Source: Gallionella sp.
GTDB lineage: Bacteria > Pseudomonadota > Gammaproteobacteria > Burkholderiales > Gallionellaceae
Length of the DNA: 64,000 nucleotides
Assembly (NCBI GenBank): GCA_028689145.1
Contig: JAQTWT010000002.1
Coordinates: 1-64,000 of the forward strand
Direction of reading: 5' to 3'
In this document: positions 1 through 64,000 of the stretch, piece after piece
How positions within the stretch are numbered: the first letter of the stretch is position 1
How the letters are laid out: each line of letters begins with the position of its first letter
Notes under the pieces: generated by a model
What the model was told of the DNA's origin: nothing
Seen by the model: the letters and a program-made list of their open reading frames with translations, nothing else
Database searches by the model: none
Made by a program: the position numbers and the translations under genes

Positions 1-127
1 GACCAATGTGAAAGTGATCGACACGCAGACCAACGAGGTGATCCGCCAGTTGCCGTCCAAGGAGATGGTGGCGATCGCGCAGGCGCTGGACAAGTTTCAG
101 GGGCTGCTGATCAAGATTAAAGCGTAA
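1..127 (+). CDS. flaG: FlaG-family flagellar protein, C-terminal end (partial)
   Basis: Only the last 41 codons are present, open at the left edge and ending in TAA at 125-127. The readable tail contains VIDTQTNEVIRQLP followed by SKEMVAIAQALDKF, the usual C-terminal pattern of FlaG proteins (D-x-x-T-x-E-V-I-R-Q-I-P). FlaG is thought to influence flagellar filament length; its exact role is not settled. The position directly before fliD is the common arrangement in beta- and gammaproteobacteria and supports the call. Confidence 0.85.
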   Translation, partial: TNVKVIDTQTNEVIRQLPSKEMVAIAQALDKFQGLLIKIKA

Positions 128-277
128 AATGCACACATAGCACCGGATTACCGGCTTCGATATTTTTACAAAACGGCAGTAATCTTATAGGGTGCTTATC
201 TATGCGCCCTATAATGCTTTGTGTAATGAATTCAGGGTGATTGGTTAATGTGAAATTCGCGCAGCGGTTCGTTTGCC

Positions 278-301
278 CTTTCTCCCGCTTGCGGGGGAAA
301 G
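278..301. repeat. palindromic intergenic hairpin between flaG and fliD
   Basis: A 10-bp stem (CTTTCTCCCG against CGGGGGAAAG, one G-T pair) with a 4-base loop. No T-run follows it, so it is not a classical intrinsic terminator. It resembles short GC-rich palindromes scattered in proteobacterial intergenic regions. The rest of the 249-bp spacer shows only the fliD ribosome site AGGAG just before 377. Confidence 0.45.
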
Positions 302-376
302 TTGGATAGGGGGAAACGGGCATGACGAGTTTTATTATCAGGGCTGGCAACTTGTTATGCCCGTTAGGAGTAAATC

Positions 377-2401
377 ATGGCAATTTCATCTCCGGGTATC
401 GGTTCAGGACTCGATGTCAACGGTATTGTCACCAAGTTGATGGCGGTCGAGGCGCAGCCGCTGACAAACCTTGCCACGAAGGAGGCTGCTTTTCAAGCCA
501 AGTTATCAGCTTACGGTACCTTGAGCGGCGCGTTGTCGTCATTTCAGAACTCGGTGCAGGGGTTGAGCGATCCGACAAAATTTCAGTCGCTCAAGGCTAC
601 TTCCAGCGATACCACCATCGCTACAGCTTCGGCATCCAGTATAGCCGTGGCAGGCAGTTATGCGCTCGACATCAGCAAAATAGCGCAATCACAAAAACTG
701 GTGGCGGCAGGCAAAACCAGTACCTCGACGGCAATTGGTCTGGGTGGATCAACCACGCTGACATTCGATTTTGGTACCGTCACCGGAACGCTCGCGCCAT
801 ATGTTCCCGCTACAGGTACTGGCGGAACCTATAGCGCTTCGAGCTTTGTCAGTAATGGCAATGGCGTAAAAACGGTCACTATTGACGCGACCAACAATTC
901 CTTGACCGGTATCCGCGATGCCATCAATACCGCGAAAATTGGCGTTACTGCTTCTATCGTTAACGATGGAGGCGCTTCGCCTTATCGTTTGGTGTTGTCT
1001 TCCGATAATGCCGGTTTGAGCAATAGTCTCAAAATTAGTGTGAGCGGCGATGCGACGGTTTCTTCGCTGCTTTCCCATGATCCGACCGGTGCAGTAGGCG
1101 TTACGCAAAACATGCAGCAAACTTTGGTTGCGCAGAATACCGAATTGACGGTCAACGGCGTATTTGTGAGTAAAACGAACAGCACACTGACCGATGTAAT
1201 TCCGGGTGTAACCCTGAATGCGCTCAAGATCGGAACCAGTACTGTTTCTGTGGCACAGGACAGTTCCGGGGTAACGACGGCGGTCGAAGCCTTTATCAAA
1301 GGCTATAACGATCTTGCCAAGACGCTCAAAGATTCGTCGTCGTACGATCCCGCAACCAAAAAGGCCGGCATTCTTCAGGGTGATGCCTCGGTGCGTACCA
1401 TTCAGAGCCAGATACGGTCGTTGCTGGGACGTTCGCTGACCGGCAACCTGACTTATACCAATCTTTCACAAGTCGGCATTACCCTCCAGAAGGACGGTAC
1501 ACTGGCCCTTGATTCCGCCAAGCTGCAAACTGCTTTAGCCTCTAATCCGGTTGATCTTGCCGCAGTGTTTTCCGCGACTGGCAAGGCTTCCGATAGTCTG
1601 GTGAGTTATGTCAGTTCGACCTCCAATACCAAAGCGGGAACTTACTTGCTAGATGTTACACAACTTGCCACTCAGGGAGGTATGGTCGGTTCTGCCGTGG
1701 CAGGGCTTACTATTACAGCCGGGGTAAACGATACCCTGAGCACGACAATAGACGGAATACCGGCTACAGCTACTTTGTCGCCGGGCGTTTATGCCAGCGC
1801 AGCGGCACTGGCGGCTGAAGTGCAGGCCAGAATCAACGGTATATCCGCCTTGTCGAGCGCGGGGGTTTCGGTGGCGGTAACTCAGTCGGGCGGAACCATG
1901 ACGTTGACTTCCAACCGTTACGGCTCAACCTCAAGTGTGAGCGTCGGCGGTAATGGCGCAACTAATTTGCTCGGTGCCGCACCAACCAGTACCACAGGTG
2001 TAGATGTAGCCGGAACCTTTGATGGGGCTGCGGGTAGTGGTTCCGGACAGAATCTCACCGGTGCTTCAGGTAATGCGCAAGGATTAAAAGTGCTAATTTC
2101 AGGCGGTGCAGCCAGCAGTCGTGGAACGGTGAGTTTTTCACAAGGATATGCTTACCAACTGGATCTGTTGATAACCAGCTTCCTCAGTAGCTCGGGGGCA
2201 ATTGCAGCGGTGACCGACGGTACCAACCGAAGCATCAAGGATATCAGCAATCAGCGGGATGTGTTAAACCGCAGATTGGCAAGCATTGAAGCCCAATACC
2301 GCAAACAGTTTACCGCACTGGATGTCGCGATGGCCAGCATGAGCCAGACCAGTAGCTATCTCACGCAGCAACTGTCCGCCCTGTCTAGTCAGACAAAATA
2401 G
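377..2401 (+). CDS. fliD: flagellar filament capping protein FliD (HAP2)
   Basis: FliD forms the cap at the tip of the growing flagellar filament and helps fold exported flagellin subunits. The N-terminus MAISSPGIGSGLDVNGIV is the typical FliD start and lacks a signal peptide, as expected for a type III flagellar export substrate. The N-terminal coiled-coil domain covers roughly residues 5-105, a variable surface domain fills the middle, and the C-terminal region (about 590-674) has the heptad-rich helix ending in SSYLTQQLSALSSQTK. At 674 residues it is longer than the E. coli protein (468), consistent with an enlarged, surface-exposed middle domain. ATG at 377 is preceded by AGGAG at a good distance. 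It follows flaG, and no fliS is seen immediately downstream. Confidence 0.95.
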   Translation: MAISSPGIGSGLDVNGIVTKLMAVEAQPLTNLATKEAAFQAKLSAYGTLSGALSSFQNSVQGLSDPTKFQSLKATSSDTTIATASASSIAVAGSYALDISKIAQSQKLVAAGKTSTSTAIGLGGSTTLTFDFGTVTGTLAPYVPATGTGGTYSASSFVSNGNGVKTVTIDATNNSLTGIRDAINTAKIGVTASIVNDGGASPYRLVLSSDNAGLSNSLKISVSGDATVSSLLSHDPTGAVGVTQNMQQTLVAQNTELTVNGVFVSKTNSTLTDVIPGVTLNALKIGTSTVSVAQDSSGVTTAVEAFIKGYNDLAKTLKDSSSYDPATKKAGILQGDASVRTIQSQIRSLLGRSLTGNLTYTNLSQVGITLQKDGTLALDSAKLQTALASNPVDLAAVFSATGKASDSLVSYVSSTSNTKAGTYLLDVTQLATQGGMVGSAVAGLTITAGVNDTLSTTIDGIPATATLSPGVYASAAALAAEVQARINGISALSSAGVSVAVTQSGGTMTLTSNRYGSTSSVSVGGNGATNLLGAAPTSTTGVDVAGTFDGAAGSGSGQNLTGASGNAQGLKVLISGGAASSRGTVSFSQGYAYQLDLLITSFLSSSGAIAAVTDGTNRSIKDISNQRDVLNRRLASIEAQYRKQFTALDVAMASMSQTSSYLTQQLSALSSQTK

Positions 2402-2541
2402 TCACTTGCCTCGCATGGATGTTGTCATCCTGCGGGGGCTCTATTCCAAGAACATAGTGCTCGGCCCGTGGTGTTATCATTTCAACTCAACGCATCTTCC
2501 CTTAGCTTTAGTAGCCGAGATATTTAGTTCGTGGTTGCCGG

Positions 2542-4800
2542 GTGGTGATTTTCTCGAATCAAACGATGAAACCGGGTAAAGAGATGGAGCTTAACGAAAC
2601 ATTCAAACAAGCTGTTGCGCACCACCAGGTCGGCCGGTTTGCCGAGGCTGAAGAATTGTATCGCCGGGTATTGCAAGTTGATCGGCGGCATCTTGATGCG
2701 AACCATAATCTTGGGTTGATGGCCATGCAGCTCGGGCAGGCGCAGAAGGGTTTGCCATATTTGCAAACCGCATGGGAAGCAGAACCATCGGTAGACCAAT
2801 ATTGGCTGACGCTGACGGAATGCCTGCTGGAAATGGGGCATTACGAGGATGCGCTGCTACTGATTGAAGATGCGATAAAACGCGGCATACAATCACCGCA
2901 AGCGCAGCAATTGCGGCAGCGCGCGAAAAATGGTCGCGGCAATAAGAGGCAGCCTGCGGATACCGTTGTAGAAGAAATACTCGCGTTGTTCAGATCGGCT
3001 CGTTTTGCCGAGGTGGAAGAAAAAACAAAATTACTGGTTGAAATATACCCGAACTGGGCATGGGGTTGGAAATTGCTGGGCGCGACTATGCAAAATCAGG
3101 GCAAAGACGGCGTGAAAGTGATGCGGCGTGCGGTGGAATTGAACCCGAATGATGCCGAGGTACACAACAATCTTGGGGTCATGTTGCAGTCGCAAGGGCA
3201 GATAGAGGCAGCATTGAAAAGCCTGCGCAGGGCGCTTGAACTCAAACCTGATTATGCAAACGCCCACAATAGTTTGGGTAGTATTCTGGACGACTTGGAG
3301 CAATTCGATGCCGCACAGTCAAGTTATCGCCGGGCAATTAAGATCAATCCTGATTTAGCCGATGCGCACAACAATTTGGGTTCTTCCCTGAAGGAGCAGG
3401 GGCTTTTTGATGCAGCCGCTGCGAGCTTGCGCAGGGCGATAGCGATCAAACCGGACTATGCCGAGGCGCACAATAACCTCGGGATTGTTCTGATGGATCA
3501 GGGCAAACTCGATGAAGCGCTGGCAAGTTGCCGCCGTGCTTTGGAACTTAATCCAAACTCCCCTGAAGTGCATTACAGTTTGGGATGCGTTTTGAATGAG
3601 CTGGGGCAACCTGATGCCGCGCAGGCAAGTTATTGCCGGACACTGGAGCTTAATCCAGGCTATGCTCAGGCGCATAGTAGTTTGGGTATCACGCTTCTGG
3701 CTTTGGGTCGGCTAAACGAGGCTGAGGCCAGCTGTCAACGGGCGTTACAAATCAAGCCTGATTTAGCCGATGCGCATAACAATCTTGGCAATATACTCAA
3801 GGACATGGGTAGGCTAGACGAGGCAGAGGCCAGCTACAGACGAGCGCTGCAGGTCAAGCCGGATGCTGAAATTTTATGCAATTTGGGTCATACACTCTAT
3901 GATTTGGATGACTTGGGGCAGGCAGCCGTTATATATCAAAAAGCATTAGACCTTAAACCAGCTAACAGCGGATTAGATGCGGCGATAAATTTGGCGATAC
4001 TGCATTATTTAGAGGGGAATTTTGAGCAGTGTAGGAGCAAGCTCCATGCGTCTTTGCCGATTATGGGCAAGTTCGATTTGAAGTACAAAAATATTCATGT
4101 TTACTGGCGCTACCTTGATAAACTTCTATTCTGGCAGCAGCAGCAATCCAATCAGAAAAATCTTCAAACGCAGGGTATTAAACTACTCCATGTAATTGGT
4201 GAAAGCCACTCCTTGGCTGCACACGGAACGGTGGTTTGCTACAAAAAAGAAGAGATGCGGTGCGTAGCAGAATTAATTTTTGGTTGTAAACAGTGGCATC
4301 TGGGTAACGGCAAACCAAACAAATACAAACATAAATTCGAGGCAGTCATGGCGCGCTTGCCCCGTGAAGCTGCAATCCTGCTGTCTATAGGCGAAATCGA
4401 TTGCAGATATGACGAGGGAATTATAAAGGCCGGGGAAAAGTACCCGGATAAAACGTTAGCTGAGATTATGCAATCTACGATAGATGCGTACCTTGGCTAT
4501 GTCGCAGCTATAGCTGCACGCTACGGCCATAGAATAATAGTGGCTGGCGTGCCGGCCACCAACATTCCTTTGGAGTCGCTGGATCAGAGCGCAGCCGGGA
4601 AACTCATTCAACTCATACGGATATTTAATGCATCATTAAAGAGCCAGTCTCTAGCCGCAGGCATGGATTTTTTGGATGTCTACGCTCTTACCGACAGGGG
4701 GGACGGCATTGCGAGCGGTGAGTGGCATATAGATGAAATCCATCTGCTGCCTAGCGCCGTAGTGGAGGCCTTTGGCAGGCATTGCACGCTTCATCAATAG
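2542..4800 (+). CDS. TPR-repeat protein with C-terminal SGNH-hydrolase-like domain
   Basis: The first two thirds (about residues 20-490) consist of roughly a dozen 34-residue tetratricopeptide repeats with the usual pattern A-x-x-x-L-G-x-x-L-x-x-x-G-x-x-x-A and A-L-x-L-x-P. The last 200 residues are different. They begin with LLHVIGESHSLAAHG, continue with ILLSIGEIDCRYDEG and end with EWHIDEIHLLPSAV. These resemble the SGNH/GDSL blocks: a G-[DE]-S nucleophile region, a G-x-x-D block, and a D-x-x-H pair before a P. The catalytic assignment is inference. The listed start is GTG at 2542; ATG at 2566 or 2584 would also fit, and the TPR region begins just after 2584. It lies 140 bp after fliD, so a role in flagellar or surface glycan modification is possible but not shown. 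Confidence 0.7.
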   Translation: MVIFSNQTMKPGKEMELNETFKQAVAHHQVGRFAEAEELYRRVLQVDRRHLDANHNLGLMAMQLGQAQKGLPYLQTAWEAEPSVDQYWLTLTECLLEMGHYEDALLLIEDAIKRGIQSPQAQQLRQRAKNGRGNKRQPADTVVEEILALFRSARFAEVEEKTKLLVEIYPNWAWGWKLLGATMQNQGKDGVKVMRRAVELNPNDAEVHNNLGVMLQSQGQIEAALKSLRRALELKPDYANAHNSLGSILDDLEQFDAAQSSYRRAIKINPDLADAHNNLGSSLKEQGLFDAAAASLRRAIAIKPDYAEAHNNLGIVLMDQGKLDEALASCRRALELNPNSPEVHYSLGCVLNELGQPDAAQASYCRTLELNPGYAQAHSSLGITLLALGRLNEAEASCQRALQIKPDLADAHNNLGNILKDMGRLDEAEASYRRALQVKPDAEILCNLGHTLYDLDDLGQAAVIYQKALDLKPANSGLDAAINLAILHYLEGNFEQCRSKLHASLPIMGKFDLKYKNIHVYWRYLDKLLFWQQQQSNQKNLQTQGIKLLHVIGESHSLAAHGTVVCYKKEEMRCVAELIFGCKQWHLGNGKPNKYKHKFEAVMARLPREAAILLSIGEIDCRYDEGIIKAGEKYPDKTLAEIMQSTIDAYLGYVAAIAARYGHRIIVAGVPATNIPLESLDQSAAGKLIQLIRIFNASLKSQSLAAGMDFLDVYALTDRGDGIASGEWHIDEIHLLPSAVVEAFGRHCTLHQ

Positions 4801-4937
4801 CGTGGCATCACACTGCGAATTTTGGAAGAATTATCTTTCGATTGCATCGGCCGACGATATCGCGATCAGGGCAGCCATAAGGACAAAATACCAGCCCTCG
4901 AACTTGCATTCCCCCCATATTTCCAGTAACTTGCATC

Positions 4938-6948
<2,011 letters not shown>

Positions 6949-7033
6949 TTTCCGCAAATACAACTTTAACTGTGCCCAGAACCCGGCAGGTTCAAGCTTT
7001 CAAGAAAGTTTTGCCGGATGCCGTATCAGCCTG

Positions 7034-7882
7034 TTATCTGAAACGATAAAGCCAGCTCGCGTGCAATTCGGTATCGTCATAGCGGTGACCGGCGACTGCA
7101 TCCGCGTGAAAACGGCGCAGACCGATGTCCAGTGTGTTGGATGAGTTCAGTGGCTTGCTCACTCCCAATTCAAGTGTATTGGCTATGGCTTCCACCCGAT
7201 AGGCATAACGTGTACCGAAAACTAGGTCTTTGGCAACCGCTTTGGAATATTCGCGCAATTCCAGATCCGGCGTCGTTGTGAAAACCTGATCGCCGAAGTC
7301 GCGCGACAAGCTGGTGTACAGGGTGCTGTTCAGGCCAATTTTGTAGTCGGCCATGACATACATACGGCGGTGTTGCCACTCGAATATATTGGTGTTGTCC
7401 GCCCGGCGTTGTTCGTGACCGATACTGATACGGGCACCGATGCGGTCGGTAAAACGTTGTCCGGCGATCGCTTCGACCGCCAACAGCTTGCCATTGCGGA
7501 TAGCGCTGTTATTGAAAGATTGCCACTCCAGCAGGGCACCCAGTTCTATCCACGGTGCCGTGTAACCCGATACCGGCTGGATACGATAGCTGATGCCGAG
7601 ATTGGCAGATGCCAAATTAAGATTGGTATATTTCGCATATTCCGACAAGTGCAGCCCGCCTCTGAACCTAATGCCGCTGTTGGGCGTAAGCAACATGCTG
7701 CGGGTTGCTGTCACACCCATATTCAGCAGCTTGTCGCTGAATATGTCATGCGCCAATTCAGCGCGCGCCAGATTATTGTCGCGGCGGGCGGCAAGCTCTA
7801 CATCGATATAAGTGGCATCCGCTTGCGCCGCTCCGGTGCAAGCCAGCAAACAAACAACCAGACATTGCTTGTGGATTTTCAT
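7034..7882 (-). CDS. predicted outer-membrane beta-barrel protein
   Basis: The most likely start is ATG at 7882, which gives a clear signal peptide MKIHKQCLVVCLLACTGAAQA with cleavage before DATYIDVEL. A longer frame begins 33 bases upstream but would bury this signal. The mature 261 residues alternate hydrophobic and polar residues in many short amphipathic strands, for example RIGARISIGHEQRR and MYVMADYKIGLNSTLYTSL, and end in LHASWLYRFR, typical of an outer-membrane barrel. I do not recognise the precise family. It is divergent from the fecR-type gene with 50 bp between them, so the two may share control. Function unknown. Confidence 0.6.
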   Translation of the reverse strand: MKIHKQCLVVCLLACTGAAQADATYIDVELAARRDNNLARAELAHDIFSDKLLNMGVTATRSMLLTPNSGIRFRGGLHLSEYAKYTNLNLASANLGISYRIQPVSGYTAPWIELGALLEWQSFNNSAIRNGKLLAVEAIAGQRFTDRIGARISIGHEQRRADNTNIFEWQHRRMYVMADYKIGLNSTLYTSLSRDFGDQVFTTTPDLELREYSKAVAKDLVFGTRYAYRVEAIANTLELGVSKPLNSSNTLDIGLRRFHADAVAGHRYDDTELHASWLYRFR

Positions 7883-7932
7883 GCAAGTATTGTACTCTGG
7901 TCGCAACCGGGACAATCTCAGGGGGTATCAAT

Positions 7933-8622
7933 ATGGCTGAAGATATGGACGAAACCCGCCGCATCTTCCTGTTGCGCATGCTGGCTACTGGATTGCTTGC
8001 CGCATCTCCCTTTGCACGAGCCGGTTTGCTCGGAAATGTGCCGCGCGCACTTCCCGCAGGGCAATCTATTTACAGCCTGAATGGCGAGTTGCGTGTCAAC
8101 GGGCAAGTTGCCACCCCCGGCACCATAATCGGTAGTAACGATACGCTGGTTACCGGTTACGGAAGTCAGGCGATTTTTGTGGTCGGTAAGGATGCATTCC
8201 TTCTGCGCGAGAACAGCGAATTGCATCTTTCCGGCGACAATTTGCTGGTTGACGGACTCAGGCTCGTTACCGGTGCGCTGCTCTCGGTGTTCGGTAAAAG
8301 CCGCCATCATTTGACAACGCTCACCACTACTATCGGCATTCGCGGCACCGGCTTGTATGTCGAAGCGCAGCCCGATTTGTCCTATGTGTGCACTTGCTAC
8401 GGGAAAACTGCGATTGGCGCTTTGGCTAACCCGGCCAATACCGAAACTATCGAATCGAAGCATCATGACGCGCCGCGTTATGTGCAGGCTGATGGCAGCA
8501 TCCGGCCTGCGCCGTTCGTCAATCACAGCGACGAAGAGCTCATGCTGATTGAAACGCTGGTGGGACGAACCACGCCGTTCGCACTGTTCGATGACAGTTA
8601 CGGCGGGCCGAAGCGCTATTGA
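7933..8622 (+). CDS. FecR-domain protein, exported
   Basis: Residues about 40-150 form a FecR domain: a run of beta strands with G-x-x-I-x-S-N-D-T-L-V-T and a FLLRENSEL segment, followed by TTTIGIRGTGLYVEA, which matches the I-G-I-R-G-T motif of FecR-domain proteins. The N-terminus has TRRIFLL at residues 8-14 before a hydrophobic stretch and an A-R-A site, which resembles a twin-arginine signal. There is no adjacent ECF sigma factor or FecA-type receptor, so classical FecR anti-sigma function is not supported. FecR domains also occur as stand-alone periplasmic or surface modules. The divergent barrel gene at 7034-7882 is the only plausible partner in view. Confidence 0.75.
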   Translation: MAEDMDETRRIFLLRMLATGLLAASPFARAGLLGNVPRALPAGQSIYSLNGELRVNGQVATPGTIIGSNDTLVTGYGSQAIFVVGKDAFLLRENSELHLSGDNLLVDGLRLVTGALLSVFGKSRHHLTTLTTTIGIRGTGLYVEAQPDLSYVCTCYGKTAIGALANPANTETIESKHHDAPRYVQADGSIRPAPFVNHSDEELMLIETLVGRTTPFALFDDSYGGPKRY

Positions 8623-8687
8623 CCGGCATCGGCAGTCCGGGTCTTCGTCAGGTGCGGGTATAATCGCGGCTTACTTTCAGGAACATC

Positions 8688-9512
8688 ATGGATATTGCTC
8701 TGCTGCTTAAAGCCGCCATTCTCGGCATCGTCGAAGGCCTAACCGAATTTCTTCCTATCTCCAGCACCGGTCATCTGATTATTCTCGGCGATCTGCTTGG
8801 ATATAACGATGAAACCAGCAAGGTGTTTAAAATCGTGATTCAGCTTGCCGCCATCCTTGCGGTATGCTGGGATTATCGCGTGCGTTTGACGAAGATAATT
8901 GTCGGATTGTCCGGCGATGCGCCATCGCAGCGGTTTGCCGCAATGCTGTTCGTCGGTTTCCTGCCGGCGGCGGTGCTGGGGCTGATGTTTCATTCCACGA
9001 TTAAGGCATTGCTGTTCAACCCCATCACCGTGGCCACCGCGCTGATCGTGGGCGGCATCATCATTCTTTACGTGGAGAAGCGTGCTTATCATCCGCGTAT
9101 AAATTCAGTCGACGAGATGCGCTGGCAGGATGGGCTCAAGGTTGGATTTGCGCAGGCGCTGGCGATGATTCCCGGCACTTCGCGTTCCGGCGCAACCATC
9201 ATGGGCGGGATGATTTTTGGGCTGTCGCGCAAGACAGCGGCGGAGTTCTCGTTCTTCCTCGCGATTCCCACCATGTTTGCCGCGACCGCCTACGATCTTT
9301 ACAAGAACTGGGGTTTGCTGCGTGCGGAGGATTTTCCGGTTTTTGCAGTGGGCTTCGTCGCGTCGTTCATTGCGGCGATGTGGGCGGTAAAAAGCTTCAT
9401 CAGCTTCATTTCGAACCATACCTTCGTGGTGTTCGCCTGGTATCGCATTGTGTTCGGTTTAGTGGTGCTGGGGACGGCGTACAGCGGCGTAGTAAACTGG
9501 TCGGTGACGTAG
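8688..9512 (+). CDS. uppP: undecaprenyl-diphosphate phosphatase UppP (BacA)
   Basis: UppP recycles undecaprenyl pyrophosphate to the monophosphate lipid carrier used for peptidoglycan and O-antigen synthesis. The 274-residue polytopic membrane protein has both family signatures: [15 protein letters not shown] near residues 16-30 and [10 protein letters not shown] near 164-173, containing the catalytic Glu, His and Arg/Ser residues. Length matches E. coli BacA (273). The ATG at 8688 is preceded by CAGGAAC. A perfect TATAAT lies at 8659-8664, about 24 bases before the start, though its -35 is weak. Confidence 0.97.
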
Positions 9513-9807
9513 TCACAGAAGCAGTTGTCCGCAGATTAAGCGCATAGATTACCCCGTTAAGTTTTTCATCTTTTGGGTGATGCAGCACCATGCTGTTTGC
9601 TTGGTACAGAGCCGTTCGCCCTGAGGTATCGAAAGGCATGCATCAAGTGGTTCGATACCTCGGATGGAACAACTAAGTTTTGATTAAGAACGATAGCCCA
9701 GTGCTAAATTACTACTCAACCACGAACGGTTAAACGCATGAGAATCTGCGTTAATCTGTGTAATCTGCGGATGGTATGGCCGTTTTTTTGCTGATGCACG
9801 TGCCAAT
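9513..9807. repeat. intergenic region made of degenerate repeats
   Basis: No gene is supported here. The stretch contains an inverted pair GAGGTATCGAA (9623-9633) and TTCGATACCTC (9651-9661). Further out, CCGCAGATTA-type sequence near 9530-9552 is inverted relative to AATCTGTGTAATCTGCGG at 9752-9770. These match repeat types commonly found between genes in environmental proteobacteria. A minus-strand frame across the right part would encode HPQITQINAD-like sequence, which is the translation of the repeat and not a protein family. Confidence 0.5.
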
Positions 9808-9841
9808 AAAAAAGCCGCCGGATATTCCCGGCGGCTTTTTT
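9808..9841 (-). terminator. intrinsic terminator of the copper-receptor gene
   Basis: GCCGCCGG and CCGGCGGC form a strong stem flanked by A-run and T-run (AAAAAA ... TTTTTT), so it can act on either strand. It lies 22 bases beyond the stop of the minus-strand TonB receptor gene. Confidence 0.85.
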
Positions 9842-9862
9842 GTGATCTCAACCAATCAGACA

Positions 9863-11932
9863 TCAATCGATTTTCAGGTTCGCTTTCAGCCACAGGTTGC
9901 GTCCCATCTCGTTGACACGCGTAGTCTGGGTGAACCCGGACACCGCCATGCCGCCCTTGCTGAGATGTTCGGCATAGGTCTGGTTGGTTAAATTATCCAC
10001 GCCCGCACTAAGCAGCACGCCTTTGCTGGCGCGCCAAGCGGCATTTAAGGACAACACATTAAATCCATTGGAACGCCCGATATCCTGTCCGGCGATGTTG
10101 CCCTGGTTTGCCACGAAGCGATCCTGTGCGGCAACCATGCGCAGCAGGCCGCCGACATTCCATACCCCGTTGTCATAGGCTGCGCCGATACGACCCTCCA
10201 ATGGTGCAATTTGCGCCAGCGCGGTGCCATCGGTATCGTTGCTGCCGCGAACATAGGCCAGCGAACCGTCCAGTTTCCATTGCGGCGCGAATTGCCAGGC
10301 AGCACTGGCTTCACCACCCCAAGTCGTTGCGCTGATGTTGCGTGTCATTGATGTCGGTGTCGGGATCATCCCGCCACAATTATTCGACAATCCGGTCAGC
10401 ACCCCCATCATATTTTTACAGCCTTGCTCGACCAGAATGAAATCGCTGATCTTGCTGTAGAAACCTGAGACTGAGCCGGATATTTCGCCTTGCTTGTAGG
10501 TTACCCCCACATCAAGCTGGGTGGTTTTTTCCGGACGGGTATTGAAAGAGCTGCGGGTTGTGGCAGTTTCTTTGTTGACCAGTTCCCAGTAATCCGGGAA
10601 GCGTTCGGTATGTCCAAGGCCGGCATAAAAAGTACCGGTATTACCCGATACATCTTTTTCATAGCGGATAAAGCTGCTGGTCAATGTATCGCGACGCGAT
10701 TGGTTTTGGGTAGGGTTGGCTATCATGGCCATCATGTCGACAGTGGCGCGTTTGTCCTGTGCCTTCCACCAATCCGTGCGCAATCCGCCAATGACGCGCG
10801 CTGCTTCGGTATAGTGATGGGTAACCTCCCCAAACAATCCATGATTCTGGAAGTTTGCATCTTCGACACGCGCCAGCAGGGTGTAATCGCCCATGTAGCC
10901 GGGCGCGGCACCGCTCCTGCCGGTATGAATGTTGGATTGTGTGTCCAGACCCAGTTTGAGTTGTGTTGCGTCGGAAAAATTCAGCGTGCCCACAACTCTC
11001 CCGCCCGTTGTGGTGCGATCCGGATTCATTGCGGCCATCATGCCTGCAGGGTTTCCCGCGCGCAGGCTGTAGCTGTCCATCACATGGTCAATGTAGTTGC
11101 GAAAAAGCTGTGCTTCTACTTTGCCCAGCAGACCGTGGTTGGAATTTTGCCAGTCCGCTTTCAGACCGACATTGTCGCGTGCGAACTTCGATCCATCCAC
11201 GGAGCGGTCGGCATAGGCTGCGTGCCCGTCGCTTTTGGCCATCGACAATTCGACGCGTGTGCCGTCGTTAGGGGTTAAGCCAATAGCGGCATTGGCACTC
11301 CAGCGCGAGTAGGCGGAATGGACGCTGATGCCATTGCCATCACTGTAATCGCCGGCATGCGAATCGGTATAAATGCCGCGTGCATACCAGTCGGGCGAAC
11401 CGCCGTGCACGTCGCCCATCACATCGGCTCGGCCAAAACTGCCCAACGTTGCGCTAGCGTCGAAACCGGCACCTTTATCGCTGCGACGCGCAAGGTTGCG
11501 TTCAAACAATACCGTGCCCGCTGAATTGCCAGGGCCGTGCAGTACCGTTTGAGGGCCTTTTAGTAGTGTGATCTTGTCGTAGGAAGAGGGAAATACGTAA
11601 GCAGTTGGCGGATCCATGCGACCGCCACAGCCGCCCAGTATCTGTTCACCGTCCAGCAGAATGTTCAGGCGCGAACCGGCCATGCCGCGAAATACCGGGT
11701 CGCCGTCGCTGCCGCCTTTGCGTATCACCGAGAAGCCGGGAATGGTCTTCAGATATTCCGCCCCGTCATGCGCGGGGATCGGCTGGCGTGGTTTGCGCGG
11801 GTCGGTGGTCACCAGTAGCGGTTGCTCCATCGCCGGCGCGGTGACCACGACCTCTGGCAAGCTTGTTTCGGCTGCAAACGCGCCGGGCGCAAACGCCAGT
11901 GCGACACAAATGGCTATACGTTTTAACTGCAT
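9863..11932 (-). CDS. TonB-dependent copper-type receptor (OprC/NosA-like)
   Basis: The 689-residue protein has a signal peptide MQLKRIAICVALAFAPGAFA, a plug domain with GFSVIRKGGSDGDPVFRGM and then GGCGGRMDPPTAYVFPSSYD, and a C-terminal barrel ending in a hydrophobic strand. The GGCGGRMDPP segment followed by VTLLKGPQTV-like sequence (here ITLLKGPQTVLHGPG) is characteristic of the TonB-copper receptor family (OprC, NosA). Methionine clusters such as MMAAMNPDR and MMAMI, and the cysteine pair in CKNMMGVLTGLSNNC, fit a copper ligand role. That it imports copper is inferred from family. It is transcribed separately from the second receptor, with a similar promoter region. Confidence 0.88.
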   Translation of the reverse strand: MQLKRIAICVALAFAPGAFAAETSLPEVVVTAPAMEQPLLVTTDPRKPRQPIPAHDGAEYLKTIPGFSVIRKGGSDGDPVFRGMAGSRLNILLDGEQILGGCGGRMDPPTAYVFPSSYDKITLLKGPQTVLHGPGNSAGTVLFERNLARRSDKGAGFDASATLGSFGRADVMGDVHGGSPDWYARGIYTDSHAGDYSDGNGISVHSAYSRWSANAAIGLTPNDGTRVELSMAKSDGHAAYADRSVDGSKFARDNVGLKADWQNSNHGLLGKVEAQLFRNYIDHVMDSYSLRAGNPAGMMAAMNPDRTTTGGRVVGTLNFSDATQLKLGLDTQSNIHTGRSGAAPGYMGDYTLLARVEDANFQNHGLFGEVTHHYTEAARVIGGLRTDWWKAQDKRATVDMMAMIANPTQNQSRRDTLTSSFIRYEKDVSGNTGTFYAGLGHTERFPDYWELVNKETATTRSSFNTRPEKTTQLDVGVTYKQGEISGSVSGFYSKISDFILVEQGCKNMMGVLTGLSNNCGGMIPTPTSMTRNISATTWGGEASAAWQFAPQWKLDGSLAYVRGSNDTDGTALAQIAPLEGRIGAAYDNGVWNVGGLLRMVAAQDRFVANQGNIAGQDIGRSNGFNVLSLNAAWRASKGVLLSAGVDNLTNQTYAEHLSKGGMAVSGFTQTTRVNEMGRNLWLKANLKID

Positions 11933-11982
11933 TTATTGGCTCCCTTGTCTATATGTAAAACTGTGGCGCAAATATTGCGCGG

Positions 11983-12027
11983 CGCGATTATCAGTTCAAT
12001 TGAGAGGGTTGAGAATGTGACATATTG
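11983..12027 (-). promoter_or_regulatory. shared upstream element of TonB receptor 1
   Basis: On the minus strand, CAATATGTCACATTC (12027-12013) is followed after exactly 12 bases by ATTGAACTGATAATCGCG (12000-11983), then the gene start about 50 bases on. The same two blocks with the same 12-base gap stand before the second receptor gene, whereas the bases between and beyond differ. GATAAT could serve as a -10 with a poor -35, suggesting activator control. The regulator is unknown. Confidence 0.6.
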
Positions 12028-12067
12028 TCGCACCCTTGCATTTGCTGACTTTCAGCTACACATACAG

Positions 12068-12099
12068 AAAAGGCCGCCGGATAACACCGGCGGCTTTTT
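12068..12099 (-). terminator. intrinsic terminator of TonB receptor 2
   Basis: GCCGCCGG (12073-12080) pairs with CCGGCGGC (12087-12094), followed on the minus strand by a T-run. It lies just downstream of the stop codon at 12115 and upstream of the promoter of the first receptor gene. Confidence 0.85.
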
Positions 12100-12114
12100 G
12101 TTTGCAATGCAACT

Positions 12115-14433
12115 TTAGAATTTCAGGGTTGCGCCAGTGTAGATTGAACGCCCCATACCGGGAACGGGAATACCCCATGGGACAGTGTTTATTGACATGG
12201 TCGCGCCTTGCCCGGTATAGGCTCCGCCCAGCGGCAGAGAGTAGAACTTGTCGAGCAGGTTTTCGATACCGAGATCGAATCGCAGCTGTTTCCACTCGTA
12301 GCCCGCACGCAAATTTATCAGACCATAACCGCCCGTTTGCATCTCCTGGCGGACATCGGAAACATTGTTCTTTCTCTTCACCAATTGCAATTCGATGCTA
12401 TTGCTCCATGCGCCGAGTTTTTGCGCTACTGCCAGTTTCGTGTTCAGTGGCATGATGTTGTAAAGATCATCGCCGGTTGTCCGGTTTTTGCCGTTGACAT
12501 AGTTCAGCACACCAGAGGCGATGAATTCACCCCAGCCTTCTGTCTTGGTCAATGGAAAATGACCGGAAACATCAAGGCCGTAAAGTCGGGCGGACTGGTT
12601 TGCGTACTGGAGATGGAAGAACTTGTTAGTGCCAGAATTGTTTGCCGCACCACCGCAGAGCGCATTCATCATCACGCCGCTGCCCGTGCAACGGATGGCA
12701 TCGATGAAATCTGTAACCCGTGTGTAGTAAGGTGTAGCCTTAAGTTCCCAGGTGCGATCTGCATCATGCCAATCGAGGGTGCCGCTCAGGGTATGCGCCA
12801 CTTCCGGCTTCAAATTGGGATCACCGAAATAGCCGTTGCCGTCGCCGACAAAGTTATTCATGATCAATGCCATCCCGTGCATCGACCAAGAGTAACGCTC
12901 ATAAACATTTGGCGAGCGGGTTTTCTGCGCATAGCCGAACTCGAAAGTGCGGGTGTCATCAGGTGTATAGCGTGCCAACGCAGTCAAGTCGAGATTGTTG
13001 TCAGTGCGCTGGTGGTTGAGGGCGTTAAAGGCGGTCGCGTTATACCCTGCCATTACGGTGTTATAGCCTTGCACTGGGCCGGTATCCATCTTTACCTGTT
13101 CGGCGCGTGCGCCGAGCAACGTATTCCAGCGCGTATTCCAGCGGCCATCCCATTCGGCGAAGATGCCGAAACGGTCGCGCCTGCCATTGCTGATGTTCCA
13201 AAATGTGTTCGGTGCCATCCCTCCAAAAGTGGCAGGGACACCGGCAGCGCTAAACATGCCGGCAAGGGATGATGGAGAAGAAGGCCACCAGTCATCCAAG
13301 CGGTAATTCTGCACCTCGCTACCCACCCTGAGAATGTCGCGCTCCGAAATCATGATGTCGGCCTTGACCTGTGCACCCGTGGTTTTGCCCGTCGTGTACA
13401 TCGGCATGCCGGGCGCAACAACAGTGTTGGTGGCAGATGCGGGTCCGTACCAATACTGCTTGTCAGAACCAAAATCCATGAAATGATCGACTTTCTCCTG
13501 ATAGGCACGCGCATCCAAAGCACCCCAGCCAAACTGGCCGGCATAATGCAGGTTTACCCGCTTCGCAATATTGCTCAGCATGTCCATGCGCTGATTAGGA
13601 TAGAGTTCATATGGGATGTTCTGGTAACCGAGAATCAGATCGACCAGATGGTTTTCATGGCGTAGCGCAAACTTGAGCGAGTGGTTTCCCGACTTAAACT
13701 TGGTAGATCCTACCTCATCCCCATCCAGCCAGCCGCGAGGCCTTGCCGCAGGGCCACCGTTTCCATCAGTTGCCGCCGGACCTGTAGCCTTGAAATCTTT
13801 TGCCGCCCTGTAATTGTCTGATTTTGCTGTTGATCCGTTGTACGTCATGCTCAGTTGCTCGCCAGCAATCGTGGCCAAAAAGTTGCCGCCTTGTGCGTTG
13901 CCGTTGCTGCGATAGAAAGCGCTGAACTCGCCTTTGGTGAGACTACCCTGACCGGGAGCAGCGAACACCGGCGCAGGCGAATCGACGATAATAGCTCCGC
14001 CAATGCTGTCGCCACCGACACTCACCGGCGCAATACCGGCATATACTTTGACGCTACCAACGTTGGTTGGGTCAATGTAGGAAAGCGGCGAGTTCATGTG
14101 GTTCGGACAGGAGGAGATCAAATCAGTGCCATCGACCTTGGTGCGGATGCGGTCATCCGCCAAACCATGAATCGCGGGCAGGCTGGAAACCCCGCCTGCG
14201 CCGTAGAGGCTGACACCGGGCTGCCCATCGAGCAGTTTTGCCGTATCGCTGGTTGCGGCGCGCTGGCGCGCAATGTCAAAGCCGCCGAGTGCAGAGTCAC
14301 TCAAGGCGGGTAGCGGCTGAATTTTCTGTCCGACCACCTCTACATCCGGTAAGGCCGCTTCGTTTGCTTCGGCCGCAAATGCGCCGGGCGCGAACGCCAG
14401 CGCGATGCAGAATGTGATTTTCTTCAATTGCAT
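12115..14433 (-). CDS. TonB-dependent outer-membrane receptor
   Basis: A 772-residue receptor with signal peptide MQLKKITFCIALAFAPGAFA, nearly identical to that of the neighbouring copper receptor. The plug domain includes LPDVEVVGQK (TonB-box region), KLLDGQPGVSLYGAGGVSSLPAIHGL and LISSCPNHMNSPLSYIDP, and the barrel ends in MGRSIYTGATLKF with the terminal aromatic typical of outer-membrane proteins. The SCPNHM segment (Cys, His, Met) in the plug suggests a soft-metal ligand and makes copper or another metal a possible substrate. This is inference; the substrate cannot be read from sequence. It has its own promoter region and terminator. Confidence 0.85.
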   Translation of the reverse strand: MQLKKITFCIALAFAPGAFAAEANEAALPDVEVVGQKIQPLPALSDSALGGFDIARQRAATSDTAKLLDGQPGVSLYGAGGVSSLPAIHGLADDRIRTKVDGTDLISSCPNHMNSPLSYIDPTNVGSVKVYAGIAPVSVGGDSIGGAIIVDSPAPVFAAPGQGSLTKGEFSAFYRSNGNAQGGNFLATIAGEQLSMTYNGSTAKSDNYRAAKDFKATGPAATDGNGGPAARPRGWLDGDEVGSTKFKSGNHSLKFALRHENHLVDLILGYQNIPYELYPNQRMDMLSNIAKRVNLHYAGQFGWGALDARAYQEKVDHFMDFGSDKQYWYGPASATNTVVAPGMPMYTTGKTTGAQVKADIMISERDILRVGSEVQNYRLDDWWPSSPSSLAGMFSAAGVPATFGGMAPNTFWNISNGRRDRFGIFAEWDGRWNTRWNTLLGARAEQVKMDTGPVQGYNTVMAGYNATAFNALNHQRTDNNLDLTALARYTPDDTRTFEFGYAQKTRSPNVYERYSWSMHGMALIMNNFVGDGNGYFGDPNLKPEVAHTLSGTLDWHDADRTWELKATPYYTRVTDFIDAIRCTGSGVMMNALCGGAANNSGTNKFFHLQYANQSARLYGLDVSGHFPLTKTEGWGEFIASGVLNYVNGKNRTTGDDLYNIMPLNTKLAVAQKLGAWSNSIELQLVKRKNNVSDVRQEMQTGGYGLINLRAGYEWKQLRFDLGIENLLDKFYSLPLGGAYTGQGATMSINTVPWGIPVPGMGRSIYTGATLKF

Positions 14434-14464
14434 TGCTATTCTCCCTGTAAATAAACTTGCGCAA

Positions 14465-14509
14465 CGCGATTATCAGTTCAATGTTTTTGTCTGGGAATGT
14501 GGCATATTG
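14465..14509 (-). promoter_or_regulatory. shared upstream element of TonB receptor 2
   Basis: CAATATGCCACATTC (14509-14495, minus strand) and ATTGAACTGATAATCGCG (14482-14465), separated by 12 bases, repeat the arrangement found before the first receptor gene. The first block differs at one position between the two copies and the second is identical. This indicates a common operator or promoter. Confidence 0.6.
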
Positions 14510-14518
14510 CCGCGCGAC

Positions 14519-14550
14519 AAAAGGCCGCACCAGCTTTGGTGCGGCCTTTT
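14519..14550. terminator. orphan bidirectional hairpin with T-run
   Basis: A perfect 14-bp stem, AAAAGGCCGCACCA against TGGTGCGGCCTTTT with a GCTT loop. It has terminator form on both strands but lies upstream of TonB receptor 2 (minus) and about 200 bases before yggX (plus). No gene is visible that it would end. It may terminate an unseen minus-strand transcript starting in 14551-14747. Confidence 0.55.
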
Positions 14551-14747
14551 GCCTCGCAGGTAGATTCCGAATTCCTGCGGGCTAAAGCCCATGAAAGGCG
14601 AATGCGGTGGCAAACTTGCCTTCAGGCTGGATGTAGACGCAAAACGCCGCATCTTGCGTAATTGCGGGTTTTTAGCCGGACACGCGCAAAAACTTCATCC
14701 TGATGTCATAATTGCGTGACACAATCAACCGCAAGGAGACTCGCAAC

Positions 14748-15020
14748 ATGGCAAGAATGGTGCAATGCGTAAAACTGGGACGCGAAGCTGAAGGGCTGGA
14801 TCGCCCAACTTATCCGGGGCCGCTGGGTCAGCGGATATTCGATAATGTTTCCAAGGAGGCCTGGCAAGGCTGGATCAAGTTTCAAACTATGCTGGTGAAT
14901 GAAAATCGCCTCAACTTGTCCGACGCGCATGCGCGCAAGTTCCTTGCCGAACAGATGGAGAATTATTTCTTCGGCGAGGGTACGCAAATGCCGCAGGGTT
15001 ACGCGCCTCCGAAGCAATGA
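14748..15020 (+). CDS. yggX: Fe(2+)-trafficking protein, YggX family
   Basis: A small cytosolic protein of 90 residues. The start [17 protein letters not shown], the segment [21 protein letters not shown] and the end [11 protein letters not shown] are the family signature (E. coli YggX is 91 residues). The single cysteine at position 7 is the conserved one. YggX protects iron-sulfur proteins from oxidative damage and is proposed to take part in Fe(II) handling. ATG at 14748 is chosen because AAGGAG lies at 14733-14738; a longer frame from 14712 has no such site. It ends 12 bases before ppk1, so the two are probably co-transcribed. Confidence 0.95.
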
Positions 15021-15032
15021 CCGGGGGTTAAC

Positions 15033-17141
15033 TTGACTAAGAAATTTGCTCCGCAACAATTTCTGAACCGTGAGCTCGGTCAGCTTGAGTTTAACCTGCG
15101 TGTGCTGGCACAGGCCGAAGATGCGACTGTACCATTGCTGGAACGGTTGAAATACCTGTGTATCGTCAGCAGCAACCTCGACGAATTTTTCGAGATACGC
15201 GTGGCGGGATTGAAGGAGCAGATCAAGTTGGGCAGCGTTGCCGCCGGTGCCGACGGGATGATCGCCAAACAGACGCTCAAGCTGGTGCGCGAACAGGCGC
15301 ATCAGCTCATCAAGCGCCAATATCAGGTGCTCAACGACGATATTTTGCCTGCACTCGACCAGCAAGAAATCCGCTTCCTGCGCCGTACCAGCTGGAACGA
15401 TGCGCAGCGCGCCTGGATACGGGAATTTTTCTTCAATGAAGTGAAGCCGGTGTTGACCCCGATCGGGTTGGATCCCGTGCATCCCTTTCCGCGCGTGCTC
15501 AACAAGAGCCTGAATTTTGCGGTGGAGTTGCAGGGCAAGGATGCTTTCGGGCGAAATACCGCCAAGGCTATCGTGCAGGCACCGCGCGTGGTGCCGCGCA
15601 CTATCCTGCTGCCGCCGGAAATCAGCGGCTGCGCGCACGGTTTTGTGTTTCTTTCCTCCATTCTGCATGCGCATGTCGGCGAGCTATTCAGCGGTATGGA
15701 GGTGTTGAGCTGTCACCAGTTCCGCGTCACGCGCAACAGTAACCTGTTCGTGGACGATGAGGAAGTGAAAAACCTGCGTGTCAGCCTGCAGGGCGAATTG
15801 CCGCACCGCCACTTTGGTGATGCGGTGCGACTGGAGGTTACCGACAACTGCGCGCCGCAGGTGGCCGAATATTTGTTGCGGCAATTCGAGCTCGGTCAGG
15901 ATGATTTATACCGCGTGGACGGCCCGGTCAATCTGGTGCGCCTGATGGATATTCCGGGCCGGGTGGTGCGCGACGACCTCAAGTTTCCGGTGTTCTCGCC
16001 CGGCGTACCCGGTGTGTTGCAGAAGAAGGGTGCGGATATGTTCAAGGTGATCCGCAAGAACGATGTGTTATTGCATCATCCGTTTCAATCGTTCAAGCCG
16101 ATTATCGAATTTATCCAGCAGGCTTCTATCGACCCCAGCGTAGTTGCCATCAAACAGACGGTGTACCGCACCGGAGTCGATTCCGAGCTGATGGATGCGC
16201 TGATCGCCGCCACCCAACTCGGCAAGGAAGTGACGGTAGTGGTGGAATTACTGGCACGCTTCGACGAGGAAGCCAACATCAGCTGGGCAAAGAAACTGGA
16301 GGAGGTTGGCGCGCATGTGGTGTACGGCGTGGTTGGACACAAGACGCACGCCAAGATGCTGATGGTGGTGCGGCGCGAGGATGGCAAGCTGCGCCGCTAT
16401 GTGCATCTCGGCACAGGTAACTACCACCCGCGCACCGCGCGGCTGTATACCGATTTCGGTTTGTTCACCTGCAACGAGGAAGTTTGCGCGGACGCGAACG
16501 AGGTGTTCAACCAGCTCACCAGTCTCGGTAAGGCGCGCAAATTGAATCACCTGTGGCAGTCGCCGTTTTCGTTGCACGTTGAAGTGTTGCGCGCCATCCA
16601 AAATGAGACAAAGCTGGCGCAAGCGGGCAAGCGCGCCCATATTATCGCCAAGATGAATGCGCTGCTGGAACCGGAAACCATTACGGCATTGTACGAAGCT
16701 TCGCAGGCCGGGGTGAAGGTGGAGCTCATCGTACGCGGCGTGTGCGCGCTGCGTCCTGGTGTGCCGGGTTTGTCCGAGAACATCAGCGTGCGTTCGATCA
16801 TCGGACGCTTTCTGGAGCACACGCGCATCTTTTATTTCTGCAATAACATGAAGCATGATGTCTATCTCGCCAGCGCGGACTGGATGGACCGGAATTTCTT
16901 CCGCCGCGTCGAGGTGTGTTTCCCGCTGCTCGACAAGAAGCTCAAGAAGCGCGTGATTGACGAGGGGCTGAAGGTTTATCTGCAGGATAATTCGCAGGCG
17001 TGGGAAATGGACGGCGACGGACATTACCAGCGCAAGAGTTCGCGCCGCGCCGTGCAGAAATGCGCGCAAGGAGCGTTGCTCGCCGAGCTTGCCGATTTGC
17101 AGGCCGATCCCACTGCAGGAATGGCTGCCAAGTCGCCGTAA
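15033..17141 (+). CDS. ppk1: polyphosphate kinase PPK1
   Basis: PPK1 reversibly transfers the terminal phosphate of ATP onto inorganic polyphosphate, forming a phosphohistidine intermediate. The 702-residue protein has the N-terminal domain (RELGQLEFNLRVLAQAED), the head domain, and two PLD-like catalytic domains. HLGTGNYHPRTARLYTDF carries the expected catalytic histidine at about residue 458, and the second domain has HDVYLASADWMDRNFFRRVE. Length is close to E. coli PPK (688). The start is TTG at 15033 after GGGGG, only 12 bases past yggX. Downstream sixA and the polyphosphate:AMP phosphotransferase make this a polyphosphate locus. Confidence 0.97.
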   Translation: MTKKFAPQQFLNRELGQLEFNLRVLAQAEDATVPLLERLKYLCIVSSNLDEFFEIRVAGLKEQIKLGSVAAGADGMIAKQTLKLVREQAHQLIKRQYQVLNDDILPALDQQEIRFLRRTSWNDAQRAWIREFFFNEVKPVLTPIGLDPVHPFPRVLNKSLNFAVELQGKDAFGRNTAKAIVQAPRVVPRTILLPPEISGCAHGFVFLSSILHAHVGELFSGMEVLSCHQFRVTRNSNLFVDDEEVKNLRVSLQGELPHRHFGDAVRLEVTDNCAPQVAEYLLRQFELGQDDLYRVDGPVNLVRLMDIPGRVVRDDLKFPVFSPGVPGVLQKKGADMFKVIRKNDVLLHHPFQSFKPIIEFIQQASIDPSVVAIKQTVYRTGVDSELMDALIAATQLGKEVTVVVELLARFDEEANISWAKKLEEVGAHVVYGVVGHKTHAKMLMVVRREDGKLRRYVHLGTGNYHPRTARLYTDFGLFTCNEEVCADANEVFNQLTSLGKARKLNHLWQSPFSLHVEVLRAIQNETKLAQAGKRAHIIAKMNALLEPETITALYEASQAGVKVELIVRGVCALRPGVPGLSENISVRSIIGRFLEHTRIFYFCNNMKHDVYLASADWMDRNFFRRVEVCFPLLDKKLKKRVIDEGLKVYLQDNSQAWEMDGDGHYQRKSSRRAVQKCAQGALLAELADLQADPTAGMAAKSP

Positions 17142-17270
17142 TTTATAGCTTAGTCCGGTGAGCGCCTAGATTGTCGAGGTTCTCACGGTGCTCTATTGTT
17201 GCGTTCTGTTTGGCGAAATAAGACGTTCGGTATATGCTTGTCATTCAAGCGCAATATGCGGGAGGCACAG

Positions 17271-17723
17271 ATGGATCTGATCTTGTGGCGGCATGCGGAG
17301 GCGGTGGAGGGTACCCCGGATCATGACCGCGAACTGACTGCCAAAGGCATCAGGCAGGCGGAGAAGGTTGCTGCTTTCCTGCGCCAGCATTTGCCTGACG
17401 AACGCCGCATTCTGGCCAGCCCTGCGATTCGCACCCGGCAAACTGTCGCCGCGCTTACCGACCATTTTACCCTGGCACCCACCATCGCGCCCGGAGCTTC
17501 CGCACAGGCGGTGTTGCGCGCGGCATACTGGCCGGAGGCGGGCGGCACCGTGCTGGTGGTCGGGCATCAGCCGACGCTGGGCGAAGTTGCCGCGCAGTTG
17601 CTGGGCTGCAACGATTACTCGCTAAGCATCAAAAAGGGCGCATTGTGGTGGTTTAACAGTCGCGAACGCGAGGGTGCGGTACAAGTTACATTGCGACTGG
17701 TCATTACACCGGATTTTCTGTAG
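17271..17723 (+). CDS. sixA: phosphohistidine phosphatase SixA
   Basis: A 150-residue histidine-phosphatase fold protein. MDLILWRHAEA carries the R-H-[GA] catalytic motif at the N-terminus, LASPAIRTRQTV carries the second conserved Arg, and VVGHQPTLGE carries the second His, all as in SixA. E. coli SixA dephosphorylates phosphohistidine residues. ATG at 17271 follows GGGAGG at 17260-17265. The longer frame starting at 17196 lacks a ribosome site and would add 25 unrelated residues. It sits between ppk1 and the polyphosphate:AMP phosphotransferase; whether it acts on the PPK1 phosphohistidine is only a thought. Confidence 0.9.
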   Translation: MDLILWRHAEAVEGTPDHDRELTAKGIRQAEKVAAFLRQHLPDERRILASPAIRTRQTVAALTDHFTLAPTIAPGASAQAVLRAAYWPEAGGTVLVVGHQPTLGEVAAQLLGCNDYSLSIKKGALWWFNSREREGAVQVTLRLVITPDFL

Positions 17724-17752
17724 GAATGTGTTGGTAAATTTTGGAGGGCATC

Positions 17753-19243
17753 ATGTTTGAATCTGCTGAACTCGGCCATAAGATAGACAAAGCCACTTAC
17801 GATGCGGAAGTGCCTAAACTGCGCGAAGCATTGCTGGAAGCGCAAATGGAGTTGGCCAAGCTGGCAAAATTTCCGGTCATCATTTTGATTGGCGGCGTGG
17901 ATGGTGCGGGGCGCGGCGAGACCGTCAACCTGCTCAACGAATGGATGGACCCGCGCTTTGTGCAGACTCACGGCATGGGAGAACCATCGGATGAGGAGTT
18001 GGATCGCCCGATGATGTGGCGTTTTTGGCGCGCACTGCCGCCCAAAGGCAAGACCGGTGTATTCCTCGGTTCCTGGTACACCTGGCCGATTCTTAACCGG
18101 GTGATGGGTGTCACCAAAACAGCCGATCTGGATCAAAGTCTGGAGCGTGCCAAGCGTTTGGAAAAAATGCTGACCGACGAGGGCGCGCTGGTGCTGAAAT
18201 TCTGGATGCACCTGTCCAAGGACAAACAGGAAAAGCGCCTGAAAATTCTTGAAAAAGATCCCAAGACCCGCTGGCGCGTTACCGAGCGCGACTGGAAACA
18301 CTTTAAGCTATACGATAAATTTCGCGTGGTGCATGAGAGCGTTATTCGTCATACCAGTACTGCCGAAGCGCCGTGGATTATCGTTGAGGGCTACGATCCG
18401 CGTTACCGCAGCATGACGGTGGGCAAGGTGATTCTTGATGCCATACAAAAACGTCTGGCTGAAGCGGGTAAAAAAGTTACAGATGTGGTGCATGCACCGC
18501 CCCCGCTTCCGTCAATCGACCAGTTGGATATTCTCAAGACGCTCGATCTCGGCCAGAAGATCGACAAGAAAGCCTTTCAACTTGAACTGGAAAAATATCA
18601 GGGCAAGCTCGCGCTGCTGACGCGCAGCGAGAAGTTCAAAAAGATCACCGTGATTGCGATGTTTGAAGGCAATGATGCCGCTGGCAAGGGTGGTGCGATT
18701 CGCCGCATCACCGGTGCGCTGGATGCACGTTATTACAACATTATTCCAGTTGCTGCACCCACCGAGGAGGAGCGCGCGCAGCCTTATCTTTGGCGCTTCT
18801 GGCGGCATATTCCGCGGCGCGGCGGGGTGACGATTTTTGACCGTTCATGGTATGGCCGGGTGCTGGTCGAGCGCGTCGAGGGTTTTTGCTCCAAAGCGGA
18901 CTGGATGCGCGCCTACAGTGAGATCAACGACTTTGAATCGCAGTTGGTGCGGCACAACATCATCGTAGTGAAATTCTGGCTGACCATCAGCAAGGAAGAG
19001 CAGCTCAGGCGTTTCAAAGAACGCGAGAAGATAGGCTTTAAACGCTTCAAGATAACCGAAGAAGACTGGCGTAACCGCAAGAAGTGGAATGAATACGAGC
19101 ACGCCGTATGCGATATGGTGGACAGAACTAGCACCGAAATTTCGCCGTGGACACTGGTGGAAGCCAACGACAAGAACTTCGCGCGCATCAAAATCCTGAA
19201 AACGCTATGCAAACGCATCGAGGCGGCGATGAAGAAGGTGTAG
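17753..19243 (+). CDS. pap: polyphosphate:AMP phosphotransferase (two-domain PPK2 class)
   Basis: The enzyme uses polyphosphate to phosphorylate AMP to ADP. The 496-residue protein has two tandem PPK2 domains. The N-terminal one (about 10-245) has IGGVDGAGRGE in place of the G-x-D-A-A-G-K-G Walker-A-like loop, so its lysine is replaced by arginine. The C-terminal one (about 265-495) has the intact FEGNDAAGKGGAIRR and FDRSWYGRVLVERVEGF. This is the pattern of the fused Pap family, in which the C-terminal half is taken to be catalytic. ATG at 17753 follows GGAGGG; an upstream TTG at 17741 overlaps this site. Adjacent ppk1 supplies the polymer. Confidence 0.92.
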   Translation: MFESAELGHKIDKATYDAEVPKLREALLEAQMELAKLAKFPVIILIGGVDGAGRGETVNLLNEWMDPRFVQTHGMGEPSDEELDRPMMWRFWRALPPKGKTGVFLGSWYTWPILNRVMGVTKTADLDQSLERAKRLEKMLTDEGALVLKFWMHLSKDKQEKRLKILEKDPKTRWRVTERDWKHFKLYDKFRVVHESVIRHTSTAEAPWIIVEGYDPRYRSMTVGKVILDAIQKRLAEAGKKVTDVVHAPPPLPSIDQLDILKTLDLGQKIDKKAFQLELEKYQGKLALLTRSEKFKKITVIAMFEGNDAAGKGGAIRRITGALDARYYNIIPVAAPTEEERAQPYLWRFWRHIPRRGGVTIFDRSWYGRVLVERVEGFCSKADWMRAYSEINDFESQLVRHNIIVVKFWLTISKEEQLRRFKEREKIGFKRFKITEEDWRNRKKWNEYEHAVCDMVDRTSTEISPWTLVEANDKNFARIKILKTLCKRIEAAMKKV

Positions 19244-19305
19244 CTTGGCGGCGGCGGGTGTGGTGCCATGTAATTCCGATGCTATTTCAAAGGCACAACC
19301 ACCAA

Positions 19306-19330
19306 GTAGGGGCGTGATTTATCGCGCCCT
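19306..19330. repeat. copy of a 25-bp palindromic repeat
   Basis: GTAGGGGCGTGATTTATCGC followed by GCCCT, a near copy (two mismatches) of the 25-bp repeat that occurs as an inverted pair at 34807-34878. It is itself largely palindromic and lies in the 136-bp spacer before mutY. Confidence 0.6.
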
Positions 19331-19379
19331 TTTTCCGGTGCAAGATGTAGATCATAGCGATCACAGTTCCAAATATTGA

Positions 19380-20417
19380 ATGTCCAGTTTTTCTTCCCAG
19401 CTCGTATCCTGGCAGCGCCAGCATGGCCGCCACGGTCTGCCATGGCAAGGCGCTGATGTCTATCGCGTGTGGCTATCCGAGATCATGCTGCAACAGACAC
19501 AGGTCGCCACCGTTCTGCCCTATTACCAGCGTTTCATAGCCGCGTTTCCGACTGTTGCGGCACTCGCGGCGGCCAGTCAGGAACAAGTGCTGGCGTACTG
19601 GAGCGGGCTGGGTTACTACGCGCGAGGGCGCAACCTGCACCATGCCGCGCAACTCATCGTGGAACAATACCACGGCAAGTTTCCGCGCCGCTATGAGCAG
19701 ATACTCGAGCTGCCCGGCATCGGACGCTCCACTGCCGCCGCGATCTGCGCGCTGGCCTGGCATGAACGCCGCGCAATACTCGATGGCAACGTCAAGCGTG
19801 TGCTGGCGCGCTATTGCGGCATCGAAGGCGCGACCGGCGATAAGGCGGTGGAAGCACAGCTCTGGCAACGAGCAGAAACTCTGTTGCCACAACGCTATAT
19901 CGCTATCTATACCCAAGCCCTGATGGATATGGGCGCGACGCTGTGCACACGCAGCAAACCCAAGTGCGGCGAGTGTCCGGTGCAAGCCGGTTGCGTTGCC
20001 TGTCAGACAGATCGCGTGCACGTGCTGCCGACCTCGCGACCGCGCAAAGCCGTGCCGGAGAAGCACACTACCTTTCTATTGCTGCTGCACGGCAACGACA
20101 TCCTGCTGGAAAAGCGTGCGCCGTCCGGCATTTGGGGCGGGCTGTGGTGTCCGCCGCAACTGGAGGACGGGCAGGGTGTTGTCGCGGGTTATTTGCAGCG
20201 CAACGGCATAACGGTGAGCGAAAGAACCGAACTGGACGAATTCACCCACACCTTCACCCATTTCAAGCTGCACATCACCCCGGTGCTGCTGTGCGTCGAG
20301 CATAAACCGCTGCAGGCGCAACAACCGGGCATCATATGGTTGGATGTGGAGGAGGCGCTGAACGGTGCGATTCCGACCCCGGTGCGTATGCTGCTGGAGA
20401 AATTAAGGCGGAGCTGA
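19380..20417 (+). CDS. mutY: A/G-specific adenine DNA glycosylase MutY
   Basis: MutY removes adenine mispaired with 8-oxoguanine. The N-terminal catalytic domain has EIMLQQTQVATVLPYYQRF, the helix-hairpin-helix LPGIGRSTAAAI, and ILDGNVKRVLAR with the catalytic Asp. The 4Fe-4S cluster ligands are C189, C196, C199 and C205 (C-x6-C-x2-C-x5-C). The C-terminal third (about 230-340) is the NUDIX-like 8-oxoG recognition domain. Length 345 is normal (E. coli 350). ATG at 19380 has no strong ribosome site. It is convergent with the next gene, 17 bases apart. Confidence 0.96.
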   Translation: MSSFSSQLVSWQRQHGRHGLPWQGADVYRVWLSEIMLQQTQVATVLPYYQRFIAAFPTVAALAAASQEQVLAYWSGLGYYARGRNLHHAAQLIVEQYHGKFPRRYEQILELPGIGRSTAAAICALAWHERRAILDGNVKRVLARYCGIEGATGDKAVEAQLWQRAETLLPQRYIAIYTQALMDMGATLCTRSKPKCGECPVQAGCVACQTDRVHVLPTSRPRKAVPEKHTTFLLLLHGNDILLEKRAPSGIWGGLWCPPQLEDGQGVVAGYLQRNGITVSERTELDEFTHTFTHFKLHITPVLLCVEHKPLQAQQPGIIWLDVEEALNGAIPTPVRMLLEKLRRS

Positions 20418-20434
20418 ATCGGACGGGTATGGTG

Positions 20435-21067
20435 TTAAACCAGTTTGAGTGCGAAGGCAATCATAATCGCCAGTGTGGGAAATAATAGAACCCAGCCGAC
20501 TGCTTTTGGAAAAGTAGTGACAAATTTATCGATACCCAGATGCATGCGTTCCAGCTCATAAACGAATTTTCGCATCGAATACCACTTGTTCAGTGACTTC
20601 TCGATAGTGCTCAAAGCATGGGGAGAAAAACTGAGCATGAGTGCAATGACCAAAGAAAATACGCTGAGAGTAATTAGTGTCAACCTTGCGCTTTGGACGA
20701 TCCAGACGACAAATGGAAGCGGCAAGTTCAAGGCCAGGCTGGCGGCGATTTTTGTATCGTCCAATGTTGCGGCTAATGTTGCGATTCCAAGCAGGGTGTA
20801 GGCGGATCCAACGATAATAAAAACTGCAAACCAGTTTTTATGTTTTACAACCAGCTGGTTGGTGTCGTGCACAATGGCCAGTTCCCTGAATCCCTTGCGT
20901 GTGGAGACGATGCTGTTCATCGCTTCGAAAATCCTGAACACGTTATCTTTGCAAACGATGAGGCCTATGCTAAGCGCTACGCCAATGGCTCCAAATATCA
21001 GGAAGAGCAGGATGCTGGAGGAGTAGAACACTTGCTCTAGGGCGGGATTGTTAGAAATATTCAACAT
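20435..21067 (-). CDS. predicted 4-TM membrane protein of unknown function
   Basis: 210 residues with four hydrophobic segments, approximately residues 17-38 (SILLFLIFGAIGVALSIGL), 78-100 (NWFAVFIIVGSAYTLLGIA), 125-150 (LTLITLSVFSLVIALML) and 190-208 (VGWVLLFPTLAIMIAFAL). A soluble segment (about 40-75) separates the first two. On the minus strand GGGAG lies a few bases before the ATG at 21067, which supports the start. I do not recognise a family. It is convergent with mutY and divergent from the sensor kinase gene, 413 bases away. Confidence 0.7.
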   Translation of the reverse strand: MLNISNNPALEQVFYSSSILLFLIFGAIGVALSIGLIVCKDNVFRIFEAMNSIVSTRKGFRELAIVHDTNQLVVKHKNWFAVFIIVGSAYTLLGIATLAATLDDTKIAASLALNLPLPFVVWIVQSARLTLITLSVFSLVIALMLSFSPHALSTIEKSLNKWYSMRKFVYELERMHLGIDKFVTTFPKAVGWVLLFPTLAIMIAFALKLV

Positions 21068-21480
21068 TTTTCCATACTCCCAAAGTAGAAATGCATGATT
21101 TGACCGTTTGCACTGCTGTTTAGCAGATATCAGTCCCGTTGAAGCCTAATCCACTGGTGGGGATAATATGCCTCTTGTGTCAGGCATGCTGTCGGCGTAT
21201 CTCTGATTTTGGTATCAGTGAATAAGGAATTTTGCCATCAGTGTTTGGCTGATGGGTATGGGTGATCTGAGGGGTGGTTGCTGCGCGGCGATGTTTTGTT
21301 ACACGGCAGAACAAGCCACCGACAGGTTGGAAAAGGGGTGACGCATCGCGCAGTCCCTTGGGTTTATATGGCTGCAGATTTTTGATCAATCTGTTGCAGG
21401 ACAGCTTGTAGTCAAGTTGGTGCAGTAGGCTAATGCGTCTGCTGGACAGCCATTGTTGAAATACAATAAGATACAAATCC
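21068..21480. other. 413-bp intergenic region between divergent genes
   Basis: No coding frame or known RNA is supported. The only local structure is a small hairpin, CCATCAG (21235-21241) with CTGATGG (21249-21255). Promoters for both flanking genes must lie here, but none is close enough to consensus to call. Confidence 0.4.
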
Positions 21481-23688
21481 ATGAACGCGCAGAACAACCA
21501 GCAACCGGCTGACGATAGAAGCATTCTTGCGGAGAACCATTTTCCTCTGCTGCGCCGCTTCTCGGTTGCCAGTCTGGTGGCGATGCTTGCCACCGCCGCC
21601 ATTCTGATATTGCTGTACCGGCATGACCAACTTGCCGAGCACGAGAGCATTTCCGAACAGCAGAGCGAACAAATCGCAATTCATTTTATGCGGATGCTGG
21701 GTGATCAGGTTAACACCATACTGCCCGCCAGCAATGGACTCGCTACCGGTACACTACCGGCTAATTCGAGTCCCGCCTTATTGTCTGCAGTGCAGGAAAT
21801 AGTACGCGAACATGACGTACTCAAACTAAAAATTTATAACCTATCGAGGACAATCGTTTACTCGTCTGCCAAGGACGAAATTGGCGTAACCGGCCTTCAT
21901 ACGGATTTTTTGGCAAAAGCGCTATCAGGTGAAGCGAGTTACCGGCATGAATTCCGCGATTCGTTTCACGCGGCAACCGGCGAACTGCGTGATGCCTATA
22001 TTGATATTAGCTACATACCGCTGAATTACGCAGGGAAGCGCATTGGCGCCATCGCGATATACCGCGACTCCACCCCGGTGTTCAGGCATCTGAATACCAA
22101 CACGATACGCATCCCGCTGATCATTTTTGGCGTATTTGCATTGCTGTATGCCGCGTTGTTTTTCTACATACGCAGAACCGACCTCGCCATTGAGGAATGG
22201 CAGAAATTTATCCACGACACTGCTTTGGTCGGGGAAGCGCAGCAGCGCATGTCGCGTTTTATCGCCAATGTGCCGGGCTTCGTTTTTTCCTTCCGCAGAT
22301 CACCTGAAGGCCATTGCAGCTTTCCATTTGCCAGTCCTGGCATCAACGAGATTTACGGCCTGCATCCCGAAGACGTGCGTGACGACATGGCTGCGCTGCA
22401 TAAGTTGGCGCATCCCGAGGATGCGCGTCGTGTCGAGGATATTCTCGACGAGTCGGCAAGAATTATGGCACCTGTCAAAATGGAGTTTCGCGTGTTGCGT
22501 CCGGGACATCCTGAGTGTTGGATCGAGTGCCGTTCCACCCCTGAGTGCGAGGCCGATGGAGGCATGATCTGGCATGGCATTATGCTCGATATTACCGAGC
22601 GCAAGCGTGTGGAAGCCATGCTGGTGCAACGCGAACATGAATTCCGTACTCTGGCGGAAAACATGCCGGACACGCTGATCCGCTATGACCGCGAAGGCCA
22701 TCGCACCTACATCAATCCGGCGCTGAAGCGAATTTCTGCTGTCAGGGACGAACAAATGATCGGCTTGACGCAGCAGGAATCCAATCCTTTTACCATGCCG
22801 GAAATTTACCGGCTGGCACTGGAACATACGCTTGCAACGGGTGAGCACAGCGAGCTCGAGCTACCGATACGCACGCCATCGGGCGACATACGCACCAACC
22901 TGGTTTCCATCGCGGCAGAGCGGGCGGCGGATGGGCAAATTACGGGCGCGATTACCATCGGTCACGACATCACCGAGCGCAAACAGGCAGAACGCCAACT
23001 GCGTGAGCTTACTGCCTATCTACAAACGGTGCGAGAGGAAGAAAAGGCCGGGTTCGCACGGGAAATTCACGATGGTCTGGGGGGTACGCTGTTCGCGCTC
23101 AATTTACAAGCATCACTGTTGAATATGGAACTGCCTGCCGATTTGAAACAAACGCCGCTGTTTGATCACATCCAATTGATATCGCAATTGATCGACAGCG
23201 CAACCGTATCTATGCGCTCCATCATCAATGACATGCATCCGAGCATCCTTAACGACCTTGGGCTCCCCGCGGCGATTAAATGGCAAGCTGAGCAATTCCA
23301 CAAACGCTCCGGCATCGAGTGCAGGGTCAGTTGCTGCTATAAGGAAGGCAATGAGTGGTGTAACTACGAATACCGTGAATGCAAGCTGGACAAAACACCG
23401 TCGATTAACCTGTTCCGTATCTTTCAGGAAGCCCTTACCAATGTTGAGCGGCATTCCGGTGCCTCCAGAGTGGAAGTCGAATTTCGACTCGATGATAGTG
23501 AAGTGATGTTGTCGATCAGCGACAATGGGCGAGGTCTGCCGGAAGGGCATAACATCGCTGCAACCTCGTATGGCATACGTGGCATGCGTGAGCGTGTCGT
23601 GCATCTGGGTGGCAAGATCGGATTCGGCAGGCCGCGCGGTGGCGGATTCAGTATAAGTGTGGAATTACCGTTGCCCGCCATAACATAA
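21481..23688 (+). CDS. membrane PAS sensor histidine kinase, NarL-type (HisKA_3)
   Basis: 735 residues with a transmembrane helix at about 27-47, a periplasmic sensor region to about 205, a second helix at about 209-231 (IPLIIFGVFALLYAALFFYI), two PAS domains (about 250-375 and 383-505), a HisKA_3 dimerisation domain and an HATPase_c domain (from about 635). The phosphoacceptor is H530 in REIHDGLGG. ATP-binding motifs are FQEALTNVERHS, SDNGRGLP and GIRGMRERV. Just before the ATPase domain there is a short insert with five cysteines (C614, C618, C619, C627, C634), unusual for the family. No response regulator gene is adjacent, so it is an orphan kinase. Signal unknown. Confidence 0.9.
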   Translation: MNAQNNQQPADDRSILAENHFPLLRRFSVASLVAMLATAAILILLYRHDQLAEHESISEQQSEQIAIHFMRMLGDQVNTILPASNGLATGTLPANSSPALLSAVQEIVREHDVLKLKIYNLSRTIVYSSAKDEIGVTGLHTDFLAKALSGEASYRHEFRDSFHAATGELRDAYIDISYIPLNYAGKRIGAIAIYRDSTPVFRHLNTNTIRIPLIIFGVFALLYAALFFYIRRTDLAIEEWQKFIHDTALVGEAQQRMSRFIANVPGFVFSFRRSPEGHCSFPFASPGINEIYGLHPEDVRDDMAALHKLAHPEDARRVEDILDESARIMAPVKMEFRVLRPGHPECWIECRSTPECEADGGMIWHGIMLDITERKRVEAMLVQREHEFRTLAENMPDTLIRYDREGHRTYINPALKRISAVRDEQMIGLTQQESNPFTMPEIYRLALEHTLATGEHSELELPIRTPSGDIRTNLVSIAAERAADGQITGAITIGHDITERKQAERQLRELTAYLQTVREEEKAGFAREIHDGLGGTLFALNLQASLLNMELPADLKQTPLFDHIQLISQLIDSATVSMRSIINDMHPSILNDLGLPAAIKWQAEQFHKRSGIECRVSCCYKEGNEWCNYEYRECKLDKTPSINLFRIFQEALTNVERHSGASRVEVEFRLDDSEVMLSISDNGRGLPEGHNIAATSYGIRGMRERVVHLGGKIGFGRPRGGGFSISVELPLPAIT

Positions 23689-23747
23689 AAATAGGCAAAA
23701 GCTGTCCACGACAATTGAAAATCAAGGTTGGCTGTCTTATGACGGCA

Positions 23748-24119
23748 TCAGCCTCCGGCGTAATTCAGGTAGGCAGCCCAGGCGATTCCGGCGACCGCAA
23801 GCAGCAGGATGGGAATGGCAAATTTCTTCGCCCAGCGCCTCATTAACGGCACCTCGGAGTCCGGCAATATCGGCCTGGGTTCGCCGCAATTCGGGCAGGG
23901 TGTGTACTTCAGCCAGGCGGTCACCGAGCTGCGGTCGATGATCCAAGGCGTGGATTTATACTCGGTCGACAGGTGGTTCTTGACGATCAGCGGTGTTTTG
24001 CAGACTCGGCACGCACGGGTTTCCGCTTTCCTGGATGCGACCGTGTCGCACTTGCAGTGCGGGCATATTCTCGCGTTGTCGCTTATTTCTTTTCCGCAGC
24101 CGGAGCACTTGACCAGCAT
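23748..24119 (-). CDS. zinc-ribbon protein with C-terminal membrane anchor
   Basis: A 123-residue protein. The N-terminal zinc ribbon is MLVKCSGCGKEISDNARICP-type (C-x2-C ... C-x2-C), a second set of cysteine pairs (CRVCK, CPNCGE) follows, and a single hydrophobic helix near the C-terminus (FAIPILLLAVAGIAWAAYL) would anchor it in the inner membrane with the ribbon in the cytoplasm. A longer frame to 24266 exists, but the zinc ribbon naturally starts at the ATG at 24119. It is convergent with the sensor kinase. No specific function can be assigned. Confidence 0.65.
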   Translation of the reverse strand: MLVKCSGCGKEISDNARICPHCKCDTVASRKAETRACRVCKTPLIVKNHLSTEYKSTPWIIDRSSVTAWLKYTPCPNCGEPRPILPDSEVPLMRRWAKKFAIPILLLAVAGIAWAAYLNYAGG

Positions 24120-24418
24120 ATATAGACCTTGTGTAGTAAGGGGTAAACGGTCGGAGTCGGGCGACCTGAATTCGCCGGTCGCATCTTGCCCGAGCTGATG
24201 CAGCGCATCAACCCCGGTGCAAAGATTGCCGATAACGTGCGGCATTGTACTTTGGGACAATATCATTCGGCCAGAATTGACCGTAGAATTTTAGCTTAAC
24301 GTAGTGTCATCAAGCCATTTCCAAAGAACAGCTTTTGACGCATCTAGCTGATTTATAGGGGGAACGGAGTAACCGGGTGTAATCCGGTTGACGCTCTGAT
24401 TTCCGGGAAGTGATAGAA

Positions 24419-24619
24419 ATGATGTCTGCAAAGCAAACTTTAGAAATCTTTCATACCGGTCATGCCACTGCGGGCAATCGGCGCGATATATTTTCATACA
24501 TCTCCTCCTCCCCAAAATCGCCAAAATTTAATGAATTGCAATCAAGGTACGCGACTGTTGACGTAACCGATAGCAATTTGAAATCGCCCGGTTTTAAGGA
24601 ATTAAAACCGGACGCGTAA
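24419..24619 (+). CDS. small ORF A, paralogue of small ORF B, before csp copy 1
   Basis: About 66 residues, not from a family I recognise. It contains ISSSPKSPKFNELQSRYAT, matching LSSSPKSPKLNELRSRHIT in the ORF at 25185-25382, which also precedes a cold-shock gene. Between the two, many codon differences in this block are synonymous (CCA/CCG, AAA/AAG, GAA/GAG, TTG/CTG, TCA/TCG), which argues for real translation. A second weaker copy of the motif, LKSPGFKELK, occurs near the end. Starts at 24410 (GTG), 24419 or 24422 (ATG) are possible; GGGAAG at 24405-24410 fits either ATG. It ends 62 bases before csp copy 1. Confidence 0.5.
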   Translation: MMSAKQTLEIFHTGHATAGNRRDIFSYISSSPKSPKFNELQSRYATVDVTDSNLKSPGFKELKPDA

Positions 24620-24681
24620 AGCATTATTGTTGTAAACAACCCGCAGGGGGTTTCCCTGTTTTATGAGTAAGGAATAGTCAA

Positions 24682-24885
24682 ATGGCAGCAGGTACAGTTA
24701 AATGGTTCAACGATGCAAAAGGTTTTGGTTTCATCACCCCCGATGACGGCAGCGAAGATTTGTTCGCGCACTTCTCCGCCATTAACATGAGCGGATTCAA
24801 GTCGCTCAAGGAAGGCCAGAAGGTTACTTTCGAAGTGACACAGGGCCAAAAAGGCAAACAAGCTTCCAATATCCAGGCTCCTTAA
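24682..24885 (+). CDS. cold-shock protein, CspA family (copy 1)
   Basis: A 67-residue single cold-shock domain, [20 protein letters not shown], with RNP1 (KGFGFI) and RNP2 (LFAHF). Such proteins bind single-stranded RNA and DNA and act as RNA chaperones. It differs from copy 2 by one residue (Ala3 versus Thr3). AAGGAA before the ATG is the ribosome site. An intrinsic terminator follows directly, so it is the last gene of its transcript, possibly with small ORF A. Confidence 0.97.
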
Positions 24886-24901
24886 CCGGTTCCTGAATTG
24901 A

Positions 24902-24936
24902 TAAAAGCCCGGCACGAAAGTGCCGGGCTTTTTTTG
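24902..24936 (+). terminator. intrinsic terminator of csp copy 1
   Basis: AGCCCGGCA (24906-24914), loop CGAAAG, TGCCGGGCT (24921-24929) and a T-run. Confidence 0.92.
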
Positions 24937-25072
24937 TCCGGGAAATGGCTATGTTATTGCCAATTCCCGCTCATACCCAATCGCAGATTACCCCGCTGCG
25001 TAAGTGAATGGAAAAATTGACGCGAAGCAGGACTTCATCCGTTATCCAAATTTAGCCACCATTCAATATTAC

Positions 25073-25102
25073 TAGGCCGAAATATCTATATATTTCGGCC
25101 TA
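25073..25102. repeat. perfect 12-bp inverted repeat between the two csp units
   Basis: TAGGCCGAAATA, loop TCTATA, TATTTCGGCCTA. There is no clear T-run after it. It lies about 80 bases before the start of small ORF B and could be a terminator for read-through from copy 1 or a leader structure of copy 2. Confidence 0.55.
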
Positions 25103-25184
25103 TATGATTTTCTTCCCAAGCTAGGCATAATTCGCGCCCGCTCAACATGGGCGGGTTGTAATAATTATTCAGCAAGGATGTGTT

Positions 25185-25382
25185 ATGTTGCCCGCTATGC
25201 CAGTTTTAAATAGTACTTACGCTGATCGCGCAACTGTGAATAGTGCTGCGGGCATGTTCATTAATGATTTATCATCCTCCCCGAAATCGCCAAAGTTAAA
25301 TGAGCTGCGATCGAGGCACATAACTCGTCATGCGACAGATATTGATGCAAAGTCGGTCAAGTCTGAAAAGGACAAAACCTAA
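25185..25382 (+). CDS. small ORF B, paralogue of small ORF A, before csp copy 2
   Basis: 65 residues starting MLPAMPVLNSTYADRATVNS, with the shared block SSSPKSPKLNELRSR in the middle and a lysine-rich end (KSVKSEKDKT). AAGGA at 25174-25178 sits at a good distance from the ATG at 25185. It is basic and Ser/Pro/Lys-rich, with no membrane segment. It ends 72 bases before csp copy 2, the same arrangement as small ORF A. No known family is recognised. Confidence 0.55.
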   Translation: MLPAMPVLNSTYADRATVNSAAGMFINDLSSSPKSPKLNELRSRHITRHATDIDAKSVKSEKDKT

Positions 25383-25454
25383 GCGATAAAAGCTCTGGTG
25401 TTGTAAAAAAAGCCTGCAGGGGGTTTCCCTGTTTTATGAGTAAGGAATAGTCAA

Positions 25455-25658
25455 ATGGCAACAGGTACAGTTAAATGGTTCAACGACGCAAAAGGTTTTG
25501 GTTTCATCACCCCCGATGACGGCAGCGAAGATTTGTTCGCGCACTTCTCCGCCATCAACATGAGCGGATTCAAGTCGCTCAAGGAAGGCCAGAAGGTTAC
25601 TTTCGAAGTGACGCAGGGCCAAAAAGGCAAACAAGCTTCCAATATCCAGGCTCCTTAA
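25455..25658 (+). CDS. cold-shock protein, CspA family (copy 2)
   Basis: 67 residues, [20 protein letters not shown], with RNP1 KGFGFI and RNP2 LFAHF. It differs from copy 1 at one residue and at a handful of silent positions. The near-identity against the strong divergence of the upstream small ORFs suggests gene conversion or strong constraint on the csp part. Confidence 0.97.
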
Positions 25659-25674
25659 CCGGTTCCTGAATTGA

Positions 25675-25709
25675 TAAAAGCCCGGCACGAAAGTGCCGGG
25701 CTTTTTTTG
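25675..25709 (+). terminator. intrinsic terminator of csp copy 2
   Basis: The same AGCCCGGCA / TGCCGGGCT stem and T-run as after copy 1. Confidence 0.92.
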
Positions 25710-25937
25710 TCCGGAAAATGGCGTGTGCTGTTACTGGCCTTTATTTATTTCAAATTTCATATCGCTCCACAGGATCGGATATTCGTTAATTTCCGCTGTG
25801 TGCCAACAGGAGACATTCGTGTCTGCCCGTACTATTATGTATATGAGGACAGGCAAGATAGAGGGACTCCAATGAATCAATCAGTTGCTGAAAATATGTA
25901 CGCCTCATTGTTGTCAATAATACGGACAGGTGCGTCC

Positions 25938-25955
25938 GCCTAATAACTGTTAGGT
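25938..25955 (+). other. possible decayed attC right end before the TIR gene
   Basis: GTTAGGT (25949-25955) fits the integron R-box GTTRRRY exactly. Just upstream GCCTAAT (25938-25944) is one base from RYYYAAC. A full attC fold with extrahelical bases cannot be traced upstream, so this would be a collapsed or truncated site. The preceding 25710-25937 holds only a 23-codon frame (25872-25943) that I do not regard as supported. Confidence 0.3.
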
Positions 25956-25971
25956 TTCTTTGGAGTGCTGT

Positions 25972-26722
25972 ATGCAAACTGTCGCCTCACGAATCGAAGA
26001 CCTCGTTAACGCTGGCTTTAATGTAGCCAAGAGTGCTGATTACAGGAACTGGGCAAATCGAGTGTCCGACGTTCCTGTCGTCCGCCATTGACGAGGGTGC
26101 CGCTACGAAATTCAAAGAGCTAGGGAATGAGGGGTTTACTGAAACATGGATGGATTGTAGAGACCGACAAGTAGGTCATCTCGAAGGGTTGGCAGTTCGC
26201 CTTGCAAACGAAGACTCAAAAAGAGAATCATCAAGTCCATCCGCAACAACATCAACACCACCTGTACATCTGACCAAAAAGGTGTTCGTGGTACACGGGC
26301 ACGATAATGAGGCAAAGGAAACGGTTGCTCGGTTTATTGAGCGCCTGCGCCTTACACCTGTCATTCTTCATGAACAACCTAACTCTGGCCGAACCATTAT
26401 TGAAAAATTCGAGGTGTTCTCTGATGTTGGTTTCGCAGTAGTCCTGCTCACTCCAGATGACATTGGCGCGCCATCATTAGAACCAAAGAATCTCAAGTCA
26501 CGAGCCAGACAGAATGTAATACTTGAACTTGGGTATTTTATGGGCAAGCTTTCTCGGTTCAGAGTCTGCGCCCTCTATAAGCAAGGAGTTGAAATGCCTT
26601 CTGATTATCAAGGCGTCCTGTACATCGAAATGGATTCTGCCGGTGCTTGGAAGAAAAAGCTGGCTCAGGAACTTGTCGAGGCCAACCTCTCCATTGACCT
26701 TGACGGGCTCCTTCATGCGTAA
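25972..26722 (+). pseudogene. TIR-like nucleotide-binding protein, frameshifted
   Basis: The gene starts at ATG 25972 after GGAG and reads MQTVASRIEDLVNAGFNVAK to about residue 32, then must shift frame at 26065-26068 (one extra C) to continue as TFLSSAIDEGAATKFKELG. Without the shift the first frame stops at once (PVVRH, stop), and the second has only a GTG at 26033. The joined product would be about 250 residues: an N-terminal helical domain, a Ser/Thr/Pro linker, and a C-terminal TIR-like domain with KKVFVVHGHDNEAK, EQPNSGRTIIEKFE, AVVLLTPDDIG and RARQNVILELGYFMGKL. This matches the predicted nucleotide-binding TIR-like family also used in Pycsar and CBASS effectors. It is flanked by integron-like boxes. 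Sequencing error is an alternative to a real frameshift. Confidence 0.75.
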
Positions 26723-26725
26723 GAA

Positions 26726-26804
26726 ACCTAACCCTCCGCTCGAGTTCGCCCCCTTCGGGGGTTGGGACGCGCCGCAAGCGTCGCGCCCCTCAGCTACATT
26801 AGGC
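26726..26804 (+). other. attC-like recombination site between two cassettes
   Basis: Begins 4 bases after the TIR stop with ACCTAAC (fits RYYYAAC) and ends with ATTAGGC (one base off GTTRRRY). Inside, GCTCGAG near the left end pairs with CTCAGC near the right end, with one extrahelical C, as in L-boxes of attC. The boxes are separated by short unpaired spacers (CCTCC; TAC). The centre is a GC-rich variable stem (CCCCCTTCGGGGG). Total length is 79 bases. The altered G at the right box lowers the confidence. Confidence 0.5.
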
Positions 26805-26826
26805 GAGCATAAATTTTGGAGAACGT

Positions 26827-27162
26827 ATGAACCAGATTTTGTACGATGAATTGGTCAAGCTAGCTAAAAGCGATAAATTGACGTTCTATAGCAAAGTTGC
26901 TCCTCTTGTTGGCCTTTCGATGGATGATGAAGAAGATCGGAATGAGATAGCGCGTCTTTTGGGTGAAATAGCTGTTTATGAGCATAAACAAGGCCGCCCA
27001 ATGCTGACATCATTGGTAATTCACAAGGGGAATGACAACAATCCAGGCGAGGGTTTTTTTTCAATTGCTACAGAGCTGGGATTGTATAGCGGTTCTCGTG
27101 ATCAATTGGAGAGAGTAACTTTTTGGGCAAATCAAGTAAAAGCGGTTCACAACCACTGGTGA
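26827..27162 (+). CDS. small conserved-looking protein in a putative cassette
   Basis: 111 residues, cytosolic, beginning MNQILYDELVKLAKSDKLTF, with a centre of LLGEIAVYEHKQGRPMLTSL and GNDNNPGEGFFSIATELGLY. The pattern of a short helical N-terminus followed by E-x-x-x-G-R-P-M-L-x-S-L and P-G-x-G-F-F resembles a hypothetical family that I recall from mobile contexts, but I cannot name a function. GGAGA precedes the ATG at 26827. Composition is more AT-rich than the core genes. The stop is followed within 5 bases by GCCTAAC, as in integron cassettes. Confidence 0.65.
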   Translation: MNQILYDELVKLAKSDKLTFYSKVAPLVGLSMDDEEDRNEIARLLGEIAVYEHKQGRPMLTSLVIHKGNDNNPGEGFFSIATELGLYSGSRDQLERVTFWANQVKAVHNHW

Positions 27163-27166
27163 ATAT

Positions 27167-27173
27167 GCCTAAC
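27167..27173 (+). other. possible attC left box after the small cassette gene
   Basis: GCCTAAC fits RYYYAAC and follows the stop codon by 4 bases. No clean GTTRRRY partner is found in the next 120 bases; GATAGGT near 27264 is the nearest. If this is an attC it is truncated. The rest of 27174-27324 holds nothing recognisable. Confidence 0.3.
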
Positions 27174-27324
27174 TCCAGCGTGAACGTCCGCATCCCATAA
27201 AGTGTGAACGTCTGCAACGGGTCGAAAGCGGTCTTCTCAGTTGCAACTTCCTATCTGAGAGCGGATAGGTCAAGGTAATAACTCGGCAGTTTTACTTTCG
27301 AATCCAGAACGACAAACCGACCGC

Positions 27325-27366
27325 GCAAAAAAAGGGGCTGCGCATCGCGTAGCCCCTTGGTTTTTT
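27325..27366 (-). terminator. intrinsic terminator of the sspAB transcript
   Basis: AAGGGGCT (27332-27339) and AGCCCCTT (27351-27358) form the stem, followed on the minus strand by a T-run. It lies 14 bases beyond the sspB stop. Confidence 0.88.
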
Positions 27367-27379
27367 CGGTGATGCCGGA

Positions 27380-27778
27380 TTATTTCACGATCTTCAGCGT
27401 GGGCTTGTGCGGCTTGGGTTTGCGCTCTTCATCATCGCTGTTTGCGGTGGGCGGCGGTTGTTGCGGGTCGCTGCCCTGGAACACTAGCCCCTGTCCGGTT
27501 TCCTTGGCGAAGATGCCGATCACTGCCGCGACGGGAACCATCAGATCGAACGGCGAACCGCCGAAGCGTCCATTGCAGGTAATCATCTCGTTGCCCATTT
27601 CGAGGTTGCGCACCGCGCCGGAACTGAGGTTTAGGACGATCTCGCCGTCTTTTACATAAGCCTGCGGCACCTCGGTCTGATGATCGACGCGGACGGCCAG
27701 ATAGGGAGTCAGGCCGCTGTCCACGCACCATTCGTAGATCGCGCGAATCAGGTAGGGGCGCGTGGATAGATCGCTCAT
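27380..27778 (-). CDS. sspB: ClpXP protease specificity factor SspB
   Basis: SspB tethers ssrA-tagged and other substrates to ClpXP. The 132-residue protein has the folded substrate-binding domain (MSDLSTRPYLIRAIYEWCVD to about residue 105), a flexible Pro/Asp/Glu-rich linker and the C-terminal ClpX-binding tail HKPTLKIVK, as expected. It is downstream of sspA on the same strand with 68 bases between them, the usual sspAB order, and is closed by a terminator. Confidence 0.96.
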   Translation of the reverse strand: MSDLSTRPYLIRAIYEWCVDSGLTPYLAVRVDHQTEVPQAYVKDGEIVLNLSSGAVRNLEMGNEMITCNGRFGGSPFDLMVPVAAVIGIFAKETGQGLVFQGSDPQQPPPTANSDDEERKPKPHKPTLKIVK

Positions 27779-27846
27779 TTAATGCCTCTGTATAACGTGG
27801 CGGACGATGAAGTCAGCGCGGCTTGACTGGTCAAACCGCGTTGGCA

Positions 27847-28443
27847 TTATTTGCGCATCGCCCGTTCTGATGGGGTCAACGCGTCGATGAAGCCCTGACG
27901 CGAGAACAGCCGCTCGGCGTATTTCATCAGCGGTGCGGCATCCTTGCTCATCTGGATGCCGTAATGGTCGAGGCGCCACAGCAGCGGGACGATCGCCACG
28001 TCCAGCATGGAGAACTCGTCGCCCAGCAGGAATTTCTGCTTGGTCAGTATCTGCGAGATCTGGGTCAGGTTGTCGCGGATCGCGGCGCGCGCCTTGTCGG
28101 CGGTTTTGCCGCCCTGCTCGATCACTTCCACCTTGCTGTAGAGTTCCTGTTCGAAACGGTGCAGGAACAGGCGGGCGCGACCGCGCATCACCGGATCAGG
28201 CGGCATCAGCTGCGGATGCGGGAAGCGTTCGTCGATGTACTCGTTGATGATGTTGGCTTCGTACAGAATCAGGTCGCGTTCGACCAGTGTCGGCACTTTG
28301 TTGTACGGATTGATCACCGCGATGTCTTCGGCACGGTTGGCCATGTCGACATCGATCACTTCAAAGTCCATGCCTTTTTCGTACAACACGATCCGGCAAC
28401 GGTGGGAGAATGGGCATGTGGTGCCCGAATAAAGTCGCATCAT
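27847..28443 (-). CDS. sspA: stringent starvation protein A (RNA polymerase-associated)
   Basis: A 198-residue glutathione-S-transferase-fold protein. The N-terminal thioredoxin-like domain starts MMRLYSGTTCPFSHRCRIVL, with NPYNKVPTLVERDLILYEA following, and a helical domain covers about 85-195. SspA binds RNA polymerase and affects stress and stationary-phase transcription. Either of the first two ATG codons could be used. AGGAAG lies just upstream on the minus strand. It leads the sspAB pair. Confidence 0.95.
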   Translation of the reverse strand: MMRLYSGTTCPFSHRCRIVLYEKGMDFEVIDVDMANRAEDIAVINPYNKVPTLVERDLILYEANIINEYIDERFPHPQLMPPDPVMRGRARLFLHRFEQELYSKVEVIEQGGKTADKARAAIRDNLTQISQILTKQKFLLGDEFSMLDVAIVPLLWRLDHYGIQMSKDAAPLMKYAERLFSRQGFIDALTPSERAMRK

Positions 28444-28498
28444 AATAAACTTCCTGTCCTCAATTAAAGACTCGATAAACCCAAATAATCCATTAGGC

Positions 28499-28625
28499 CG
28501 TCATACCGGCGAAGGCCGGTATCCAGATGATTAAAAAATCCCCACGCAAGTGGGACAACAGCTTGGTTTTGCCCGCTTCGCGGTGTATTTTTATTTGCTG
28601 GATACCGGCCTTCGCCGGTATGACG
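28499..28625. repeat. inverted pair of 28-bp palindromic repeats
   Basis: The 28 bases at 28499-28526 are the exact reverse complement of 28598-28625, with 71 bases between. Each arm contains TACCGGCGAAGGCCGGTA, itself a palindrome. This has BIME- or MITE-like architecture and a sequence type common in proteobacterial spacers. The remainder of the 436-bp spacer (28444-28879) contains a perfect TATAAT at 28808-28813 that may serve fau; no 6S RNA could be recognised. Confidence 0.8.
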
Positions 28626-28879
28626 CAATTTTTTTCTAATGAACTATCTGGGATAAACAAAAAACCAATAAAGCGAGACGGCCAATTTCATTCATACTGG
28701 CCCCCATTCATAATGGCAACTGGCAAATCAGCCGAGAAACTACCACAAATGCGCCGGGTAATTCAACTTAATATTGCCGGAAGCCATGCTCTACGCCGCT
28801 TGGCGGGTATAATTGCCCCGGAATGCCCGTGTTTATATATGAGCCGGATAATTTTTGACGGATTGGCGCGCTAAAAACC

Positions 28880-29458
28880 ATGCAACAGTTGAAGCAAACG
28901 ATCAGACGAGACATCCTCGCGTTGCGTGAACGGCTCGAGCCCGATACGCGTGCCGCGTACAGCGCGGCGATCAGCCGGCGCTTGTCGGGCATGCCCGAAT
29001 ACCGCCAAGCCGGGACGGTGCTGGGCTACATGAACTTCGGTGCGGAATTCGCCAGCGAACTTTGGGCGGCGCAGGCGTTGGCGGATGGCAAGCATCTGCT
29101 GCTGCCCAGAGTGAACCACCGCACCAACCGGCTGGATTTGTACCGGGTGGACGATTTGGAAAACCAGTTGGCGGCGGGGCTGTGGGGGATACGCGAGCCG
29201 GTCGCCGAACGCTGCGAACGGCTGGAGCGGCTGGATGAGGTAGAATTCGTGCTGCTGCCCGGCGTGGCGTTCGCCCGCGATGGTGCGCGGCTGGGCTACG
29301 GCAAGGGTTTTTACGACAAGCTGCTGGCGCAGATGGCACATGGCCCGGCGCTGGTTGCCGCAGCATTCGCTATGCAAATAGTAGAACAAATTCCGCAGGA
29401 AGCAACCGATGTCAAAGTTACATGGATCGTGACCGAGCAAGAGACGATTGTCTGTTAA
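28880..29458 (+). CDS. fau: 5-formyltetrahydrofolate cyclo-ligase
   Basis: The enzyme converts 5-formyl-THF to 5,10-methenyl-THF with ATP hydrolysis. The 192-residue protein has an N-terminal RRDILALRERL helix region, KHLLLPRVNHRTNRLDLYRV in the middle, and the family signature LLPGVAFARDGARLGYGKGF near residues 133-152 with the nucleotide-binding G-Y-G-K-G-F-Y-D. Its length fits the family. It stands alone between repeats: an inverted repeat pair upstream and a palindromic element downstream. Confidence 0.95.
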   Translation: MQQLKQTIRRDILALRERLEPDTRAAYSAAISRRLSGMPEYRQAGTVLGYMNFGAEFASELWAAQALADGKHLLLPRVNHRTNRLDLYRVDDLENQLAAGLWGIREPVAERCERLERLDEVEFVLLPGVAFARDGARLGYGKGFYDKLLAQMAHGPALVAAAFAMQIVEQIPQEATDVKVTWIVTEQETIVC

Positions 29459-29469
29459 CAAAGCGCTAA

Positions 29470-29612
29470 TCTTACTGTGTCACAAAGCGGTTAAGGGATG
29501 CAGTGCAAGGCAAAATCGGGCGAAAAAGCGGAGTTTACATGTAGTAAATGAGCATTTTGAGTCCGATTTTAACGCCGCAATGCGCCCTTCAGCGCTTTGT
29601 GACACAGTAAGA
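29470..29612. mobile_element. MITE-like palindromic element upstream of aceE
   Basis: The termini are a perfect 20-bp inverted repeat, TCTTACTGTGTCACAAAGCG and its complement at 29593-29612. The inside continues as an imperfect palindrome over the whole 143 bases, with a centre around TTTACATGTAGTAAA. CTAA occurs directly on both flanks (29466-29469 and 29613-29616), consistent with a 4-base target duplication. It ends 19 bases before the aceE start codon. It has no coding capacity. Confidence 0.8.
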
Positions 29613-29631
29613 CTAATGGGGGTGCCGAAAG

Positions 29632-32292
29632 ATGGAGCCGGACGACGACCCGCAAGAAACCCGAGAGTGGCTGGATGCGCTTGAATCGGTGCTGGAGAAC
29701 GAAGGTGCGGAACGCGCCAATTTTCTGCTCGGACAACTGATTGACAAGGCGCGGGGCTCCGGTGCGGGCGTGCCGTTCAGCGCGACTACCCCGTATTGCA
29801 ACACTATCCCTCTGGACAGGGAGCAACGCTCCGCCGGCAACCATGAATTGGAACACCGCATTCGCGCGCTGACGCGCTGGAATGCGATGGCGCTGGTGTT
29901 GAACGCCAACCGCGAATCTTCCGAGCTGGGCGGGCACATCGCCACTTTCGCCTCTGCTGCGACGCTGTACGATGTCGCTTTCAATCATTTCTTTCACGGC
30001 AAGACCGACACGCACGGCGGCGATCTGGTGTATTTCCAGGGGCACTCTTCGCCCGGTATGTACGCACGCGCTTTTCTCGAAGGACGGCTCAGCGAAGAGC
30101 AGATGTATAAATTCCGCCAGGAGTCCGAGGGCGGCGGACTGTCGTCCTATCCGCACCCTTGGCTGATGCCGGATTTCTGGCAATTCTCAACGGTGTCAAT
30201 GGGGCTGGGGCCGCTGATGGCGATCTATCAGGCGCGCTTCATGCGTTATCTGGAACACCGCGGCATTGTGCAAACCGGCGGGCGCAAGGTGTGGGCATTT
30301 CTCGGCGACGGCGAAACCGACGAGCCGGAGTCGTTGGGCGCGATTTCGCTGGCGGGGCGTGAGAACCTCGACAACCTGATCTTCGTGGTGAACTGTAATT
30401 TACAGCGGCTGGACGGCCCGGTGCGCGGCAACGGCAAGATCATTCAGGAGCTGGAAGGGGTGTTTCGCGGCGCGGGTTGGAACGTCATCAAGGTGGTGTG
30501 GGGCAGACACTGGGACAGGCTGTTCGCGAAGGATAAAAACGGCCTGCTGCAACAGCGCATGCAGGAAGTGGTGGACGGCGAATACCAGAACTACAAAGCC
30601 AGGGACGGTGCGTACGTACGCGAACATTTTTTCGGCAAGCATCCGGAACTGCTGGCAATGGTGGCCGATATGTCGGATGACGAATTGTGGCATCTGAACC
30701 GCGGCGGGCATGATCCGTACAAGATGTTTGCGGCCTATGCCGAGGCCATCAAACATACCGGTCAGCCAACGGTGATTCTCGCCAAGACGGTGAAGGGTTA
30801 CGGCATGGGCGCATCCGGCGAGGCGCAGAATCCGACCCACCAGCAAAAGAAAATAGCCGGCGAATTGCTGCCCAAGTTCCGCGACCGCTTCAATCTTCCG
30901 CTGACCGATGAGCAGGTGGCAAGTTTGAGTTTTTACCGTCCGCCGGAAGATAGCCAAGAGATGAAATACCTGATGGAGCGCCGCCGGGTAATGGGCATGG
31001 TTCCGGAACGCAGGCCGGTCGATGAGCCGTTGCAGATGCCGGGTCTGGAGGCGTTCGAAGTGCTGTTGAAAAGCACCGAGGGGCGTGAAATTTCGACCAC
31101 GATGGCCTTCGTGCGCATGCTCGGCATCCTGGTAAAAGACCAGAATATCGGCAAAAAGATTGTGCCGATTGTGCCGGACGAGTCGCGCACTTTCGGCATG
31201 GAAGGCATGTTCCGCCAGCTAGGCATTTTTTCGCAAGTCGGGCAGCTCTACACGCCGCAGGATGCCGACCAGCTGATGTACTACAAGGAAGACAAGAGCG
31301 GCCAGATACTGCAGGAAGGTATCAATGAGGCGGGCGCGATGTCGTCGTGGATCGCCGCCGCGACGGCCTATGCGAACCACGGCACGGCGATGATCCCGTT
31401 CTATATTTATTATTCGATGTTCGGCTTCCAGCGCATCGGCGATCTTGCCTGGGCGGCGGGCGACATGCTGGCGCGCGGTTTTCTGCTTGGCGCTACCGCC
31501 GGGCGTACCACGCTGAACGGCGAAGGTTTGCAGCATCAGGACGGGCACAGTCACTTGTTGGCGGCGACCATTCCGAACTGCGTGTCTTATGACCCGACCT
31601 TCGCGTATGAACTGGCGGTAATCATTCAGGACGGCATGCGCCGCATGTATGTGAACCAGGAGAATGTGTTCTATTACGTGACGGTGATGAATGAAAATTA
31701 CGCCCATCCGGCCATGCCCAAGGATGCGGAAGCGGGCATCCTTAAGGGGATGTATCTTTTAAGCGAGGGGATAAGGGCGAAGGGGGAAGGGAAGAACCCC
31801 AAAGTCCAGTTGCTCGGCAGCGGGACTATTCTGCGCGAGGCGATTGCCGCAGCGGAATTGCTGGAAAAAGATTTCGGGGTCGCGTCGGATATCTGGAGTG
31901 TGACCAGCTTTAACGAGTTGCGCCGCGACGGGCTGGATTGCGAACGCTGGAACATGCTGCATCCCGAAGCCGTGCCGCGCGATAGTCATGTCGGACAATG
32001 CCTCGCCGGGCGCGACGGCCCGGTGATCGCCGTCAGCGATTATATGAAGAGCTATGCCGACCAGATTCGCGGTTTTGTGCCCAAGCGTTACAAGGTACTG
32101 GGCACGGACGGTTTCGGTCGTTCGGATACGCGCAACAAGCTGCGCCGCTTCTTCGAGGTGGATCGCTGCTATATCGCGGTTGCCGCCCTGAAAGCGTTGG
32201 CCGAGGAAGGTGCGATCAGTGCCGGGGAAGTCGGTAAAGCGATCAAGCTGTACCGGCTCGATCCCGATAAATCCAACCCGACAACGGTTTAA
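29632..32292 (+). CDS. aceE: pyruvate dehydrogenase E1 component, homodimeric type
   Basis: E1 decarboxylates pyruvate with thiamine diphosphate and transfers the acetyl group to the lipoyl domain of E2. The 886-residue protein matches the E. coli AceE length (887). The start EPDDDPQETREWLDALESVL, the HGGDLVYFQGHSSPGMYARA segment, and the thiamine-diphosphate motif GDGETDEPES with VVNCN about 30 residues later are diagnostic. ATG at 29632 has GGGGGTG upstream. The gene is tightly followed by aceF (15 bases). A palindromic element is inserted immediately upstream, so its promoter must lie in or before that element. Confidence 0.98.
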   Translation: MEPDDDPQETREWLDALESVLENEGAERANFLLGQLIDKARGSGAGVPFSATTPYCNTIPLDREQRSAGNHELEHRIRALTRWNAMALVLNANRESSELGGHIATFASAATLYDVAFNHFFHGKTDTHGGDLVYFQGHSSPGMYARAFLEGRLSEEQMYKFRQESEGGGLSSYPHPWLMPDFWQFSTVSMGLGPLMAIYQARFMRYLEHRGIVQTGGRKVWAFLGDGETDEPESLGAISLAGRENLDNLIFVVNCNLQRLDGPVRGNGKIIQELEGVFRGAGWNVIKVVWGRHWDRLFAKDKNGLLQQRMQEVVDGEYQNYKARDGAYVREHFFGKHPELLAMVADMSDDELWHLNRGGHDPYKMFAAYAEAIKHTGQPTVILAKTVKGYGMGASGEAQNPTHQQKKIAGELLPKFRDRFNLPLTDEQVASLSFYRPPEDSQEMKYLMERRRVMGMVPERRPVDEPLQMPGLEAFEVLLKSTEGREISTTMAFVRMLGILVKDQNIGKKIVPIVPDESRTFGMEGMFRQLGIFSQVGQLYTPQDADQLMYYKEDKSGQILQEGINEAGAMSSWIAAATAYANHGTAMIPFYIYYSMFGFQRIGDLAWAAGDMLARGFLLGATAGRTTLNGEGLQHQDGHSHLLAATIPNCVSYDPTFAYELAVIIQDGMRRMYVNQENVFYYVTVMNENYAHPAMPKDAEAGILKGMYLLSEGIRAKGEGKNPKVQLLGSGTILREAIAAAELLEKDFGVASDIWSVTSFNELRRDGLDCERWNMLHPEAVPRDSHVGQCLAGRDGPVIAVSDYMKSYADQIRGFVPKRYKVLGTDGFGRSDTRNKLRRFFEVDRCYIAVAALKALAEEGAISAGEVGKAIKLYRLDPDKSNPTTV

Positions 32293-32307
32293 GCTTAGGG
32301 ACGATAT

Positions 32308-33621
32308 ATGGCAGAGGCTAGGCAAATATTAGTTCCGGATATCGGTAACTTCAAGGACGTTGGTGTCATTGAGGTGCAGGTCAAGGTCGGCGACAAGATC
32401 AATGCGGAAGACAATCTGGTCACGCTGGAAACCGACAAGGCGGCGATGGAGGTGCCCTCGCCGTATGCGGGTGTGGTAACGGAAATAAAGCTCAAAGTCG
32501 GCGACAAGGTGTCGCAGGGGTCGGTGATTCTGTTGCTGGAAAGCGGTGACGCGGTGGCGCAAATCCCCCCCGGCCCCCCTTTTGCAAAGGGGGGAGCGGA
32601 AGCTGTTCTACCAGCGTCGCCCTCTGCCCCGGTAATCCAAACGCCCATATCTGCCGTGCAAGCCCCTGCTCCTGCTGCGCCTGCAACTCCCTCCTTTACA
32701 AAAGGGGGGGCGGGGGGGATTTCAGCGCATGCCAGCCCCGCGATCCGCCGATTTGCGCGCGAACTCGGCGTGGATTTGGCGCAGCTCAAAGGCAGCGGGG
32801 AAAAAGGCCGGGTGACGAAAGACGACGTGCAAAATTTCGTCAAGGCCATGCTCGCACAGCCGCGCGGCACAACAGGCGGCGGCCTGCAAGTATCGGCAAT
32901 GCCTGCAATAGACTTCGCCCAGTTCGGCCTGGTCGAAACCAGACCGCTGTCGCGCATCCGAAAGCTCGCCGCTGCGAACCTGCATCGCAACTGGGTGAGT
33001 ATCCCGCATGTCACGCAATTCGATGAGGCCGACATCACCGAAATGGAAGAGTTTCGCAAACAGTTGGGCGAGGAATACGCGCCGCAGGGTATCAGGATCA
33101 CCCCATTGGCGTTCCTGCTCAGGGCGGTGATGGAGGCTTTGCAACACTTTCCGGAGTTCAACGCCTCGCTGGATGCCGGGGGCGAAAACCTGATACTGAA
33201 AAAATATATCCACATCGGCGTGGCGGTGGATACGCCGGACGGCCTGGTGGTGCCGGTGCTGCGTGACGTGGACAAAAAAGGTATCGTGCAACTTGCCAAA
33301 GAACTCGGCGAGATCAGCGCAAGGGCGCGCGACAGGAAGCTCGCCGCCGCCGATATGCAGGGTGGCTGTTTCACTATTTCCAGTCTTGGCGGCATCGGCG
33401 GCACGGCGTTCACGCCGATCATCAACGCGCCGGAAGTGGCGATTCTCGGTGTATCGCGATCGGGCATGAAGCAGATGTACCGGGACGGCGAATTCGTGCC
33501 GCGCCTGATGCTGCCGTTGTCGTTGTCCTATGATCATCGCGTGATTGACGGTGCATCCGCCGCGCGCTTCACCGTTTATCTGGCGCAAACACTGGCCGAT
33601 ATCCGCCGCCTCGCGCTGTGA
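32308..33621 (+). CDS. aceF: pyruvate dehydrogenase E2, dihydrolipoyl acetyltransferase
   Basis: 437 residues. One lipoyl domain (1-80) has the lipoylation site K44 in ETDKAAMEV, a linker covers about 84-140, the E3-binding domain (142-178) is SPAIRRFARELGVDL-type, and the catalytic acetyltransferase domain (about 205-437) ends in SYDHRVIDGASAARF with the catalytic His-Asp pair. E. coli AceF has three lipoyl domains; this has one. The linker contains two segments, IPPGPPFAKGG and TPSFTKGGAGG, that are translations of inverted palindromic repeats in the DNA. No lpd (E3) gene follows in the window. Confidence 0.97.
   Translation: MAEARQILVPDIGNFKDVGVIEVQVKVGDKINAEDNLVTLETDKAAMEVPSPYAGVVTEIKLKVGDKVSQGSVILLLESGDAVAQIPPGPPFAKGGAEAVLPASPSAPVIQTPISAVQAPAPAAPATPSFTKGGAGGISAHASPAIRRFARELGVDLAQLKGSGEKGRVTKDDVQNFVKAMLAQPRGTTGGGLQVSAMPAIDFAQFGLVETRPLSRIRKLAAANLHRNWVSIPHVTQFDEADITEMEEFRKQLGEEYAPQGIRITPLAFLLRAVMEALQHFPEFNASLDAGGENLILKKYIHIGVAVDTPDGLVVPVLRDVDKKGIVQLAKELGEISARARDRKLAAADMQGGCFTISSLGGIGGTAFTPIINAPEVAILGVSRSGMKQMYRDGEFVPRLMLPLSLSYDHRVIDGASAARFTVYLAQTLADIRRLAL
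32561..32722. repeat. inverted pair of palindromic repeats inside aceF
   Basis: A 36-base repeat at 32561-32596 (AAATCCCCCCC ... TTTTGCAAAGGGGGG) and an inverted, slightly diverged copy at 32687-32722 bracket 90 bases of Ala/Pro-rich linker code. Each copy is 36 bases long, a multiple of three, so the frame is kept. This repeat type is normally intergenic. Confidence 0.8.
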
Positions 33622-33753
33622 AGTTAGAGACTTGTCGGTTGCCGGTGATCGGCGCTTTCACGAAATGGGTTGTTTGACTGTCATGCGCATGGGAAAATCG
33701 AACCGGTCACATATATCCGTCTGTGATAACTCCGCATCCATTCGTGGCTGATT

Positions 33754-34434
33754 ATGGTTTCTGACAATATGAGCGTAGCACCCATAGGCATTTTCGGCGG
33801 CACCTTTGATCCGGTTCATTACGGGCATTTAAGGCTCGCCGAGGAAATGCTGGAGCTGGCGCATCTCCGGCAGATTCGCTTTATTCCCACCGGAACCCCG
33901 CCGCACCGCGCTGCCCCGCAAGTGTCCGCGCAACACCGCAGCGCGATGGTGCAATTGGCGATCACCGATCAGCCAGCCTTTATGCTGGATGATCGCGAAG
34001 TTAACCGCATCACGCCGTGTTATACGGTGGACACGTTGCGCGAGCTGCGTGCCGATCTGGGAGAGGCGCAACCGCTGTGCCTGTTGATGGGCGGCGATGC
34101 GTTTCTGCAATTGCACACCTGGTACGAATGGGAACAATTGTTCGAACTGGCGCACATCGTGGTAGGCTATCGCCCCGGCTTTACTTTGGACGAAAGCATT
34201 CACACCGCGACGGCGGAGCTGCAACGGCACTATCAGTTGCGCCGGTGCACGGCGGATGACTTGTCGGGTCAGTCAGCCGGCGGTATTGCCGAATTGGCGA
34301 TTCCAAAACTGGAGATTTCAGCCACCGACATCCGTCGCCGTGTGGCGGAAAACCGTACCATTCGCTACCTGCTGCCCAACGCGGTGGCCAACTACATTCA
34401 TCAACATCATTTATATAAACATGCTAACTACTGA
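33754..34434 (+). CDS. nadD: nicotinate-nucleotide adenylyltransferase NadD
   Basis: NadD adenylates nicotinate mononucleotide in NAD synthesis. The 226-residue protein has the nucleotidyltransferase signature GIFGGTFDPVHYGHLRLAEE (H-x-G-H) near the start and ISATDIRRRVAE (I-S-x-T-x-I-R) near the end. ATG at 33754 or 33769 (MSVAPIGIFGG) are both possible; neither has a clear ribosome site. It overlaps rsfS by 14 bases, the typical nadD-rsfS-rlmH arrangement. Confidence 0.95.
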   Translation: MVSDNMSVAPIGIFGGTFDPVHYGHLRLAEEMLELAHLRQIRFIPTGTPPHRAAPQVSAQHRSAMVQLAITDQPAFMLDDREVNRITPCYTVDTLRELRADLGEAQPLCLLMGGDAFLQLHTWYEWEQLFELAHIVVGYRPGFTLDESIHTATAELQRHYQLRRCTADDLSGQSAGGIAELAIPKLEISATDIRRRVAENRTIRYLLPNAVANYIHQHHLYKHANY

Positions 34435-34783
34435 AGAAAAAACCCAGGCTGTGATCGCCGCGCTCGAAGACGTAAAAGCCAGCGACATCAAGGTGATCGA
34501 TACCGGCAAACTCAGCTCGATGTTTGAGTGCATGATTATTGCCAGCGCCAACTCCACCAGGCAAACCAAAGCGCTTGCCGACAATGTGGTAGTCAAGCTC
34601 AAAGAGCGCGGCGAAACGATCTACGGCCGCGAAGGTGAAGACAGCGGAGAGTGGATTCTGGTGGATCTGGGCGAAGTGCTGGTGCACATCATGCAACCCG
34701 CTATTCGCGAGTATTACAATTTGGAAGAGCTGTGGAGCAAGGCGCAGGCGGCGCGACCCAAGCTGGCACCTGCGCCTAAATAA
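34421..34783 (+). CDS. rsfS: ribosomal silencing factor RsfS
   Basis: RsfS binds ribosomal protein L14 and blocks subunit joining under starvation. The 120-residue protein has the family pattern KASDIKVIDTGKLSSMFECM, followed by GEDSGEWILVDLGEVLVHIM and REYYNLEELW. The ATG at 34421 lies inside the end of nadD (14-base overlap), suggesting translational coupling. A longer open frame from 34256 is a shadow of nadD and adds unrelated sequence. Confidence 0.95.
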   Translation: MLTTEEKTQAVIAALEDVKASDIKVIDTGKLSSMFECMIIASANSTRQTKALADNVVVKLKERGETIYGREGEDSGEWILVDLGEVLVHIMQPAIREYYNLEELWSKAQAARPKLAPAPK

Positions 34784-34806
34784 TCGTGGATACGGGAAAA
34801 TATTTC

Positions 34807-34878
34807 GTAGGGGCGCGATTCATCGCGCCCTGTTCTATTCATGCACCGGACAAAGGGCGCGATGAATCGCGCCCCTAC
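34807..34878. repeat. inverted pair of 25-bp repeats before rlmH
   Basis: The 25 bases at 34807-34831 (GTAGGGGCGCGATTCATCGC and five more) are the exact reverse complement of 34854-34878, separated by 22 bases. Together they could form a long hairpin in the rsfS-rlmH spacer. A third single copy lies at 19306-19330. Confidence 0.85.
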
Positions 34879-34898
34879 AGAGACCTGCACCGGAAAAA

Positions 34899-35369
34899 AT
34901 GAAGCTGCTTATCGTCTCGGTCGGCCACAAGATGCCGGACTGGATCACGGCGGGTTTTAACGAATACGCCAAACGGATGCCGCGCGAGGCAAAGATCGAA
35001 CTGGCCGAGATCAAGCCGGAGCCGCGCACCACCGGCAAGACCACCGCGCAGATCATGGAGGCGGAAGCGCAACGCATCCAGTCCGCGCTCCCGCAGAATT
35101 GTCTGCGCATCGCGCTGGATGAACGCGGCGCGCAGACGACTACCAAACAGCTTGCCGCGCAGATGCAGGAGTGGATGCGTGAAGGGCGCGATGTGGCGTT
35201 CATTGTTGGCGGAGCGGACGGTTTGCACGATTCGGTCAAGCGGTCCGCGCAGCAGCTGCTGGCGGTGTCCGCGTTCACCCTGCCGCATGCTTTTGTGCGT
35301 GTTTTGCTGGCCGAGCAGTTGTATCGGGCGCATAGCCTGATGCACAATCACCCCTACCATCGTGAATAA
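34899..35369 (+). CDS. rlmH: 23S rRNA (pseudouridine-1915-N3)-methyltransferase RlmH
   Basis: RlmH is a SPOUT-class methyltransferase acting on assembled 70S ribosomes. The 156-residue protein starts MKLLIVSVGHKMPDWITAGF and has the SAM-knot motif FIVGGADGLHDSVK and the C-terminal AEQLYRAHSLMHNHPYHRE that is almost invariant in the family. Length matches E. coli (155). It follows rsfS after a repeat-filled spacer and precedes the maf gene. Confidence 0.97.
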   Translation: MKLLIVSVGHKMPDWITAGFNEYAKRMPREAKIELAEIKPEPRTTGKTTAQIMEAEAQRIQSALPQNCLRIALDERGAQTTTKQLAAQMQEWMREGRDVAFIVGGADGLHDSVKRSAQQLLAVSAFTLPHAFVRVLLAEQLYRAHSLMHNHPYHRE

Positions 35370-35385
35370 AAATATTGATCCGCAG

Positions 35386-36021
35386 ATGAAAATTATTCAG
35401 CCACGCATCTACCTCGCCTCGCAAAGTCCGCGCCGCCGCGAATTGCTCAAACAGATCGGCATCAATTTCGAGATGCTGCTGCTGCGCTCCGATCCGCGCC
35501 GCAGTGTGGATGTTGATGAAACGCCGTTGGAGGGTGAGCAGGCGGAAATCTATGTGCGGCGCATCTGCCAGGAAAAAGCTCGAGCGGGCTGGGAATCATT
35601 GCGCTTGCGCAGTTTGCCGTCTTTTCCGGTGCTGGCTGCCGATACCACGGTTACGCTGGACGGCAAGATATTCGGCAAGCCGGATAACGCCGAGCATGCC
35701 GTCGCGATGCTGCAAGAACTTTCCGGGCGTGAGCATCAGGTGCTCAGCGCGGTGGCCGTCGCGATGGGCGAGCAAATTAAAGTTGCCCTGTCAGCCTCCA
35801 CGGTACGCTTTGCCACGCTCAGCGAAGAACGTATTCGCCGCTATTTGCTTACCCGCGAATATATCGATAAGGCCGGAAGTTACGCCATTCAGGGGCATGC
35901 CGGCGCGTTCATCGAGCATATTTCCGGCAGTTATTCCGGCGTAATGGGGTTGCCGCTGTTTGAAACGACCCAATTGCTGCAACACTTTGATCAATACACA
36001 TCATTGAGCCCGAGAGTATGA
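35386..36021 (+). CDS. maf: Maf-family nucleoside triphosphate pyrophosphatase
   Basis: Maf proteins hydrolyse non-canonical or canonical NTPs (dTTP/UTP or m7GTP types) to the monophosphate. The 211-residue product has IYLASQSPRRRELLKQIG at the start, the VLAADTTVTLDGKIFGKP nucleotide-binding loop and KAGSYAIQGHAGAFIEHISG, as expected. ATG at 35386 gives the usual start; a GTG at 35362 overlapping rlmH is possible. The YAIQGHA form suggests the dTTP/UTP (YhdE) subgroup, by inference. It overlaps rng by 4 bases (ATGA). Confidence 0.93.
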   Translation: MKIIQPRIYLASQSPRRRELLKQIGINFEMLLLRSDPRRSVDVDETPLEGEQAEIYVRRICQEKARAGWESLRLRSLPSFPVLAADTTVTLDGKIFGKPDNAEHAVAMLQELSGREHQVLSAVAVAMGEQIKVALSASTVRFATLSEERIRRYLLTREYIDKAGSYAIQGHAGAFIEHISGSYSGVMGLPLFETTQLLQHFDQYTSLSPRV

Positions 36022-37472
36022 GCGAAGAAATTCTGATCAATGTCACGCCGCAGGAAACGCGCGTTGCGGTGATGCAGCTCGGGGTGGTGCAAGACCTGCA
36101 CGTCGAGCGTGGCAGCAGTTGCGGCATCGTCAGTAATGTCTATCTCGGCAAGGTTAGTCGGGTGTTGCCCGGAATGCAATCCGCATTTATCGACATTGGA
36201 TTGGAACGCTCAGCCTTCCTGCATGTGGCTGATATTTGGGGAAATAATAACGGCAGCGATGTTGCGAAACCGATTGAAAAAGTGCTGTTTGAAGGCCAGA
36301 CGCTGCTGGTGCAAGTCATCAAAGAACCGATTGGCAGCAAGGGTGCGCGGCTTTCCACGCAGATCAGTATTGCCGGGCGTTTGCTGGTTTATTTGCCGCA
36401 GGAAAGCCACATCGGCGTGTCGCAACGTATCGAGGGTGCGGAGCACCGTGAGGCATTGCGTGCCAAATTGCAGGCTGCGTTGCCGCCTGAACATAAAGGC
36501 GGCTATATCATCCGCACCGTAGTCGAGGCGACGGAGGTGCCGGATTTTCAGGCTGATATCGACTATCTCGACAAGTTGTGGAGTAATTTGCAGGGTGCCG
36601 CAAAAAATGCCAGTGCGCCGCAATTGTTGTATCGCGAACTTGACATCAGTCTGCGGGTGCTGCGCGATTTTGTTAATCTCGACACTGTGCGTATCCTGGT
36701 GGATTCGCGCAGCACTTACCAGAAGATGCTGGAATTTGCGCAAGCCTATAATCCAGTCGCGGTCAGTCGTCTGGAGCATTATCCGGGGGCGCGTCCATTG
36801 TTCGATCTGTATGGTGTGGAGGAGGAGATCGAACGGGCATTATCCAAGCGTGTCGATCTGAAATCCGGCGGTTACCTGATTATCGATCAGACCGAGGCGT
36901 TGACCACTATCGATGTAAATACCGGCGGTTTCGTCGGGCTGCGCAATTTCGACGACACCATTTTCAAGAATAATCTCGAAGCAACTCAAGTGATCGCGCG
37001 ACAATTGCGCTTGCGCAATCTGGGCGGCATTATTATCTGCGACTTTATCGACATGGACACGCAGGAGCATCGCGAGGCGGTGCTGGAGGAGTTCAAAAAA
37101 GCCTTGGCGCGCGACCACACGCGTATCAGCGTAAACGGCTTTTCCTCGCTGGGTTTGGTGGAAATGACCCGCAAGCGCACCCGCGAGAGTTTGGCGCATG
37201 TATTGTGCGAACCCTGTCCGACATGCAAGGGGCGAGGCGAGGTAAAAACCGCGCAGACGGTGTGTTATGAGATTCTCCGTGAAATTGTCCGCGAAGCGCG
37301 CCAGTTCAATGCGCGCGAATACCGCATTCTGGCTTCGCAGCAAGTTATTGATTTATTCCTGGAAGAGGAATCTCAGGCGCTAGCGCAACTTTCCGACTTT
37401 ATTGGCAAGCCGGTTTCGATGCAAGTGGAGACGATCTACACGCAGGAACAATACGATGTCATTTTAATGTGA
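36018..37472 (+). CDS. rng: ribonuclease G
   Basis: RNase G is an endoribonuclease that matures the 16S rRNA 5-prime end and degrades some mRNAs. The 484-residue protein has the S1 domain (about 35-125, SNVYLGKVSRVLPGMQSAFI), the catalytic DNase-I-like region with TTIDVNTGGFVG and IIICDFIDM (magnesium-binding aspartates), and the zinc-link CEPCPTCKGRGEV near residue 400. Length matches E. coli Rng (489). It is translationally coupled to maf. Confidence 0.96.
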   Translation: MSEEILINVTPQETRVAVMQLGVVQDLHVERGSSCGIVSNVYLGKVSRVLPGMQSAFIDIGLERSAFLHVADIWGNNNGSDVAKPIEKVLFEGQTLLVQVIKEPIGSKGARLSTQISIAGRLLVYLPQESHIGVSQRIEGAEHREALRAKLQAALPPEHKGGYIIRTVVEATEVPDFQADIDYLDKLWSNLQGAAKNASAPQLLYRELDISLRVLRDFVNLDTVRILVDSRSTYQKMLEFAQAYNPVAVSRLEHYPGARPLFDLYGVEEEIERALSKRVDLKSGGYLIIDQTEALTTIDVNTGGFVGLRNFDDTIFKNNLEATQVIARQLRLRNLGGIIICDFIDMDTQEHREAVLEEFKKALARDHTRISVNGFSSLGLVEMTRKRTRESLAHVLCEPCPTCKGRGEVKTAQTVCYEILREIVREARQFNAREYRILASQQVIDLFLEEESQALAQLSDFIGKPVSMQVETIYTQEQYDVILM

Positions 37473-37604
37473 CGGGTCGGTGTCCCCATTTGTTCTGTTG
37501 TTCTACCTCTATGTTGATCTATGTAAATACATAATATATTCAATAAATTGCCATTAGCTTGATTGCCGACGCTTTAATGATTGTTTGCACGAAGTTAATT
37601 CAAT

Positions 37605-37633
37605 TTGACATACGGGGTGACGATTGGCATAAT
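37605..37633 (+). promoter_or_regulatory. sigma-70 promoter of the tRNA-tuf operon
   Basis: A perfect TTGACA at 37605-37610, a 17-base spacer and CATAAT at 37628-37633, placing the start of transcription about 8 bases before tRNA-Tyr. Confidence 0.85.
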
Positions 37634-37647
37634 TGCGGGTTCTGTTA

Positions 37648-37733
<86 letters not shown>

Positions 37734-37815
37734 TGTTTCTGGTTCTTGTTTTAATGGTGTTTTTGCTGGTGCGGTGGCAGTGTTTGTTGTGTTGTGTTGT
37801 GTGGTGTGGAAGCCT

Positions 37816-37889
37816 GCGGGTGTAGCTCAATGGTAGAGCAGAAGTTTTCCAAACTTACGACGAGGGTTCGATCCCCTTCACCCGCTCCA
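37816..37889 (+). tRNA. tRNA-Gly (UCC)
   Basis: 74 bases with encoded CCA. Acceptor GCGGGTG pairs with CACCCGC, the D-arm is AGCTCAATGGTAGAGC, the anticodon TCC lies in TTTTCCAAA, and the T-arm is GGGTTCGATCCCC. The 83-base spacer before it is strikingly G/T-rich and holds no gene. Confidence 0.95.
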
Positions 37890-37901
37890 GTGTGAATCGC
37901 T

Positions 37902-37976
<75 letters not shown>

Positions 37977-38021
37977 AATTTAGTTTTATTTTATATTGTT
38001 AACGTTTGACATTGATAAGGA

Positions 38022-39245
38022 AAAATCATGGCAAAGAGTAAATTTGAACGCACCAAACCGCACGTCAACGTGGGCACGATCGGCCACGTGGATCACGGCA
38101 AGACCACGCTGACAGCGGCGATCACCACCGTATTGTCGAAGAAATTTGGCGGCGAAGCCAAAGCGTACGACCAAATCGACGCGGCGCCGGAAGAAAAGGC
38201 GCGCGGCATCACGATTAACACCGCGCACGTCGAATACGAAACCGAGACCCGTCACTACGCGCACGTAGATTGCCCGGGCCACGCCGACTACATCAAGAAC
38301 ATGATCACCGGTGCCGCCCAGATGGACGGCGCGATCCTGGTTTGTTCCGCAGCCGACGGCCCGATGCCGCAGACCCGCGAACACATCCTGCTGGCACGCC
38401 AAGTGGGCGTACCGTACATCGTCGTATTCCTGAACAAGTGCGACATGGTTGACGACGAAGAGCTGCTGGAGCTGGTCGAAATGGAAGTGCGCGAACTGCT
38501 CTCCAAATACGACTTTCCCGGCGACGACATCCCCATCATCAAAGGTTCCGCCCTCAAAGCGCTGCAAGGCGACCAGAGCGAAATCGGCGAACCCGCCATT
38601 TTCCGTTTGGCCGACGCACTCGACAGCTACATCCCCGAGCCAAAGCGCGCGCTGGATGGCACCTTCCTGATGCCGGTTGAAGACGTATTCTCCATCTCCG
38701 GTCGCGGTACTGTGGTAACCGGCCGTATCGAGCGCGGTGTGGTCAAGGTCGGCGAAGAACTGGAAATCGTTGGTATCAAGCCCACCCTCAAGACAACCTG
38801 CACCGGCGTGGAAATGTTCCGCAAACTGCTGGACCAGGGTCAGGCTGGCGACAACGTCGGCGTGCTGCTGCGCGGCACCAAGCGCGAAGAAGTCGAGCGC
38901 GGCCAAGTGTTGGCCAAGCCCGGTTCTATTACTCCGCACACCAAATTCACCGCCGAGATCTACGTGCTGGGCAAGGATGAAGGCGGCCGTCATACCCCGT
39001 TCTTCCAGGGCTACCGTCCGCAGTTCTACTTCCGTACCACCGACGTAACCGGCGCGGTTGAACTGCCAGCTGGTACCGAGATGGTTATGCCTGGCGATAA
39101 CGTCAGCATCACCGTAAACCTGATCAACCCGATCGCGATGGAAGAAGGTTTGCGTTTCGCGATTCGCGAAGGCGGCCGTACCGTCGGCGCGGGTGTGGTG
39201 GCGAAGATCATCGAATAGCAGGATTGAGGATCGGGGATCGAGGAT
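38022..39245 (+). repeat. tuf repeat, copy 1 (1224 bp)
   Basis: From six bases before the start codon to 27 bases past the stop, this segment appears identical to 54556-55779. The flanks differ completely. Confidence 0.9.
38028..39218 (+). CDS. tuf: elongation factor Tu (copy 1)
   Basis: EF-Tu delivers aminoacyl-tRNA to the ribosome. The 396-residue GTPase has GHVDHGKT (G1), DCPGHADY (G3) and NKCDMV (G4) in domain I, followed by beta-barrel domains II and III, ending in [11 protein letters not shown]. The protein is identical to the product at 54562-55752. It follows three tRNA genes and precedes tRNA-Trp and secE, the classical tufB position. Confidence 0.99.
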
Positions 39246-39287
39246 CGGGCGGGTTGTGCTCGATCCTCAAGCCTCAATCCTAATTTT
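39220..39287 (+). terminator. terminator after tuf copy 1
   Basis: AGGATTGAGG (39220-39229) pairs with CCTCAATCCT (39272-39281), with an inner stem, followed by AATTTTT. It lies just before tRNA-Trp, so it may be partial, separating tuf from secE-nusG expression. Confidence 0.75.
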
Positions 39288-39288
39288 T

Positions 39289-39364
39289 AGGCCAGTAGCT
39301 CAATTGGTAGAGTATCGGTCTCCAAAACCGAGGGTTGGGGGTTCGAGACCCTCCTGGCCTGCCA
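39289..39364 (+). tRNA. tRNA-Trp (CCA)
   Basis: 76 bases with encoded CCA. Acceptor AGGCCAG pairs with CTGGCCT, and the anticodon CCA is in the loop CTCCAAA. It lies between tuf and secE, the usual proteobacterial position. Confidence 0.97.
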
Positions 39365-39398
39365 AGAAGTAAGTAAAAGTTGACTGGAATAATTGCGC

Positions 39399-39746
39399 AT
39401 GGCGGACAAAATCAAGTTGCTGGTTGCCTTTCTGCTAGTTGTGGCGGGGATCGCAGGCTTCTATTATTTGCACGACAGTGCGGCGGTGTTGAGGTTGGTG
39501 TCGGTGTTGGCAGGCTTGTTACTGGCCGCCGGGGTGATGTGGACAAGTGGGCCGGGCAAGCGTTTTTTTGCGTTTAGTCAGGATTCTGTTGCCGAAGCGA
39601 AGCGTGTAGTTTGGCCGACGCGCAAGGAAACCTTGCAAACCACCGGTGTGGTGATTTTGTTTGCGATCACCATGGCCTTGTTCCTGTGGGCGGTGGATGC
39701 CAGTTTGATGATGGTAGTAAATAAGCTGATGGGACGGGGTGAGTGA
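39399..39746 (+). CDS. secE: preprotein translocase subunit SecE
   Basis: SecE is the essential clamp subunit of the SecYEG channel. The 115-residue protein has three membrane helices (about 7-24, 30-48 and 83-105) like the E. coli protein. The conserved amphipathic region is [20 protein letters not shown], in which the VWP motif is the family hallmark. ATG at 39399 is preferred over the TTG at 39393. The stop overlaps the start of nusG (TGATG). Confidence 0.97.
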
Positions 39747-40279
39747 TGGCCAAGAGTTGGTATGTTGTTCATACGTATTCGCAGTTTGAGAAAAGCGTGC
39801 AGCGGGCGTTGCTTGAGCGCATTCAGCGCGATGGAATGCAGGATAAATTCGGTCAGATTCTGGTTCCGGTCGAAGAGGTCGTCGAGCTGAAATCGGGGCA
39901 GAAAAGCATTACCGAGCGCAAATTTTTCCCCGGTTATGTGCTGGTTGAAATGGATATGACCGATGAAAGCTGGCATCTGGTGAAGAATACTCCCAAGGTG
40001 ACGGGCTTTTTGGGTGGGTCGGCGATGAAGCCAACGCCGATCAGCGAAAAAGAAGTGCAGAATATTATGCAGCAAATGCAGGCGGGGGTTGAGAAGCCAA
40101 GGCCTAAGGTGCTGTTTGAAGTGGGTGAGCTGGTGCGTGTCAAAGAAGGTCCGTTTACCGATTTTAATGGATCGGTCGAGGATGTTAATTACGACAAGAA
40201 TAAAATCCGCGTGGCTGTGACGATCTTTGGTCGCTCGACGCCGGTGGAATTGGGTTTTGGCCAAGTAGAAAAGGCATAA
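39746..40279 (+). CDS. nusG: transcription termination/antitermination factor NusG
   Basis: NusG binds RNA polymerase, suppresses pausing and links it to Rho and the ribosome. The 177-residue protein has the NGN domain ([18 protein letters not shown], then [12 protein letters not shown]) and the C-terminal KOW domain ([19 protein letters not shown]). The ATG at 39746 overlaps the secE stop by one base, so the two are translationally coupled. Confidence 0.98.
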
Positions 40280-40283
40280 AGAG

Positions 40284-40350
40284 GGGAAGAGGTTAAGGGA
40301 GAGGTGAGAAGGGTGTGGTTGCCCTTCCCGCTTCCCTCTTCTCTCTTCCC
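40284..40350 (+). other. purine/pyrimidine-asymmetric imperfect hairpin in the nusG-rplK spacer
   Basis: A purine-rich arm (GGGAAGAG ... GAGAAGGG, 40284-40313) is largely complementary to a pyrimidine-rich arm (CCCTTC ... CTCTTCCC, 40322-40350), followed by GGTTTT. It could act as a partial terminator or RNase site at the boundary between secE-nusG and rplKA. Confidence 0.5.
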
Positions 40351-40418
40351 GGTTTTAAACGGGGAGCGTATCGGAGTGGTAGCGGTATGCGTTTAACCCA
40401 CTGAAGAGGAGTAGTAAC

Positions 40419-40850
40419 GTGGCAAAGAAAGTCATCGGCTATATCAAGCTGCAAGTGCCCGCGGGCAAAGCAAATCCAAGCCCACCGATTGGCCCTGCAT
40501 TGGGTCAGCGCGGTCTGAATATCATGGAGTTCTGCAAGGCGTTCAACGCGCAAACCCAGGGCGTTGAGCCGGGTTTGCCGATACCGGTGGTGATCACCGC
40601 GTTCGCGGATAAGAGCTTCACCTTCATCATGAAGACCCCGCCAGCAACCATTCTGATCAAGAAGGCTGCCGGTATCCAGAAGGGTAGCAAGACACCGCAT
40701 ACCGACAAGGTGGGTAAACTGACCCGCAAACAGGCGGAAGAAATCGCAACAACCAAGATGCCCGATCTGACGGCTGCCGATATGGATGCCGCCGTGCGTA
40801 CTATCGCGGGTAGCGCGCGCAGCATGGGTATCACTGTGGAGGGCGTATAA
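40419..40850 (+). CDS. rplK: 50S ribosomal protein L11
   Basis: L11 forms the GTPase-associated centre with 23S rRNA. The 143-residue protein starts [20 protein letters not shown], with [20 protein letters not shown] and the C-terminal [13 protein letters not shown], all as in the family; length as in E. coli (142). GAGGAG lies shortly before the start. Followed by rplA after one base. Confidence 0.99.
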
Positions 40851-40851
40851 C

Positions 40852-41538
40852 ATGTCGAAGCGTTATAAAGCAATTGCAGCCAAGATCGATCGCAATAAAT
40901 TGTACCCATTGGGCGATGCGTTGAATCTGGTTAAAGAAACTGCTGTGGCAAAGTTTGATGAGTCTATCGACGTTGCGGTGAATCTCGGTATTGATGCGCG
41001 CAAATCGGATCAATTGGTTCGCGGTTCGGTAGTGTTGCCAAAGGGAACAGGTAAGACAATGCGCGTGGCAGTATTCGCTCAGGGTGCAAAGGCTGAAGAA
41101 GCCAAAGCTGCCGGTGCGGATATCGTGGGTTTTGACGATCTGGCCGAATCCATCAAGGGTGGTAACCTGAATTTTGACGTGCTGATTGCCAGCCCGGATG
41201 CGATGCGTCTGGTCGGGCAATTGGGTCAGATCCTCGGTCCGCGCGGTTTGATGCCTAACCCTAAAGTAGGCACTGTGTCCGCCGATGTGGCTGGTGCGGT
41301 GAAGAATGCCAAGGCCGGTCAGGTGCAGTACCGTACCGACAAAAACGGTATCGTGCAGTGCACCATCGGACGAGCCTCGTTCACGCCGGAAGCGTTGCGT
41401 GAGAATCTGTTGGCGCTGGTCGATGCGCTGAACAAGGCCAAACCGGCTGCTTCCAAGGGTGTGTACCTGAGGAAAGTATCGATCTCCAGCACCATGGGTG
41501 CCGGTATTCGCGTCGAACAAGCCAGCCTGACAGCGTAA
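40852..41538 (+). CDS. rplA: 50S ribosomal protein L1
   Basis: L1 builds the mobile L1 stalk and in many bacteria represses its own operon. The 228-residue protein starts [20 protein letters not shown] and contains [19 protein letters not shown], the L1 signature. ATG at 40852 is one base after the rplK stop; the longer frame from 40786 is an extension into rplK. Confidence 0.99.
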
Positions 41539-41551
41539 ATTTTTTGAATTT

Positions 41552-41581
41552 GGCGGCAAGGCGCAAGTCTTGCTGCCTTTT
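41552..41581 (+). terminator. attenuator/terminator after rplA
   Basis: GGCGGCAAG (41552-41560) pairs with CTTGCTGCC (41569-41577), followed by TTTTGC. It is probably a partial terminator between rplKA and rplJL. Confidence 0.7.
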
Positions 41582-41610
41582 GCTCTTTGTACTGCTGGCG
41601 TGCTGGCAGC

Positions 41611-41931
41611 CTCAAAGACCGTAGGTGTCGAAGGTGCGGCTGGCCCGAGACTTAATTGACGGGGTGTGGATACCCGGCGACCCACGCAGATGGTGTGCCC
41701 GCGAGCAGGAATGGTTGTTCTCCTGACTCAAGGTCGCTGTTGTAAACGATGGAATGTGCGTAAGGGAGCCTCTAAAAATTTATAGTTCGCCAAAGTACAA
41801 GGCGCGGTAAAAAATTCGCAGCGCTGTATATGTTTTATATATAAGCAAGAAATTTTTAGCGTAACTCAGTAGTTGGGTTGAAATATGAATTTTTAGAGGC
41901 TCCCGAAAGTGCATTCCGGAAACTGGAGGAT
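41611..41931 (+). promoter_or_regulatory. L10 leader (rplJ autoregulatory RNA), interrupted by an inserted element
   Basis: The run from about 41617 (GACCGTAGGTGTCGAAGGTG, then CCCGAGACTTAAT) resembles the betaproteobacterial rplJ leader that binds the L10-L12 complex. GGAATGTGC (41751-41759) can pair with GTGCATTCC (41909-41917), a 9-bp stem with two G-U pairs, but the loop is filled by the 141-bp palindromic element at 41764-41904. The second arm runs directly into GGAGG of rplJ. Confidence 0.7.
41764..41904. mobile_element. 141-bp MITE-like palindrome inside the L10 leader
   Basis: Perfect 17-bp terminal inverted repeats, GGGAGCCTCTAAAAATT and its complement, with an imperfectly palindromic AT-rich interior. 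It has no coding capacity and is almost exactly the size of the element upstream of aceE. No target duplication is obvious. Its own arms would form an extended hairpin stacked on the leader stem. Confidence 0.75.
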
Positions 41932-41934
41932 TAC

Positions 41935-42432
41935 TTGAGTCTCAATCTGCAAGAAAAACAGGCTGTAGTGGCGGAAGTCAGTGCACAAGTGGCGCAGGCG
42001 CAAACCATTGTTCTGGCAGAGTACCGTGGCATAGGAGTCGCTGACATCACCAGGTTGCGTGCCAACGCGCGCAACTCGGGGGTGTACTTTCATGTGTTGA
42101 AAAACACATTGGCTCGACGTGCGGTGCAAGGAACCCCGTTTGAAGCACTGGCTGAAAAAATGGTTGGCCCTCTTGTGTATAGCATGAGTGCCGACGCAGT
42201 CGCTGCGGCAAAGGTGGTGTTCGATTTTGCCAAGACCAATGACAAGCTGGTGATCAAGGCTGGTTCGATGAACGGTTCCGTGATGTCTGCGGAACAGGTC
42301 GCGGTGCTGGCGGCAACCCCGAGCCGCGACGAGCTGATTGCCCGTTTGATGGCAACCATGAATGCGACGACTGCAAAGTTCGTGCGTACTCTGGCTGCAA
42401 TCCGCGACAAGAGCGAAACCGCTGCTGCTTGA
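41935..42432 (+). CDS. rplJ: 50S ribosomal protein L10
   Basis: L10 carries the L7/L12 stalk dimers. The start is TTG at 41935, preceded by GGAGG at 41925-41929, giving [20 protein letters not shown] and 165 residues (E. coli 165). An ATG-initiated frame from 41885 or 41878 would run through the inserted palindromic element and add unrelated residues ([10 protein letters not shown]), so automated callers may extend it wrongly. The body contains [20 protein letters not shown] and [10 protein letters not shown] as expected. Confidence 0.97.
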
Positions 42433-42468
42433 TTAATTTTGAATTAACTGAATTATTAGGAGAACAAC

Positions 42469-42843
42469 ATGGCTGTATCTAAAGCTGAAATTCTGGACGC
42501 AATTGCTGGCATGACCGTATTGGACTTGTCCGATCTGATCAAACAAATGGAAGAAAAATTTGGCGTTTCAGCCGCGGCTGTTGCCGTTGCTGCACCCGCC
42601 GCCGGTGGCGGTGCCGCTGCTGCTGCCGAACAATCTGAATTCACCGTTGTTTTGAAAGCAGCCGGCGACAGCAAAGTGAACGTGATCAAGGTGGTTCGCG
42701 CCATTACCGGTTTGGGCTTGAAAGAAGCCAAGGATCTGGTTGACGGTGCGCCAAAACCTGTCAAGGAAGGCGTATCCAAGGCTGATGCCGACGCGATCGT
42801 GAAACAACTGGTCGAAGCCGGCGCAACAGCTGAACTCAAGTAA
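42469..42843 (+). CDS. rplL: 50S ribosomal protein L7/L12
   Basis: Stalk protein that recruits translational GTPases. The 124-residue product has the N-terminal dimerisation helix pair ([20 protein letters not shown]), an Ala/Gly-rich hinge (about 38-53) and the C-terminal factor-binding domain with [21 protein letters not shown] good AGGAG precedes the ATG. Confidence 0.99.
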
Positions 42844-42856
42844 GGTTGTTGGTTGA

Positions 42857-42886
42857 AGAAAGGCTGGCGGCATACCGTCAGCCTTT
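42857..42886 (+). terminator. attenuator hairpin between rplL and rpoB
   Basis: AAGGCTGGCGG, loop CATA, CCGTCAGCCTT followed by a short T-run. In E. coli the same spacer holds a partial terminator that sets the ratio of ribosomal protein to RNA polymerase expression. Confidence 0.75.
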
Positions 42887-42906
42887 TGCCGCTCTAAAAG
42901 GCCAGC

Positions 42907-42934
42907 GGACAGGAAGTCGAATTATTTCCTGTCC
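42907..42934 (+). other. second hairpin in the rplL-rpoB spacer
   Basis: GGACAGGAA (42907-42915) with TTCCTGTCC (42926-42934). Possibly an RNA-processing site, by analogy with the RNase III site in E. coli; this is inference. Confidence 0.5.
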
Positions 42935-43012
42935 CCTGTCTTTTTGGTCCGGGCGTAACCCGAAAGTTATGCCTGAACTGAAGTTTTGTTTTACTTCAAT
43001 CGTGGAGATTAT

Positions 43013-46000
43013 ATGAGCTACTCTTTTACCGAAAAAAAACGTATCCGTAAAAGTTTTGCCAAACGTGTCGGCGCATTGCCGATTCCATTCCTGTTGTCCA
43101 CACAATTGGAATCCTTCGCCGCTTTTTTGCAGGCATATACTCCACCCGAGCAACGCAAGAATGAAGGTTTGCAGGCTGCCTTCAACGGTATTTTTCCAAT
43201 TCAGAGCCATTCCAAGAATGCGCGCCTCGACTTTGTCAGCTACCAGCTCGGGATGCCGCCGTTTGATGTGAAAGAATGCCAACAGCGCGGATTGACTTAT
43301 GCTTCACCGCTGCGTGCACGTGTGCGCCTGACCATTATGGACAAGGAGGCATCCAAGCCCACGGTCAAAGAAGTGAAAGAGCAGGAAGTCTACATGGGCG
43401 AGATTCCGCTGATGACCAATACCGGCTCCTTTGTAATCAACGGTACCGAGCGCGTCATTGTTTCGCAGCTGCACCGTTCGCCGGGCGTATTCTTTGAACA
43501 TGATCGGGGCAAAACGCACTCTTCCGGCAAATTGCTGTTCTCCGCGCGCATCATTCCGTATCGCGGTTCATGGCTGGACTTTGAGTTTGACGCGAAGGAT
43601 TACGTATATTTCCGTATCGACCGCCGCCGCAAAATGCCGGTTACCATCCTGTTGCGCTCGCTGGGTTACAGCAACGAAGACATACTCAAAATGTTCTTCG
43701 ATGTTGATACTTTCCATCTGGGCAAGAAGGGTTTGCAGTTTGAGGTTGTGCCGGAACGTCTGCGCGGCGACGTGGCGCGCTTCGATATTGTCAGTAAATC
43801 AGGCAAGGTTATCGTGGCTAAAGACAAGCGCATAACCGTGCGTCATATCCGCGAAATGCACGAGGCGGGTATCGACAAGCTGGCTGTTGCGGAAGAATTT
43901 CTGTTCGGGCGCGTGATTGCAAACGATATCGTGGACAAGGATAGCGGTGAGATCATCGCCAGCGCCAACGACGAAATCACCGAAACCCTATTGCAGAATT
44001 TGCAAACCGCCGGTATCGCCAAGATTCATACGCTGTATACCAACGACCTGGATCACGGCGCGTTTATTTCGCAAACCTTGCGTACCGACGAAACAGTTGA
44101 TCAATGGACGGCGCGCGTGGCCATCTACCGCATGATGCGTCCCGGCGAGCCTCCTACCGAAGATGCTGTTTTGGGGTTGTTCAACGGCTTGTTCTTCAGC
44201 GAGGAACGTTATGACCTGTCAACCGTTGGGCGTATGAAGTTTAACCGCCGTGTCGGTCGCGAAGAGTTGACCGGTGCGTCGATCCTGTCCAACGAAGATA
44301 TCGTCGAAGTGGTCAAGATTTTGGTCGAGTTGCGCAATGGCCGCGGCGAAATTGACGATATTGATCACCTCGGTAACCGCCGTGTGCGCGCGGTCGGTGA
44401 GTTGGCGGAAAATACTTTCCGTGCCGGTCTGGCGCGCGTCGAGCGCGCCGTCAAGGAGCGTCTGGGTCAGGCTGAAACAGACAACCTGATGCCGCATGAC
44501 CTGATCAACGCCAAGCCGATCTCGGCGGCGGTCAAGGAGTTTTTTGGCTCCAGCCAACTGTCGCAGTTTATGGACCAGACCAATCCGTTGTCGGAGATCA
44601 CCCACAAGCGCCGCATTTCCGCGCTGGGACCGGGCGGTCTGACCCGCGAACGCGCCGGTTTCGAAGTGCGCGACGTGCACCCGACCCATTATGGACGAGT
44701 GTGCCCGATCGAAACACCGGAAGGTCCGAACATCGGCCTGATCAACTCGCTGGCACTGTATGCGCGTACCAACGAGTATGGCTTCATCGAAACACCATAC
44801 CGTAAAGTAACCAACGGCAAGGTATCCGACGATGTCGATTACCTGTCGGCGATCGAGGAAGGCAAGTTCACCATTGCGCAGGCGAATGCCGAGCTGGACA
44901 AGAAGGGTCACTTTACCAATGACATCGTGTCGGCGCGTCACCACAATGAATTCGTGCTTGCCGAGCCGGACAAGCTGGAGTACATGGACGTATCGCCTTC
45001 TCAGGTGGTGTCGGTCGCAGCTTCGCTGATTCCGTTTCTGGAACACGATGACGCGAACCGCGCGTTGATGGGTGCCAACATGCAGCGTCAGGCGGTGCCC
45101 TGTTTGCGTGCCGAAAAGCCATTGGTGGGTACCGGCAACGAACGCACTGTGGCAGTCGATTCCGGCACAACCGTGCAGGCGTGGCGCGGCGGTCGTATCG
45201 ATTATATCGACGCGGGACGTATCGTGGTGCGTGTCAACGACAATGAAACCACTGCCGGTGAAGTCGGTGTGGATATCTACAATTTGACCAAATATACACG
45301 TTCCAACCAGAACACCAACATCAACCAGCGTCCGCTGGTCAAGGTGGGCGATGTGATCGCACGCGGCGATGTGGTGGCCGACGGTGCTTCCACCGATATG
45401 GGCGAATTGGCGCTCGGGCAGAATATGCTGGTCGCGTTTATGCCGTGGAACGGTTACAACTACGAAGATTCGATTCTGATCTCCGAGCGCGTACTGGCTC
45501 AGGATCGCTTCACTTCCATCCATATCGAAGAGCTGACCGTTGCGGCACGCGACACCAAGCTTGGCCCTGAGGAGATCACCCGCGATATCCCGAATCTGGC
45601 GGATGCGCAGCTGGCACGTCTGGACGAGTGCGGCATCGTGCATATCGGTGCGGAAGTCGCTGTCGGCGACGTGCTGGTCGGCAAGGTAACACCCAAGGGT
45701 GAAACCCAGCTCACACCGGAAGAAAAATTGTTGCGCGCAATCTTCGGCGAGAAGGCTTCCGACGTGAAAGATACCAGCTTGCGTGTGCCGACCGGTAGTT
45801 CCGGAACGGTGATCGATGTGCAGGTGTTTACACGCGAAGGTCTGCAACGGGACAAGCGCGCGCAGCAGATCATTGATGACGAACTAAACCGCTATAAGAA
45901 GGATCTGGCGGATCAGATGCGCATCGTGGAAGCCGACGTGTTTGCGCGTCTCGAGAAATTGTTGCTCAACAAGGTAGCCAACGGCGGGCCGAAGAAGCTG

Positions 46001-47089
46001 GTTAAAGGTACAAAGCTGGGCAAGGAATACCTGCACAGCATCGAGCATCATCAATGGTTCGACATCCGCGTGGCTGACGACGAAGTGGCTGCCCAGATGG
46101 AACAGGTCAAGGAAGGTCTGGCGCAAAACCGTATCGAGTTCGATGCCGCGTTTGAGCTGAAGAAGAAGAAACTGACACAGGGCGACGAGCTGCAAGCCGG
46201 AGTGCAGAAAATGGTCAAAGTGTATGTTGCGGTGAAGCGCCGTCTGCAGCCCGGCGACAAGATGGCCGGCCGTCACGGTAACAAGGGTGTGGTATCGCGT
46301 ATCGTGCCGGTGGAAGATATGCCGCACATGGCCGACGGAACACCGGTCGATGTGGTGCTGAACCCGCTTGGCGTGCCGTCGCGGATGAACATTGGCCAGA
46401 TTCTCGAGACCCATCTGGGCTGGGCTGCCAAGGGGTTGGGCAAAAAGATCGACGATATGCTGCAAGCCAACGCCAAGATCGCGGAAGTGCGCAAGTTCCT
46501 CGGCAAGATATACAACCATCACAACGGTCAGACCGTTGATCTGGAAGCGTTTAGTGACGACGAAATCATCGAGCTGTGCCGTAATCTGAGGAAAGGTGTG
46601 CCATTTGCGACACCGGTGTTTGACGGCGCAAGCGAAGAGGAAATCAAATACATGCTGGAGTTGGCTGATCTGCCGCTGTCCGGTCAGACCACGCTATTCG
46701 ATGGTCGTACCGGCGAGGCTTTCGATCGCAAGGTGACGGTTGGTTACAAGCACGTGCTGAAGCTGCACCACTTGGTGGACGACAAGATGCACGCGCGTTC
46801 TACCGGCCCGTACAGTCTGGTGACGCAACAGCCGCTGGGCGGCAAGGCGCAGTTCGGAGGCCAGCGTTTCGGTGAAATGGAAGTGTGGGCGCTGGAAGCC
46901 TATGGCGCATCGTATACCCTGCAGGAAATGCTGACCGTCAAGTCGGACGATGTGGCGGGACGTACCAAGGTTTACGAGAACATTGTCAAGGGCGACCACA
47001 AGATCGATGCCGGCATGCCGGAATCTTTCAATGTAGTCATCAAGGAAATCCGTTCCTTGGCCATTGATATGGATTTGGTACGCCACTAA
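43013..47089 (+). CDS. rpoB: DNA-directed RNA polymerase subunit beta
   Basis: The catalytic beta subunit, 1358 residues (E. coli 1342). Starts [20 protein letters not shown]. The rifampicin-pocket region reads [20 protein letters not shown] with the usual residues, followed by [11 protein letters not shown]. The catalytic-region motifs [12 protein letters not shown] and [13 protein letters not shown] and the C-terminal clamp [12 protein letters not shown] are all present. ATG at 43013 follows TGGAG; an upstream alternative at 42986 lacks support. Confidence 0.99.
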
Positions 47090-47158
47090 TTTGTTTCTGA
47101 CGAATTCTTGGGAATTCTTGGCTGTGTTGCAGATGCATAAGACGAATAGGAGTCACAC

Positions 47159-51400
<4,242 letters not shown>

Positions 51401-51417
51401 AATTCGCAACCTTTTTT

Positions 51418-51464
51418 CCGTCGTAGCGGATGAATCTTGTCATGCTGCGACGGTATATTTTTTT
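51418..51464 (+). terminator. intrinsic terminator after rpoC
   Basis: CCGTCGTAGC (51418-51427) pairs with GCTGCGACGG (51444-51453) apart from one mismatch, followed by a T-rich run to 51464. It separates rpoBC from the str operon. Confidence 0.75.
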
Positions 51465-51516
51465 ACTTTTTGATTTTTAACGGTATTTTTAGAAAATATT
51501 TTAGGATGTGTAGATA

Positions 51517-51894
51517 ATGCCAACCATTAATCAGTTGATCCGCAAGCCTCGTGCTGCAATCGTAGAAAAGAGCAAGGTGCCTGCTCTGGCGGGTTCCCCG
51601 CAAAAGCGCGGTGTATGTACACGTGTGTACACCACAACACCAAAGAAGCCGAACTCTGCGTTGCGTAAAGTGGCCAAGGTTCGTCTGACCAACGGTTTTG
51701 AGGTTATTTCCTACATCGGCGGTGAAGGCCACAACCTGCAGGAACACTCGGTAGTGTTGCTGCGCGGTGGTCGTGTAAAGGATCTGCCGGGTGTGCGTTA
51801 CCACATGGTGCGCGGCAGTTTGGATACTGCGGGCGTGAAAGATCGTAAGCAGGGTCGTTCCAAGTACGGTTCGAAGCGCGCTAAAAAAGCGTAA
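51517..51894 (+). CDS. rpsL: 30S ribosomal protein S12
   Basis: S12 controls decoding accuracy. The 125-residue protein starts [20 protein letters not shown], with [20 protein letters not shown] and [16 protein letters not shown], the conserved decoding-centre loops in their usual form. The AGGATG before the ATG is a weak ribosome site. First gene of the str operon here. Confidence 0.99.
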
Positions 51895-51947
51895 CTTTGA
51901 GCATTCGCATTAGCAATTATTCGAGCTAAAAATAAACTGAGGTAGAT

Positions 51948-52418
51948 ATGCCAAGACGTAGAGAAGTCCCCAAACGCGAAATCCTGCCCGACCCAAAATT
52001 CGGCAACCAGGATCTGTCCAAGTTTGTAAACGTATTGATGACGGCCGGTAAAAAATCGGTTGCCGAGCGTATTTTGTACGGCGCGCTGGAGCAGATCGTC
52101 AAGAAAACCAGCAAGGATGCGATTGAGGTATTCAATCTGGCGCTGACTAATGCCAAACCGCAGGTGGAAGTAAAAAGCCGCCGTGTCGGCGGTGCAAACT
52201 ATCAGGTGCCGGTTGAGGTGCGCCCTTCGCGCCGTATGGCGTTGGCGATGCGCTGGTTGCGCGAAGCAGCGCGCAAGCGCGGTGAAAAATCCATGGGTAT
52301 GCGTCTGGCGGGCGAGTTGATCGACGCGTCAGAAGGCCGCGGCGGTGCGGTGAAGAAGCGTGAAGAAGTGCACCGTATGGCTGAAGCAAACAAGGCTTTC
52401 TCGCATTTCCGTTTCTAA
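51948..52418 (+). CDS. rpsG: 30S ribosomal protein S7
   Basis: S7 organises the 3-prime domain of 16S rRNA. The 156-residue product starts [20 protein letters not shown] and contains [20 protein letters not shown], the family signature. Length equals the common 156-residue form. Confidence 0.99.
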
Positions 52419-52444
52419 TCAGAATATATAGTTAGGTATCCACC

Positions 52445-54538
<2,094 letters not shown>

Positions 54539-54555
54539 TTTTAGATTAAAGGGCG

Positions 54556-55779
54556 AAAATCATGGCAAAGAGTAAATTTGAACGCACCAAACCGCACGTC
54601 AACGTGGGCACGATCGGCCACGTGGATCACGGCAAGACCACGCTGACAGCGGCGATCACCACCGTATTGTCGAAGAAATTTGGCGGCGAAGCCAAAGCGT
54701 ACGACCAAATCGACGCGGCGCCGGAAGAAAAGGCGCGCGGCATCACGATTAACACCGCGCACGTCGAATACGAAACCGAGACCCGTCACTACGCGCACGT
54801 AGATTGCCCGGGCCACGCCGACTACATCAAGAACATGATCACCGGTGCCGCCCAGATGGACGGCGCGATCCTGGTTTGTTCCGCAGCCGACGGCCCGATG
54901 CCGCAGACCCGCGAACACATCCTGCTGGCACGCCAAGTGGGCGTACCGTACATCGTCGTATTCCTGAACAAGTGCGACATGGTTGACGACGAAGAGCTGC
55001 TGGAGCTGGTCGAAATGGAAGTGCGCGAACTGCTCTCCAAATACGACTTTCCCGGCGACGACATCCCCATCATCAAAGGTTCCGCCCTCAAAGCGCTGCA
55101 AGGCGACCAGAGCGAAATCGGCGAACCCGCCATTTTCCGTTTGGCCGACGCACTCGACAGCTACATCCCCGAGCCAAAGCGCGCGCTGGATGGCACCTTC
55201 CTGATGCCGGTTGAAGACGTATTCTCCATCTCCGGTCGCGGTACTGTGGTAACCGGCCGTATCGAGCGCGGTGTGGTCAAGGTCGGCGAAGAACTGGAAA
55301 TCGTTGGTATCAAGCCCACCCTCAAGACAACCTGCACCGGCGTGGAAATGTTCCGCAAACTGCTGGACCAGGGTCAGGCTGGCGACAACGTCGGCGTGCT
55401 GCTGCGCGGCACCAAGCGCGAAGAAGTCGAGCGCGGCCAAGTGTTGGCCAAGCCCGGTTCTATTACTCCGCACACCAAATTCACCGCCGAGATCTACGTG
55501 CTGGGCAAGGATGAAGGCGGCCGTCATACCCCGTTCTTCCAGGGCTACCGTCCGCAGTTCTACTTCCGTACCACCGACGTAACCGGCGCGGTTGAACTGC
55601 CAGCTGGTACCGAGATGGTTATGCCTGGCGATAACGTCAGCATCACCGTAAACCTGATCAACCCGATCGCGATGGAAGAAGGTTTGCGTTTCGCGATTCG
55701 CGAAGGCGGCCGTACCGTCGGCGCGGGTGTGGTGGCGAAGATCATCGAATAGCAGGATTGAGGATCGGGGATCGAGGAT
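54556..55779 (+). repeat. tuf repeat, copy 2 (1224 bp)
   Basis: Same sequence as 38022-39245. The identity extends a few bases upstream and 27 bases downstream of the gene and then stops abruptly, the mark of gene conversion. Confidence 0.9.
54562..55752 (+). CDS. tuf: elongation factor Tu (copy 2)
   Basis: 396 residues, identical to copy 1, with [13 protein letters not shown] and NKCD. It occupies the tufA position at the end of the str operon. Downstream the hairpin seen after copy 1 is incomplete, because its second arm lies outside the repeat. Confidence 0.99.
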
Positions 55780-55834
55780 TGTGGGGGAAGTTTTCCCTCT
55801 ATCCTCGGGCCTAGATCTTTGCCCTGAATTTTGT

Positions 55835-55863
55835 TTGCAAAGTTGAATAAGTAAGACTACAAT
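55835..55863 (+). promoter_or_regulatory. sigma-70 promoter of the S10 operon
   Basis: TTGCAA (55835-55840), a 17-base spacer, TACAAT (55858-55863), about 89 bases before rpsJ. The leader in between (55870-55950) is GC-rich and may fold, but I cannot identify an L4-binding structure with confidence. Confidence 0.8.
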
Positions 55864-55951
55864 GCGCGCCCTCGCGAGGTTTAGGCCTTTTTTGGGCTGC
55901 GCGATTCGTTCTTTAATTAGCGGCATTGCCGCGTAAATGCAAGAGAAAATT

Positions 55952-56263
55952 ATGCAAAGTCAAAAAATCCGCATTCGCCTCAAGGCGTTTGACTATCGTT
56001 TGATCGACCAGTCGGCTGCTCAGATTGTTGAAACTGCCAAGCGCACCGGCGCTGTGGTAAACGGCCCTGTGCCGTTACCGACCAGGATTGAGCGTTTCGA
56101 CGTGTTGCGTTCACCGCACGTCAACAAGACTTCGCGCGATCAGTTTGAAATCCGTACCCATCTTCGTCTGATGGACATCGTTGATCCTACCGACAAGACG
56201 GTAGATGCGCTGATGAAGCTGGACCTGCCGGCTGGCGTGGATGTCGAGATCAAGTTACAGTAA
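55952..56263 (+). CDS. rpsJ: 30S ribosomal protein S10
   Basis: S10 (NusE) also takes part in transcription antitermination. The 103-residue protein starts [20 protein letters not shown], the standard length; an upstream frame from 55937 would add five residues. The family segment [20 protein letters not shown] is present. First gene of the S10 operon. Confidence 0.98.
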
Positions 56264-56318
56264 TTGTTGTGCTCCGGTGATTCATGCCGGTTAATCGTTG
56301 TAATGGTAGTAAAAAATC

Positions 56319-56340
56319 GGCTGACCAATTGAAGTCAGCC
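56319..56340 (+). other. small hairpin in the rpsJ-rplC spacer
   Basis: GGCTGAC (56319-56325) with GTCAGCC (56334-56340), just upstream of the rplC ribosome site AGAGG. Possibly a translation control or processing structure. Confidence 0.4.
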
Positions 56341-56361
56341 CCTTAACAAGAGGAAATTAAA

Positions 56362-57006
56362 ATGAGCTTAGGACTTGTCGGTCGCAAGATTGGCATGACC
56401 CGCGTGTTTACCGAAGACGGTTCGTCGTTGCCGGTGACAGTGCTGGAAGTGTCCAACAATCGTATCACTCAGGTTAAATCCGTTGATACCGATGGCTATA
56501 CCGCTGTGCAGTTGGCACACGGCGTACGCCGTCCCGGTCGCGTCAGCAAGGCTGCCGCCGGACATTACGCCAAGGCGGGTGTGGAAGCGGGTAGCCAACT
56601 GAAAGAATTCACTGTATCCCCTGAACAGTTGTCCGGCCTGCAAGCGGGTTCCACGGTCAGCGTGGAGATTTTTCAGGTGGGTCAGCTCGTCGATGTGACG
56701 GGTATATCCAAAGGTAAGGGTTACGCCGGTACCATCAAGCGTTACCACTTCAAATCAGGTCGTGCCTCGCACGGCAACTCCAAATCGCATAACGTACCCG
56801 GTTCTATCGGTATGGCGCAGGATCCGGGTCGCGTGTTCCCGGGTAAGCGCATGACCGGCCATTTGGGCGATGTGCAAAGGACAGTTCAAAATTTACAAGT
56901 CGTGCGCGTCGATGTTGCACGTCAATTGCTGCTGGTCAAGGGTGCCGTTCCAGGCGCGCAAAACGGCAGCGTGATTGTGCGTCCCGCAGTGAAGGCAGGT
57001 GCATAA
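56362..57006 (+). CDS. rplC: 50S ribosomal protein L3
   Basis: 214 residues starting [20 protein letters not shown], with the signature [20 protein letters not shown] near residue 130 and the [16 protein letters not shown] loop that reaches the peptidyl-transferase centre. The stop overlaps the rplD start by one base. Confidence 0.99.
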
Positions 57007-57632
57007 TGGAACTCAAAGTCATTAACGATAAAGGTCAGGCAACCGCGAATCTGAGCGCGTCGGACGAATTGTTCGGTCGCGAATACAACGAGGATCTGGT
57101 CCATCAACTGGTTACCGCCTATCAGGCGAATGCCCGCGCTGCCAACAGCAAGCAAAAAGGCCGCAGCGAGATCGCCAAGAGTACCCGCAAGCCGTTTGCG
57201 CAAAAGGGTACCGGCCGTGCGCGTGCCGGTATGGCATCCAGCCCGTTGTGGCGCGGTGGCGGTAAGATATTCCCGAATACCGGCGAAGAAAATTACACGC
57301 AAAAAATCAACCGCAAGATGTACCGCGCGGGTCTGGCTTCCATTTTTTCGAAACTGGTCAGCGAAAACCGCCTGATGGTGGTGGATAGCCTGACAGTTGA
57401 TTCGCCCAAGACAAAATTGCTGGCGCAAAAAATCAAGGCTTGGGGTTTGGATTCCGGTCGTGTGCTGATCATTACCGATAGCGTTGATGAAAATCTGTAC
57501 CTGTCCGCGCGCAATTTGCCGAACGTATTGGTGCTGGAAGCCAATCAGGCCGACCCGGTCAGTCTGGTGCGTTTTCCGAGTGTGATCGTGACACGCGGTG
57601 CGGTGGCTAAAATTGAGGAGATGTTCGTATGA
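57006..57632 (+). CDS. rplD: 50S ribosomal protein L4
   Basis: 208 residues starting [20 protein letters not shown]. The extended loop [20 protein letters not shown] reaches into the exit tunnel. In E. coli L4 represses the S10 operon. Coupled to rplC (1-base overlap) and rplW (4-base overlap). Confidence 0.98.
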
Positions 57633-57946
57633 GTACCCAACAATTCAGTCAAGAGCGTTTGATGAAAGTGTTGCTCGCTCCGCAAATCTCCGAAAAGGCA
57701 ACGTACGTCGCCGACAAGCATGAACAGGTGATCTTCCGTGTTGCTACGGACGCGACCAAGCATGAGATCAAAGCAGCTGTCGAAATGATGTTCAAAGTGA
57801 ATGTGGACAGCGTGCAAGTGCTCAACGTCAAAGGCAAGGTAAAGCGCGCCGGACGTTTCACGGGGCGCCGCAATAACTGGAAGAAGGCATATGTATGTCT
57901 GGCTTCCGGTCAGGAAATCAATTTTGCTGCAAGCGAGCAAGGATAA
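57629..57946 (+). CDS. rplW: 50S ribosomal protein L23
   Basis: 105 residues, [20 protein letters not shown], with [20 protein letters not shown] and [12 protein letters not shown]-type ending ([20 protein letters not shown]). L23 lies at the exit tunnel and contacts trigger factor and SRP. ATG overlaps the rplD stop (ATGA). Confidence 0.98.
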
Positions 57947-57951
57947 TCATC

Positions 57952-58779
57952 ATGGCATTGATTAAATTAAAACCGACAACCCCGGGGCAGCGCGCCGTAG
58001 TGCGTGTTGTCAATCCCGATCTGCATAAAGGCAAGCCGGTCGCTGCTCTTCTGGAAAAGAAGAACAAGACTGCGGGTCGCAACCATAACGGTCACATCAC
58101 CACGCGTCACATGGGCGGCGGGCATAAGCAGCATTACCGTCTGGTGGACTTCAAGCGCAACAAGGACGGTATTCCTGCGACTGTTGAGCGTTTGGAATAC
58201 GACCCGAACCGCAGCGCCAATCTGGCTCTGTTGTGTTACGCAGACGGCGAGCGCCGTTACATCATTGCACCGAAAGGTGTTGCGAGCGGTGCCACTCTGG
58301 TGAGCGGTTCCGAAGCGCCGATCAAGCCGGGTAACGCTTTGCCACTGCGCAATATTCCGGTTGGTTCAACCATTCATTGCATCGAAATGTTGCCCGGTAA
58401 GGGTGCGCAATTGGCACGTTCCGCGGGTACCTCCGTGCAACTGTTGGCGCGCGAAGGCAGCTATGCACAATTGCGTTTGCGCTCCGGCGAAATCCGCAAG
58501 GTGCACATCGATTGCAAGGCGACGCTGGGTGAAGTGGGTAATTCCGAACACAGTCTGCGTTCCATCGGTAAGGCCGGTGCAATGCGTTGGCGCGGTGTTC
58601 GTCCAACCGTCCGCGGTGTGGTTATGAACCCGGTCGATCACCCGCACGGTGGTGGTGAAGGTAAGACCGCAGCTGGTCGCCATCCGGTCAGCCCGTGGGG
58701 CGTGCCGGCCAAGGGCTTCCGCACTCGTCGCAACAAGCGTACTAGCGGCATGATTGTGCGCCGTCGCTTTCAGGTTTAA
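57952..58779 (+). CDS. rplB: 50S ribosomal protein L2
   Basis: 275 residues starting [20 protein letters not shown], with [20 protein letters not shown] and the near-invariant [20 protein letters not shown] near residue 225. ATG at 57952 follows AAGGA; the longer frame from 57895 overlaps rplW and is not supported. Confidence 0.99.
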
Positions 58780-58792
58780 GGGGTAGACAGAT

Positions 58793-59074
58793 ATGGCACG
58801 TTCAATTAAAAAAGGTCCATTTGTTGATGCTCACCTGCTCAAGAAGATTGAGACAGTGCGCGCGACCAGTGATAAGCGTCCGGTGAAAACCTGGTCGCGC
58901 CGTTCCACGGTGCTGCCCGAGTTTGTCGGCCTGACAATTGCGGTACACAACGGCAAGCAGCATATCCCGGTGTACATCTCCGAAAACATGGTGGGCCATA
59001 AATTGGGTGAATTTTCCCTGACGCGCACCTTCAAAGGACACGCTGCCGATAAAAAAGCAGCGGTCAAGAAATAA
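58793..59074 (+). CDS. rpsS: 30S ribosomal protein S19
   Basis: 93 residues, [20 protein letters not shown], with [20 protein letters not shown]-type sequence and [17 protein letters not shown] as in the family. Lies 13 bases after rplB. Confidence 0.99.
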
Positions 59075-59083
59075 GGGGGCATG

Positions 59084-59416
59084 ATGACAACGACTACTGC
59101 AGTTGCAAAAAACATTCATCTGTCCGCGCAAAAAGCCCGTCTGGTTGCCGATCAAATTCGCGGCTTGCCGGTTGCACAAGCGCTTAACATTCTGGCATTC
59201 AGCCCGAAAAAAGGTGCAGGAATTATCAAGAAAGCACTGGACTCGGCGATTGCCAATGCCGAGCACAACGACGGTGCCGACATCGACGAGTTGAAGGTGA
59301 CTACCATTTACGTCGACAAGGCTACTTCGCTGAAGCGTTTCATGGCACGTGCCAAGGGCCGCGGTGCGAGTATCGAAAAGCAGACTTGCCACATCACGGT
59401 TAGCGTCGGAAACTAA
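59084..59416 (+). CDS. rplV: 50S ribosomal protein L22
   Basis: 110 residues from the second of two adjacent ATGs (59081/59084), which is better spaced from GGGGG. Contains [20 protein letters not shown] and the tunnel-loop region ending [20 protein letters not shown]. Either ATG gives a normal L22. Confidence 0.97.
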
Positions 59417-59425
59417 GGATAAATT

Positions 59426-60136
59426 ATGGGACAGAAAATTCATCCAACCGGTTTCCGGTTGTGCGTTCGCAAAAATTGGGATTCCAAGTGGTTCTCAAAC
59501 ACCAAGAATTTTTCCGCTTTGCTGCTCAAGGACATCGAAGTCCGCGCATTTCTGAAAAAGAAACTGGCTGCTGCGGGAGTATCCAAAGTAATCATCGAGC
59601 GTCCGGCCAAGAATGCCAAAGTGACCATTTACACCGCCCGTCCGGGCATGGTGATCGGTAAAAAAGGCGAGGACATCGAAGCGTTGCGTGCCGAATTGCG
59701 CAAGCGTATGGGTCTGCAGTCTGTTGATCTGGCCATCGAAGAAGTGCGCAAGCCGGAAATCGATGCGCAACTGATCGCAGATAGCATTACCGCGCAGCTG
59801 GAAAAGCGCATTATGTTCCGCCGTGCCATGAAACGTGCGATGCAAAACGCGATGCGTCTGGGTGCCCAGGGTATCAAGATCATGAGCGCGGGCCGTTTGA
59901 ACGGAATCGAAATCGCACGTACCGAATGGTACCGCGAAGGCCGTGTGCCATTGCATACACTGCGTGCCGATATCGACTACGGTACATCCGAAGCCAAAAC
60001 CACCTACGGCATCATCGGGGTGAAAGTTTGGGTATTCAAGGGCGAAATTGGTGCTCAGGAAGTTGCTGCGCCAGTAGTTGCCGAACCGGAAAAGAAAGCA
60101 AGAAAGTCGGGAGTGAAACATGCTACAGCCAGCTAG
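59426..60136 (+). CDS. rpsC: 30S ribosomal protein S3
   Basis: 236 residues starting [20 protein letters not shown]. The KH domain has [20 protein letters not shown], and the C-terminal domain has [20 protein letters not shown]. Its 3-prime end overlaps rplP by 17 bases. Confidence 0.99.
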
Positions 60137-60536
60137 AAGAAAATACCGCAAGGAACAGAAGGGTCGTAACACCGGTATTGCCACCCGTGGCAACAAAGTG
60201 AGTTTCGGCGAGTTCGGTTTGAAGGCGGTTGGGCGCGGTCGTTTGACTGCGCGTCAGATCGAAGCGGCGCGCCGCGCGATGACCCGTCATATCAAACGCG
60301 GCGGACGTATTTGGATCCGTGTTTTCCCGGATAAGCCGATCTCCAAGAAACCGGCCGAAGTTCGTATGGGTAACGGTAAGGGTAACCCGGAGTTCTACGT
60401 TGCCGAAATCCAGCCGGGCAAGATGTTGTACGAAATGGATGGCGTGAATGAGGTATTGGCACGCGAAGCGTTTCAATTGGCATCCGCTAAATTACCAATT
60501 GCGACTACATTTGTGGTCAGACAGGTAGGTGCGTAA
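60120..60536 (+). CDS. rplP: 50S ribosomal protein L16
   Basis: 138 residues, [20 protein letters not shown], with [20 protein letters not shown] and [20 protein letters not shown]. The ATG lies within the last codons of rpsC, suggesting coupled translation. Confidence 0.99.
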
Positions 60537-60537
60537 T

Positions 60538-60729
60538 ATGAAAGCTAGTGAATTAAAGACAAAATCCGCGGCGGATCTGCAGCAGGAAATGCTGTCGCTG
60601 ACCAAGGCTCAATTTGGCCTGCGTATGCAAATTGCGACTCAGCAGATGACCAATACCAGTGAGTTGCGCAAAGTGCGCCGCGATATCGCCCGTGTAAAAA
60701 CCGTATTGAAAGAGAAGGGTACCAGCTGA
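60538..60729 (+). CDS. rpmC: 50S ribosomal protein L29
   Basis: 63 residues, [20 protein letters not shown], with [20 protein letters not shown], the two-helix L29 fold. One base separates it from rplP; its stop overlaps the rpsQ start by one base (TGATG). Confidence 0.97.
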
Positions 60730-60992
60730 TGAGCGAGCCAAAACTGAAACGTACCCTGACCGGTACTATAACAAGCGACAAAATGGACAAAACTGTCACG
60801 GTTCTGGTCGAGCGCAAAGTGAAACACCCGTTGCTGGGCAAGATCATTCGCGTTTCGAAGAAATATCACGCGCACGATGAAGCCAATGAGTTTCATGCCG
60901 GTGACGTGGTGATGATCGAAGAATGCCGCCCGCTTGCCAAAACAAAAAGCTGGCGTGTCGCCAAGCTGCTGGAAAAAGCACAAGCCGCTTAA
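60729..60992 (+). CDS. rpsQ: 30S ribosomal protein S17
   Basis: 87 residues, [20 protein letters not shown], with the OB-fold segments [20 protein letters not shown] and [20 protein letters not shown]. It is the last gene of this cluster: a terminator follows, instead of the usual rplN of the spc operon. Confidence 0.98.
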
Positions 60993-61018
60993 GTCTGCTG
61001 TTGTTGTAACTGCTTTAC

Positions 61019-61053
61019 GCGCCCTGCGGCTTGCCGCAGGGCGTTTTCTTTTT
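61019..61053 (+). terminator. strong intrinsic terminator of the S10 operon
   Basis: CGCCCTGCGG (61020-61029), loop CTTG, CCGCAGGGCG (61034-61043), then a T-rich run. It lies 27 bases past the rpsQ stop. Confidence 0.93.
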
Positions 61054-61070
61054 TTCAGAATTTTTCAGCG

Positions 61071-61153
61071 TCTCCCCCACTCCCATCCTAACTGGGGAAG
61101 GGACTCAGTTCCTCCCCCTTCAAGGGGGTGGCTAGGTGGGGGGGATGGGGGTG
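61071..61153. repeat. C/G-rich intergenic repeat element
   Basis: TCTCCCCCACTCCCATCCTAAC ends on the left and GGCTAGGTGGGGGGGATGGG on the right are roughly complementary, with an inner palindrome CTCCCCCTTCAAGGGGG. It is related in type to the repeats in the aceF linker. A further palindrome, GATAGTCTGATTCAGACTATC-like, lies at 61157-61177. Confidence 0.65.
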
Positions 61154-61183
61154 TTTGATAGTCTGATTCAGACTATCTGGAAT

Positions 61184-61223
61184 AAAAAAAGCGCCCATGC
61201 ATGCAAAGCATGGGCGCTTTTTA
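61184..61223 (-). terminator. intrinsic terminator of metK
   Basis: AAAAGCGCCCATGC and GCATGGGCGCTTTT form a long stem around ATGCAAA, with a T-run on the minus strand. It lies 36 bases past the metK stop. Confidence 0.9.
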
Positions 61224-61258
61224 ATACTTCAATTGCTGCGTGTGGGTAGCCTGTAGCG

Positions 61259-62422
<1,164 letters not shown>

Positions 62423-62638
62423 AATTCCTTCGCTCAATCACTCAATAAATTAAATGGAGCGGCATTTTACCAAATCTGGGCAAACTTGGTAGCATTGCGC
62501 AGCTGGTAGTTTGTGCTTGAAAGCGCGGGTCGTGCGGCTGATATCGCCGAACCTGGTGTATATCCGCAAGCTATTCAGCCAACTATCAGAATATTCAGAC
62601 TATTCACTTTAATATGCGCCCTCCGGGGGGAGGTTATC

Positions 62639-63181
62639 ATGCACAAGGTTCTCGTTCTGCTCGCGCAAGGTTGCGAAGAAATTGAGGCCGTGACGGTCAT
62701 CGATATCATGCGCCGCGCAGGCGTGGCAGTAGTCAGTGCCGGACTGAACGACCTGCCGGTACTGGCCAGTCGTGGTGTGGTGTTGTTGCCGGATACCACG
62801 CTGGATCTCGCGTTGCAGCAAAATTTCGACATGATCGTGCTGCCGGGTGGCCAGCCCGGTACCGATAACCTCGGTGCCGACAGCCGTGTGATCGCGCTGC
62901 TGAGGCAAATGGCGCAGCAGGGGAAATACGTTACAGCGATCTGTGCCGCACCTTCGGTGCTCGCCGCCGCCGGATTGCTGGACGGGCGCAAGGCCACCTG
63001 CTATCCGAGCTGTCTGAATGACTTTCCCCAAGTGCGTTTGCAAACCGATGCGGTAGTGGAAGACGGCAAACTGATCACCTCGCGCGGTCCCGGCACGGCC
63101 ATGGATTTCGCGTTGACGCTGGTTGAACGTTTGGTTGGCAAAGCCAAGCGCCGGGAAGTCGAAGCCAAGCTGGTACGCTAA
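62639..63181 (+). CDS. yajL: DJ-1/YajL-family protein
   Basis: 180 residues, DJ-1/PfpI fold. MHKVLVLLAQGCEEIEAVTV carries the conserved Glu, and YVTAICAAPSVLAAAG carries the nucleophilic cysteine of the family. E. coli YajL is implicated in oxidative-stress protection as a chaperone or glyoxalase/deglycase, a debated activity. ATG at 62639 is preceded by GGGGAGG. The frame from 62513 has no support. One base before the next likely start. Confidence 0.9.
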   Translation: MHKVLVLLAQGCEEIEAVTVIDIMRRAGVAVVSAGLNDLPVLASRGVVLLPDTTLDLALQQNFDMIVLPGGQPGTDNLGADSRVIALLRQMAQQGKYVTAICAAPSVLAAAGLLDGRKATCYPSCLNDFPQVRLQTDAVVEDGKLITSRGPGTAMDFALTLVERLVGKAKRREVEAKLVR

Positions 63182-63182
63182 C

Positions 63183-63962
63183 TTGCGCGCCTTGTTCAAA
63201 AAAATCCCGCCCGCTATCAAAGCGCTGTTGCTGCAATTCGCGGCGTTGTTACTGGTGTTGTTTGTTGCACGCGCGACTGATATGCAACCGTCATTCATGA
63301 CGTTCGCATTGCTGTGCGGCCTGTGCGCGGCTGTTTTTAGCTACCTTGCCGGGCTGCAACGCTGGTGGCTGCCGATCCAATTGGTATTTGTACCCGCACT
63401 GGTGTTGATGCTCGCGCTGAGCATCCCGCCCGGATTTTATCTCGCGGCGTTTCTGCTGCTGCTGGCGGTGTACTGGAGCGTCTTCCGTACTCAGGTACCG
63501 CTGTATCTTTCCAGCGATAAGGTGTGGCACGCACTGGAAGACGTGCTGCAGGATGCGCAAAGCGGATTTCGCTTCATCGATCTTGGCTCGGGGTTGGGCG
63601 GAGTGTTGACGCATCTGGCAAGTGTGCGTCCCGATGGGCGTTACAGCGGCGTTGAATCAGCACCGCTGCCGTTTGTGTGGAGCTGGTTGCGCATCAAGCT
63701 CGGCGGTTACCGCAACTGCAAGGTGCACTGGGGGAGTATCTGGGACGATAGTCTTGGCGCTTGCGATCTGGGGCAATACGACGTGGTGTTTGCCTATCTC
63801 TCGCCGGTGCCGATGGAGCGTCTGTGGAACAAGGCGCGTGCCGAGATGCGCGCCGGAACGGTATTTGTCAGCAGCACCTTTGCCGTGCCGGAACAATCCC
63901 CGTCTCAAACTCTGCAGGTTGATGACCTGCATCGTTCCAGGCTGCTCATTTGGCGCATGTGA
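63183..63962 (+). CDS. membrane-anchored class I SAM-dependent methyltransferase
   Basis: 259 residues from a TTG at 63183, one base after the yajL stop; the longer TTG frame from 63123 overlaps yajL. The first 105 residues hold four hydrophobic segments (LLLQFAALLLVLFVA, FALLCGLCAAVFSYLAG, LVFVPALVLMLALSI, FLLLLAVYWSVF). The rest is a Rossmann-type methyltransferase with motif I FIDLGSGLGGVL and YDVVFAYLSPVP as motif IV region. The substrate is unknown. Position after yajL suggests co-transcription. The remaining 38 bases to the window end show no feature. Confidence 0.7.
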   Translation: MRALFKKIPPAIKALLLQFAALLLVLFVARATDMQPSFMTFALLCGLCAAVFSYLAGLQRWWLPIQLVFVPALVLMLALSIPPGFYLAAFLLLLAVYWSVFRTQVPLYLSSDKVWHALEDVLQDAQSGFRFIDLGSGLGGVLTHLASVRPDGRYSGVESAPLPFVWSWLRIKLGGYRNCKVHWGSIWDDSLGACDLGQYDVVFAYLSPVPMERLWNKARAEMRAGTVFVSSTFAVPEQSPSQTLQVDDLHRSRLLIWRM

Positions 63963-64000
63963 ATTTTCTGCTGGGTATGCGTTGTGTCGATTGCAGCGAA

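Follow-up and report, generated by a model that had tools for sequence, protein, structure and literature searches.

A putative lineage-restricted family of small proteins near signalling and cold-shock genes in Gallionella and relatives

Two small open reading frames (ORFs) that precede cold-shock (csp) genes in a 64,000-nucleotide stretch of Gallionella DNA (the whole analysed stretch, hereafter the window) belong, as judged from their sequences, to a previously unnamed, lineage-restricted family of small proteins. Its members are short, mostly 55-85 amino acids, and are built around the core SPK-x-x-EL-x-x-R. On balance, we lean towards a family that acts in trans in c-di-GMP, motility and stress circuits, with the window copies placed as the first cistrons of csp units. 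The link to csp is real but secondary to the signalling and motility context of the family.

ORF 1 occupies positions 24419-24619 of the forward strand (66 amino acids, MMSAKQ...), with an in-frame GTG at 24410, and ORF 2 positions 25185-25382 of the same strand (65 amino acids, MLPAMP...). These coordinates, and the motif SSSPKSPK-x-NEL-x-SR common to both ORFs, are as given by the first-pass annotation. The conserved block reads SSSPKSPKFNELQSR in ORF 1 (24503-24547, forward strand) and SSSPKSPKLNELRSR in ORF 2 (25272-25316, forward strand). Eight of its 15 codons differ between the two ORFs, six silently and two with replacement, and widening the block by one codon on each side yields ten differing codons, six of them silent. 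A silent majority had been claimed on a count of five in nine; the majority stands, and the corrected count, 6/8 or 6/10, changes nothing. Over their length the two ORFs agree in 113 of 206 nucleotide columns.

The ORFs end 62 nt (ORF 1) and 72 nt (ORF 2) before near-identical csp genes, in keeping with the spacing of 60-75 bases noted earlier. Both csp genes lie on the forward strand and encode 67 residues, the first at 24682-24885 (PF00313) and the second at 25455-25658. A comparison of the two units finds 44 of 48 columns identical in the csp leader, 200 of 204 in the csp gene and 55 of 55 in the stretch downstream. Since these parts are near-identical and the small ORFs are not, the csp part of both units was probably copied or homogenised recently, the small ORFs having diverged meanwhile. 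Each csp leader carries a hairpin (at 24644-24658 before the first csp gene, where it reads CAGGG-GGTTT-CCCTG, and at 25417-25431 before the second; forward strand as read from the sequence; the site scan lists both on the reverse strand), and an intrinsic-terminator-like hairpin with a T run, seen by eye and absent from the site-scan list, follows the first csp gene at 24907-24935 on the forward strand. Further on, at 26033-26722, the window holds a 229-residue ORF with a CAP12/Pycsar-type TIR domain (PF10137, 130 bits), which may be frameshifted, as a short ORF just upstream in another frame may be its start.

One bacterial family, represented by 158 genomes, was searched with a profile built from the first relatives found; 26 of these genomes gave a total of 33 matches at E<=1e-5. 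The positive genomes fall into three genera: 13 of 76 genomes of the same genus, four of a second and nine of a third; the remaining 63 genomes of the same genus, many of them incomplete, have no match at this threshold. Weaker matches were excluded from the 33, and one of these, a truncated copy before a csp gene (G110:C313, 8.5e-5), is named separately. A search of the window's own 2.74 Mb genome with 30 residues of ORF 2 returned only the two ORF places at E<=10, ORF 1 at 1.2e-5, and no third copy. Together with the recurrence in 26 of 158 genomes, this indicates that the likeness of ORF 1 and ORF 2 is not due to chance. In genome_contigs, P[TS]SPKx[HQ]E[LI]R occurs in 19 stretches, of which eight were confirmed as relatives and 11 were not. 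All eight come from metagenome-assembled genomes; three of these are named Sideroxydans, one Sideroxyarcus and one Gallionella, the other three names being vaguer, and the naming suggests that the bacterial family is Gallionellaceae. An order-wide family was considered and rejected: in 399 genomes, with no more than 15 candidates per genome scored, hits beyond the bacterial family were all weak, the best having E 7e-4. A second search, scoring all candidates in 41 genomes, matched the own genome only. One genome, G502, holds four members, at least two of them behind c-di-GMP-I aptamers.

The earlier remark that no described Ser/Pro/Lys-rich small protein was known in this place was borne out by curated-family and literature searches. 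Pfam gave nothing above cut-off for P0001, P0002 or 11 aligned family rows, NCBIfam no match for five proteins, PHROGs none for the 11 rows and the PDB sequences none at threshold, and tblastn of plasmids with one member was likewise negative. No description of the family was found in the accessible parts of the literature on c-di-GMP in Gallionella and Sideroxydans and on riboswitches in Gallionellaceae, nor in those parts, to which most subscription papers do not belong, on small proteins or upstream ORFs (uORFs) of c-di-GMP riboswitches and on ORFs upstream of cold-shock genes. A single paper came up for the combination of Gallionella, c-di-GMP and riboswitch (PMC10333796).

Selection on the peptide, proposed from the window pair, holds across the family. 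In ten gapless pairs, pN/pS in the true frame ranged from 0.10 to 0.51 and was the lowest of the six frames every time; the runner-up, at times by a small margin (0.50 versus 0.52), was the reverse frame with the same third positions. Nei-Gojobori dN/dS was below 1 in all 17 pairs (0.15-0.56), several distant pairs having saturated dS; for ORF 1 and ORF 2 themselves dS is 2.1, with silent sites saturated. The pairs for these tests were chosen by us. Within the trio L080, L081 and L082, the core shows no replacement change in any of the three pairs against nine, eight and four silent ones. Since the true frame admits comparatively few replacement changes, the family behaves as a selected protein, and the small ORFs apparently encode real proteins. 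Chance ORFs are ruled out by the same frame test, constraint being strongest in the true frame. The AlphaFold model, run with ten sequences, predicts a single helix over residues 36-62 and nothing structured ahead of it; its confidence is low (mean pLDDT 59.7, pTM 0.30). The best reading of these predictions is that the C-terminal SPK-x-x-EL-x-x-R segment starts a single helix in an otherwise largely disordered protein, the N-terminal half being variable and probably disordered.

The genomic neighbourhoods point to signalling. Five of the 33 matches precede csp genes, 19 have signalling or motility genes nearby (13 assigned by Pfam, six by eye) and nine lie elsewhere, so that a regulator or partner of the Csp proteins in particular, as first suggested, is not the rule. 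Pfam assigns PilZ neighbours to three members (G059:C46, G040 and G502:C335), PAS-GGDEF (G053), GGDEF-EAL (G055) and a histidine kinase (G502:C263) to one each, and response regulators to two (G059:C50 and G107). A LuxR-type regulator stands upstream at G506, and another together with a methyl-accepting chemotaxis protein (MCP) at G502:C217; HD (G508), PAS (G024) and hemerythrin (G522) neighbours complete the set. At G502:C217, G506 and G508 the signalling neighbour is 460-640 nt away. The six further assignments (G101, G526, G539, G114, G054 and G507) rest on inspection by eye or on resemblance to a neighbour that was scanned, and the nine members with no recognised signalling or csp neighbour are those of G018, G502:C166, G512, G516, G540, G533 and G541 and two in G532. 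In the window, a 735-residue PAS/HisKA_3 histidine kinase at 21481-23688, 730 nt before ORF 1, adds to the signalling genes seen close to members.

At least seven of the 33 members (G059:C46, G040, G053, G054, G502:C263, G502:C335 and G507) start 41-48 nt behind the end of a c-di-GMP-I aptamer, and aptamers below about 63 bits may have been missed at G502:C217, G502:C166 and G532:C61. The aptamers score 65-77 bits, and 80.6 at G502:C335, against a cut-off of 35. Among the matches listed, 106 of the 158 genomes contain such aptamers, one to eight each, a density at which, by estimate and not by simulation, seven placements this close are not due to chance. The window itself gave no RF01051 aptamer at the gathering score, and the locus with both ORFs (L003) none at E<=0.5. 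A hidden aptamer before ORF 1 was considered, as AACCGG...CCGGTT-GACGC looks aptamer-like by eye, and rejected, as 24260-24440 gave no match at E<=10. The aptamers of the own genome directly precede PilZ-like, HlyD-like and other genes, with no small ORF in between at the PilZ-like and HlyD-like ones (by eye). Behind aptamers of G020, G026 and G037, small ORFs resemble the N-terminus of the family only, as judged by eye, and lack the SPK core; one of them is a weak profile match (E=0.088). Pairing of the ribosome-binding site behind riboswitches exceeds the shuffled mean at eight of ten loci, with G040 and G053 below it, and stands out only at G059, G020 and G037 (4, 5 and 6 of 100 shuffles as high), which hints at sequestered ribosome-binding sites. 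As a separate observation, a comparison of L211 (G000:C11:5048 onward) with L117 and L120 shows the pairing of a riboswitch and an HlyD-like gene (by eye) in two versions, one having a leader ORF and one lacking it. In G000, the opening codons of the leader ORF look fused to those of the HlyD-like gene, as if a deletion between short repeats had removed the leader.

ORF 2 is preceded by a palindromic operator-like element, TAGGCCGAAATATCTATATATTTCGGCCTA (25073-25102, forward strand; none expected in shuffles), and by a putative -10 hexamer, CATAAT (25126-25131, forward strand), seen by eye where the promoter scan lists none. CATAAT takes the place of the TATAGT-like hexamers that follow the operator at other loci; a -10-like hexamer often lies about 28 nt downstream of the palindrome. 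In the form CCGAAATAT-N-TA-N-ATATTTCGG, the palindrome precedes ORF 2 and the ORF-csp units of G033 and G059; the G038 unit has a partial version (by eye), and no palindrome lies before ORF 1 within three mismatches; in the window the operator is present only ahead of copy 2. It also stands before csp without a small ORF, in G005 ahead of the csp leader and in G019 ahead of a csp gene, and elsewhere before signalling and other genes. A csp gene at G000:C7 was rejected as a further case, its orientation placing the palindrome 3' of csp. In the form CGAAATAT-N-TA-N-ATATTTCG, 35 sites occur in 14 of the 76 genomes of the genus, and a backward-read control gave none. The palindrome is seen before bacteriohemerythrins, LuxR-type response regulators, CheW/MCP-like, HDOD-like, PilZ-like, csp and other genes, all named by eye. 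From its distribution the palindrome possibly marks a regulon, for which we know of no regulator. Behind the palindrome at G000:C7 (about 28009-28150; L174), L176, L183, L189 and L191, some 90 nt are conserved. This stretch carries CTCTCCTCC (anti-Shine-Dalgarno-like) and an intrinsic-terminator-like end, and adjoins a glutaredoxin-like gene (by eye) in three of the five loci; it is a candidate small RNA. Tentatively, and with more doubt than conviction, the family might be read as the shared output of c-di-GMP-I riboswitches and the palindrome regulon in probable Gallionellaceae, coupling the decision between sessile and motile life to effector genes (PilZ, GGDEF, chemotaxis) and, by way of its csp-linked branch, to cold shock.

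The csp-linked copies among the 33, namely the two in the window, those of G038 and G033 and a broken one in G059, look like one sub-branch that attached to csp once. In a tree of 26 members, out of 34 rows made up of the 33 matches and G110:C313 (G101, G526, G533, G516, G502:C166, both G532 copies and the broken G059:C4 were omitted), the five csp-linked rows require a single change (support 70/77), as they do in 69% of 200 bootstrap trees; none of 500 shuffles was as low. A lysine before SPK would mark this branch: it is present in six of six csp-linked copies, the broken G059 copy included, and in none of the 21 other tree rows. Frameshifts or stops in relatives had been named beforehand as evidence against selection on the peptide. 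They occur once, in the csp-linked copy of G059, where frame-breaking indels and stops interrupt the ORF and csp reads on; G059 has two other, intact copies. The csp-linked copy of G110 lacks the N-terminal half. Individual indels could be artefacts of assembly, as many of the genomes are fragmented. The broken G059 copy, the truncated G110 copy and the 63 of 76 genus genomes without a match indicate a dispensable protein; decay and patchiness thus favour a dispensable regulator and count against any central part in expressing csp.

The same loci bear on the proposal that the small ORF is a cis-acting leader, whose translation tunes the translation or termination of the downstream csp, PilZ or GGDEF gene and whose peptide is kept for ribosome pausing or coupling. 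Its position as first cistron close upstream of csp, the N-terminus-like ORFs in the riboswitch leaders of G020, G026 and G037, and the leaders that can pair with the ribosome-binding site, few of which clearly beat shuffles, are all in line with such a role. The leader hairpin itself belongs to csp. The pattern GCAGGGGG-N2-4-CCCTGT, which as an exact pattern does not count diverged leaders, has 25 matches in the 158 genomes, 22 of which lie upstream of a csp gene, with their starts 47-50 nt ahead of its GxVKWFN motif; a small ORF is present at six of these 22 places and absent from 16, so the ORF is an addition to csp and not a required leader. In agreement, only two of the seven csp genes in the own genome have a small ORF upstream, and the operator stands before csp without the ORF in G005 and G019; the idea of a translated csp leader fails as a rule. 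A leader should moreover always lie directly upstream of the gene that it controls. Behind the copies of L080-L082 there are only opposite-strand genes (among ORFs of 60 amino acids or more), an arrangement that a leader peptide does not explain, and at several loci the next co-directional gene (at least 90 amino acids) is 180-640 nt away. A single C-terminal core is also conserved before many unrelated downstream genes. For the csp copies a cis-leader function is possible; for the family we regard it as unlikely.

Alternatively, the small ORF could be a dispersing cassette, copied repeatedly between a regulatory element and its gene and having little or no function in the cell. This idea would fit the PilZ-type genes behind riboswitches, which have the ORF in G040, G059 and G502 but lack it in G000, as well as csp genes of both kinds and the existence of decayed copies. 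Against it, every pair tested is under purifying selection (17 dN/dS pairs and 10 gapless frame-test pairs), and we consider it quite improbable.

A conserved RNA or 5' UTR structure of the cspA thermoregulator type, with the ORF being spurious, was also weighed. The Rfam cspA model (RF01766) matched 24578-24934 in unit 1 at 78.5 bits, just at its cut-off of 78, and the fold of 24330-24700 does somewhat better than its shuffles (z -2.0; 2 of 100 as good). The match extends over the csp coding sequence, unit 2 scores 69.4 bits, below the cut-off, and the five other csp genes of the own genome, which lack the ORF, also match, at 31-68 bits. Conservation tracks codon position, with changes gathering at third positions and the true frame most constrained; this pattern largely refutes the explanation, which is hardly credible.

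Returning to action in trans, we propose that the protein serves as a small adaptor or regulator whose C-terminal helix would dock on a partner in c-di-GMP, motility or stress circuits. In the window, each small ORF sits between the promoter region and csp, as the first ORF before the csp gene, and may be co-transcribed with it as first cistron. Co-transcription would mean that the small protein is made when csp is made, and its production might then depend on stress. If this model is correct, relatives of iron-oxidising bacteria would have an unstudied layer of signalling. The cultured isolates Sideroxydans ES-1 and Gallionella ES-2 are reported to have 43 and 46 genes in GGDEF/EAL sensory COGs (PMC3770913). 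Being short, the genes of the family also lend themselves to deletion one at a time.

Among known systems, the cspA cold-shock mRNA leader (RF01766) is, like the leader of unit 1, a 5' region before csp; unit 1 scores just at the cut-off of its model. In contrast to it, the window leader holds a selected ORF, the match takes in coding sequence, and the ORF family is found away from csp as well. Genes controlled by c-di-GMP-I riboswitches (RF01051) resemble the at least seven members that come first behind an aptamer, whereas the window copies have no aptamer match and the aptamers of the own genome precede other genes directly. Bacterial uORFs and leader peptides form a general class of small first cistrons close before a regulated gene. 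The family shares this position, but its core is kept across unrelated downstream genes and some copies have no co-directional gene behind them. Small regulatory proteins of bacteria are, as a general class, short, partly disordered, lineage-restricted and encoded near regulatory genes. Although the family has no relative at threshold in Pfam, NCBIfam, PHROGs or the PDB sequences, it resembles this class in its length, partial disorder, restriction to one lineage and regulatory gene neighbours.
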